From positions 1 through 30,710 of the IMG/VR virus record IMGVR_UViG_3300027801_000104: a stretch of 30,710 nucleotides of DNA; one strand, 5' to 3'. The translations under genes and the position numbers were made by a program. Under the pieces are notes generated by a model. It had not been told where the DNA came from. It did no database searches and was given only the letters and a program-made list of their open reading frames with translations. Positions 1 through 30,710 of the stretch are shown here, in pieces. How positions within the stretch are numbered: the first letter of the stretch is position 1; every line of letters starts with the position of its first letter. Source of the DNA: a virus.

Positions 1-314
1 CGGACCGAACCGGAAAAGTATCCGAAGCGCGACACTTTTACTGTTTTTTAGCTTCGAAAGCCGTTTCCGGACACGGAGTGAAGCAGATTGGAAACGAAAT
101 TAATCGTTGTCACGCATCAGCTATACACGGGATTAGAAAAATATCGGGTTACTTAGATGTCAATATTAAAACGAAAAAGACTGTGGGCGTAATTATGCAA
201 AAACTGGGACGGTTTACGAGTGAGGACGTAGAAAAAAAAGAAATTAACAAGATGCACGTCGGATGGTATAATACACCGGAACGGATGGAGCTTTTAAAAA
301 TTAGTTTATTATGA
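1..314 (+). CDS. DnaA domain IV-like DNA-binding protein (5' truncated by window edge)
   Basis: The reading frame is open to the left edge (codons in phase from base 3), so the real start lies outside the window and the GTG at 78 is probably internal. The visible C-terminal half contains IGNEINRCHASAIHGIRKI. This matches the spacing of the DnaA domain IV signature (IGraF..RDHTTVlHavrkI), the helix-turn-helix that reads DnaA boxes. No AAA+ ATPase is visible in the part seen. Stand-alone Bac_DnaA_C domains occur in phages of Bacteroidota, where they may steer replication initiation or act as regulators. The last codons overlap the start of the next gene (ATGA at 311-314), so the two are probably co-transcribed. 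The fold call is fairly firm; the role is inferred. Confidence 0.62.
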   Translation, partial: DRTGKVSEARHFYCFLASKAVSGHGVKQIGNEINRCHASAIHGIRKISGYLDVNIKTKKTVGVIMQKLGRFTSEDVEKKEINKMHVGWYNTPERMELLKISLL

Positions 315-949
315 AAATACTAAATCTTTACGCTTGTCTTGGGGGAAATAGGTTTCTTTGGGGTGATGAACACGAAATAACGGCGGTAGAGCTTGATCCA
401 GAATTAGCTAGAATGTACCAGGAGAGATTTCCAAATGATACGGTAATTGTGGCCGATGCTCACCAATATTTATTAGACCATTACAAAGAGTTTGATTTTA
501 TATGGAGCAGCCCACCTTGTCCAACTCATAGTAAAATGGTAAAAGCTACAAAGCATGATATAAACGTTTATCCAGACATGAAACTATATGAAGAAATACT
601 ACTTTTGCAGCATTTTTTTAAAGGTAAGTATGTAGTTGAAAATGTAATTTCTTATTATTCGCCATTAATCCAGCCTTATAAATCCAGCCGTCATTATTAT
701 TGGTCAAACTTTGTAATAACTCCATGCAAAGATATTACTAAAATAAAAGATATGTCTAAAGCTACAAGGGGACAAATGGCTGATTATTTAGGTTTTAATT
801 ACGAGGGTAAAAACATTTACATAAAAGGAAATCATGATCCAGCGCAAGTTTTAAGAAATTGCATTCACCCTTTAGAGGGTAAGCATATCTTAGAAAGGGC
901 GCTAGGAATTATCCGACAAGAAAACCCAAATCAAACACAATTATTTTAA
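311..949 (+). CDS. C5-cytosine DNA methyltransferase
   Basis: 212-residue DNA (cytosine-5) methyltransferase; it would transfer a methyl group from S-adenosylmethionine to cytosine C5, probably to shield phage DNA from host restriction. Visible motifs, in family order: motif I-like NLYACLGGNR (residues 5-14), AVELDPE (25-31, the acidic residue that binds the cofactor ribose), motif IV SSPPC (66-70, with C70 as the catalytic nucleophile), motif VI VVENV (108-112), and a motif X-like NCIHPLEGKHIL near the C-terminus. At 212 residues it is short for the family, leaving little room for a target-recognition domain between motifs VIII and IX, so its specificity cannot be guessed. It overlaps the upstream gene by 4 nt. 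The DNA is poorer in CpG than the neighbouring exonuclease gene, suggesting separate acquisition. No restriction endonuclease partner is visible. Confidence 0.85.
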   Translation: MKILNLYACLGGNRFLWGDEHEITAVELDPELARMYQERFPNDTVIVADAHQYLLDHYKEFDFIWSSPPCPTHSKMVKATKHDINVYPDMKLYEEILLLQHFFKGKYVVENVISYYSPLIQPYKSSRHYYWSNFVITPCKDITKIKDMSKATRGQMADYLGFNYEGKNIYIKGNHDPAQVLRNCIHPLEGKHILERALGIIRQENPNQTQLF

Positions 950-991
950 AACAAAACACCGAAAAATAGTATATTATCAAAACAATTAACC

Positions 992-999
992 TATATTTG
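992..999 (+). promoter_or_regulatory. Flavobacterial -7 promoter element TATATTTG
   Basis: TATATTTG fits the Bacteroidota -7 consensus TAnnTTTG and lies 26 nt before the ATG at 1026, in the only sizeable gap between the methyltransferase and the recombination genes. No clear -33 TTG stands at the expected distance. It would drive the operon from 1026 to 3164, which ends at the terminator at 3171-3197. Confidence 0.5.
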
Positions 1000-1025
1000 T
1001 ATAAAACCTAAAACAATTTAAAACT

Positions 1026-1520
1026 ATGGAACAATTAAAAGGACACTGGAAGAAAGCAACAAATCCGAAATTTCTCGGTTCGTGGGACTTCGAAGAAGGA
1101 TCAACCCCGGTTGTAAAAATTTTAAAAGTAACTGAAGAAGAAGTTATGAATTTAGACGGCAAAAAAGAGCCGTGTATAATTATGTACTTTGAAGGATGCA
1201 AGCCGATGATATTAAATAAAACTAACATGAAATCGATTTCGAAATCAGTCGGATCGGCTAAATTCGAGGACTGGATTAATCAGGAAGTAACTTTATTTAC
1301 ATGCCAGGTGAAAGCATTTGGGGACACGGTCGATGCAATACGAATTAAACCGACTAAGCCAAAGAAGAAAGTTTTACCGGCCATTACTCCGGAGCGTTTC
1401 GAAGCTGCAATCGCAGCAAGTAAAGCGGGAAAATATGACGCGGCAAAATTACCGATTCAATTTACATTGACAAAGGACCAAGCCGAAGAGGTTGCAAACG
1501 TTTTAAAACCTGTTAAGTAA
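1026..1520 (+). CDS. Conserved phage recombination-module accessory protein, function unknown
   Basis: 164-residue soluble protein. Its central part (about residues 55-110) has the pattern MILNKTN..SISKSVGS...DWINQEVTLF...VKAFGDTVDAIRIKP. I recognise this from small phage proteins encoded next to exonuclease or single-strand-annealing genes. The alternating beta pattern suggests a compact beta-rich fold. The C-terminal 45 residues are helical and may be a separate interaction segment. Its stop codon (TAA, 1518-1520) is followed directly by the exonuclease ATG at 1520, so translation is probably coupled and the protein likely works with the nuclease. It is not a recognisable RecT, Erf or Rad52 protein. 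First gene after the promoter element at 992. Confidence 0.6.
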   Translation: MEQLKGHWKKATNPKFLGSWDFEEGSTPVVKILKVTEEEVMNLDGKKEPCIIMYFEGCKPMILNKTNMKSISKSVGSAKFEDWINQEVTLFTCQVKAFGDTVDAIRIKPTKPKKKVLPAITPERFEAAIAASKAGKYDAAKLPIQFTLTKDQAEEVANVLKPVK

Positions 1521-2374
1521 TGGAAAACAAAAATAATAAATCGGAAATTCCGGATAATCTTTTAGTACGTTGTTCGTCATTACATAACTTAATGACAAAA
1601 GGAACAGGAAAAAGTCCAAAGGATAAATATTTGGACGCGGTGAAAAGCCTATACGAAAAGGAAGAAAAATACAGATCGACCGCGAACAAGGAAACAAAAA
1701 CGGCGATGAAGTTAGTCGATACGATTGCGGAATTAAGAGCAACTATCAAAGCTTTGAAGCCGTATAGAAACGATATTTCTTTATCCGAAACGTGCCGTAC
1801 TTGGATTAAAAAGATTGCGCAGGAAGCTTTTTACGGATACAAAACCCAAGTTAACTCAAAGTATTGCGATAAAGGAAACATGGTCGAAGATGATTCAATT
1901 GAATTATTAAACTCGGTTTTGTTCACGGATTATAAAAAGAACGTGGATCGGAAGCAAGCGCATCACGCGGACGGGGTCGACTGGTTAACGGGTGAATGTG
2001 ACATTTATTCGGCTTCGGATCGATTGATTCGAGACATTAAAAGTTCGTGGAGTATCGAAACTTTTCCAGCTTTTCAGGAAGACGCGGAAAAGAAGATCAA
2101 GGGCGCGGGTTACGATTGGCAAATGCGAGGTTATATGATTCTTTGGAACGCCTCAAAAGCAATTATCGACGTTTGTTTAGTTGATACGCCGCCGGAATTA
2201 TTGTCAGACTATGACAACTGGGAGCTTCACGAAGTGGAACATATTGCACCTGAAAAGAGAATCACTAGTGTAGTAGTTGAACGGTCCGAATCGATTGAGG
2301 TTGAAATAATGGAGCGTTATAATGCCGCTAATAAATTTTATAAAGAATGTATTAATCAATTAAAAAGTAAATAA
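1520..2374 (+). CDS. YqaJ/lambda-exonuclease-like PD-(D/E)XK nuclease
   Basis: 284-residue nuclease of the PD-(D/E)XK superfamily, lambda-exonuclease/YqaJ branch. It would degrade the 5' strand of double-stranded DNA ends to expose 3' tails for annealing. Catalytic pattern: KGNMVEDD around E123, TGECD with D161, IRDIKSS with D172 and K174 (a D-x-K variant of E-x-K), then GYDWQMRGYMIL (about 197-208), equivalent to the conserved Q..gYm helix of the family. Residues 40-85 form a charged helical insert before the core. It overlaps the accessory gene upstream by one base, and the next gene starts directly after its stop. The SSB-like protein at 2636 completes a recombination set in which no annealing protein is recognisable. 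The superfamily call is firm; polarity and processivity are inferred. Confidence 0.8.
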   Translation: MENKNNKSEIPDNLLVRCSSLHNLMTKGTGKSPKDKYLDAVKSLYEKEEKYRSTANKETKTAMKLVDTIAELRATIKALKPYRNDISLSETCRTWIKKIAQEAFYGYKTQVNSKYCDKGNMVEDDSIELLNSVLFTDYKKNVDRKQAHHADGVDWLTGECDIYSASDRLIRDIKSSWSIETFPAFQEDAEKKIKGAGYDWQMRGYMILWNASKAIIDVCLVDTPPELLSDYDNWELHEVEHIAPEKRITSVVVERSESIEVEIMERYNAANKFYKECINQLKSK

Positions 2375-2632
2375 ATGAAAAAAGTCACACACGCAAAAAT
2401 GAAACCGAAACAAACGCAAGCGATAAAGGAACTGCAACAATCCGCGATGCTTAATGAAGTCGCTTTAGCTGCAGGGGTAAAAATGTTAATGCAAATTCAT
2501 CCAAACGATCAAGATTTCGGGACGGCTGTCCGTGAAGGAATTACTAAAGGAATGGACATTACAAAAATCAACGCGCAATTACAAGAAATACAATCGAACA
2601 CAAACCAGGAAGAAATTCCACAAACTAAATAA
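2375..2632 (+). CDS. Small hypothetical protein of the recombination operon
   Basis: 85 residues, lysine- and glutamine-rich at the N-terminus (KKVTHAKMKPKQTQAIKEL), then helical with no cysteine, signal peptide or membrane segment. The ATG directly follows the TAA of the exonuclease gene and the stop is 3 nt before the SSB-like gene, so it is a core member of this operon. I do not recognise the family. A basic helical protein here could bind DNA or serve as an adaptor for the exonuclease, but nothing in the sequence proves that. CpG-rich codon use like its neighbours indicates it belongs to the phage core. Confidence 0.55.
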   Translation: MKKVTHAKMKPKQTQAIKELQQSAMLNEVALAAGVKMLMQIHPNDQDFGTAVREGITKGMDITKINAQLQEIQSNTNQEEIPQTK

Positions 2633-2635
2633 ATT

Positions 2636-2977
2636 ATGCAATTAAAGGGAAGTATTAAATTAATCAACGAAACGGAAGTAATTTCAGAAAAGTTTCAAAA
2701 AAGATCATTCGTAATCGTAACCGACGAGGAAAAATACCCGCAAGAAATCATTATCGAAACGACTCAAGACAACGTAGACATGTTAGATAATTTTGCGGAA
2801 GGCGAAACAGTAACGGCATCGATTAACATTCGTGGTCGTGAGTGGACCAGTCCAAAAGATGGCACGGTAAGATATTTTAACACTATTCAAGCGTGGAGAA
2901 TTGAAAGCGATTCGAACGCGGCACCGGCTCCGGCAACGGCATCGGCTCCGGCTCCGGCTGAAGATTTACCGTTCTAA
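2636..2977 (+). CDS. DUF3127 single-stranded DNA-binding-like protein
   Basis: 113 residues. The first 85 match DUF3127, an OB-fold family of Bacteroidota and their phages: KRSFVIVTDEEKYPQ, then a VTASINIRGREW strand pair and YFNTIQAWRIE. The linker is made of Ala-Pro repeats and the chain ends EDLPF. That ending copies the acidic tail of bacterial SSB (DDIPF type), which recruits replication and repair proteins. The protein probably coats single-stranded phage DNA made by the exonuclease at 1520 and recruits partners through its tail. The linker is encoded by imperfect GGCTCCG/GGCACCG repeats (about 2920-2958), which may vary in length. The stop is one base before the next ATG (2979). Confidence 0.75.
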   Translation: MQLKGSIKLINETEVISEKFQKRSFVIVTDEEKYPQEIIIETTQDNVDMLDNFAEGETVTASINIRGREWTSPKDGTVRYFNTIQAWRIESDSNAAPAPATASAPAPAEDLPF

Positions 2978-2978
2978 T

Positions 2979-3164
2979 ATGGATAAAATCGGAATCATTG
3001 TCAAGGCAAGGCGTAAAGAATTACGCATGACACAGATCGAAGTAAGTGAATTGGCTAAGGTTGCAAAAAATTCATGTAGACGAATCGAAACGAGCGCGGG
3101 ATATAACATTCGAACCGCTTTAAAGATTTTTTCTGTATTGGGTTTGACTTTTAAAGTAGGTTAA
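2979..3164 (+). CDS. XRE/HipB-like helix-turn-helix regulator
   Basis: 61-residue DNA-binding protein of the XRE (Cro/C1) helix-turn-helix class. ARRKELRMTQIEVSELAKVA (residues 10-29) gives the first helices of the fold, SCRRIETSAGYNIRTALKI the recognition region, and VLGLTFKVG the short C-terminal strand typical of the y4mF/HipB-like subgroup. The frame is open upstream to 2901, but the ATG at 2979, one base after the SSB-like stop, fits the family start and avoids a 77-nt overlap. No HipA-like toxin follows: a terminator comes at once, so this is not an obvious toxin-antitoxin pair. It may regulate the early operon or the divergent late genes. The specificity is unknown. Confidence 0.75.
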   Translation: MDKIGIIVKARRKELRMTQIEVSELAKVAKNSCRRIETSAGYNIRTALKIFSVLGLTFKVG

Positions 3165-3170
3165 TAAATT

Positions 3171-3197
3171 GCGGGGCTGTATTGGTCCCGCTTTTTT
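3171..3197 (+). terminator. Rho-independent terminator of the recombination operon
   Basis: GCGGG, an 11-nt loop, CCCGC, then TTTTTT, beginning 6 nt after the XRE stop codon. Stem strength and T-tract fit an intrinsic terminator for plus-strand transcription starting near 992. It marks the end of the CpG-rich early operon and the start of the CpG-poor accessory block. Confidence 0.8.
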
Positions 3198-3272
3198 ATG
3201 TCAATTAAGTTCTAAAATTAGGTTAAATCAAAATAAAAGGTTTATATTTACGTGTAATTAAAAACTAATAAC

Positions 3273-3407
3273 ATGGAAGACAAAATAAAAGAATTTGAAA
3301 GGTTAATGATGATACATGACGACCTTGATGAAAAAAATAAAAAGATTGAGCGATTGATTCAAGAAAATTTAGATAAAATTAAATTATTAACCAAAAACCA
3401 AAAGTAA
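3273..3407 (+). CDS. Small coiled-coil protein (44 aa)
   Basis: The 44-codon frame starts at the ATG at 3273 and ends at the TAA at 3405. It begins MEDKIKEFERLMMIHDDLDE and is almost wholly helical: heptad spacing of I, L and M with many Lys and Glu suggests a short coiled coil. There are no cysteines and no membrane segment. The AT-rich leader (about 3238-3272) has a TATATTTA that is one base off the flavobacterial -7 element, and a terminator hairpin follows 14 nt after the stop, so it may be its own transcription unit. I do not recognise the family. The flanking signals and sensible codon use support it as a real gene. Confidence 0.5.
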   Translation: MEDKIKEFERLMMIHDDLDEKNKKIERLIQENLDKIKLLTKNQK

Positions 3408-3420
3408 CGTTTATAACAGT

Positions 3421-3438
3421 AAGGCTAACGCCTTTTTT
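3421..3438 (+). terminator. Intrinsic terminator AAGGC-TAAC-GCCTT-TTTT
   Basis: A 5-bp stem with a TAAC tetraloop followed by T residues, just downstream of the 44-aa gene. The same bases can form an alternative hairpin, CTAACGCC (3425-3432) with GGCGTTAG (3443-3450), 8 bp perfect with AAC opposite GTT. The terminator therefore overlaps the repeated leader element described next. Confidence 0.6.
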
Positions 3439-3442
3439 AATT

Positions 3443-3499
3443 GGCGTTAGGATGTATTAGGTTTATGTACGGATTAATTAACAACTAAAATATATTAAA
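3443..3499 (+). repeat. Cassette leader element, copy 1 (plus strand)
   Basis: The 57 nt before the ATG at 3500 contain CGTTAGG, then TGTATTAG, then GTACGGATTAATTAA (3467-3481). The same ordered blocks, CGTTAGG...TTATTAA...GTACGGATTATTAA, occur on the minus strand before the genes starting at 27377 and (with changes) 25815. A shared leader before unrelated genes on opposite strands suggests a mobile or repeatedly recombined module. It could carry a promoter, but no clean TAnnTTTG is present. Confidence 0.5.
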
Positions 3500-3886
3500 A
3501 TGGAATTAACAAAAGAACAAGTAGAAGAAATAAACAAAGAATGCCCATACGGACAAGGTGTATTTAGAGAGCCGTTTGGAATACCTAACGACATAAAAGG
3601 ATTAGTAGTATATACTAAATGGGAATCAGGCGGTAGAGGCGGTAGCTGTTGGGATGATGAAAATACAGTTAATGATGAATATTCAAGTGATAGACCTGAT
3701 GATGCTTTTGTAGTGCTAGATAGAGTACTAAAGATACTAAAGCCTGACATTTCTTATTTAGACTTTAAGAAAATTGAAGCATTGAAAAACTCTAACGGGG
3801 AAACGGATTATGGGTGCTACGGTGACTATACAGAAGATACGATAGAATGGATTGAGTTAGAAGACTTAATAGAAGCACTAACGTAG
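3500..3886 (+). CDS. Conserved phage/bacterial hypothetical protein (128 aa)
   Basis: 128 residues, acidic, with no signal or membrane segment. The centre has GLVVYTKWESGGRGGSCWDD followed by AFVVLDRVLKILKPDISYLDFKKIEAL, and the end is YTEDTIEWIELEDLIEAL. I recognise the last two blocks as a pattern common in uncharacterised accessory proteins of phages and mobile elements, but no function is known. The gene sits between a leader repeat (3443-3499) and a trailer repeat that begins at its stop codon (3884-3899), as the minus-strand genes at 25618 and 27126 do. Low CpG content sets it apart from the recombination operon. No shared sequence links its product to those of the other flanked genes. 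Confidence 0.65.
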   Translation: MELTKEQVEEINKECPYGQGVFREPFGIPNDIKGLVVYTKWESGGRGGSCWDDENTVNDEYSSDRPDDAFVVLDRVLKILKPDISYLDFKKIEALKNSNGETDYGCYGDYTEDTIEWIELEDLIEALT

Positions 3887-3899
3887 TATTAAGCCTAAC
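3884..3899 (+). repeat. Cassette trailer element, copy 1, containing GCCTAAC
   Basis: A 16-nt block beginning at the TAG stop of the preceding gene. It differs at two positions from the minus-strand blocks at 25605-25620 and 27109-27124. It ends in GCCTAAC, an exact match to the attC R-box consensus RYYYAAC. A small hairpin GCAAT/ATTGC follows (3900-3916). No matching GTTRRRY box was found before the next gene. Confidence 0.5.
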
Positions 3900-3949
3900 G
3901 CAATAGTAAAAATTGCGACTGCAAGGAGTTGTTTTTAAAATTAGTTATT

Positions 3950-4217
3950 ATGGAAAAGGAATTAAAGGTTATAGCTGAATGGTATGCTAAAGAAACTAAC
4001 AAGACCGTAGCTGATTTTGATGAATACGACCTTCATGTGTGTAGAGTAGTTGAAGGCTATAAAAAAGCACAGGAGTGGATAAGTGTTGATACACCACTGC
4101 TTAATTGAGGATGAAATAGGCTTATGTGTTGTAGGTGAAGACGGAAACGACTCTGCAAGTATTCAACCTTGGGAGGTGTCCTATTACTTTTTAATACCAA
4201 CAGCACCGAAACATTAA
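3950..4217 (+). pseudogene. DUF551-like gene split by a +1 frameshift
   Basis: The first frame (ATG 3950, TGA 4106-4108, 52 aa) ends in AQEWISVDTPLLN, the start of the DUF551 motif (WISV.d.LPe..). The motif should continue with a hydrophobic strand. That continuation exists in the +1 frame from 4107, EDEIGLCVVGEDGND to the end YYFLIPTAPKH with a stop at 4215-4217, and that frame has no start of its own. One extra base near 4103-4106 (CTTAATTGAG) explains the break. It could be a decayed gene, a sequencing or assembly error, or less likely programmed +1 frameshifting. DUF551 proteins are small phage accessory proteins of unknown function. The gene follows the trailer repeat by about 50 nt. Confidence 0.6.
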
Positions 4218-4232
4218 CCAAAAAAGAATAAC

Positions 4233-4394
4233 ATGGATAACAACAAAGCTTTAGAGATATTAAAACTGCATAACACTTGGAGGCGTGATAGTAGCGTTCC
4301 TCCACTAACAGAAATGGTCAACCCTACGGAATTAGGAAAGGCTATAGACGTAGCTATAAAAGTAATGGAGGAAACCCACCACCTAACCAATTAA
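4233..4394 (+). CDS. Small conserved phage protein (53 aa)
   Basis: 53 residues from the ATG at 4233 to the TAA at 4392. NKALEILKLHNTWRRD at the N-terminus and NPTELGKAIDVAIKVME after it form the pattern of a widespread uncharacterised small phage protein (LkiLklHN.WRRg...mpt.lGkAId.ai). It is helical, basic in the middle, and has no membrane segment. It is the last plus-strand gene: the convergent spanin-like gene ends at 4401, only 6 nt away, and no terminator hairpin fits in between. It starts 15 nt after the frameshifted DUF551-like gene and may share its transcript. Confidence 0.65.
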   Translation: MDNNKALEILKLHNTWRRDSSVPPLTEMVNPTELGKAIDVAIKVMEETHHLTN

Positions 4395-4400
4395 AATTAA

Positions 4401-4913
4401 TTAAGGCTTAACCAACCCAATCATTTTTTTTGCATACAAGCCCACTAAAAACGCGACCAAATACCACACCCAACCGGACCCGCTTCCGGTTTTAATATTG
4501 CTTTGAAGCGATTCGGTATCGGGACAAATCAGATCCGGACACGGTAACGAAACGGAAACGGTGTCGGTTCTGTATACGTAACGCTCTTTTATAACGATTT
4601 TAGCTTTGTTTGTGGCCTTGTCTACTTTAATCGATACAAGACTATCAGAAAACAATAGTATATTGTTAGAGTCGATTAAATTAGCGTGTATTGTGTCGGA
4701 TTCAATTCGAATTGTATCGTGAACAATTACGGATTCGGTTACAGTGTCGTGTATAGATTTAAAATATTCAGGATATTGTAAAACCGCGAATGAAACACTT
4801 TCTTTAATTCCGTTTTTTTCGATTGCGCGTTTTAATCTTTTTTGAGAACTACACGAAAAAAACAAAAACGATAAAGATAGTATTATAGCTAAAAATTTAA
4901 TTAATTCCTTCAT
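4401..4913 (-). CDS. Putative unimolecular spanin (lipoprotein with C-terminal membrane anchor)
   Basis: With the start at 4913, MKELIKFLAIILSLSFLFFS-C gives a lipoprotein signal with the lipidated cysteine at residue 21 followed by SS, a usual Bacteroidota form. A longer in-frame start at 4952 would bury the signal. Residues 22-145 form a charged periplasmic stretch with repeated HDT/ESDT strands, and about residues 148-166 (WVWYLVAFLVGLYA) form a C-terminal transmembrane helix ending in lysines. An outer-membrane lipid anchor plus an inner-membrane helix in one chain is the design of u-spanins such as T1 gp11, which fuse the two membranes in the last step of lysis. It is the last gene of the lysis cluster and overlaps the DUF5675 gene by 17 nt. 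Function is inferred from topology and place. Confidence 0.6.
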   Translation of the reverse strand: MKELIKFLAIILSLSFLFFSCSSQKRLKRAIEKNGIKESVSFAVLQYPEYFKSIHDTVTESVIVHDTIRIESDTIHANLIDSNNILLFSDSLVSIKVDKATNKAKIVIKERYVYRTDTVSVSLPCPDLICPDTESLQSNIKTGSGSGWVWYLVAFLVGLYAKKMIGLVKP

Positions 4914-5364
4914 AAGATAAAAAATTATTTTCAATTGTGATCCAAATTTCACCGCTTGGATTCTCTTTTTCGAACTCCTGGAGTTTTTTGGTTAAAGCTT
5001 TTTCGGCTGTCCCTTGAATTTTAGTTTTATTTTCAATTAAGTTAAACGCAATCAAAGGGCATCCGTGCGAATCTTCCGCAGTATTTCCGCCGTGAATACG
5101 TACACCGGAAAAATTCGGAACATCTAACAATAAAGGCATGATTCTTTTAAATCTATTCGACCAATTCAAAACGATTCTATATCGACCGTCCGGAATTGCT
5201 GTTTTTCCGTAAACTTTTTTATCACTGTATCGGATTTGATCCTCTAACGAATAACAAAAGAAAACGCCTTCAATAAAAAAATCCCCGATATTGTTCGCCT
5301 CGCCTCCTGTTGTTTTTGAGTCGTTGAAAATATATCGTTTAACATTTAATTCAAATTTTTTCAT
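4897..5364 (-). CDS. DUF5675 family protein, probable phage lysin
   Basis: 155 residues matching DUF5675: YIFNDSKTTG near the start, CYSLED (37-42), GKTAIPDGRYRIVLNWS (53-69), PLLLDVPNFSGVRIHGGNTA (77-96) and SHGCPLIAF (99-107). RIHGGNTAEDSHGC resembles the His/Cys motif of YkuD-type L,D-transpeptidases (H...SHGC), with C102 the likely nucleophile. The family is common in phages of Bacteroidota, and its place between holin-like genes and the spanin-like gene argues for cell-wall cleavage or modification. There is no signal peptide, so export would need a holin. No other endolysin-type domain is present in the window. Overlaps at both ends (17 nt and 14 nt) indicate one operon. Confidence 0.65.
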   Translation of the reverse strand: MKKFELNVKRYIFNDSKTTGGEANNIGDFFIEGVFFCYSLEDQIRYSDKKVYGKTAIPDGRYRIVLNWSNRFKRIMPLLLDVPNFSGVRIHGGNTAEDSHGCPLIAFNLIENKTKIQGTAEKALTKKLQEFEKENPSGEIWITIENNFLSYEGIN

Positions 5365-5548
5365 CTAGTTCGATATCCTTTTTCAAGTATTTTATTGTTT
5401 CGTCAATTCCAGCCCCTACAATAAGAACCCAAAAAGTAATATGTTCGTGATTTGTTATGTAAGCACTCGCCCCCCCAATTAAAACAATTCCTTTTAAAGC
5501 GGATAGTAAATTTATAATCCTTTTACGTTTCAATGTCATTTTATCCAT
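5351..5548 (-). CDS. Holin-like small membrane protein (65 aa)
   Basis: 65 residues: a basic N-terminus (MTLKRKRIINLL), a first hydrophobic stretch LKGIVLIGGASAYI, a second HITFWVLIVGAGI, and a charged tail (KYLKKDIELDEKI). Two membrane helices joined by a short polar turn (TNHEH) fit a class II holin. It lies between another small membrane protein and the DUF5675 lysin, overlapping both (13 nt and 14 nt). As is usual for holins, sequence alone gives no family, so the call rests on topology and position. Which of the two adjacent membrane proteins is holin, and whether the other is an antiholin, cannot be told. Confidence 0.5.
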   Translation of the reverse strand: MDKMTLKRKRIINLLSALKGIVLIGGASAYITNHEHITFWVLIVGAGIDETIKYLKKDIELDEKI

Positions 5549-5721
5549 TTTTTTACTTGAGCTTTTACTTTACCCCAATTTGCTATCACTATTATGATAA
5601 AAGAAATAATACTAATATGGTCGCCAATAAAATCAATGCTTTCGTTTAACGTTACATTTGCAATAGTCGCTTGAAGCAATAAGCAAAAGAAACTAATTTT
5701 AGCTAGGGTAAATTCTTTCAT
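5536..5721 (-). CDS. Holin- or antiholin-like small membrane protein (61 aa)
   Basis: 61 residues with an N-terminal hydrophobic segment (KISFFCLLLQATIANVT), a polar acidic loop (NESIDFIGDH), a second segment ISIISFIIIVIANWG, and a basic tail KVKAQVKKWIK. This two-helix shape with a positively charged C-terminus is common among holins. It overlaps the next holin-like gene by 13 nt and is preceded by the 40-aa gene at 5741. The paired small membrane genes ahead of the lysin suggest a holin/antiholin pair, but order and activity are inferred only. Confidence 0.45.
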   Translation of the reverse strand: MKEFTLAKISFFCLLLQATIANVTLNESIDFIGDHISIISFIIIVIANWGKVKAQVKKWIK

Positions 5722-5740
5722 TTTAACTCTCTTTTAGAAT

Positions 5741-5863
5741 TTATTCAAGCACTTCAATAGCTCCCGTACATTTTATAAAAACCTCTTTTGCTTGTTCTTG
5801 TTGCGCTTTCAATTGTTCAATTTTTTGTTCAATTGTTAAAACTTCTTTTGTTTCTTTTTCCAT
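5741..5863 (-). CDS. Small coiled-coil protein upstream of lysis genes (40 aa)
   Basis: 40 residues from the ATG at 5863 to the TAA at 5741. KETKEVLTIEQKIEQLKAQQ shows the Lys/Glu/Gln-rich heptad pattern of a short coiled coil, and the end is FIKCTGAIEVLE with one cysteine. Similar tiny proteins stand between tail-fibre and lysis genes in related phages, as far as I recall, but no function is known. It is spaced 14-20 nt from its neighbours on the same strand, which supports it as real. It could be an adaptor that trimerises with a fibre or baseplate part. Confidence 0.5.
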   Translation of the reverse strand: MEKETKEVLTIEQKIEQLKAQQEQAKEVFIKCTGAIEVLE

Positions 5864-5877
5864 GTTGCAAGTTTAGT

Positions 5878-6213
5878 TTAAATTCCTGAAATTACCGCCG
5901 TAAATCCTAAGCTTTTCAAGTATGCTTTTGCTTCGTCATGTGCTACGGCAACAGTCTGAGCTTTCCAAGTTTCAGGATTATCACCATTTGATAAATCATA
6001 AGTTTTCGCGCTTGATTGAAAGCCGTCTACTTTCATTATGTTAGTAGGGTCTAAATCAAAAGCCGCTTTGCTTTCATACACGTACAAGGCCGATTGTAAT
6101 GTTTTGCCGCCTGAAGGTGCTGTAAACTCTAAACGAGCTATAACGTTGTTAATTTCCACGTTAGTTCCTTTAAAAGTAATCTTTGCCGTGTCTGTTGATG
6201 TTATTGTAATCAT
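5878..6213 (-). CDS. Hypothetical structural protein near the fibre gene (111 aa)
   Basis: 111 residues, rich in Thr, Ser and beta-formers (MITITSTDTAKITFKGTNVE), followed by YVYESKAAFDLDPTNIMKVD and a helical end (HDEAKAYLKSLGF). No signal, membrane segment or cysteine. It starts 11 nt after the stop of the YadA-like fibre gene, so it is probably co-expressed with it and could be a fibre-tip or chaperone-like protein. I do not recognise the family. Its DNA is less CpG-rich than the capsid genes, as is the C-terminal part of the fibre gene. Confidence 0.5.
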   Translation of the reverse strand: MITITSTDTAKITFKGTNVEINNVIARLEFTAPSGGKTLQSALYVYESKAAFDLDPTNIMKVDGFQSSAKTYDLSNGDNPETWKAQTVAVAHDEAKAYLKSLGFTAVISGI

Positions 6214-6224
6214 TGTTTTTTGTT

Positions 6225-7505
6225 TTAGCTTGCCGCTGTTATTATTCCGTTTGTTACTGTGAAGTTTGTATAAGCTCCTGTTCCTGTAAATCCTGCAACC
6301 CCTCCAACGTGAATGGCTCCATTGTCCTTAACTTCTAATAGGTCAGTTCCCAAACTATTCTGAACTAAAAAAGCTGTTGTTCCAATTGTTGAGCCTGTAC
6401 CTTTAACGGTTAATTTTGCAGATATTCCAGTGTTTAAACCTATTCCAAAATTATTATTCGTATTAATCCAAGAATCAGCGTTTTTAGCTATTCTAATTGT
6501 GCTTATGGCCTCGTTTAAGTTAACTTCAAAACTATACGCTGTTGAATTTGTCCTAACAGCACTACCCCCCCCTATTATAATTGAATTAACATTTGTAGCT
6601 TTTAACCTTGCGCCCATAGCTAAAGAGTATGAGCCGTCAGAATCCGCTAAATAGCCGAGAGAAATAGCCTCAATACCGTCATTTGTACAATCTACTCCAA
6701 TTCCTAAGCCTCTGCCACCATTTGAGCTTGAGTTATACCCAATTGAAATTCCCTGATTATTTGTTAAAACCTTTGCAAGCGTGCCTATTGAAACAGAATT
6801 AACAGTTGGAGCATTAGCTCCTCTACCTATTGCAATTGCATCCACCCCTGTTCCTGCTGCCCCTTTTCCAATACTTACATTTGTGTCGTTTCCATAGGTT
6901 GCGTTTTCCCCCAAAGAAAAACCGCCAGCATTATCTAATATTAGTAAAGATTGGACATTATTTTTAACTATTAAAGCGTGATTGGCAGCCGAAAAGTCAA
7001 CGCCTTCAATTGTAATTCCACCACCTATAAAACCTACATCAAAACCTGCCATTGTAATTAAGCTAGCAGCCGCCATCGTTCCACCTGTGAAGATGGTATC
7101 ACCACCACCACCACTACCCGGAGAAACCCAAGACGAACCGTTAAAAGTTTTATATTCTTTCGCGGTTTTATCATAACATTGAAAACCATCAGACGCAATA
7201 ACGCTTACCCAGTTCGATCCGTCATACCTATTCCATGAATCAAACCCAATAGCACCCCACGCCGGATCAACTACACCACCGCCGCCGTCAATAATTGCAT
7301 AAATATCATTTAAAACTAAAGTCGGTGGCGGACTGTTTCCGTCTACGAAATTAATCGCGGCGGGTAAGTATTCGACATCTTGATAAATTGCTATGTCGTT
7401 TTCAGAACGCAGCGCGTAAGACATTGATTTTGTTGCCGGTAAATTAAACCCCTTTGGCGCGTGTAACTTGTCTTCAACTATGTTTTTATGTAGTATAATA
7501 GCCAT
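6225..7505 (-). CDS. Tail fibre/receptor-binding protein with YadA-like head repeats
   Basis: 426 residues. The N-terminus (1-135) would attach to the virion and holds SWNRYDGSNWVSV and YKTFNGSSWVSPGSGGGG, the DUF2793-type W-x-x-YDG/NG modules of phage tail proteins. About residues 195-310 carry repeats such as VSIGKGAAG, AIAIGRGANA, VSIGTLAK, ISIGYNSSS, AISLGYLAD and LAMGARLK. This is the 14-residue left-handed beta-roll of trimeric YadA heads. The end (GIGLNTGISAKLTVKG, then LLEVKDNGAIHVGG) resembles fibre C-termini seen before peptidase-type chaperones. It probably trimerises and binds a surface receptor. CpG content falls towards the C-terminal, receptor-side half, suggesting replacement of that part. 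Confidence 0.75.
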   Translation of the reverse strand: MAIILHKNIVEDKLHAPKGFNLPATKSMSYALRSENDIAIYQDVEYLPAAINFVDGNSPPPTLVLNDIYAIIDGGGGVVDPAWGAIGFDSWNRYDGSNWVSVIASDGFQCYDKTAKEYKTFNGSSWVSPGSGGGGDTIFTGGTMAAASLITMAGFDVGFIGGGITIEGVDFSAANHALIVKNNVQSLLILDNAGGFSLGENATYGNDTNVSIGKGAAGTGVDAIAIGRGANAPTVNSVSIGTLAKVLTNNQGISIGYNSSSNGGRGLGIGVDCTNDGIEAISLGYLADSDGSYSLAMGARLKATNVNSIIIGGGSAVRTNSTAYSFEVNLNEAISTIRIAKNADSWINTNNNFGIGLNTGISAKLTVKGTGSTIGTTAFLVQNSLGTDLLEVKDNGAIHVGGVAGFTGTGAYTNFTVTNGIITAAS

Positions 7506-7991
7506 CTAGTAAATGATAAAACCTTTGTTATTAGAATTTAAATTCTCTGAGCTGCAGTCCTCACCGAATAAAGGATAATCGGTCGGGTTCTCCAAAATGT
7601 ATTCGATCATTTCGTTGATCCAGAAATTTCCGTTGTAATTATACGTTGATCTAAGCTGACCGTAATCAAACGACGGAGTTTGTTCCGTAAATTCGCTCCG
7701 GTTGTGCATCACTCCTTGATTCGTTAATTTATCGCGAACTTCCGGAAACGCTTCGTAAACTATATAGTAAGAAAGCAATTTGTCAATATACTCATCTTTT
7801 AATATTTGATAAGGAGCCGATAAAGTATGGACTTGCAACAAGTAATTGTTATAAAATTCTTTACCTAAAGCCGGCTTTAAATATTTCGCTTGAGCTAATT
7901 CGATGTATTTATCAAAATAAGTCTCATCAAAACTTATATCGGTCACAACTAATTCGCGAACGGTTTGCGCTGTGATTATTTTAATTCCCAT
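7506..7991 (-). CDS. Head-tail connector-like protein (DUF6712-like)
   Basis: 161 residues. ITAQTVRELVVTDISFDETY at the start, YIELAQAKYLKPALGKEFYN, then LSYYIVYEAFPEVRDKLTNQ: a helical protein with the pattern of the gp6-like/DUF6712 adaptors of Bacteroidota phages, which sit under the portal and complete the head. The gene overlaps the portal gene by 11 nt, and adaptors are usually encoded right after portal or capsid genes. The C-terminus is acidic and asparagine-rich. Family membership is my reading of the pattern and should be treated as likely, not certain. Confidence 0.55.
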   Translation of the reverse strand: MGIKIITAQTVRELVVTDISFDETYFDKYIELAQAKYLKPALGKEFYNNYLLQVHTLSAPYQILKDEYIDKLLSYYIVYEAFPEVRDKLTNQGVMHNRSEFTEQTPSFDYGQLRSTYNYNGNFWINEMIEYILENPTDYPLFGEDCSSENLNSNNKGFIIY

Positions 7992-9246
7992 CTTCTTCTG
8001 TTGTTTCTGTTTCTGTTATTGGTTCGAATCCTAATAATTCCCTTTGTTCGTTTACGGTTAATACATCATGAGGATTAATTTTATCAACTAATGTTAATGA
8101 ATTTAATTGATTTATTTCAATTGTGAATTTAAACCCAGCAACCGAAATTAACTTATTAAAGAACCTCAATAAAGGCTCTTGAAAGTCCGGAATAATAACC
8201 GAATTCATAAAGAGGTTGTGACTTTCTGATATTTGTTGATTACCTCCCAATTTTCCAGCCGTTTCAATCATAGCCAAAACCGGCGGGATTCTATGAGCTG
8301 AAATAATATTCACTTTTGCCATTTCCGCAAGCTTCTCAAACTCACCTTGTTTTTCTGATTCGAAAGTAGTTATCTTTGCAGCTTGTTCCGGTGAATCTAA
8401 CATTTCCGCGACAATCTTAGAATTATTCGCCTCACCTGTGAAATTCGAAACCATGCTTTTAACATATTGTTTCGCTGTTGTTCCTTCCGGAGGTGATCCG
8501 AACATTTGAATTAACGCACTCGGAAAAAATCCGTTATCGAATCGGTCTAGATTAAATTTTGGTATCCTGTATTCAACATCAATCCAGTTCAAAGCACCTA
8601 TGTAATCAGGCAACCCGTAAAAATTATATTCCGGCGAGTGTCGCATTAATTGGCTTGCATGCGTTCCCTTCTTTTTATTTAAACTTATTTCAACGTGTGG
8701 CTTAGTCGAGTATTTTCCGTTCCCAATTTCGCGCCAATAGTCAGAAACTATAATTGCGCTCCGGTCCGTTTTAATCCGAACCTTTGTCGCGTCAATATAG
8801 TAGTAATTTGTTCGACTTCCAACCTTTACGGATTGAATCCAAGCATTCCCAAAAGTAATATAATCTTTACTAACTAAATTAAAAACATCACGCAAACTTT
8901 CTTCGTTCGCGTTTACATCATCCGCCCAGCTTTGTTGATTTGCTTTTAAATCATCGCTGTAAATAAAATCTGTTCCGATTGTATACGCTAATTTTGAAGA
9001 TAATATCGCACTATGAGTGCTTGATCTTCGCGCCCTTCGTGCTAAATCGTTTATATAAACATTGTTTGACGTATCAAAAAACGAAACGTATTCGTTTGAA
9101 ATTCTTTCCGGCTTTTCTGTTATTAGTTCTTGAGTCGTAATAGGAATGCCGGCGGAACTTGCTTGAATACGGTTTTTATTAAATTTAGATCTGTTTCCAG
9201 GTCTAATCGATTGCGTTTTCAACGTTCGAATTATCTTCTTTTTCAT
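7981..9246 (-). CDS. Phage portal protein
   Basis: 421 residues. Portal proteins form the dodecameric DNA gate at one capsid vertex and bind the terminase. Seen here: EYVSFFDTSNNVYINDLARR (about 52-71), the core DYITFGNAWIQ where the portal clip begins, HYGLPDY-like FYGLPDYIGAL, and the long C-terminal helical block with KVNIISAHRIPPVLAMIE, KLGGNQQISESHNLF and FRTINPHD-like VDKINPHDVLTVNEQRELLG, typical of PBSX/HK97-type portals. Length fits the family. Unusually it comes after the protease and capsid genes, not before. It overlaps the 63-aa gene upstream by 44 nt and the connector downstream by 11 nt. Confidence 0.85.
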   Translation of the reverse strand: MKKKIIRTLKTQSIRPGNRSKFNKNRIQASSAGIPITTQELITEKPERISNEYVSFFDTSNNVYINDLARRARRSSTHSAILSSKLAYTIGTDFIYSDDLKANQQSWADDVNANEESLRDVFNLVSKDYITFGNAWIQSVKVGSRTNYYYIDATKVRIKTDRSAIIVSDYWREIGNGKYSTKPHVEISLNKKKGTHASQLMRHSPEYNFYGLPDYIGALNWIDVEYRIPKFNLDRFDNGFFPSALIQMFGSPPEGTTAKQYVKSMVSNFTGEANNSKIVAEMLDSPEQAAKITTFESEKQGEFEKLAEMAKVNIISAHRIPPVLAMIETAGKLGGNQQISESHNLFMNSVIIPDFQEPLLRFFNKLISVAGFKFTIEINQLNSLTLVDKINPHDVLTVNEQRELLGFEPITETETTEEDGN

Positions 9247-9394
9247 CTTGTAGTTGTACTAAGTTTGTAAAGCCTAAACCGTGTAGCTTTTTTAAGTCTT
9301 TTTGCGTTGTCTTATCGTTTAAAATAATACTACCATCAGACAAAGAAACCGATTTCCTGTCCCCTCTTTTAGTTATAATATATTTCGCTTTCAT
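9203..9394 (-). CDS. Small hypothetical protein before the portal gene (63 aa)
   Basis: The start at 9394 (MKAKYIITKRGDRKSVSLSD) is chosen over the longer frame to 9424, whose first residues would be translated from the terminator. The chain is basic at first and acidic at the end (QLQDEKEDNSNVENAID), and LKKLHGLGFTNLVQLQ looks like a small helix-hairpin. It overlaps the portal start by 44 nt, suggesting translational coupling. Similar short proteins with a HGLGF/G-x-x-N-V block occur next to head genes in some phages, but no role is known. It directly follows the bidirectional terminator at 9411-9446. Confidence 0.5.
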   Translation of the reverse strand: MKAKYIITKRGDRKSVSLSDGSIILNDKTTQKDLKKLHGLGFTNLVQLQDEKEDNSNVENAID

Positions 9395-9410
9395 AGTTAT
9401 AAAAATAACA

Positions 9411-9446
9411 AAAAAAAAGGACAATCTTTAAAGATTGTCCTTTTTT
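9411..9446 (-). terminator. Bidirectional terminator between capsid-side and portal-side genes
   Basis: A-tract, GGACAATCTT, TA-rich turn, AAGATTGTCC, T-tract: a near-perfect palindrome with poly-A and poly-T on either side, so it can stop transcription in both directions. For the minus strand it stands after the 9464 gene and before the portal genes, and may lower portal expression relative to capsid. Confidence 0.85.
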
Positions 9447-9463
9447 ACTTTTGTTAGGTAGTA

Positions 9464-10024
9464 TTAACTACCGAAACTGATCGAACCGCTGACGTTAGAG
9501 TCAATTGTTCCCACGTATTCACGTAGTAATTCAGTTTGTTTTCCTGAAAACGTAACCGTATAACCGTTAACACCTTGAAGCTCTGCTTCCAAAGTTTGGT
9601 TAACTGTAGCACGTACCGCAGCATCTAACATTAACACTTCGTCATAGCCTAAAACGAAAGCCCTATCGAAAGCCGATACAACATCATAAACACTAAAAAC
9701 AACAACAATTTTGCCACCGGCAAATAAATCGTTTAATTCTTTAGCTTTTACTTTTTCCATTTTAGGCACAAACACTTCCAAAGTGTTTTCGGTAACGTTT
9801 GAACCGTTTTCCGTTGTTCCTTCCGCTGTAAACGGCTTTGTTTCGAATTCGCCTTCGATCTCAAAGAATTTTTGCCCTACGGTCGTAACCGCTGCAACAT
9901 ATTCATGAGATGCCCCAGCTGTGAAGCTATCAACTTCACAGGCAGGAACAACAAAGATTTTTTTAACACCACCTCTTCTCGTTTCATCGGAACAGGCTAT
10001 TAAAACATCATTTGTAATACTCAT
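9464..10024 (-). CDS. Putative virion structural protein (possible tail tube)
   Basis: 186 residues, beta-rich, acidic, without signal or membrane segment. It begins TNDVLIACSDETRRGGVKKI and has EIEGEFETKPFTAEGTTENG, KAKELNDLFAGGKIVVVF and YTVTFSGKQTELLREYVGT. The strong terminator right after it and its place directly after the capsid gene suggest a highly expressed virion protein. NGYTVTFSGKQTE recalls strand patterns in major tail-tube proteins, and no other tube candidate stands out in the window, so tail tube is my best guess. Head decoration or neck protein are alternatives. I do not have a family match. Confidence 0.5.
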   Translation of the reverse strand: MSITNDVLIACSDETRRGGVKKIFVVPACEVDSFTAGASHEYVAAVTTVGQKFFEIEGEFETKPFTAEGTTENGSNVTENTLEVFVPKMEKVKAKELNDLFAGGKIVVVFSVYDVVSAFDRAFVLGYDEVLMLDAAVRATVNQTLEAELQGVNGYTVTFSGKQTELLREYVGTIDSNVSGSISFGS

Positions 10025-10049
10025 TTTATTTAAATTTTATTAGTTAATA

Positions 10050-11066
10050 CTAGTAAGAGAAAGAAATCAATTCAGGGTGTATGATTTGCGCACCTTGTTT
10101 AATTTTCCAAATTACTTTTAAAACTTCATCATCATCATCATCGCTTCTGATTTTCAAGTTGTCCGAAGTTGTGTCAACTCCTACCGCTAAATTGTCAGGG
10201 ATTGTCAAAACAGCCATGTTATCACCAACGAAAACCGCTTGAGGGTTGTCAGTGTCAGCAAGTTGCGTGTCCCATCCTGGAACCTCGTACAATTCGATGC
10301 CTCTGAATTTCAATACTGATGTGTTTCCGTCTTGTAACAACATTAAACCTAGAGAAGACTGTGTATCTTCATAAGTTGTCATTAAGTTATCAACGATTGT
10401 AGCTGTAACGTAAAACTTCTTAGATTCTCTTGGCATTTGTCTTAACACCTTAGATTGGTTTTCGTACATGTTTCTCAAAAGAACCAAAGCACCATCAACA
10501 ACTAAAGCACCAGCTACTTCAATGTTCGCATCAGAACTCATATCAAAATACTGACCTAAATTCGCTGATTCGTTTTTGAAAATTTCAATCCAACCATCAT
10601 AAGCGTTATAATCCGCACTTGCTGCAACATCATCATTAAACCACATTTGACGCGCCATGTCTCGCGCTACTGCGTCAAGAACTAAAGTCATCATAACCTG
10701 TTCAACGATTGTTCCGCTTAAATCAGTGATTGCAACACCTGCCTTCAATGCTTCGTCTTCAAAAATAGTACCAAAAAATGCGTCTGCACATTCTTCAACG
10801 TTTACTTTCATTTTAGTAACTTCTAAAGTTCTGTTTGTTATTGGTGTAACAGTACCATCGGCACTAAAACCACAAGTAACATATTGTTTTAAAAGTTTAT
10901 CCAAAGCTCCCGGAAGATGCAATTGAATTTTAGTTTTTACACCGTTGAAAACTCTGTAGTTTGCGAAAACATTGTCCGCTTGTTCAGTTGGTTTGTAAAA
11001 AAGTGTTTGAGTAAGTAACTGCCCGTCATACGTGTAGTTAAAACTAGTTGAAACGATATTCGCCAT
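10050..11066 (-). CDS. Major capsid protein
   Basis: 338 residues, start at 11066, 23 nt after the protease/scaffold stop. The order protease-scaffold then this gene, the length, and the pattern KTKIQLHLPGALDKLLKQYV, followed by a long central helix (VEQVMMTLVLDAVARDMARQ) and VGDNMAVLTIPDNLAVGVD near the end, fit an HK97-fold major capsid protein of the type found in Bacteroidota phages. The C-terminal third has a run of five aspartates (RSDDDDDEVLKVIWKIKQG) encoded by an (ATC)n repeat at 10128-10142. The end has the usual GAQIIHPELISF strand. No N-terminal scaffold domain is seen, in keeping with the fused scaffold in the upstream gene. Confidence 0.75.
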   Translation of the reverse strand: MANIVSTSFNYTYDGQLLTQTLFYKPTEQADNVFANYRVFNGVKTKIQLHLPGALDKLLKQYVTCGFSADGTVTPITNRTLEVTKMKVNVEECADAFFGTIFEDEALKAGVAITDLSGTIVEQVMMTLVLDAVARDMARQMWFNDDVAASADYNAYDGWIEIFKNESANLGQYFDMSSDANIEVAGALVVDGALVLLRNMYENQSKVLRQMPRESKKFYVTATIVDNLMTTYEDTQSSLGLMLLQDGNTSVLKFRGIELYEVPGWDTQLADTDNPQAVFVGDNMAVLTIPDNLAVGVDTTSDNLKIRSDDDDDEVLKVIWKIKQGAQIIHPELISFSY

Positions 11067-11089
11067 GTCTATTTGTTTATTTGTTTATA

Positions 11090-12136
11090 TTATTTGTTGT
11101 ATCTGTTTTCGATCAAATTCGCTAAAACAGAGTTTCCAAATGCAACTTTTGCGTCGGGAGTTTCTTTTTCTACTGGTTCCGGATCTTTTTCCGCTTCCGG
11201 CTTTTCTTCAGTACCTTTTAACTTTGCGATTTCATCAGTAAGAACAGCGTTTGCCGTTTCTAAAGCTGTTAACGCTTCGTCTTTTTCAGACATTTTTGCA
11301 TCTTTTTCTTCGATGTCTTTTTCTTTTTCTTCGATTTCAGCTTGAATCGCTTCGAGCTTCGCTTTTACGTCGGCATTATCAAGAATCTTTACCTCTTTAA
11401 CTGCTTCACCTTCTTTTTTAGGGAATAAGTTCGAAATAAAGTCTTTCAAGTCCGAAACTTGTTTACTTAATTCATCCATATTTGATTGATTGTTATTGAT
11501 TACAAATTGTTTAGGAGCGTTTTTTATTCTTAAGTCGCTCAACTTAGCACTGTCTAATTTAGCAGCGATGGCAATCGATTCGGATACGCTCGAAGCGAAT
11601 CCCATTTCTAAAGCATCTTCCGCACTGATCCATGTTTCCTTGTCCATCATTGCGATTAATTTCGCGTGATCGATTCCGGTTCGTTTTGAATATATTGTCG
11701 CGATCTTATTCGTGATCGTTTCAAGTAATTCGGCTTCGTTTAACATTTCCGCCGCTTTCTTCTTTAATTTTTCCGAATCATAATAATCTACGTCCATTTT
11801 GGTTAAATATGGATTGTGAATCATTAAGAAACTATTTTCGGTCATGGTTGGCAACTTATTACCAGCCAAAGCAAGGACCGAAGCCGAAGAAGCCGCCAAA
11901 CCGCGAATTTCAACGGTTACATTGTATTTATCTGAAGTAGTTAAAAAGTCGTAGATTGCGAAAGCATCGAAAACGCTTCCCCCTGGTGAATCAATAGTTA
12001 AATTAATGTTTTTCTTTCCCGCGTCTTGTACGTATGCAATGAAATCATTTGATGTGATACCGTTGCCTCCGATCTCGTCGTTGATGTTTATATTTAAAAC
12101 ATCTTTTACTTTATTATCTATTGAAAACCATTTCAT
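11090..12136 (-). CDS. ClpP-like head maturation protease fused to a scaffold domain
   Basis: 348 residues. Residues 1-190 form a ClpP-type serine protease: LTIDSPGGSVFDAFAIYD (46-63, substrate-side loop), RGLAASSASVLALAG (78-92, S83 nucleophile), LMIHNPY (104-110, H107) and MMDKETWISAEDALEMGFA with D165 as the third member. After about residue 225 the chain becomes a long charged coiled coil (VKAKLEAIQAEIEEKEKDIE and on), then a Pro/Glu-rich tail. This is the scaffold, which fills the procapsid and is later digested by the protease part. The capsid gene follows, as is standard. The start at 12136 gives a complete first strand of the protease fold. Confidence 0.85.
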   Translation of the reverse strand: MKWFSIDNKVKDVLNININDEIGGNGITSNDFIAYVQDAGKKNINLTIDSPGGSVFDAFAIYDFLTTSDKYNVTVEIRGLAASSASVLALAGNKLPTMTENSFLMIHNPYLTKMDVDYYDSEKLKKKAAEMLNEAELLETITNKIATIYSKRTGIDHAKLIAMMDKETWISAEDALEMGFASSVSESIAIAAKLDSAKLSDLRIKNAPKQFVINNNQSNMDELSKQVSDLKDFISNLFPKKEGEAVKEVKILDNADVKAKLEAIQAEIEEKEKDIEEKDAKMSEKDEALTALETANAVLTDEIAKLKGTEEKPEAEKDPEPVEKETPDAKVAFGNSVLANLIENRYNK

Positions 12137-12193
12137 AGAACAAATAAAAGGTTTTATTCTAATTAAACGTAAAAAATAGATGTAAAGTGATGC

Positions 12194-12433
12194 TTATTTA
12201 GTAAGCAATAAACGAACGTGTGAAAAAGAAACGTCGTACTTCTCACATAAGAAATAATGAATACTTTTGACACTCATTAACGGGTTGCGATACATAATAA
12301 TAAAATCGGATTGAATCAAAGCATTTCGAACGCTTTTTAAATCAATCAATTTCAAATCAAATAATTCACCCGCAACCGATTCGGACACGTCGAAACTGCT
12401 GATTATATATTTTATTACTTCCTGTTTTGACAT
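12194..12433 (-). CDS. Small hypothetical protein (79 aa)
   Basis: 79 residues, helical, with a possible helix-turn-helix-like arrangement: KQEVIKYIISSFDVSESVAG, then LIDLKSVRNALIQSDF, and KSIHYFLCEKYDVSFSHVRL at the end, where the last block looks like a recognition helix. It overlaps the upstream gene by 19 nt and ends 57 nt before the protease start. I do not recognise the family. A regulator of the head genes or a tail-module accessory protein are both open. Codon use is CpG-rich, like the rest of the late operon. Confidence 0.5.
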   Translation of the reverse strand: MSKQEVIKYIISSFDVSESVAGELFDLKLIDLKSVRNALIQSDFIIMYRNPLMSVKSIHYFLCEKYDVSFSHVRLLLTK

Positions 12434-12618
12434 TGTGTGTTGAAATATTCAATCATGTGACCGATACACCTTGAGCATTTTATATCAATATTACGGACTC
12501 GCGCTTGAAATATTACCGATAATTCACGGATTGCGGATCGACTCGGTAACATTTTACCGCGCACCTTATTAACTAACGGTTGGATTGTGTTTAATTCGTC
12601 TTCGGTAAATGGTTCCAT
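12415..12618 (-). CDS. Small hypothetical protein with CxxC pair (67 aa)
   Basis: I place the start at 12618 (MEPFTEDELNTIQPLVNKVR). The frame is open up to 12687, but that would overlap the previous gene by 97 nt, and 12618 has an A-rich stretch just before it. The chain is helical, with RSAIRELSVIFQARVRNIDI, then IKCSRCIGHMIEYF. The single CxxC with a nearby His and a last Cys could bind a metal. The role is unknown. It sits with two other small genes between the tape measure and the protease, a spot that usually holds assembly factors. Confidence 0.5.
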   Translation of the reverse strand: MEPFTEDELNTIQPLVNKVRGKMLPSRSAIRELSVIFQARVRNIDIKCSRCIGHMIEYFNTQCQNRK

Positions 12619-12800
12619 TTTTTCAATGGACAATCTGAAGCGGTCCAAACTGTTTTCGGTTCTAATAAGCACTTGCATTTTTTGCATTGCTCCTTATCCA
12701 TCTTAACAAGCCCGAATAAATACCGCGCTTGTTTTCTATACATTGGACATTTTCGGCAAATTGTCAGCCGGTCCGCTTGTTGTTCAATTGATGTAAACAT
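12591..12800 (-). CDS. Cysteine-rich, probably zinc-binding small protein (69 aa)
   Basis: 69 residues with cysteines at 15, 18, 39, 42, 44 and 57: ICRKCPMY, CKKCKCLLEPKT and TASDCPLKKW. The pattern CxxC...CxxCxC...CPL.KW recurs in small phage proteins and probably holds one zinc ion. The role is unknown; it may help fold or process a tail or head protein, or bind nucleic acid. It follows the tape measure gene by 23 nt. A TATATTTG element lies 5 nt before its ATG, so a separate promoter may start here. Confidence 0.6.
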   Translation of the reverse strand: MFTSIEQQADRLTICRKCPMYRKQARYLFGLVKMDKEQCKKCKCLLEPKTVWTASDCPLKKWNHLPKTN

Positions 12801-12804
12801 TAAT

Positions 12805-12812
12805 CAAATATA
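12805..12812 (-). promoter_or_regulatory. Possible flavobacterial -7 element TATATTTG before the 12800 gene
   Basis: Read on the minus strand: GCTTATATTTG-ATTA-ATG. TATATTTG fits TAnnTTTG exactly but stands only 4 nt before the ATG, so transcription from it would be leaderless or nearly so. The same eight-base element preceded by TTGCT stands before the gene starting at 25487. Could be chance in AT-rich DNA. Confidence 0.35.
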
Positions 12813-12823
12813 AGCTAATTTAT

Positions 12824-15800
12824 TTAAAAATTAACCTCGTTTTGTATATTTTCAACCCCTCTATTCTCCGAAGCGGTCGCGGTCGGATCATTTACAACCG
12901 GTATTGATTCAATCGAAGCAATAACGGATCTAGATACGCTATCTTCAAACGCTTTCAGGTCAATAGATTGCGGTTCGGATGTGAATCCGCCCCCAATAAA
13001 CCCGCGAGAAACGTTTGTGGTCGGTGATTTTAATCTAGGTGGGCTGCTATCACCTAACAAGCCTCCTTTCTCGAAGTATATTCCAGAGACATTCATTTCG
13101 CTATTCCTAGCCATTTTGTTTGCGTTTCTTAATGACTTCCTTCGTTTTTGTTCCGAAGCTCCATCTAAAGCAACGCCGCCGCCGTCCTCGTTTATAGCTG
13201 ATAATAATCTAATATGTTTCGCCGTGCTTTTTTTGTTAATTATTGCCTCACCCCCTTCACCTTCTTGATTATTGCCAAGCTGCACACCGCCTCCATCATG
13301 ACTAGCGCCTTTAAGAACCCCCCCTTTTGCAAATTTCTGAGATTGTATCGTCGCTATTTCTGCAGTCGTTTTAATTGCTCCTAGTCCCACAGCTACTAAA
13401 GCCGGAGGCGTAAAACCTAAAGTTGCGAATGTTTTTCCAGCCGCAACCACTCCATTAATAATAGCTCGCGCCGTGTCCGCTTTCTTTTGTTTATCGAACG
13501 CTTTTTTATCAATTGCAAGCCGCGCCGATTCGAATTCGGCTTGAGAAATTATGCCCGCTTGTTTCTTCGCTTCTAAGGCTGAAATTTCACGATTCTTTTC
13601 TTCGTCGATTCGAGCTTTTGCCCGTTTTGATATTCCATCCGCTACAATTTCACCCGCAGCAAATGAAGCGTCGACAATCGCTTTCTTTAACTCTTCTTTT
13701 GCTTGTAGTCGTTCTAGTTCCGCTTCCGCTTCCGTTTCTTCTTCGGCTTTCTTAAAGTCCGCTTTTTTAATTGCTTCGGTTGTCCTGTCCTCTTCTTTTA
13801 TTAAAGCAATATCTTTGTTCAGAATAGTTTCCCGCGCTGCCTTCGCTTGATTCAAGGCGTCTTGAGTCTTTAATATTTCGAGCGTTTCTTTTCCTCCTGA
13901 TTCTTTTTTTAATTCAGCAAGTTTTTTAATTAAATCACCCTCTTTTATTTCTAGTGCGCCGGCTTGAGCTTCCGCGCCTTCGATTTTTAATCCGGTTAGC
14001 TTTTTTTGTAATTCAATTTCCTTATCAAGTCGAACTTGGTCCGTTTCATCAGTTGAGGCGATTTCTAATTCGCGAGCGGTTTGTAATGCTTGAGCTTTAA
14101 TGTCTAATATTTCAAGCTCAGTTTGTAACGCTCGCGCCGTGTCTTTTTCCGCAATCTTTGTGCGTTCATCTTCTAACTTTTCAAGTCGCTTCGTTTCCGC
14201 TTCTTGAGCTTTTCGAACCGTATCGATTCGCGTTTTAATTATCGCGTTTTCTTTATTTCTTAATTCAATACTTTTACCGATTCCGGTCGCGACTAACGCT
14301 TCTTTTTTCGCTTCTAGTTCTTCAATCTCTTTTTTATCTGCTAATGATGTGTCATTTGCTTCCGTCTTTATTTTGGCGAGCTTAATTTGTCGATCTAATT
14401 GATCAATTTGAATTTTTTCAGTTTCTTTTAATATCCGTTGCGCTTCTTGAGCCGCTTTGATTCTTTGGCCATCCGTAAGTAAAACATCTTCAGCGATTTT
14501 CTTTTGTTCTTCAAATAATCTATTTCCTTTTTCTTTTGCTCGATTTAGTCCCGTATCCGCTTCTTCAATCTCAATTGTTAATTCAGCGATACGCGAACCA
14601 CGTTCCGCAGCGATTGACATTTGATCCGCAAATTCTTTTCCAGCATCCGCAATCGCTTGAATTTGTGTCGGATCGAGTCCGGTTCCTACTTGAATTAAAT
14701 TGTCTTTTAATTCTTTTGCGATTTGAATCGTTTCGGCTTTTACTTCGGCCAAATCTTTATTGACCTGATCAATATCGATTCCCTTTCCAAGCAAAGGGAC
14801 ACCGGCTAAAGCTTTTTTTATTCCTAATCCTAAAGCTTTAAATGATACAACCATTGCACGTCCTTGTAATTTTACAAGGTTTACCGCAGCCGTAAAGCGA
14901 TTAATAATATTTTTCTTGAATGCGTTTCCTAAATCTTTTAAAGCTTGTCCCGGATCGTTAATCGCATCTTTTAATTTATCGAAGACTTTTAATCCGACTT
15001 TTTGAATTAATCCGAAGATTGTCGCTAAAACTTCTTTCAACGGAGCCATTACGCGCGTCATAGCATCCGCGCCGCGTTGCGTTGATAGTATCGCAGTAAT
15101 TAACGTTCCTAATATTACAACGATTGCCCCAATACCGGTTGCAGCTAAAGCGAATTTAAATATTTTAGCCGCTTTGCTTGCTATGTTAAAACTTCCTGCA
15201 GTCCCTTTTGTTGCCGCACCTAATGCCGTTTGAGCGGCCGCGTTTGCTTGAGTTGCTACGGCGTTTGCTTTAGTTGCGCCGGTAACTTTTGCGAATAAAC
15301 CTTTTATTTGAACTAGCGTTTGTTGAACTTGGTTAATTTTGCCACCAAACTCGCCCAGTAAAGGAGTCGCGGCCGACATCGCTTCCCCGTAATTCCCGAC
15401 CTGTAAAGCACTATTCCCCGTTGCTTTTTGCAGTTCGTTCATTTCATCATGCAAAGCTTTTGATCTCTTTTCTAGAGCTTGACCATCGACAGTCCCTTTC
15501 CTTTGCGCCTTGCTCATTCCGTTGAGCTCTAATTTACTTAACTTATATTGAGCCGCTAAAGAATTATAGGAACCCGAAGCCGAATCCGTCGATTTAATAT
15601 TAGCTTTTAAAACTGAATCGTTTTTTTTATATGCTGCTGTTGCTTCTTGAGTAAGTAAAGAATTTTTGACCTGTTGAGCCGAAAGAACTTCCATTGAATC
15701 ATCGTATTGATCAATGGAAAGTTTACCGGATTCGAATTGAGCCGTTAAACTTTTACTTTCTTTATTTAGTTTTTGCTTTGTTACGGCTAAACTATTTAAC

Positions 15801-15880
15801 TCCGCTTTTAAAGCGGTCATTGCTTTTAATTGCTCCGACGCTCCTTGAACTTTTATCCTAAATCCTATTTCTTCAGCCAT
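12824..15880 (-). CDS. Tail tape measure protein
   Basis: 1018 residues, the longest protein here. It sets tail length; at about 0.15 nm per residue this means about 150 nm. N-terminal coiled coils (1-150; e.g. QLKAMTALKAELNSLAVTKQ) lead to a hydrophobic segment at about 241-265 (IFKFALAATGIGAIVVILGT), typical of tape measures that insert into the host membrane. Long Lys/Glu helices follow (about 430-760), then an Ala-rich segment and the end GGVLKGASHDGGGVQLGN, with further Gly-rich stretches, a type of ending often seen in tape measures of Bacteroidota phages. No peptidoglycan hydrolase domain is visible. It starts 10 nt after a large tail protein gene. The two genes before it look like tail-tip genes, the reverse of the common order, and no frameshifted chaperone pair precedes it. 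Confidence 0.9.
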   Translation of the reverse strand: MAEEIGFRIKVQGASEQLKAMTALKAELNSLAVTKQKLNKESKSLTAQFESGKLSIDQYDDSMEVLSAQQVKNSLLTQEATAAYKKNDSVLKANIKSTDSASGSYNSLAAQYKLSKLELNGMSKAQRKGTVDGQALEKRSKALHDEMNELQKATGNSALQVGNYGEAMSAATPLLGEFGGKINQVQQTLVQIKGLFAKVTGATKANAVATQANAAAQTALGAATKGTAGSFNIASKAAKIFKFALAATGIGAIVVILGTLITAILSTQRGADAMTRVMAPLKEVLATIFGLIQKVGLKVFDKLKDAINDPGQALKDLGNAFKKNIINRFTAAVNLVKLQGRAMVVSFKALGLGIKKALAGVPLLGKGIDIDQVNKDLAEVKAETIQIAKELKDNLIQVGTGLDPTQIQAIADAGKEFADQMSIAAERGSRIAELTIEIEEADTGLNRAKEKGNRLFEEQKKIAEDVLLTDGQRIKAAQEAQRILKETEKIQIDQLDRQIKLAKIKTEANDTSLADKKEIEELEAKKEALVATGIGKSIELRNKENAIIKTRIDTVRKAQEAETKRLEKLEDERTKIAEKDTARALQTELEILDIKAQALQTARELEIASTDETDQVRLDKEIELQKKLTGLKIEGAEAQAGALEIKEGDLIKKLAELKKESGGKETLEILKTQDALNQAKAARETILNKDIALIKEEDRTTEAIKKADFKKAEEETEAEAELERLQAKEELKKAIVDASFAAGEIVADGISKRAKARIDEEKNREISALEAKKQAGIISQAEFESARLAIDKKAFDKQKKADTARAIINGVVAAGKTFATLGFTPPALVAVGLGAIKTTAEIATIQSQKFAKGGVLKGASHDGGGVQLGNNQEGEGGEAIINKKSTAKHIRLLSAINEDGGGVALDGASEQKRRKSLRNANKMARNSEMNVSGIYFEKGGLLGDSSPPRLKSPTTNVSRGFIGGGFTSEPQSIDLKAFEDSVSRSVIASIESIPVVNDPTATASENRGVENIQNEVNF

Positions 15881-15889
15881 AATTTATGA

Positions 15890-18253
15890 TTAACTTTGGT
15901 AAACTGGTACAATATTCCCGTTACTATCTGAGTAAACAGGAATTAAATAATTAACACCGTTGATTGTTTCTTCAATATAAATCGGGTCCGGTGTGTCATT
16001 CGGTCCTTGAGGATCTGAAATCGTATTCGGAATGTTTCCGGCCTGACTTGGATCGTTAGGAACTGCGACATAACTTTGAAACCTTAATAATTCAACTAAT
16101 GTCGATTGATCTTTTGTCGCTTGAAATTTACTAATTTTTTGTATTAAATAATGCCCTTTTATTTCTGTAGGTGCATCAATGTAAACCGGTTTGCGTAGAT
16201 TTATATCTCTGTAATCAGTTAAAGATAAATTAACTCGAACCGATAATACCCCGCCTTCTAATAGGTTACTAATAGTTTTTGAATAGTACTTTTGCACTAG
16301 CCCATCAGCACCGGCAAAATTCAAGTTCATCGGCACAATTGAGCTTCCGAAAGATTCACTCAAACCAACAGTAACAACCGTAGGCGAAGAAGATCGCATC
16401 GGGTTCCCAGCATTATCAAACTGCTGTTCCGTTAACGTATTGAATAATCTAAAATTATACTCGTTGTTTTGCGTGCCGTTTATATTTAAATCTCCGTACT
16501 CCTTTCGTATTATAGACGTAAACATCTTACTTGATGTCGTACCCTGGACAACAGGTGAAAATAAATTCGTTTGAATAACTGAACTACCTTTCGCAAATCT
16601 AGTTCCTAAATCCTGATCATATTTTCCGTATGTTCTTGAGTTTAAAATATTCCAACGCTCCAAATATTTATCATTTGAATCGGGTTGATATTTAAATTCG
16701 AGCGTTTCTTTGTATTCGGTTGCATATGATATTTTGAAACCATTTGTTAAATCTAGTTTGTCGGTCCAATCAATAGCGTTTGAAATATCTAAGAAGAAAT
16801 CATCGCGCGGCTCAATCTTAACTATTTTTCGATAAGTGTCAGCTACAAAATAAAGATTAAAAAACGTTTTAAAATCTTGGATAACATTTAAACATGAAAC
16901 GTTTTGAGGGATAACCGTATTCAATGCGTAATCATCACCTAAAGAAACAGAGCCTTTTCGAATAAACGAAACATTTGAATTATTTAATATCCGAACCGAC
17001 CACCTATTAAGCGAACCGGGACCGGTTAAACCATAAACGGGCGCGAATCCTTTCGCATCATCAATCAGTTCTAATATTATCGACACGTTATCGCCTGCAG
17101 TCAATAGAACTTCCGGAGCATTCCCGCCAGTTAAAGAAGTTTGAACTGGAAACGGGTTCGGTGGGGCGGATGAATCATATAATACAACTCCATTTATAAC
17201 CGTATCCGATGTATTATTCGCAACAATAAGCCATTTAAAATTCGGAGGCCGTACAGCAAACAACCCGCCGGAAGTGTTTGTACTTGTCCAAAGAAACCAA
17301 TTCGGATTATTTGTGTCAAACGCTCTCCATTCGTAATTTATAGCGAATTCAACTTTATATAGTGCTGTAATCGGGACCGTGTATTCATTTGTAGTATTGC
17401 TAAAAACCCCCGAAACATCTTTAATTTGATTGTTAAAAATATTCGGGAATCTCCATCGGTTCCGTATGTTTGGCGCTGCAGGTGTTCCGAGATTTCCTAC
17501 CATTGTAGAAGCGTCCCAATTAGGAGGCGTTAAAGCTTGGTTAACTATTGTCGTTGAATAATTCGTCTCCGTTGCTAGTACCGCGTCTTGATCAAAAGTA
17601 AGGTTCGCGACAAAATCAACAGCTAGTTTTTTAAATTCCGGAGTATTAAAGAAATTTGAATCGACTGTGTATCCTGTTTTTTCGAAAGCTTTATCAATAA
17701 TCGCTTTAGCGTATAAAGTAGGAAGAAAATTAGTCACAGCCGCATCAGAATTCCTGTCGATATACGGATAAATAATGTCGTTCGTTGCAACGCTTGAATT
17801 ATTTATCGCCGTAATAGCTGCAGCCGTAAAAGACGCGACCGAATCCCTCCAGTCTAATTCGTTTAAATTAATTTTAGACATTAACGAAACCCAGTCGGTA
17901 TTGTCACCTAAGAAAACAGCTTTGTAAAACCCTTCCGAATCAGAATCAGTTACTTTAATGTGTCCGGATTCGAGTTGAATTCCATCAACAAAAACAACAC
18001 ATGACCGCCTTTTTAGTATCGCGGTTTTATTTTTCGTGTTTATATTGTTAACAAAATCAAATAAATTGTTATTTTTTTTTGTCGCTGGTATTTTGAAATT
18101 TAAGGAATACGTTCCCGATCTCGCGTTGAGATCGTTTATGTCTGAAATACCTTTCGTGAAAGTTAACGGAAAGTCAGCAAAGGAAGTTAAATCTAAACTT
18201 CCTAAAACGGAATTGTTTCCGTCTATTATTTTAATCTCAACCTCTCGAGCCAT
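15890..18253 (-). CDS. Large tail protein (probable tail-tip/baseplate hub)
   Basis: 787 residues. The N-terminal third (1-230) has VEIKIIDGNNSVLGSLDLTS, DLNARSGTYSLNFKIPATKK and DGIQLESGHIKVTDSDSEG, a pattern known from large tail proteins of Bacteroidota phages in which beta-domains resemble baseplate hub domains. A middle part is rich in Asn and Thr. The segment QNVSCLNVIQDFKTFFNLYF leads to a hub-like fold with KIVKIEPRDDFF, and the end is Pro/Gly-rich. Between the 710-residue propeller protein and the tape measure, it is most likely the hub or distal tail protein. It overlaps the upstream gene by 17 nt. No protease or lysozyme domain is visible. Confidence 0.6.
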   Translation of the reverse strand: MAREVEIKIIDGNNSVLGSLDLTSFADFPLTFTKGISDINDLNARSGTYSLNFKIPATKKNNNLFDFVNNINTKNKTAILKRRSCVVFVDGIQLESGHIKVTDSDSEGFYKAVFLGDNTDWVSLMSKINLNELDWRDSVASFTAAAITAINNSSVATNDIIYPYIDRNSDAAVTNFLPTLYAKAIIDKAFEKTGYTVDSNFFNTPEFKKLAVDFVANLTFDQDAVLATETNYSTTIVNQALTPPNWDASTMVGNLGTPAAPNIRNRWRFPNIFNNQIKDVSGVFSNTTNEYTVPITALYKVEFAINYEWRAFDTNNPNWFLWTSTNTSGGLFAVRPPNFKWLIVANNTSDTVINGVVLYDSSAPPNPFPVQTSLTGGNAPEVLLTAGDNVSIILELIDDAKGFAPVYGLTGPGSLNRWSVRILNNSNVSFIRKGSVSLGDDYALNTVIPQNVSCLNVIQDFKTFFNLYFVADTYRKIVKIEPRDDFFLDISNAIDWTDKLDLTNGFKISYATEYKETLEFKYQPDSNDKYLERWNILNSRTYGKYDQDLGTRFAKGSSVIQTNLFSPVVQGTTSSKMFTSIIRKEYGDLNINGTQNNEYNFRLFNTLTEQQFDNAGNPMRSSSPTVVTVGLSESFGSSIVPMNLNFAGADGLVQKYYSKTISNLLEGGVLSVRVNLSLTDYRDINLRKPVYIDAPTEIKGHYLIQKISKFQATKDQSTLVELLRFQSYVAVPNDPSQAGNIPNTISDPQGPNDTPDPIYIEETINGVNYLIPVYSDSNGNIVPVYQS

Positions 18254-20369
18254 GCGTAATATTTGCGTATGAAAATTGAAAAGATACTTGGAATGTTCCT
18301 GTTTCTGAATCCGATTCGATAACAGAACCGTTTTCGATTATGATAGGTAGTAAGTGTCCATCTTCTTCGGTCCACGCTCTTTTGTTGTAGAACATTTCTT
18401 GAATCCAATTCACCTCAGTTTTTTTAATACTTTTTGAAAATACTTCAAATTGATGTTCAACCGTATTCGCTAACGTTGCGGAACCTCTTGTCGTTGATCC
18501 TATAATATTACCATTTGGTTTTAGATAATTTTTACTTTTATGGTTAAAACCCTCAACAACTCGACCCCTAAAAGTATAAGAATCTTGAGCGCCGAACTTG
18601 TTTTCCCAATGAATATGACGGTCAACACCGCAAGCGCCCTTAAATATGTACTTTTTTACCTCTGAAGCGACTGATAAATCAGAGTTCTCAATATAAGCTA
18701 AGCAGTAAGCGCCAGTCAATCCGGCAAGTTGGTCCGCAAATGTTACGGTTAAATCTAAAATTTGATTGTTTCCGGTCGATGGAGCTGCGGGCGCTGAATA
18801 TATTTCGTTGCCATTAACAACTGTTAAAAATAAATGATTAGGGTTTGGAACTAATGACGTAAAAGTGCTAAATGTGTCCGCAGAAGTGTCTAGTTTTAAC
18901 ACATCAGCATTGTTGTAACTAAACAAATATACATTATCATCAGATAATAAAGCTAAATTACGATAAATAAAAGCGTTTTCTGTGTTTGTACTTAAAAACG
19001 TGACAGCATCGCCCGCGTTCGTGTCTATTCTCATTACATTGTTAACATTTGCGGCGACTGACACAACGTAAATAACACCATTCGAGGTCTCTACAGCACT
19101 AGATGATTGTGAATTAGCAATCCACCCAGTAGCCGCGTGAGAAGTTAAAATGTCTGTATTAGGGTCTAATTTGTAAAATTTATTTGTTTCTACATTAAAA
19201 GAATAAATAAAGCCGTTTGCGGCGTAAACTATACCGCCGAAAGAACCGCCCACAGTAAGCCCAGGGTTTAAAGTTGTTACTGTATCGGTGTTAGTGTCTA
19301 TCTTTAAAATATTATTTTGCGATTGAGTATGTGCGTAAATAACACCATAAGGTGTTATGACTTGATCAAAGCACCGACTTAAACCGGCCCCGATGCTTGA
19401 CGTGGACGAACCTACGATAGTTAAAACGGCTATATCTGCCGCGTAATCAGGTAAAAAATAAATCTTATTCGATACCGGAGAATAAGCCCCCGTCATGTAT
19501 TGCGGATTAACTAAAGCCGGATAAGATCCGAATGATACCGTTGTATTATCTGTTAAATCAACACGAAGTATTGAGCCTGATCGACGCGGAGCGCCATACA
19601 AAAACCCATCTTGACCGTTTACAAGTTTACCAGTTCCAGCGTCAACTGTTAAATTATCAAAATAATCTATATTAGAGCTTCCCGGTAAATTTGCTCCAGG
19701 TAATCCAGCGCCCGCAATTTTTCCGTACTGATCATTAAATTCAATCGACCCCGATCTGTTTACAACCGGATACCGTTGCGAGAATAAAAACACATCGTTA
19801 GAATTGTAATAGTCACGAACAAAAAACGCATCATCTTGAACGCGGTGCATTGCTAAAAATTCCGAATAGCCTTTAATTATACACTTTTCGCCGGTGAAAT
19901 TTGTTAAGAACTTTTTACCAGTTCCCGAAGTCATGTCGTAATCAGATAATAAAAAAGGTTTAACCCATTCTTTGTGAGTTAAAATATAATTATGTGAAGT
20001 AAACAGCCCTGAAAGATAATCAGTAATAAATGGATAATTTGTTGTTCCATCATCTAAAACCTCCCAAGCGACAACAGTATAATGAATAAACGCAGTATCT
20101 TGAGATATTGTAGAGTTAATTCCGCTCGTTGCTAATTCGCTTGAGGTTGTAAAGCTTAATTGATCCGCTAAAATACTTGAGATATTGAACTTAAAAACTC
20201 CAGTCGTTCCCGGTTCCGGATTCTGTTCGATTGTTGAAATTGTGTTTATCGTATCCGTTACGACTAAAATCATACGTACAATATTAGCCGTGTTTGATTC
20301 CAGTTGCCAAACAACCGGACGTGTCGCGACTGTTTTTCTAGCTGGTGGAATTACGGTAGTTATTGCCAT
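18237..20369 (-). CDS. Tail protein with an inserted beta-propeller domain
   Basis: 710 residues. Residues 1-230 (PPARKTVATRPVVWQLESNT and on) and 545-710 (QDSYTFRGRVVEGFNHKSKN and after) look like a phage tail/baseplate protein. Between them, about 235-540, lie repeats such as NKIYFLPDYAADIAVLTI, GVIYAHTQSQNNILKIDTNT, GFIYSFNVETNKFYKLDPNT, GVIYVVSVAANVNNVMRIDT and NVYLFSYNNADVLKLDTSAD. Each is one blade of the GxIY...xxIDTxTDT type, so this is a beta-propeller of roughly six or seven blades. Such domains often bind sugars or proteins, so it may be a receptor-binding insert at the tail tip. The gene starts 57 nt after the small membrane protein gene and overlaps the hub-like gene by 17 nt. 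Function is inferred. Confidence 0.65.
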   Translation of the reverse strand: MAITTVIPPARKTVATRPVVWQLESNTANIVRMILVVTDTINTISTIEQNPEPGTTGVFKFNISSILADQLSFTTSSELATSGINSTISQDTAFIHYTVVAWEVLDDGTTNYPFITDYLSGLFTSHNYILTHKEWVKPFLLSDYDMTSGTGKKFLTNFTGEKCIIKGYSEFLAMHRVQDDAFFVRDYYNSNDVFLFSQRYPVVNRSGSIEFNDQYGKIAGAGLPGANLPGSSNIDYFDNLTVDAGTGKLVNGQDGFLYGAPRRSGSILRVDLTDNTTVSFGSYPALVNPQYMTGAYSPVSNKIYFLPDYAADIAVLTIVGSSTSSIGAGLSRCFDQVITPYGVIYAHTQSQNNILKIDTNTDTVTTLNPGLTVGGSFGGIVYAANGFIYSFNVETNKFYKLDPNTDILTSHAATGWIANSQSSSAVETSNGVIYVVSVAANVNNVMRIDTNAGDAVTFLSTNTENAFIYRNLALLSDDNVYLFSYNNADVLKLDTSADTFSTFTSLVPNPNHLFLTVVNGNEIYSAPAAPSTGNNQILDLTVTFADQLAGLTGAYCLAYIENSDLSVASEVKKYIFKGACGVDRHIHWENKFGAQDSYTFRGRVVEGFNHKSKNYLKPNGNIIGSTTRGSATLANTVEHQFEVFSKSIKKTEVNWIQEMFYNKRAWTEEDGHLLPIIIENGSVIESDSETGTFQVSFQFSYANITHGSRG

Positions 20370-20426
20370 TGTAAAAGTGTTACGATTAAAGGTTTAAAGG
20401 TAACAAATTAAAACCACATTTAATCC

Positions 20427-20783
20427 TTATTCGTGGTTACATTTTTCAATTGCTTTTTCTAAATGTCCGGGGTCGATCCACTCCAACCCGTTTGCAATTA
20501 ATAAACCGAACCAAGTTAAATTTTTTATTAAATAATTTATTCCTAAACACATCGAAATTGTGTCATCTTCATGTCCGAATTTATACCCGCCTTTTTTCTT
20601 TAGTATTACATTGAATAGCGGACCGCCTAAAACGTTGCCTAACTGGTCCAAACTAACCGCAATGGTTAAATGATAAGCATGATGTATTTTGACTATAAAA
20701 AGCCCCAAAACATATAAAGGCAAAGCTAAAACCCACACGAGAAGCAAAGCAATAACGGCCAGTAAAAAGCTAATTAATTTCAC
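20427..20783 (-). CDS. Small membrane protein (118 aa)
   Basis: 118 residues with a strong N-terminal membrane segment (ISFLLAVIALLLVWVLALPL, about 4-23), continuing hydrophobic to 35, then GGYKFGHEDDTISMCLGINY, then a moderately hydrophobic stretch (LTWFGLLIANGLEWIDPGHL) and a Cys/His end. FGHEDDTIS..LG.N is a motif I have seen in uncharacterised membrane proteins of Bacteroidota phages in this position. The gene overlaps the upstream one by 4 nt (ATGA). Function unknown; a role in superinfection exclusion or DNA entry is conceivable but unsupported. Confidence 0.55.
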   Translation of the reverse strand: MKLISFLLAVIALLLVWVLALPLYVLGLFIVKIHHAYHLTIAVSLDQLGNVLGGPLFNVILKKKGGYKFGHEDDTISMCLGINYLIKNLTWFGLLIANGLEWIDPGHLEKAIEKCNHE

Positions 20784-21286
20784 GATAAATAGTTTGTAAT
20801 GTCTAAAACAATTTTGTCATGCAGTTCTTGAGTGTATCCGTTGTCGATGTCTCCTTGCGTTATTGGTGCAATGTCATTTAATAAAGACACTAAAGAAATT
20901 CCCCAAAAACCAAAAGTAAGCCTATTAATTACGGGCGTTAACCTGTTGAAAATATAGTTAATATTTTGAATTGTCAACTCTCCTGTAGCTTCTTTTACTG
21001 CAAAGTTTTCAGCGGCAAACTTGTAAAAATAATTTTCACCGTCTGACTTTGATTTTGTAAAGGCTTCTAGTATTTCCGCATAAGCTATGTTATTATTTAC
21101 ACTTAAAGAATGGTATTTTTCACTAATAGCGGTTTTTATTATGTCGCTTGGTTCGCTAGCAAAAGAAACTACTATTTTTAAATCTTCATAAGCTACAGAG
21201 GTAAAAATATGGGTTTCCCTCAGCCAATTGTTAAAATATTTTCCGTCTGCGTTTTCGTTAATTGGTGCAATCTCTAATTTGTACAT
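20780..21286 (-). CDS. Hypothetical protein (168 aa)
   Basis: 168 residues, mixed alpha/beta, with no cysteine, signal or membrane segment. It begins KLEIAPINENADGKYFNNWL and has a Phe/Tyr-rich middle (ENYFYKFAAENFAVKEATGE), then INYIFNRLTPVINRLTFGFW and an end rich in Ile/Asp. It overlaps the YkgJ-like gene upstream by 13 nt and the membrane-protein gene downstream by 4 nt, so it belongs to this run of genes. I do not recognise the family. CpG is sparse here compared with the tail genes on either side, suggesting accessory origin. Confidence 0.5.
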   Translation of the reverse strand: MYKLEIAPINENADGKYFNNWLRETHIFTSVAYEDLKIVVSFASEPSDIIKTAISEKYHSLSVNNNIAYAEILEAFTKSKSDGENYFYKFAAENFAVKEATGELTIQNINYIFNRLTPVINRLTFGFWGISLVSLLNDIAPITQGDIDNGYTQELHDKIVLDITNYLS

Positions 21287-21618
21287 AGTTTTCTAATTTT
21301 TGAACATCTATTATTTTCGTAATCCTTGCAGACTTTCGGTCTATCCTCATAAATAGAACAAAGCATTGTTTTTCTATCTAAATTAACACAAAGCCCGTCT
21401 TTGCTTTTTTTCATTTCTGCGTAGTTATCAAAATAATTTTCGTCTAACTGTTCTTTTTTGTCTTTAAATTTGGGGAATTTACCCACAAACACATCTACGT
21501 GTTTAATAAAACAATCATTTAGCCCTTTTTCTTTTAATAATTCAAATTCTAACTTGTCTACCTCTATTACTAGAGAGCAACAGGCCGAGTTGATACATTT
21601 CAAACAATCTACGACCAT
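21274..21618 (-). CDS. YkgJ-type cysteine-cluster protein
   Basis: 114 residues with ten cysteines at 5, 8, 13, 14, 36, 77, 87, 97, 105 and 112. The blocks DCLKCINSACC near the N-terminus and GLCVNLDRKTMLCSIYEDRP...CKDY are the two halves of the YkgJ/CxxCxxCC family (C..C...CC ... C..L...C.IY..RP..C), thought to bind a metal or iron-sulfur cluster. Its role in cells is unknown. It overlaps the fibre-like gene at 21609 by 10 nt and the next gene by 13 nt, so it is truly part of the late operon. A metal-cluster enzyme among tail genes is odd; it could modify a tail protein or act on the host. The family call is firm, the role open. Confidence 0.75.
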   Translation of the reverse strand: MVVDCLKCINSACCSLVIEVDKLEFELLKEKGLNDCFIKHVDVFVGKFPKFKDKKEQLDENYFDNYAEMKKSKDGLCVNLDRKTMLCSIYEDRPKVCKDYENNRCSKIRKLCTN

Positions 21619-22532
21619 GATTGAATTAACATCCTTCTAGTTAATAAATCTACATTATCACCCCTCGTGTTAAATTGTACCGTAATAACGTCACCAATAA
21701 CAAGCCCATCAATAGGGCATGTGCTTTGGACGCTTTGGTCTGAGTTTTTTTGCTGCCTGTCTATTGTTAAAGAGTCTGTTTCTGTAGTTCCGTTTTTTGC
21801 AAAGTACATATCAAGTTCCTCGTTTTGGTCGTTGTTGCAATTTACAACAGAATAAAAAACATAGTCCCCGTCCTGTGTAATGGTAAAGCTTAAGTCGGGA
21901 ACATTTGTAGGTGTGTTACTATTAAAATTATTTGAATTTGTAGTAGATAGAACCTCTGATTTAAAGTAGCTGCTTGATGCTGTTGGTAAGGTGTGATAGC
22001 CTTTTGTCCCGCTTGCGTTTGTTCCGTAGTATTGGTTATTACCTGGATTGTTCGCATCGTTTACAAGCTGCAAACTATCGCTGTCATCTTCAATGCTGTT
22101 TTTTATGGCTGTTTTGTCTCTTTTTAGGTCTAATGCTGTTTGGGTTGCTGAATTGCCTATTTTTGCACGTTCGGCACTTGTTAAAAATAAATTTATAGCC
22201 CCCTCTGCAATATTGTCCGAGTCGTCCGAAACCTTATCAAATACATCCACACCAACCGTAACAACAAAAGATTCATTTGCACCTGAGTTAATTTTGCTTA
22301 TAGTTATTTTGTCGGCAGTTCCTGTAATTTTAGTGTCAAGAAAACCTTCAGTAGTATCTGTCGCCGATGCTTTTACTTTGTCGTTTTGGTCTGACCCTGA
22401 AGTAAACGTTACAACCCCGCTCTCATCTTTTTTCTTTTCTATGCCGTCAGTGTCTAAAAAGATAGTATAAGTACCTGTTGGTGAATTTGGTACTGTTGCG
22501 GCTGCTACTTGTTTAGTTATTAATAAACCCAT
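21609..22532 (-). CDS. Tail fibre/adhesin-like protein
   Basis: 307 residues. N-terminal beta-rich part with GTYTIFLDTDGIEKKKDESG and GFLDTKITGTADKITISKIN, a helical neck FLTSAERAKIGNSATQTALD (about 110-130), and then GTNASGTKGYHTLP, a module common in phage tail-fibre and baseplate-upper proteins. The C-terminal 120 residues read as a jelly-roll of the TNF/C1q type: FTITQDGDYVFYSVVNCNND, LDMYFAKNGTTETDSLT, VQFNTRGDNVDLLTRRMLI. This is a plausible trimeric receptor-binding protein and a second adhesin besides the one at 6225. It starts 2 nt after the stop of the 86-aa gene. CpG-poor, so possibly exchanged recently. Confidence 0.65.
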   Translation of the reverse strand: MGLLITKQVAAATVPNSPTGTYTIFLDTDGIEKKKDESGVVTFTSGSDQNDKVKASATDTTEGFLDTKITGTADKITISKINSGANESFVVTVGVDVFDKVSDDSDNIAEGAINLFLTSAERAKIGNSATQTALDLKRDKTAIKNSIEDDSDSLQLVNDANNPGNNQYYGTNASGTKGYHTLPTASSSYFKSEVLSTTNSNNFNSNTPTNVPDLSFTITQDGDYVFYSVVNCNNDQNEELDMYFAKNGTTETDSLTIDRQQKNSDQSVQSTCPIDGLVIGDVITVQFNTRGDNVDLLTRRMLIQSWS

Positions 22533-22534
22533 TT

Positions 22535-22795
22535 TTAATTGATTTCAATTATTCCGTTATTTGTAATAGTCCCTAAATTAGTTAATATACCATCGTGCGC
22601 GGTTAATTCTGCCCCGTTGTCAATTGTTATCGTTGCCCCGCTGTCAATTTTTAGTTTTCCATAAACAAAGTACTCAAAATATTGCGGTATTATTAAGCTT
22701 TCACCATTTAAAAAATGGTATTTAGTCCCGGTTGACACGCTTACAGTGTCGGACTCTCTCAAAGCGTCTAATATTTTGTCATATTTAATGTTCAT
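22535..22795 (-). CDS. Small beta-helix-like structural protein (86 aa)
   Basis: 86 residues. After a helical start (KYDKILDALRESDTVSVSTG) the chain has short repeats: YGKLKIDSGATITIDNGAEL, then TAHDGILTNLGTITNNGIIE. These look like turns of a single-stranded beta-helix, the fold of many tail-spike and fibre parts. It shares one base with the stop of the 164-aa gene upstream and ends 2 nt before the adhesin-like gene, so it is probably a fibre connector or tip subunit. No known family. CpG is sparse. Confidence 0.5.
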   Translation of the reverse strand: MNIKYDKILDALRESDTVSVSTGTKYHFLNGESLIIPQYFEYFVYGKLKIDSGATITIDNGAELTAHDGILTNLGTITNNGIIEIN

Positions 22796-23289
22796 TAGCT
22801 GTAATTTAATATAAGACGGTTATTCCATGTATTATCGAAATTCTTATTTCCATCGGCCCACGTTATAGATACATCGTTTCCGGTTTCGATTATTCTTTTA
22901 ACCGACCATGTAACCGAGCTTGTAACCGTTCCAGCATTTGCATAACCTAAATACGTAACCGAACCAACCGAATCAACTTGTAATAGTTTAGAACCGATTG
23001 AGTTTTCATTTACGGTTCCAGTTAAGACTACTAGCAATTGACGAATTAATTCCTGCGTTGCTTCGGTTGCGACTAGATCCAATGTATCATCGAGCGAAAC
23101 TTTAGAATTCAATTCGATTAATTCATCAATAACGGGCTGTAAATTACCGCCGCCGGATCCGGTCACTTTTAATTCATCACCTAAAAAGGTAAATTTGTCC
23201 GTCGTTAATTTTACGGAGTTTGAATTTATAAGTAAATCACAAACCTTTTCCCATATCCTTCCTACTATACCTCGGCTACCTCCTGACAT
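22795..23289 (-). CDS. Hypothetical virion protein (164 aa)
   Basis: 164 residues: IVGRIWEKVCDLLINSNSVK, a Gly-rich linker GSGGGN, a helix VIDELIELNSKVSLDDTLD, a second helix TQELIRQLLVVLTGTV, and a beta-rich end NAGTVTSSVTWSVKRIIETG...SITWADGNKNFDNTWNNR. Helices followed by a beta domain fit an adhesin or fibre-attachment protein. The gene begins directly after the stop of the gp10-like gene. It resembles no family I can name, but its place between neck and fibre genes supports a structural role. Codon use is CpG-rich like the core. Confidence 0.5.
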   Translation of the reverse strand: MSGGSRGIVGRIWEKVCDLLINSNSVKLTTDKFTFLGDELKVTGSGGGNLQPVIDELIELNSKVSLDDTLDLVATEATQELIRQLLVVLTGTVNENSIGSKLLQVDSVGSVTYLGYANAGTVTSSVTWSVKRIIETGNDVSITWADGNKNFDNTWNNRLILNYS

Positions 23290-23790
23290 TTATTCGTTTT
23301 GTAAAAATATATTTCGATTTGTTTTGATAACGTTATCAAAAAAACCTGAGCTAAACGTTCCTAGTTCTTCACGTATTAAAGATAGTACAAATTTACTTTG
23401 TTCTGAAATAACTAGCTGAATAAATCCGGTCCGCCTTCCGTTGTCTGAGAAATTATAAGCGTTTGACGTGGGCGATCCTTCCTGTTCAATCTTTTTTCTG
23501 ATCGCAAAGGCCATTCCTTTAACTTCTTTTTCACCGGTCGCGATTCCTTTTTGTTCAATCCATTCAATCAAAGCGTAAACAGACACTTTTTTTCCCGGTC
23601 TAATTCCCGAATCAACAAACTTCGCGTAATCTTGCATGTAAACATCAATAGTATCAACTCCGTTCGTCTCGAAGCGCATCGTTTCAATTAACGTTTTTGT
23701 GTTGTTGTGTCCTTGCATCGCGATTTCTTCACGAAACTTTTCAACGAAAAATTCACCAACTAAATCCAGTAAGACGTTTATTTCTTCCAT
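23290..23790 (-). CDS. HK97 gp10-like head-tail/neck protein
   Basis: 166 residues. The segment MQDYAKFVDSGIRPGKKVSV followed by YALIEWIEQKGIATG, then KGMAFAIRKKIEQEG, matches the core of the HK97 gp10-like family (...Y..fve.Gtr...a...i..Wi..kg...fa.ai.r.i...G). These proteins act at the neck between head and tail. Start at 23790, immediately after the stop of the 170-aa gene. The pair 23791 and 23290 thus resembles the usual tail-terminator/gp10 pair. Confidence is good for the family, moderate for the exact role. Confidence 0.6.
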   Translation of the reverse strand: MEEINVLLDLVGEFFVEKFREEIAMQGHNNTKTLIETMRFETNGVDTIDVYMQDYAKFVDSGIRPGKKVSVYALIEWIEQKGIATGEKEVKGMAFAIRKKIEQEGSPTSNAYNFSDNGRRTGFIQLVISEQSKFVLSLIREELGTFSSGFFDNVIKTNRNIFLQNE

Positions 23791-24303
23791 CTAGTAAACG
23801 AATGTACCCAGTACACAATCAGAATTAACACACACTTTAACTTTGTAATACGCTTGGACTAGCTTCGAATTATGCACGTCCTTTGCTAAAAACCCGTCAA
23901 TAGTTTTAATATTTTCAACCTCAATTCCGTTTGTAGTTGTTAAGGCTCTTCGTTGAACTTCCGCGATATATTGATTCAGAATCGTTTCGACTTTGGCCTG
24001 TTTATTGCTTAAGTCCTGGACCGTTTGTTGTCCGAAATTATATTGATCGTATACGAATAATTTGAATTCATAACAATTTTGCTTCGGTAAAAATGTAGTC
24101 GTCGCAGATTTACGGTTAATGTTCGGTTGTGAGTCCAACAAAATTGCCGGATACGTTTTTGAAACGTTTTCGTTTACAGCCGATACACGGTTATAAATAA
24201 ATGTCGGAGCTACAATACTCGAAACCGGTAGCGTATTATCGTTTACACGCATAGCAGCGGCTACGGTTTCGAATAAAGTTACTATTGTATCTATGTTAGC
24301 CAT
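23791..24303 (-). CDS. Tail terminator-like or neck protein (170 aa)
   Basis: 170 residues: IDTIVTLFETVAAAMRVNDN at the start, NRVSAVNENVSKTYPAILLD in the middle, KQNCYEFKLFVYDQYNFGQQ, then a helix VEIL-like AKVETILNQYIAEVQRRALT and an end of strands. A helix, a beta-sheet carrying YEFKLFVYDQ and a terminal helix fit the lambda gpU/HK97 gp10-neighbour type of tail terminator. Place just upstream of the gp10-like gene supports this. Cys residues near the C-terminus (VKVCVNSDCVLG) are unusual. Not a firm family match. Confidence 0.5.
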   Translation of the reverse strand: MANIDTIVTLFETVAAAMRVNDNTLPVSSIVAPTFIYNRVSAVNENVSKTYPAILLDSQPNINRKSATTTFLPKQNCYEFKLFVYDQYNFGQQTVQDLSNKQAKVETILNQYIAEVQRRALTTTNGIEVENIKTIDGFLAKDVHNSKLVQAYYKVKVCVNSDCVLGTFVY

Positions 24304-24411
24304 TTACTTTTTCCATTTCTTAGATTCGATTTCCTGCATTGCGTGTTCTGTTTTCGCTCTTGCAATTTTCAACGATATTATTTCCATCACTTCCCACAAA
24401 TCAGAATCCAT
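24304..24411 (-). CDS. Very small protein (35 aa) joined to the 268-aa gene
   Basis: 35 residues from the ATG at 24411 to the TAA at 24304; it begins MDSDLWEVMEIISLKIARAK and ends KKWKK. Its ATG overlaps the stop of the upstream gene (TAATG), a sign of coupled translation, and the next gene starts after its stop without a gap. It is a short amphipathic helix. A tiny overlapping gene after a larger one in the tail region resembles the second half of a tail assembly chaperone pair, but no slippery site is seen at the junction. Role unknown. Confidence 0.5.
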   Translation of the reverse strand: MDSDLWEVMEIISLKIARAKTEHAMQEIESKKWKK

Positions 24412-25217
24412 TACGCTTTCGATTGGCGTTTTGTCCACTCTGTTAAAGATTCCAGTTTCAGCAATACAAATAGCTTCAATTTTCCAATGAAGCCGTTTTG
24501 ATATTTCAGCGTCAACCCCTCCCGGCCCAACTCCCGACGAACTTCCGCCGCCGTAGATGTTTTTAAAAACCGATGATATTTGTTGATGTGCTTTTCCAAA
24601 AAAAAATACCCAGCGTAAGCCGTTTGACAGTCTAAATCAAGAAAGTCCTGAGCGCGTTTGTCTAAAGTTTCTTTCCGTTTATCTTGAAAGTTATTAGAAA
24701 AAAGTACGGCGCTCACCTGAGCCAGGGCATTGTACTTACCTCTATTAAACCCATCAAAAGCAGCCATTAAGGACGTTAAATTAACCCAGTCACCAAAGGT
24801 CGCGCCGGATAGTAATTGAGTGACACCGGTCATGCTAGTGAAGGAATTGATAACTCTATATTGTTTCTTCTTAAATCTAAATCGGTTAATTTGCGGAATG
24901 TTTGTTGGTTCTCCTAAGAACTTGAAACACCTTGACGCTAAGAATTTAAGATCATGCGTGCCGGGTTCGTCAAGTAATATATTGCCCTCTAAAACTTCGC
25001 GCGGAATATCCGAAAAACAACCGATCCAATCAATATAAAACCTATACAAAATTGAATCATCAATTTCCAACGGAGCTTCTTCGGAAGACCGAAGAAGCTT
25101 TAATAACGCCGGAGGTTGATTATTCAGAACCTCAAAAGCATGGGACATTTCACGAATAGAAACGTCTCGCCACCGCTCTTTCAATGTGTAGTTTTTACCG
25201 TTAATATCAAGCTTCAT
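24411..25217 (-). CDS. Hypothetical late-operon protein (268 aa)
   Basis: 268 residues, mostly helical and basic. It begins with a strand pair KLDINGKNYTLKERWRDVSI, which resembles a ubiquitin-like or capsid-side fold seen at the start of tail assembly proteins, then long helices such as QPPALLKLLRSSEEAPLEID, FTSMTGVTQLLSGATFGDWV and FFLEKHINKYHRFLK. Start at 25217, 3 nt after the stop of the 88-aa gene. It lies between terminase/accessory genes and the neck genes, where tail assembly chaperones often occur; I cannot name a family. CpG-rich codon use indicates core phage origin. Confidence 0.5.
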   Translation of the reverse strand: MKLDINGKNYTLKERWRDVSIREMSHAFEVLNNQPPALLKLLRSSEEAPLEIDDSILYRFYIDWIGCFSDIPREVLEGNILLDEPGTHDLKFLASRCFKFLGEPTNIPQINRFRFKKKQYRVINSFTSMTGVTQLLSGATFGDWVNLTSLMAAFDGFNRGKYNALAQVSAVLFSNNFQDKRKETLDKRAQDFLDLDCQTAYAGYFFLEKHINKYHRFLKTSTAAEVRRELGREGLTLKYQNGFIGKLKLFVLLKLESLTEWTKRQSKA

Positions 25218-25220
25218 AGT

Positions 25221-25487
25221 TTATAACTTTTTTGCAGCGTGATTGATACTAACATACACAGATTTCAGTCTGATCGCGAGCGACCTATCTTCTTTAATAG
25301 CGATTGAAATTTCAGCCGCTAACGTTTCTAATTTTGATTTAAAGTAAGCTTTATCTTTCGCTACCGAACCCGACACGATTAAAGTGTCAAATGTTTCGCA
25401 ATGTTCTGACGGCATCACTTCGCCTTCAATCGGTTTAATCGATTCGGTTTTCTTCTTTGCTGGTCTTCCTCGTTTTTTCTTTTCCAT
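25221..25487 (-). CDS. Small basic protein with AT-hook-like start (88 aa)
   Basis: 88 residues. The N-terminus MEKKKRGRPAKKK contains RGRPA, close to the AT-hook core RGRP that binds the minor groove of AT-rich DNA. The rest is helical (YFKSKLETLAAEISIAIKED, SLAIRLKSVYVSINHAAKKL). It may bind phage DNA or regulate the late operon, of which it is the first gene after the accessory island. A TATATTTG element sits 4 nt before the ATG. CpG-rich codon use marks it as the border of the phage core. Function unproven. Confidence 0.5.
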   Translation of the reverse strand: MEKKKRGRPAKKKTESIKPIEGEVMPSEHCETFDTLIVSGSVAKDKAYFKSKLETLAAEISIAIKEDRSLAIRLKSVYVSINHAAKKL

Positions 25488-25491
25488 AGTT

Positions 25492-25499
25492 CAAATATA
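25492..25499 (-). promoter_or_regulatory. Possible flavobacterial -7 element TATATTTG before the late operon
   Basis: Minus strand: TTGCT-TATATTTG-AACT-ATG. The element exactly fits TAnnTTTG, lies after the terminator at 25531-25554 and before the first core gene, where a promoter for the late operon is expected. Spacing to the ATG is only 4 nt, so the transcript would be leaderless. Same arrangement as at 12805-12812. Confidence 0.4.
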
Positions 25500-25530
25500 A
25501 GCAATTAGAATTTAAATTGATAATGATTAA

Positions 25531-25554
25531 TAAAAAAAACGCCATTAAAACGGC
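25531..25554 (-). terminator. Intrinsic terminator closing the accessory island
   Basis: Minus strand: GCCGT-TTTA-ATGGC followed by G and eight T residues. A short stem with one G-T pair and a long T-tract. It would end transcripts from the accessory island before the late operon that starts at 25487. Confidence 0.65.
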
Positions 25555-25555
25555 T

Positions 25556-25610
25556 GATAACATTCCACAACAGCAACCCGAAAAGGGCAGCCTGTTATTT
25601 CAATGTTAGC
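25556..25610 (-). repeat. attC-like folded site 1 (left border of island)
   Basis: Read on the minus strand: GCTAACATT, an unpaired GAAAT, AACAG, a GC-rich hairpin head with TTTT loop, CTGTT, an unpaired GTGG, AATGTTATC. TAACATT pairs with AATGTTA (7 bp) and AACAG with CTGTT (5 bp), separated by an internal loop. This R box, unpaired spacer, L box order with AAC facing GTT is the fold of integron attC sites. The primary R-box match is partial (RYYYAAC expected). It follows the stop codon of the 65-aa gene. Confidence 0.5.
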
Positions 25611-25620
25611 ATTAATACTA
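25605..25620 (-). repeat. Cassette trailer element, copy 2
   Basis: GTTAGCATTAATACTA on the plus strand. It is identical to 27109-27124 and near-identical to 3884-3899 read on the other strand. It includes the TAG stop of the 65-aa gene, and its GTTAGC end is the outer arm of the attC-like site at 25556-25610. Confidence 0.6.
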
Positions 25621-25815
25621 CAAATCAAATTCTATCATTGGTCTTGTAATATCAAATGTTTCTTTATCGTGTTGTTGATTAAGCGTAACCTCAATCACAT
25701 CGTATTCCATATAAGCCCTACCTCTTTGGTCTAGGCTTATTTCAGCATCGTATTTATCAAGCAACTCTTGTAATTCCTTTCTAAATTCTTGCTCAATCTT
25801 TTGTTCTTCTGTCAT
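25618..25815 (-). CDS. Small acidic hypothetical protein (65 aa)
   Basis: Start set at 25815 (MTEEQKIEQEFRKELQELLD); the frame is open to 25851 but those codons fall in the leader repeat. The chain is a Glu/Gln-rich helix followed by YDAEISLDQRGRAYMEYDVI and a strand-rich end with an acidic last residue pair. The middle block resembles small uncharacterised phage proteins (eLLdkY.aEI..d..gr.y). No cysteine or membrane segment. It is flanked by a leader repeat (25823-25893) and by a trailer repeat plus attC-like site, the same arrangement as the 27126 gene. Function unknown. Confidence 0.6.
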   Translation of the reverse strand: MTEEQKIEQEFRKELQELLDKYDAEISLDQRGRAYMEYDVIEVTLNQQHDKETFDITRPMIEFDL

Positions 25816-25822
25816 ATTTTTT

Positions 25823-25893
25823 AGTTTAATAATCCGCACTAATGCTAACAAGTATTAATAACAACCAAAAAGGCAGTTATTACACTTATCATT
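25823..25893 (-). repeat. Leader/hairpin repeat copy A
   Basis: 71 nt that differ from copy B (27393-27462) at five positions, one of them a gap. Minus strand: AATAACTGCC, loop TTTTT, GGTTGTTATT forms the core, extended by AAGTG-TAATAAC against GTTATTAATACTT, then GTTAGCATTAGTGCGGATTATTAAAC before the start codon of the 65-aa gene. The loop differs between copies while the stem is kept, as expected if the fold matters. Confidence 0.7.
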
Positions 25894-25905
25894 GCAAAAC
25901 ATAAC

Positions 25906-25918
25906 TAAAAAAAAGCCC
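25906..25918. repeat. Inverted repeat, left arm, flanking the methyltransferase gene
   Basis: TAAAAAAAAGCCC, the exact 13-bp reverse complement of 26676-26688 on the other side of the methyltransferase gene. CATAAC (25900-25905) adjoins it on the outside; the other arm has GTTATG 5 nt outside. On the minus strand the GGGC-T8 tract may also help end transcription. Confidence 0.5.
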
Positions 25919-25925
25919 ACCACTG

Positions 25926-26642
25926 TTATGCGTTTACTCGGTCGGTTGCAATATTAAAATAGTTTTCGTCCATTTCAATTCCTATTCCGTTTCTATTTAA
26001 GTTTTTACAGGCAACTAAAGTACTTCCAGAACCCATTGTAAAATCTAAAACTGTTTCGTTTTCGTTGGTGTAAGTTTTTACTAAATATTCCATTAAATCT
26101 AATGGTTTTTGTGTTGGGTGTAATTTTCCTTTTTGTACACTTGTATTAAACTTCTGTATGGTTGTTGGGTACTTACCTTTTAAAACCCTAGTTTCTCCAT
26201 CGTGGCTAGTCATACTACTACTACCACTTTTACTTGCGTTTTTTCTAGTATATGTTCTTGGTTTTTCTCTTGGTGTAAATTGTGGGTTGTATGTTGTTTT
26301 ACCTTTTCCAAATATACTTATAATTTCGTGATTACTCATAGGTCTATATTTTGCATAACCGTGTCCAACTGGTAGTGTTTTGTGAAATATCCAATCATAT
26401 TTAAAAGATTTTATATTACTCATTCTTAAAGCAGAACTAAAAGGCTCAGAACCAAATAAAACTATTGCACCATTAGGCTTTATAATTCTATTTAATTGCT
26501 CCCACATCAATTCAAAATCAATTACACTATCCCATTTACAGGCAGTAGTTCCGTATGGTGGGTCTGTAATTATTGCATCAATACTATTATCTTTAATTGT
26601 TTTCATAACCTCCAAGCAATTACCTAATCTTAAATCTATCAT
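25926..26642 (-). CDS. Beta-class DNA methyltransferase (N6-adenine or N4-cytosine)
   Basis: 238 residues. TDPPYG (26-31) is catalytic motif IV (DPPY) and LDFTMGSGSTLVA (199-211) is the cofactor-binding motif I; the order IV before I, with HPTQKP (175-180) and GIEMDENYF near the end, defines the beta class. It methylates the exocyclic amino group of adenine (N6) or cytosine (N4) from S-adenosylmethionine. Gly/Ser-rich residues 130-150 may be the target-recognition loop. No restriction enzyme is next to it, so it probably shields phage DNA or marks it. The gene is CpG-poor, unlike the phage core, and lies between 13-bp inverted repeats inside the accessory island. Start at 26642 gives the canonical IDLRLGNCLEVM. 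Confidence 0.9.
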   Translation of the reverse strand: MIDLRLGNCLEVMKTIKDNSIDAIITDPPYGTTACKWDSVIDFELMWEQLNRIIKPNGAIVLFGSEPFSSALRMSNIKSFKYDWIFHKTLPVGHGYAKYRPMSNHEIISIFGKGKTTYNPQFTPREKPRTYTRKNASKSGSSSMTSHDGETRVLKGKYPTTIQKFNTSVQKGKLHPTQKPLDLMEYLVKTYTNENETVLDFTMGSGSTLVACKNLNRNGIGIEMDENYFNIATDRVNA

Positions 26643-26675
26643 ATATTACGCATTTTATTTTTAAACAAAAATAAT

Positions 26676-26688
26676 GGGCTTTTTTTTA
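26676..26688. repeat. Inverted repeat, right arm, flanking the methyltransferase gene
   Basis: GGGCTTTTTTTTA, the exact reverse complement of 25906-25918. It is followed by GCAAC and GTTATG (26694-26699), then by the large attC-like site 26698-26830. It lies in the 5' leader of the methyltransferase gene on the minus strand. Confidence 0.5.
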
Positions 26689-26697
26689 GCAACGTTA

Positions 26698-26830
26698 TGC
26701 AACAACGTGTATAATTTATTGCTACTAATCGCTATTTTACCAAGTTATTTTTATCGTTTATACTATTCTATTATTTATTAATTTCAGTGTCTTATATCGC
26801 AACAAACCATACACAAATAAGTTATGTGCA
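26698..26830 (-). repeat. Large attC-like folded site 3 (133 nt)
   Basis: Minus strand: TGCACATAAC, TTATTT, GTGTAT, a long AT-rich middle with partly pairing GTTGCGATAT and ATAGCGATTAGTAGCAA, then ATACAC, GTTGTTGCA. Outer TGCA and AAC pair with TGCA and GTT, inner GTGTAT pairs with ATACAC. Length and layout recall Vibrio-type attC repeats. It fills most of the 192-nt gap between the 61-aa membrane protein gene and the methyltransferase gene; no other gene is seen there. Confidence 0.4.
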
Positions 26831-26834
26831 ATGG

Positions 26835-27020
26835 CTAAATTATACCGTAATGTTTAAATATCTGCACCATAGCGTAACCAATCACAAACAAAGGCACTAT
26901 CTTACATATTGCCTTTAATATAAATTCAACTAATGCGTTTGGGGCAGTAAAATTCATAAATAATATTAGTGTTGCCATTGCTAATACTGCGAAGTTGTAA
27001 GTTAATTCAATTGTATTCAT
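26835..27020 (-). CDS. Small two-helix membrane protein (61 aa)
   Basis: 61 residues: NTIELTYNFAVLAMATLILF (first membrane segment about 8-22), MNFTAPNALVEFILKAICK as a loop, and IVPLFVIGYAMVQIFKHYGI as a second segment. No signal-peptidase site or charged tail. Such proteins in accessory loci are often toxins, holin-like or superinfection-exclusion factors, but nothing here decides. It stands alone between two attC-like sites (27061-27114 upstream, 26698-26830 downstream), the strongest cassette-like arrangement in the island. CpG-poor. Confidence 0.55.
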   Translation of the reverse strand: MNTIELTYNFAVLAMATLILFMNFTAPNALVEFILKAICKIVPLFVIGYAMVQIFKHYGII

Positions 27021-27060
27021 TTCGTTTCATTTAATAGTTTGTGCTGTTAAAACCGCCAAA

Positions 27061-27114
27061 GCACATAACACGGTATAAAAAACATTAAAACGATTTTTTA
27101 TACAAACCGTTAGC
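27061..27114 (-). repeat. attC-like folded site 2
   Basis: Minus strand: GCTAACGGTTT, GTATAAAAAA, an 11-nt loop, TTTTTTATAC, CGT, GTTATGTGC. The ten-base arms pair perfectly, outer AAC faces GTT, and the bases between are unpaired and unequal on the two sides, like the spacer of attC sites. The right half recurs at 28002-28024 (TTTTTTATATACCGTGTTGTGCTTC). Site follows the stop of the 83-aa gene by 11 nt. Confidence 0.5.
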
Positions 27115-27124
27115 ATTAATACTA
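27109..27124 (-). repeat. Cassette trailer element, copy 3
   Basis: GTTAGCATTAATACTA, identical to 25605-25620. It directly follows the TAA of the 83-aa gene (27126-27128) and forms the left arm of the attC-like site at 27061-27114. Confidence 0.6.
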
Positions 27125-27125
27125 A

Positions 27126-27377
27126 TTATTCGTGCCAATCTGCAATAACTTTACTTCCTTTCATTACACTTATAGTACAAGGTTCTAAATTACTAATAGT
27201 CCCAGTTTCATTATAATCTAAATCTAACCTGTAAATTTCATCAGCAGCTCCACCTACATTGGCGTACACCACTTCTCCTTCTGGTGTTTCACCTTTAAAC
27301 ATAAAAGTATATTTGTAATAATGCCTAAACTTTAGTTCTACATTACCATACTTTTTTAAAATATCTTCTTTTGTCAT
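27126..27377 (-). CDS. Small hypothetical protein (83 aa)
   Basis: 83 residues. TKEDILKKYGNVELKFRHYY is helical then beta; FMFKGETPEGEVVYANVGGA has a Gly-rich turn; LDLDYNETGTISNLEPCTIS and KGSKVIADWHE end the chain. One cysteine, no signal or membrane segment, slightly acidic. I do not recognise a family, though VVYANVGG-type strands suggest a small beta-barrel. The gene stands between a leader repeat (27393-27462) and a trailer repeat plus attC-like site 2, the same arrangement as the 25618 gene although the proteins are unrelated. Confidence 0.55.
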   Translation of the reverse strand: MTKEDILKKYGNVELKFRHYYKYTFMFKGETPEGEVVYANVGGAADEIYRLDLDYNETGTISNLEPCTISVMKGSKVIADWHE

Positions 27378-27392
27378 TCTATTTAATTTTTA

Positions 27393-27462
27393 AGTTTAAT
27401 AATCCGTACAAATGCTAACAAGTATTAATAACAACCTAACGGCAGTTATTACACTTATCATT
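27393..27462 (-). repeat. Leader/hairpin repeat copy B
   Basis: Minus strand: AATAACTGCC, GTTA loop, GGTTGTTATT as core, with outer AATG...CATT and AAGTG...TACTT arms, then GTTAGCATTTGTACGGATTATTAAAC before the start of the 83-aa gene. It contains GTTAGGT, an exact attC R-box match (GTTRRRY). It begins at the stop codon of the 82-aa gene. See copy A, 25823-25893. Confidence 0.7.
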
Positions 27463-27709
27463 ATAAAACACCGCTACAGTCTTCGCACTCTTTCATTAGT
27501 AATTCTGTTGGAAATCTATCTTCTATTTTGTGATTGCATTGGCATTTTATAACATCATCTAAAACACCATTATTAACGCGGTTCATACCAGCTTTAAACG
27601 CCTCTTCAAATATTAAATCAAAGTGAGGGTTGTTTATTCTTGTATATCCATCGTCATCATAAAGTGAACGCCTAATTTCTGTTAATTTACTTTTGCTAAT
27701 TATCTTCAT
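27461..27709 (-). CDS. Small hypothetical protein with Cys-rich end (82 aa)
   Basis: 82 residues. The first 50 are helical and charged (KSKLTEIRRSLYDDDGYTRI, HFDLIFEEAFKAGMNRVNNG); the end has VIKCQCNHKIEDRFPTELLM and CEDCSGVL. CxC and CxxC with a nearby His may form a small zinc site. No known family. It lies 37 nt downstream of the 79-aa gene without a large folded site between them, only a short ATAAC...GTTAT pair, and ends inside leader repeat B. CpG-poor. Confidence 0.55.
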   Translation of the reverse strand: MKIISKSKLTEIRRSLYDDDGYTRINNPHFDLIFEEAFKAGMNRVNNGVLDDVIKCQCNHKIEDRFPTELLMKECEDCSGVL

Positions 27710-27746
27710 CTATTTAATTCGTTAATAACATTGTTTAGTTGTAGCG

Positions 27747-27986
27747 TTATGCTTCATTTAAAGCACGTTTATACATTTCTTCTAATTCATCAAAGAAAGA
27801 TTCTCCTTTTGTTGTCCTCATTGACTTATTGTATTGGTTCACATAAACCACAAAACCATTATCATCAATCCTTTCATAAGTATCAATAACATCTCTACCT
27901 TTTTCTGTATTAGTCCAAGTAATATAAGTCCTTGGTTTTGTTACTGTGAATACTTTCAAATTCTTTACTTGTTGTATAAATTTCAT
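27747..27986 (-). CDS. Small hypothetical protein (79 aa)
   Basis: Start set at 27986 (MKFIQQVKNLKVFTVTKPRT); the frame is open to 28049 but that part lies in the attC-like site at 28002-28054. Middle: YITWTNTEKGRDVIDTYERI; then DDNGFVVYVNQYNKSMRTTK, and a helical end ELEEMYKRALNEA. Basic, no cysteine, no membrane segment. I do not recognise a family. It is the first gene of the CpG-poor island when read in the direction of transcription. Its stop lies in GCATAAC, as does the stop of the methyltransferase gene. Confidence 0.5.
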   Translation of the reverse strand: MKFIQQVKNLKVFTVTKPRTYITWTNTEKGRDVIDTYERIDDNGFVVYVNQYNKSMRTTKGESFFDELEEMYKRALNEA

Positions 27987-28001
27987 GTCTATTAAATTAA
28001 C

Positions 28002-28054
28002 GAAGCACAACACGGTATATAAAAAATTCCGCTTTGCTCCACATTTCATATACT
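28002..28054 (-). repeat. attC-like site 4 (right border of island, left half atypical)
   Basis: Minus strand: TAGTATATGAAAT, GTGGAGCAAAGCGG, AATTTTTTATATACCG, TGTTGTGCTTC. GTATAT pairs with ATATAC. The right half matches that of site 2 almost base for base (TTTTTTATA..CCGTGTT.TGTGCTT), but the expected AAC of the left arm is missing; the sequence there runs into the end of the core-like 28060 gene. CpG density changes sharply here. Looks like a junction between core and island. Confidence 0.45.
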
Positions 28055-28059
28055 AATCA

Positions 28060-28338
28060 TTAATTAAATTCGTCATAATCAAACGATTCAGTATATTCAT
28101 TAATATCGATCGAATCTTTAATCTCATTAATCAATTTCTTTCCGGTCAGTTCCCGCTCGAATTTAACCGACCATAATTCCACCGTTCCGATTTTAATCGC
28201 CTGAACACCTGAAGCGGATTCGGTCCCAAATTCGTGATCAAATGATTCGTCAACTAGTTCGGCTGTGATTTCAAATGTGTAAATGTATTCTTTTCCGTTG
28301 TGGATGAGTTCTTCTTCAAACTGTTTTGTTTTTTGCAT
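28060..28338 (-). CDS. Hypothetical protein at the core side of the island border (92 aa)
   Basis: Start set at 28338 (MQKTKQFEEELIHNGKEYIY): the frame is open to 28437, but a TACATTTG promoter element lies in that stretch (28425-28432) and the added residues do not look like protein. The chain has KEYIYTFEITAELVDESFDH, then VQAIKIGTVELWSVKFEREL and an acidic end (NEYTESFDYDEFN). Mixed alpha/beta, no cysteine. I do not recognise the family. CpG-rich codons contrast with the island genes 5 nt away. It follows the TerL terminator and has its own promoter, so it is expressed apart from the terminase genes. Confidence 0.5.
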   Translation of the reverse strand: MQKTKQFEEELIHNGKEYIYTFEITAELVDESFDHEFGTESASGVQAIKIGTVELWSVKFERELTGKKLINEIKDSIDINEYTESFDYDEFN

Positions 28339-28424
28339 GGTTAGGATAGGTTTTTTATTACGAAAATAGCGGATAGGATTAAGATTGATTCGATCATGGT
28401 TTAGTTTGGTTTTAGTTTGTTTAA

Positions 28425-28432
28425 CAAATGTA
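28425..28432 (-). promoter_or_regulatory. Flavobacterial -7 element TACATTTG before the 28338 gene
   Basis: TACATTTG on the minus strand exactly fits TAnnTTTG. It lies about 85 nt before the ATG at 28338 and after the terminator at 28516-28556, in a 263-nt gap (28339-28601) with no gene. No TTG at the usual -33 distance was found. It would start transcription of the 28060 gene and the island. Confidence 0.4.
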
Positions 28433-28515
28433 ATCAATTCAATCTGACTTGACCTAATTTTAATACAATTATATTTATAACTATACTTTTATTTGTGAAT
28501 GTATACGAATACGGG

Positions 28516-28556
28516 TAAAAAAAAAGGTGTTCGAACCTAAATCCGAACACCTTTAA
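28516..28556 (-). terminator. Intrinsic terminator after terL
   Basis: Minus strand: AAAGGTGTTCG, an 11-nt loop, CGAACACCTTT and a T-tract. The 11-bp stem is perfect, with the long T-run on the minus strand. It starts 46 nt after the TerL stop and closes the terminase operon. Confidence 0.85.
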
Positions 28557-28601
28557 ACTATGAAAAACCAAAAAACCCGTGGTAAATATAAACAATATTG
28601 T

Positions 28602-29819
28602 TTAGAATGACGCAACGCGATGCCCTGTTTTTTTCAAAAGAAAATCGGCCGCGTATCGTAGCGGATCGATTCGATGATTCCAGTCGTCAATAGCCAGCTT
28701 AGTTTTTTTATCTGAATAAGCGTAGTTATTTAATTCTTTTACGATCTCGGTTGATTCTGGATCGATTATCAATTCGTATTCTAACAGTAATTTAATACCG
28801 GCCGCAATCGAACCCGGTCCCTTTTCAGCTCCTTTAATATTAACGCCGCTTCTTCTAATGTCGTTAATCAATCTCGGTTCCGCTGAATCCGCAATAATTA
28901 AAGTACGCCCGCAATGGAGCTTATTTAGCTCGACTATTTCTTCGGTCGTGTGTTTGTTTCCTGAATAGCATTCTTTTACATAGATTAACTTTCGTTTTTT
29001 ATCTACGCTGATTTGTATTAACGTGGTCGGATCAGGATAAAATCCGTAATCTTGTCCAAAAATAATTTGCCCCGTATCAACAAACGCACCTAGCCGCCAA
29101 TTCTCAAAGATAACGCCTTCGGACTTTTCCAGCCAGCCGCCTAAAATTTGGTGATTGTATTTTTTCGGGTGTTGTGTTTTAATTTGCTCAACACGTTTTA
29201 AAAACGATTCGTCTAGATTATCTATATTGTCAAGGTAGGTCGTGTGAATATATGTTACATCGTTTTTAACTCCATTGAATCCGGGAGCGACTCCGGCTAA
29301 TTCGAAAAACCTTTTGTATATCCAATGCTCTTTCGTTGCCGGATTCAATATAATAATTACGCGGTTCTGAACTCCCTTCGTTCTAATACTTAAATCGATT
29401 TTATCGAACAACGTTTCATCGTGTAGCTCTTCGGCCTCGTCAAGCACCCATGTTGTGATCCCTTGCAATGATTTTAGATTCGCAGTTTGTTCGCCTGATC
29501 CCGTTTTGATTCCTTTAAAAATTACCGTGGACCCGTTCGCAGTGTTTTCGATTTCAGATAATTTTACGTTAAAATAATCATTAGCGTTCAGAATGTCGAT
29601 CTTTTCTGTAAATTCAGGGATGATCGAAATCTTTGCGGATGTCATTGTATACCGTGTGAACAATATCCGTTGTCGTTCCTGGAAGGTTAATTGTGTGTTG
29701 AATAGATTTACACCAAAAGACTTGCCAGAGCCGCGACCGCCAGTGCAAACAAAGTAACGAGTACTTGATGTCCACAACGGCTTAAATTTATCATTTATCT
29801 TTACCGCTTGTAAACTCAA
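28602..29819 (-). CDS. terL: Terminase large subunit
   Basis: 405-residue DNA-packaging motor. TGGRGSGKS (26-34) is the Walker A loop, TTWVLDEAEEL (122-132) holds Walker B DEAEE, and NPATKEH (about 159-165) is the coupling motif. The C-terminal RNase H-like nuclease has GQDYGFYPDP with D257, LIIADSAEP with D311 and HRIDPLRYA with D385, the three metal-binding acids. Length and motifs match the Terminase_3/PBSX XtmB group. The start at 29819 overlaps the small subunit gene by 29 nt. It cuts the concatemer and pumps DNA through the portal at 7981. A strong terminator lies 46 nt downstream, so it is not co-transcribed with the late genes. Confidence 0.93.
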   Translation of the reverse strand: MSLQAVKINDKFKPLWTSSTRYFVCTGGRGSGKSFGVNLFNTQLTFQERQRILFTRYTMTSAKISIIPEFTEKIDILNANDYFNVKLSEIENTANGSTVIFKGIKTGSGEQTANLKSLQGITTWVLDEAEELHDETLFDKIDLSIRTKGVQNRVIIILNPATKEHWIYKRFFELAGVAPGFNGVKNDVTYIHTTYLDNIDNLDESFLKRVEQIKTQHPKKYNHQILGGWLEKSEGVIFENWRLGAFVDTGQIIFGQDYGFYPDPTTLIQISVDKKRKLIYVKECYSGNKHTTEEIVELNKLHCGRTLIIADSAEPRLINDIRRSGVNIKGAEKGPGSIAAGIKLLLEYELIIDPESTEIVKELNNYAYSDKKTKLAIDDWNHRIDPLRYAADFLLKKTGHRVASF

Positions 29820-30165
29820 TCGGGCTAATGTTTATGGTTTTACCGTTCGACGTGTGATCAACGTGCTGCATCGATAATGCTTTCCGTTCGTCGTTGGATG
29901 ATAGCAATTTATATAACGCAATAAGTTCCGCAGCCTTGTCTCCGGTCCGTAGTTTTTCGCGTATCTCTGACTTGATTGTTATTTTGTTGTCTTCGAGCAA
30001 TTCTTTTATAGCGTCCAATTCCTCCGAACCATCAGGGTAAAAAGTATAAAACGTACTCTTTGAAATCCCAATCATGACAGGAACCTCTTCGACTAAATAT
30101 AAAGCCTTTTCTTTTACTACTTTTAAGGCTTGTTTGAATTTCTTTGCTTTATCGTATCCAGCCAT
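29791..30165 (-). CDS. Terminase small subunit
   Basis: 124 residues. The first half is a helix-turn-helix: KQALKVVKEKALYLVEEVPV, GISKSTFYTFYPDGS, then EELDAIKELLEDNK. The second half is oligomerisation helices (KSEIREKLRTGDKAAELIAL, YKLLSSNDERKAL) and a tail with SPIEF. This layout and the 29-nt overlap with TerL mark it as the small terminase subunit, which recognises the packaging site. The ATG overlaps the stop of the upstream gene (TAATG). The first 60 residues are a close paralogue of the product of 30165-30350. Confidence 0.7.
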   Translation of the reverse strand: MAGYDKAKKFKQALKVVKEKALYLVEEVPVMIGISKSTFYTFYPDGSEELDAIKELLEDNKITIKSEIREKLRTGDKAAELIALYKLLSSNDERKALSMQHVDHTSNGKTINISPIEFTSGKDK

Positions 30166-30350
30166 TATAAATTGTTTTTTAATGCTTCTTTTATAACTTG
30201 TAATTCGTTAGAGCCACACGGATAAAAATTATAAAAAGTAGCGCGTGTTATACCTATAAAAAGTGCAACCTCTTCAACAAGATAAATCTGTTTATCCTTA
30301 ATAACCTTTAACGCTTGCTTATATTTTTTTTCCTTATCGTAAGCCTTCAT
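30165..30350 (-). CDS. Truncated paralogue of the terminase small subunit (DNA-binding domain only)
   Basis: 61 residues. KKYKQALKVIKDKQIYLVEE, FIGITRATFYNFYPCGSNEL and QVIKEALKNN align with the first 60 residues of the adjacent 124-residue small subunit without gaps of note, about 60 percent identical by eye, then stop. Thus the helix-turn-helix is kept and the oligomerisation domain is gone. The frame is intact, with its own ATG and stop and overlaps at both ends, so it is probably expressed. It may compete for or help bind the packaging site, or act as a regulator. A tandem duplication followed by loss is the simple origin. Confidence 0.65.
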   Translation of the reverse strand: MKAYDKEKKYKQALKVIKDKQIYLVEEVALFIGITRATFYNFYPCGSNELQVIKEALKNNL

Positions 30351-30532
30351 AAACCCGGTATTATTTTCAATAAGTCTTCGTGTCGCATAGTTGCGTATGT
30401 TTTCTTTTCTACGTTCTTAATCGTATGAAACCACTTCCGGCCCTCTTGGAATGTCGCATTCAATTTGAATTTAACATTCTTATGAACGAACGTTAAAAAA
30501 TCCTCATCGTATGTTTTGTGAAGCGTGGCCAT
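30347..30532 (-). CDS. Small basic hypothetical protein (61 aa)
   Basis: 61 residues, rich in Lys and aromatic residues: HKTYDEDFLTFVHKNVKFKL, TFQEGRKWFHTIKNVEKKTY, MRHEDLLKIIPGL. No cysteine or membrane segment. Its ATG overlaps the stop of the VRR-NUC-like gene upstream (TAATG at 30530-30534), and its end overlaps the next gene by 4 nt, so it belongs to the terminase operon. I do not recognise a family; a small DNA-binding or adaptor role is possible but not shown. Confidence 0.5.
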   Translation of the reverse strand: MATLHKTYDEDFLTFVHKNVKFKLNATFQEGRKWFHTIKNVEKKTYATMRHEDLLKIIPGL

Positions 30533-30710
30533 TACCCTAAAGATAATAAAAACGATTGTAATTCAAGCAATGACCGGACTAAAATGTATTCGTTACCGCA
30601 TTGCTTCACATGAGATTCAAACTTCTTTTGCTTCGGGCTTTGTTTTCCGATCTCGGTTTTCACCTCCACAAAATACGTCGAACCCTTCCAGCTCAAAACC
30701 AAATCAGAGC
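30532..30710 (-). CDS. VRR-NUC-like nuclease (C-terminal part, cut by window edge)
   Basis: The last 58 residues of a protein whose start lies beyond the right edge. Visible: SDLVLSWKGSTYFVEVKTEI, then GKQSPKQKKFESHVKQCGNE, ending ILVRSLLELQSFLLSLG. The pattern pDlv....fvEvKte.G..s..Q..f...v...g.....vrs is the VRR-NUC form of the PD-(D/E)XK nuclease, with D and E-V-K as catalytic residues and Q in the next helix. Such phage nucleases cut branched DNA before packaging, which fits its place before the terminase genes. Codon use is CpG-rich. The fold call is good; the length and other domains are unseen. Confidence 0.75.
   Translation of the reverse strand, partial: SDLVLSWKGSTYFVEVKTEIGKQSPKQKKFESHVKQCGNEYILVRSLLELQSFLLSLG

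Follow-up and report, generated by a model that had tools for sequence, protein, structure and literature searches.

A probable integron-like gene cassette system of Bacteroidota phages, with orphan cassettes in a tailed-phage genome

The locus studied here raises the question of why unrelated genes on both strands of one phage genome lie inside the same flanking sequences. The DNA analysed, called the window throughout, is a 30,710-base IMG/VR virus record from a tailed phage whose relatives are of flavobacterial type. A preliminary description had noticed one plus-strand and two minus-strand genes set between a common leader and a common trailer, and had argued that whole units move, as opposed to local duplication. 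From sequence comparison, we consider it likely that Bacteroidota phages have an integron-like recombination system, that these units are its gene cassettes and that the copies in the window are orphans.

Results

Repeated gene units on both strands of the window

We find exactly three copies of each flank in the window, far above chance. The trailer TAGTATTAANSCTAAC (3884-3899 on the plus strand, 25605-25620 and 27109-27124 on the minus strand) is expected 0.01 times, the leader GTRCGGATTAWTWAA (3467-3481 plus, 25825-25839 and 27395-27409 minus) 0.1 times, and none of 100 shuffles gets to three. Chance AT-rich similarity as the source of the repeats was ruled out by these counts; null tests on end-box covariation, the trailer-first search and array counts, given below, also stand against it. 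The three flanked proteins are unrelated, as had been noted, and have no convincing match in Pfam or PHROG. The features of the window are as follows.

3425-3450, plus strand: hairpin linker ahead of the plus-strand unit, containing a GTT box (CTAACGCC-TTTTTTAATT-GGCGTTAG; placed by its fold and by a position like that of linkers at other loci)
3457-3499, plus strand: leader of the unit (degenerate arm TTAGGTTTAT, then GTACGGATTAATTAA, an A-rich stretch and ATG)
3500-3886, plus strand: cassette gene, 128 aa (no convincing Pfam or PHROG match)
3884-3899, plus strand: trailer of the unit with the stop codon embedded (TAGTATTAAGCCTAAC; R''-like box GCCTAAC)
25605-25849, minus strand: cassette unit, gene 25618-25815, 65-aa protein (GTTAGCATT-AGTGCGGATTA...gene...TAGTATTAATGCTAAC)
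25926-26642, minus strand: N6/N4 DNA methyltransferase gene within the array, typical cassette cargo, with less clear end boxes
26821-27069, minus strand: cassette unit, gene 26835-27020, 61 aa (GTTATGTGC...gene...GCACATAAC)
27070-27108, minus strand: attC-like hairpin linker between two units (GGTTTGTATAAAAAATCGTTTTAATGTTTTTTATACCGT), nearly identical to linkers in Polaribacter phage P12002L
27109-27419, minus strand: cassette unit, gene 27126-27377, 83 aa (GTTAGCATT-TGTACGGATTA...gene...TAGTATTAATGCTAAC)
27420-27460, minus strand: hairpin linker upstream of the preceding unit (GTGTAATAAC...GTTATTAATAC), of a type also found in L004, L011, L012 and L015
27461-27986, minus strand: GTT/AAC boxes flank two more small genes of the array, 27461-27709 and 27747-27986 (the second is GTTGTGCTTC...GAAGCATAAC)

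The minus-strand units form a small array at 25.6-28.0 kb that holds more cassette-like units than the two first noticed, with at least three boxed units and their linkers. On the plus strand, the first half of the leader (GTTAGGATGTATTAGGTTTAT) is degenerate relative to its own trailer (AAGCCTAAC), and the best-pairing arm is TTAGGTTTAT at about 3457-3466. A 74% identical homologue of the 3500-3886 gene is present in another virus without the leader and trailer flanks. In the nearest relative found, whose terminase is 97% identical, the approximately 1.9 kb after the terminase has no similarity to the window array. Relatives of the window's large terminase are encoded in at least 598 viral contigs (L053-L130 among them). 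A C5-cytosine methylase-like gene (PF00145, phrog_363) lies outside the cassettes at 311-949.

No recombinase or integrase gene was found in the 30.7-kb window contig, and for this reason we infer the mobility of the window's own copies. With two or more attC-like sites and no integrase gene, the window has the composition of a CALIN, and we read its units as probable orphan cassettes of an integron-like phage system.

A leader and trailer family across viruses

The leader is not confined to these three loci. Its pattern GTTAGCATTNGTRCGGATTA matches in 49 viral contigs, a looser version gives at least 119 matches in viral contigs, and the leader or close variants are present in the isolated phages Tenacibaculum phage JQ, Muminvirus and Nonlabens P12024S. 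Nearly all leader matches are followed, about 21 nt on, by the ATG of a differing gene that ends exactly at TAGTATTAATGCTAAC. In cellular sequence the leader is essentially absent: a 257-Gb genome collection holds two true matches, both within phage-like contigs, and 394 of 395 Bacteroidia genomes hold none.

Among 82 units having both ends, the 6-nt core adjoining GTT takes 20 forms, and the trailer core is the exact reverse complement of the unit's own leader core in 66; shuffles give a mean of 13 and at most 23. Covariation extends to the next variable position (R/Y), with A-T in 65 units, G-C in 11, G-T in 5 and A-C in 1. Starting from the trailer instead, we find a matching GTT box upstream in 105 of 215 cases, compared with 2.7% for other cores. 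The stop codon is the TAG of the trailer in 79 of the 82 units, some of which carry hybrid end boxes. By sequence, each unit consists of a single gene with a GTT box at one end and an AAC box at the other, and the variable 6-nt cores of the two boxes are reverse complements of each other. Transposons with terminal inverted repeats, or MITEs, were considered and rejected: such elements have terminal repeats of one family and a target-site duplication, whereas here the end cores vary (20 types), junctions lie at fixed AAC boxes and inspection of the listed unit flanks revealed no target-site duplication.

Linkers and module boundaries

Hairpin linkers of attC-like geometry separate successive units. 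Their usual order is AAC-5 nt-stem-loop-stem-3 nt-GTT, and the loop is often TCGTTTTAATG. Linkers of Polaribacter phage P12002L, whose attC sites IntI1 can recombine (PMC9892861), resemble those of the window, which counts in favour of the integron-like reading. Together, the covariation of the end boxes and this geometry provide the complementary R''/R' boxes and the L''/L' stem that lie between cassettes of integrons. The preliminary description had called GCCTAAC an exact R-box match; the comparison points to the right kind of system, but the enzyme encoded next to such arrays is not IntI (see below).

The proposal that whole units move is supported by other viruses, in which the flanks surround different genes and the same gene recurs at 89-100% identity in different surroundings, with homology stopping at the end boxes of the unit. 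Linkers recur between differing genes too, and there homology ends at AAC or GTT. Among 25 pairs of same-gene units at 70-100% identity, the downstream linker is kept in none and the upstream linker in about 7. A one-crossover model, in which the cassette is linker plus unit, predicts a kept upstream linker and is contradicted by the other 18 pairs, so exchange at GTT must occur too.

Could genes instead be swapped by homologous, annealase-type recombination in the conserved leader and trailer, with no dedicated enzyme? The leader (about 24 bp) and trailer (16 bp) are common to the units, some units have hybrid end boxes, and phages encode RecT or exonuclease modules, with RecT in Polaribacter phage Freya. 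However, modules break exactly at AAC and GTT. The 6-nt cores there differ and just 3 nt are common to the junctions, a sign of site-specific recombination, and the array ends at a fixed site next to a recombinase. We therefore regard homologous swapping as very unlikely.

A further reading takes the repeats as expression signals (translation start and stop, RNA-processing stems), like the start-associated sequences of cluster K mycobacteriophages, and not as marks of mobile units. The tight coupling to start and stop codons, the conserved AGTRCGGATTA-A-rich-ATG leader and the G-T pairs on the top strand all suit it. In the phage linkers the wobble pairs are indeed on the top strand, whereas the Vibrio sites examined show the reverse. 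We do not take this bias as decisive for folding of RNA or of the top strand, since most of the G-T excess comes from a single recurring position with G in the 5' arm and T in the 3' arm. Expression signals do not explain why whole units move, why arrays have an attI-like junction or how isolates differ, and we give that reading hardly any credence. The leader AGTRCGGATTA of a mobile cassette may have a second role as an expression signal.

In three suggestive cases, genes seem to lie inside a linker stem-loop, between L''-like and L'-like arms (L293 39530-39664, which is P12002L gp57, L031 and L229); their inner leader and trailer motifs are similar.

A recombinase and its attachment site at the array end

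In several of 100 cassette viruses, a tyrosine recombinase of about 267 aa is encoded at the end of the array. Its clade spans at least 80 viral contigs, some above 300 kb, and a recognisable terminase is also present in 18 of 50 records with a clade recombinase. Directly upstream of the recombinase gene is a conserved site, AAC-TATTATATAT, found in 75 of 80 loci by a motif loose enough to match 15% of control windows, so that the weight rests on position-specific conservation and on array counts. The last cassette abuts the site. To the left of its AAC, information drops to near-random sequence that can often be read as a cassette trailer, TAGYATTN6AAC, and the AAC has a matching GTT partner in 51 of 66 cases (control 1.8%). 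Gene units bounded by inverted repeats number 230 in 172 kb upstream, compared with 9 in 210 kb downstream and 8 in shuffles, and the loop CGTTTTAATG occurs 65 times upstream of the recombinase and never downstream. In four sets of loci (L325/L326/L328, L347/L348, L323/L330 and L339/L342) recombinase and site are 97-100% identical, yet the cassettes differ up to the AAC. Arrays end at AAC-TATTATATAT upstream of a XerA/IntI-like recombinase in a large clade of viruses, or at AAC-ACCCCTATAAC in Freya, an attI-type arrangement in which cassettes join at a site beside the integrase gene. Empty units without a gene, GTT-core-TCGTTTTAATG-core'-AAC, adjoin the attachment site in L297, L310, L330 and L291.

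The phage recombinase is closest to archaeal Xer/XerA and to IntI4 and falls under every curated cut-off, scoring 151 bits with the IntI model TIGR02249 (cut-off 265). The IntI-specific region is absent: IntI4 residues ~181-259 correspond to just ~31 residues in the phage enzyme. A predicted structure of moderate confidence (pLDDT 83, pTM 0.61) agrees with the sequence assignment. Freya integrase is 36% identical to the large-virus clade, and the recombinase tree, in which the cellular row C_L399 has a reading-frame error and is to be disregarded, gives no secure grouping of the Freya, Leef and Ingeline enzymes with that clade. Twenty cellular recombinases with 40-49% identity to the phage enzyme were examined, and neither an attachment site nor an array accompanies 18 of them. 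One bacterial chromosome (L399; G366 contig 1, 4.13 Mb) has an attachment site, a 47% identical recombinase and an abutting cytosine methylase gene.

These data bear on the reading that the units are ordinary integron cassettes (CALIN) acquired from bacterial hosts and moved by a host IntI. The hairpins are attC-like and the boxes R-like, and Qi et al. 2023 (PMC9892861) describe CALINs in phages, Polaribacter phage P12002L included; they tested IntI1 on two attC sites from P12002L, and IntI1 can recombine attC sites of this phage. Against a host origin, the leader is essentially a viral sequence, a true IntI was detected in 1 of 295 Bacteroidia genomes sampled and had no array beside it, no IntI passes the curated cut-off in any of the 100 cassette viruses, and the arrays adjoin a phage non-IntI recombinase with its own site. 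We consider host integron cassettes an improbable source.

Cassette differences between near-identical phage isolates

The authors of PMC8776804, who deposited ten isolates of Polaribacter phage Freya, take its integrase as a sign of temperate life; the main text, as far as searched, makes no mention of insertions, deletions or integrons. We compared seven genomes (isolates 1, 2, 5, 6, 8, 9 and 10). They are 99.99-100% identical over 43-47 kb, and the sole differences are cassettes upstream of the integrase. Relative to Freya_10, a stretch of 304 bp with one gene is missing from Freya_9 and one of 875 bp within the array from Freya_8, and Freya_1, _2 and _5 lack longer blocks that end at the attachment site; each of these differences may be a loss or a gain. 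In Freya_6, new sequence of 441 bp, carrying two genes, stands in place of 3,168 bp, and Freya_6 has sequence that only Freya_7 shares. At each of the six distinct junctions, AAC is followed directly by ACCCCTATAAC, which is the site, or by a further linker. Near-identical isolates differ by precise loss or gain of entire cassettes, every junction lying at AAC, as the movement of whole units would have it.

Danklef, a related phage, has a broken integrase ORF, of which a 132-bp CDS is left (L420, L421); its isolates 1 and 5 show no difference along 17 kb that take in the array (one comparison). An array unchanged beside a broken integrase is suggestive of a natural loss-of-function contrast to Freya.

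Cassette cargo

Most of the 82 distinct cassette proteins have unknown function. Ten are N6/N4 DNA methylases, and there are single matches to Mom, a C5-methylase, an RNA ligase and endonuclease VII. The cargo probably serves phage-host conflict, and the methylases among it are consistent with protection of phage DNA.

Discussion

Based on these data, we propose a mechanism in which the recombinase would bind the paired boxes and the linker arms. The substrate would probably be a folded single-stranded hairpin, as in integrons, although the top-strand wobble pairs described above are a point against; strand exchange would take place at the AAC/GTT box. Modules of linker plus gene unit could in this way leave the array, enter at the attI-like site and be reshuffled. 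The window virus may have taken up its cassettes through a recombinase acting in trans, or one encoded in a missing part of its genome.

On balance we also favour a broader proposal, that Bacteroidota phages, from ~30-kb siphophages to contigs above 300 kb, run a common virus-only cassette economy. In this economy a non-IntI recombinase specific to phages, acting at a site of its own, would assemble, excise and insert anti-host cassettes within a single bloom or enrichment, and the "integrase" held as a mark of lysogeny would be (also) a cassette integrase. If true, there is an integron-like system that belongs to viruses, not hosts, and uses a different recombinase class; the shuffling of small unknown genes and DNA methyltransferases among flavobacterial phages is explained; and phage integrases held as evidence of lysogeny (PMC8776804) would have to be re-read. 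Freya offers a cultivated system for a direct test of cassette origin and movement, an open question for integrons.

Phage CALINs were already known. In the open-licence literature, preprints excluded, we found no account of the Freya rearrangements or the leader/trailer family, nor of a cassette recombinase specific to phages and the site it uses; what appears new is the virus-encoded recombinase, the site and the isolate evidence.

Comparison with known systems

XerA/XerC-like tyrosine recombinases are known for chromosome-dimer resolution. They are the best sequence and fold matches of the phage recombinase (4a8e, 5hxy), whose clade, by contrast, adjoins cassette arrays. The start-associated sequences of cluster K mycobacteriophages (SAS/ESAS; PMC3203893) resemble the leaders in being conserved inverted-repeat sequences ahead of unrelated phage genes. 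As described, they have no trailers, cassette boundaries or associated recombinase, and mobility was not shown for them; their 13-bp GGGATAGGAGCCC is not what stands at the starts here, and the motif AGTRCGGATTA is unrelated to it. Phage CALINs share with our units the hairpin linker type, methyltransferase cargo and phages without an integrase, whereas a dedicated phage recombinase, an attachment site, the leader/trailer family and natural cassette exchange are not described in the available part of PMC9892861.

The closest comparison is with the integron (IntI, attI, attC). In both, a cassette holds a single gene and has complementary end boxes that finish in GTT/AAC, hairpins lie between the genes, and the array adjoins a tyrosine recombinase and a fixed attachment site next to which insertion occurs. 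The phage system differs in that its recombinase is XerA-like and has no IntI-specific region, its cassette genes point toward the recombinase and are co-directional with the recombinase gene, its end inverted repeats reach ~14 bp, it has a conserved leader and a stop-codon trailer, and it is virus-borne. Judged by sequence, it stands apart from integrons in its integrase, and with them in its attachment site, attC-like sites and cassette movement.

What the first reader, a model, noticed from the sequence alone, without database searches (positions are those of the whole stretch)
25556..28054. Integron-like cassette array inside a phage: small genes separated by attC-like folded sites
Between the late operon and the terminase lie seven genes without a common function (six small unknown ones and a methyltransferase). 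Several are separated by folded sites with AAC facing GTT, unequal unpaired spacers and inner stems (25556-25610, 27061-27114, 26698-26830, 28002-28054). Two of these genes also share a leader (five differences in 71 nt) and an identical 16-nt trailer. The R-L-L-R fold with trailing AAC/GTT is the attC hallmark; GTTAGGT in copy B fits the R-box consensus exactly, others only partly. No integron integrase is in the window. If true, the phage carries a cassette landing zone that may be filled by a host integrase.
Basis: partly seen in the sequence, partly recalled or inferred. Interest (0 to 1): 0.78.

Follow-up and report, generated by a model that had tools for sequence, protein, structure and literature searches.

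The report
Phage gene-cassette array, mirror-image integron type
This phage carries a row of swappable gene cassettes separated by folded recombination sites, and its relatives show that Bacteroidota phages have their own integron-like system, with its own recombinase and with cassettes built the opposite way round from bacterial ones.

Summary
Window 28058-25605 (minus strand) is a six-cassette array. A covariance model built from 37 sites of other viruses scores two window sites at E=9e-14 and 1e-7; a third is 84.5% identical over 142 nt to a Polaribacter phage site. Cassette ends match their own other end, and a relative with the same flanks has other genes there. The window has no recombinase, so it is a CALIN (attC cluster without integrase). 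Phage CALINs are already published, including the closest relative (P12002L).

New is the surrounding system. (1) The folded strand is the coding strand in phages but the non-coding strand in bacterial genomes (83 of 84 against 0 of 10 unambiguous sites). (2) Relatives encode an XerA-like recombinase without the IntI-specific region; 83 of 85 model hits lie upstream of it, all on its coding strand. (3) Isolates Freya_1 and Freya_10 are identical over 43,915 bp but differ by 4,942 bp of cassettes; sibling pairs differ by one exact indel at the AAC box, mostly beside the recombinase.

So the window is a CALIN of a phage-encoded, mirror-image integron class not found in the papers searched. Enzyme activity is inferred.

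The parts
25605..28058 (-). Whole cassette array (six cassettes, reading from 28058 down to 25605)
   Evidence: Sites, genes and cassette ends; same flanks with other genes in L081
28000..28069 (-). Site 1, before cassette 1; its AAC box is degenerate (AAT)
   Evidence: R1 41.6 bits, E=1e-7
27747..27986 (-). Cassette 1 gene, 79 aa, unknown function
   Evidence: ORF; no confident Pfam or PHROG match
27715..27755 (-). Site 2, short and weak junction (CATAAC..GTTATT)
   Evidence: Position between cassettes and cassette-1 ends 8 of 10 complementary; no stable fold
27461..27709 (-). Cassette 2 gene, 82 aa, unknown function
   Evidence: ORF
27400..27465 (-). Site 3, GTTAGCATT subfamily
   Evidence: Covarying stem with six other sites; DNA fold z -2.8; leader motif in five other viral contigs
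27126..27377 (-). Cassette 3 gene, 83 aa, unknown function
   Evidence: ORF
27058..27119 (-). Site 4, best-scoring attC-like site
   Evidence: R1 66.9 bits, E=9e-14; 92% over 51 nt with P12002L 30919-30969
26835..27020 (-). Cassette 4 gene, 61 aa, unknown, hydrophobic
   Evidence: ORF; ends GTTATGTGCTTTGGC and GCCATTGCACATAAC complementary at 13 of 15
26698..26832 (-). Site 5, long type
   Evidence: 84.5% over 142 nt with Polaribacter phage Danklef; folding energy alone gives no support
25926..26642 (-). Cassette 5 gene, 238-aa N6/N4 DNA methyltransferase
   Evidence: PF01555 2.4e-34; relatives in many cassette-bearing phage contigs
25840..25930 (-). Site 6, GTTAGCATT subfamily with a second CATAAC..GTTATG hairpin
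   Evidence: DNA fold z -3.0; covarying stem
25618..25818 (-). Cassette 6 gene, about 66 aa, unknown function
   Evidence: ORF; cassette ends 8 of 10 complementary
25550..25615 (-). Site 7, terminal site
   Evidence: TAACATT..AATGTTA hairpin, fold z -2.0; R1 only 10.3 bits

Best explanation
The block is a recombinase-less cassette array (CALIN) belonging to an integron-like system carried by Bacteroidota phages. Each cassette is one small gene plus one recombination site that folds as a single strand. A small XerA-like tyrosine recombinase, encoded by related phages and prophages and acting here in trans, would recombine at the AAC box of the folded strand, excise and join cassettes there, and add new ones at an attI-like point just upstream of its own gene. 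In phages the folded strand is the coding strand, so the site lies at the 5' end of each cassette and the genes read toward the recombinase; this is the mirror image of bacterial cassettes. The likely benefit is quick exchange of small accessory genes between phages, such as methyltransferases that could protect against restriction. Shown: site family and covariation, cassette ends, replaced block, strand rule, position rule, and exact cassette-size differences between sibling isolates at AAC. Inferred: that this recombinase does the reaction, that it acts on folded single strands, that it acts in trans on the window, and the benefit.
For: R1 hits in the window; covariation; cassette ends match their own partner, 2 of 720 pairings as good; same flanks with other contents in L081 and L001; near-identical sites in P12002L and Danklef; orientation rule, Fisher p=1e-12; phage recombinases with sites upstream on the same strand, 83 of 85 hits, 32 of 32 distinct loci; exact indels at AAC in Freya isolates that are otherwise identical.
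Against: No recombinase or attI-like point is in the window itself. Two of the window's seven junctions have weak or no model or folding support. Freya's own sites score only 27 bits with R1, so the tie between the Freya enzyme and the window's sites is by layout and box, not by close sequence. Phage enzymes are diverse, with long branches. No enzyme assay exists for any of them.
Confidence: 0.82

Rival explanations
1. Ordinary CALIN: cassettes were captured from the bacterial host's integron by the host integrase, with no phage system involved.
For: Bacterial arrays with the same site family exist, and class 1 integrase recombines phage attC sites (PMC9892861).
Against: All 10 unique bacterial-genome sites have the site opposite to the genes, while phage sites have it with the genes; a captured host cassette would keep its orientation. 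The window's cassette relatives and site relatives are in phages.
Confidence: 0.12
2. The phage recombinase is a lysogeny integrase, as its finders supposed, and the variable genes next to it are an unrelated hypervariable region.
For: It is annotated 'integrase' and was read as a sign of a possible temperate life style (PMC8776804); it matches PHROG integrases.
Against: All indels end on the same AAC box and most lie at one fixed point directly before the recombinase gene. Sites lie upstream of the recombinase in 32 of 32 distinct loci with hits. The enzyme is a simple Xer-like protein of about 270 aa.
Confidence: 0.04
3. The hairpins are RNA elements between genes (terminators or processing sites) that spread by homologous recombination, not recombination sites.
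For: In phages the hairpin is on the transcribed strand and keeps G-U pairs.
Against: Bacterial arrays conserve the same asymmetric hairpin on the non-transcribed strand. Ends of one cassette are complementary across the gene. Freya breakpoints are exact at AAC with no other change.
Confidence: 0.02

Closest known systems
CALIN of Polaribacter phage P12002L (Qi et al. 2023, PMC9892861)
   Same: Bacteroidota phage, attC-like sites, methyltransferase cassettes, no integrase; one site 92% identical over 51 nt to the window's best site
   Different: Different genes. The published account treats it as an integron CALIN recognised by IntI1 and mentions divergent site directions; it does not describe a phage recombinase or a mirror-image cassette pool
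Canonical integron (IntI + attI + attC cassettes)
   Same: Tandem one-gene cassettes with folded sites, complementary cassette ends, insertion at one fixed point
   Different: The enzyme seen beside these arrays is XerA-like without the IntI-specific region; in phages the site lies 5' of the gene, on the coding strand
Arrays with XerA-like recombinases in Bacteroidota genomes (L222, L223, L224, L253)
   Same: Same site family, related recombinase, same site polarity relative to the recombinase
   Different: Genes read away from the recombinase and lie opposite to the folded strand; enzyme about 375-400 aa with an N-terminal extension
Polaribacter phage Freya (Freyavirus, PMC8776804)
   Same: Cassette-like gene array with AAC boxes in a flavophage, genes on the folded strand
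   Different: Has the recombinase and an attI-like point next to the array; the window has neither. Its finders did not describe an integron

Membership tests
CALIN (integron cassette array without integrase) | At least two attC sites within a few kb | tested here: met
   Two sites at E=9e-14 and 1e-7, about 0.9 kb apart, plus a long site matched by homology. Scored with my own model, not with IntegronFinder or HattCI, which are not available here
CALIN (integron cassette array without integrase) | Small genes in one direction between the sites | tested here: met
   Six minus-strand genes
CALIN (integron cassette array without integrase) | The two ends of one cassette are complementary (halves of one site) | tested here: met
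   41 of 60 matches against 23 expected; 2 of 720 pairings as good
CALIN (integron cassette array without integrase) | Content differs between relatives at the same flanks | tested here: met
   L081 and L001
CALIN (integron cassette array without integrase) | No integrase next to the array | tested here: met
Canonical integron | IntI with its additional domain | tested here: not met
   None in the window; enzymes beside related arrays lack it
Canonical integron | Folded strand is the non-coding strand, site 3' of the gene | tested here: not met
   Window and phage sites are on the coding strand
Canonical integron | Site recombined by IntI | not testable with these tools
   Shown for sites of P12002L in print (PMC9892861); whether the near-identical site was the one assayed is unknown
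Phage mirror-image integron (described here) | Site on the coding strand, genes reading toward the recombinase end | tested here: met
   Window orientation agrees with the phage rule
Phage mirror-image integron (described here) | XerA-like recombinase at the 3' end of the array | tested here: not met
   Absent from the window, so the window is only a CALIN of the class; present in 32 distinct viral loci
Phage mirror-image integron (described here) | Cassette excision and insertion that depend on the recombinase | not testable with these tools
   Natural isolates show the product; the reaction needs an assay

The most novel reading that the evidence does not exclude
Bacteroidota phages possess their own integron class: an XerA-like recombinase lacking the IntI domain assembles mirror-image cassettes, at an attI-like point directly upstream of its own gene, into arrays read toward the recombinase. 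The phage cassette pool is kept apart from the bacterial pool by cassette orientation, and the window is an array from that pool.
Probability: 0.75. Interest if true: 0.92.

Novelty: new variant of a known kind. Interest (0 to 1): 0.86.

Why it matters
Phages are known to carry stray integron pieces, but a phage-run integron with its own enzyme and its own cassette pool would be a new engine of phage evolution and a supply line for counter-defence genes such as methyltransferases. It also bears on whether the IntI additional domain is needed for recombination of folded sites, since both host and phage arrays here sit beside enzymes without it. Sibling isolates with zero to several cassettes make the reaction directly testable, and cassette contents can be mined for anti-defence functions.

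Tried and rejected
Rfam: no family matches the block. TIGR02249 search: nothing in the window, nothing above cut-off in eight host genomes. Site query 27375-27475 finds nothing in named phages. A first viral pattern, TAATGCTAACG..CGTGTTRTGY, found nothing because it was too strict. The strict pattern in 400 Flavobacteriaceae found only two genomes, so a covariance model was used on 158 Bacteroidota genomes instead. Folding energy alone does not support the long site. Danklef_1 and Danklef_5 show the same array layout, so they give no cassette difference. The RNA-hairpin reading was rejected because bacterial arrays carry the motif on the other strand. Two sites in genome G133 break the bacterial orientation rule, but they lie in a region that looks like a prophage with its own recombinase, and the same locus is in the virus collection (L255, 100% identity). 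Recombinase relatives L323-L334 had no sites.
Full report
WHAT IS IN THE WINDOW. The record is a 30,710-bp linear IMG/VR virus contig. Between the terminase (28602-29819) and a conserved 88-aa gene (25221-25487) lies an AT-rich block of minus-strand genes. Six of them are cassettes: five of unknown function and one N6/N4 DNA methyltransferase. The gene before them (28060-28338) is outside the array.

ARE THE SITES REAL. A covariance model (R1) was built from 37 sites of other viral contigs, found with patterns drawn from the first examples. Its stems covary: 83 cells with changes on both sides against 39.5 in shuffles, and 88% of cells paired against 27-52% when the partner is slid. With filters off it gives 66.9 bits (E=9e-14) at 27058-27119 and 41.6 bits (E=1e-7) at 28000-28069; everything else in the window is 16 bits or less. 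The long site 26698-26830 is 84.5% identical over 142 nt to an intergenic stretch of Polaribacter phage Danklef. The sites near 27430 and 25870 belong to a subfamily whose leader occurs in five other viral contigs, with changes on both sides at four pairs. Two junctions (27715-27755 and 25550-25615) rest on position and cassette ends more than on scores.

CASSETTE LOGIC. In an integron cassette the two ends are the two halves of one folded site, so they are complementary to each other although a gene separates them. In the window the bases after each GTT match the reverse complement of that same cassette's end: 41 of 60 positions beyond the invariant bases against 23 on average for random pairing. 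Only 2 of 720 pairings are as good, which fits the true one plus the swap of two cassettes that share ends. Tenacibaculum phage JQ shows the same, for example GTTGGCAGTAGTTAATC against GATTAATTACTGCCAAC, 16 of 17 bases.

SAME FLANKS, OTHER CONTENTS. L081 is a relative with both flanks (82% and 79% DNA identity) but only 1.3 kb of different genes between them, and R1 finds no site in it. L001, with a 97% identical terminase, also has other genes there.

WHAT IS ALREADY KNOWN. Qi et al. 2023 (PMC9892861) reported 17 CALINs in phages, including virulent Polaribacter phage P12002L with two methyltransferases, and showed that class 1 integrase recombines five of six phage sites. The window's best site is 92% identical over 51 nt to a P12002L site beside its methyltransferases. 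Whether that exact site was the one assayed could not be checked, because supplements were not readable. A phage CALIN as such is not new.

THE ORIENTATION RULE. The motif is asymmetric (AACG..TTGTATA / TATAC..TGTTR), so its strand can be compared with gene direction. Of 93 unique viral sites, 83 have every scored flanking gene on the AACG-first strand, 9 have one flank each way and 1 has a single flank, opposite. The 10 unique bacterial-genome sites are all opposite (Fisher on 83:1 against 0:10, p=1e-12). Model hits in 158 Bacteroidota genomes (12 genomes with hits) agree, apart from two sites in G133 that lie in what looks like a prophage and a few mixed flanks. The AACG-first strand carries the G-U pairs (columns 23-58 and 29-53), which on the other strand would be mismatches, so it is the likely folded strand. 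In bacterial genomes it is the non-coding strand, as in canonical integrons (established knowledge: the bottom strand is recombined); in phages it is the coding strand.

RECOMBINASES. Four bacterial arrays that were read through have a tyrosine recombinase at the head (L253, L222, L223, L224, the last one frameshifted). Two homologues from cassette-bearing genomes (L160, L159) pass the cut-off of NF040815, 'site-specific tyrosine recombinase/integron integrase', but not that of TIGR02249. They lack the IntI-specific region: TIGR02249 positions 181-236 are skipped, and in the alignment of L253 with IntI4 (2A3V) chain residues 182-241 are unmatched, with only 18 query residues there. Related enzymes of about 270 aa occur in phages next to arrays. 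A search for them kept 80 viral loci; R1 found 85 sites there, all on the recombinase coding strand and 83 upstream of it. Among distinct loci 32 of 32 have upstream sites and one also has downstream sites, although more downstream than upstream DNA was searched. Neighbouring genes include a major head protein, helicase, nuclease and RNA ligase of phage families. In bacterial genomes genes read away from the enzyme, in phages toward it; in both, the AACG-first strand points at the enzyme. So site polarity relative to the enzyme is kept and the gene inside the cassette is turned round. Host and phage enzymes fall on two sides of a supported branch (96/92), with long branches noted.

NATURAL EXPERIMENT. 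Ten isolates of Polaribacter phage Freya from one host strain (PMC8776804) carry this enzyme, annotated 'integrase' and read by its finders as a hint of temperate life. Freya_1 and Freya_10 are identical over 43,915 bp and differ only by 4,942 bp just upstream of the integrase: nothing in Freya_1, twelve extra genes in Freya_10. Sibling pairs differ, over the compared region, by one exact indel: 307 (10/9), 902 (10/8), 472 (6/5), 842 (2/1), 902 (5/2) and 3198 bp (8/2). Each breakpoint falls on AAC, and in all of these pairs but 10/8 it is the fixed point AAC|ACCCCTATAACAACAATAAG about 50 bp before the integrase start. That is integron behaviour: changes at attI, exact units, nothing else changed. 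It also fixes the boundary: a phage cassette runs from just after AAC, so its site is at its 5' end, the mirror image of the textbook cassette.

SHOWN AND INFERRED. Shown: site family, covariation, cassette ends, block replacement, strand rule, position rule, exact indels at AAC. Inferred: that the phage enzyme catalyses these events on folded single strands; that the window's array was built by such an enzyme in trans, from a co-infecting phage or a prophage; and that methyltransferase cassettes serve against restriction.

LIMITS. The window lacks the enzyme. R1 is tuned to short sites. Freya's own sites score poorly (27 bits) although its breakpoints are exact. E-values from the short calibration are rough. 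Only ten bacterial sites of the strict type were available. IMG/VR contigs are predicted viruses, but Freya, Danklef, Leef, JQ and P12002L are isolates. The papers searched are open-access only, so 'not described' means not found there.

Noticed in passing
L252 7181-13157 (genome G133, prophage-like region): Three identical copies of a 426-aa protein that looks like a group II intron reverse transcriptase, each with a 74-aa ORF beside it, lie among the attC-like sites; group IIC introns are known to target attC hairpins.
   Followed up: no
L165 1-1776 (Labilibacter sediminis): The recombinase heading this bacterial array has a very long open frame (591 aa held, 690 reported) and seems to carry extra sequence before the usual core-binding domain.
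   Followed up: no
L081 5467-5670: At the place of the window's array the relative has a noncoding stretch of about 200 nt bounded by AACTCTCCAA/TTGGAGAGTT; it looks like a structured RNA but has no Rfam match.
   Followed up: partly
L001 2617-3021: In the equivalent place L001 has a pentapeptide-repeat gene (runs of ANLRDADL type), an unusual cargo next to the terminase.
   Followed up: no
L090 about 2900-3400 and L088 about 4440-4890: In phages JQ and Danklef two small ORFs sit inside the arms of one attC-like site (AACGTATAACAAAAGTTA .. TTTTTGTTATACRTTGTTR), as if a gene pair occupied the loop.
   Followed up: no
L084 9000-10971: The same cassette gene is present twice within about 1 kb, each copy followed by a different site, as expected from a duplicated cassette.
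   Followed up: no
L088 9190-9645 (Danklef): Next to Danklef's array the recombinase frame is truncated at its N-terminal side, so this array may be frozen; Danklef_1 and Danklef_5 have the same array layout.
   Followed up: partly
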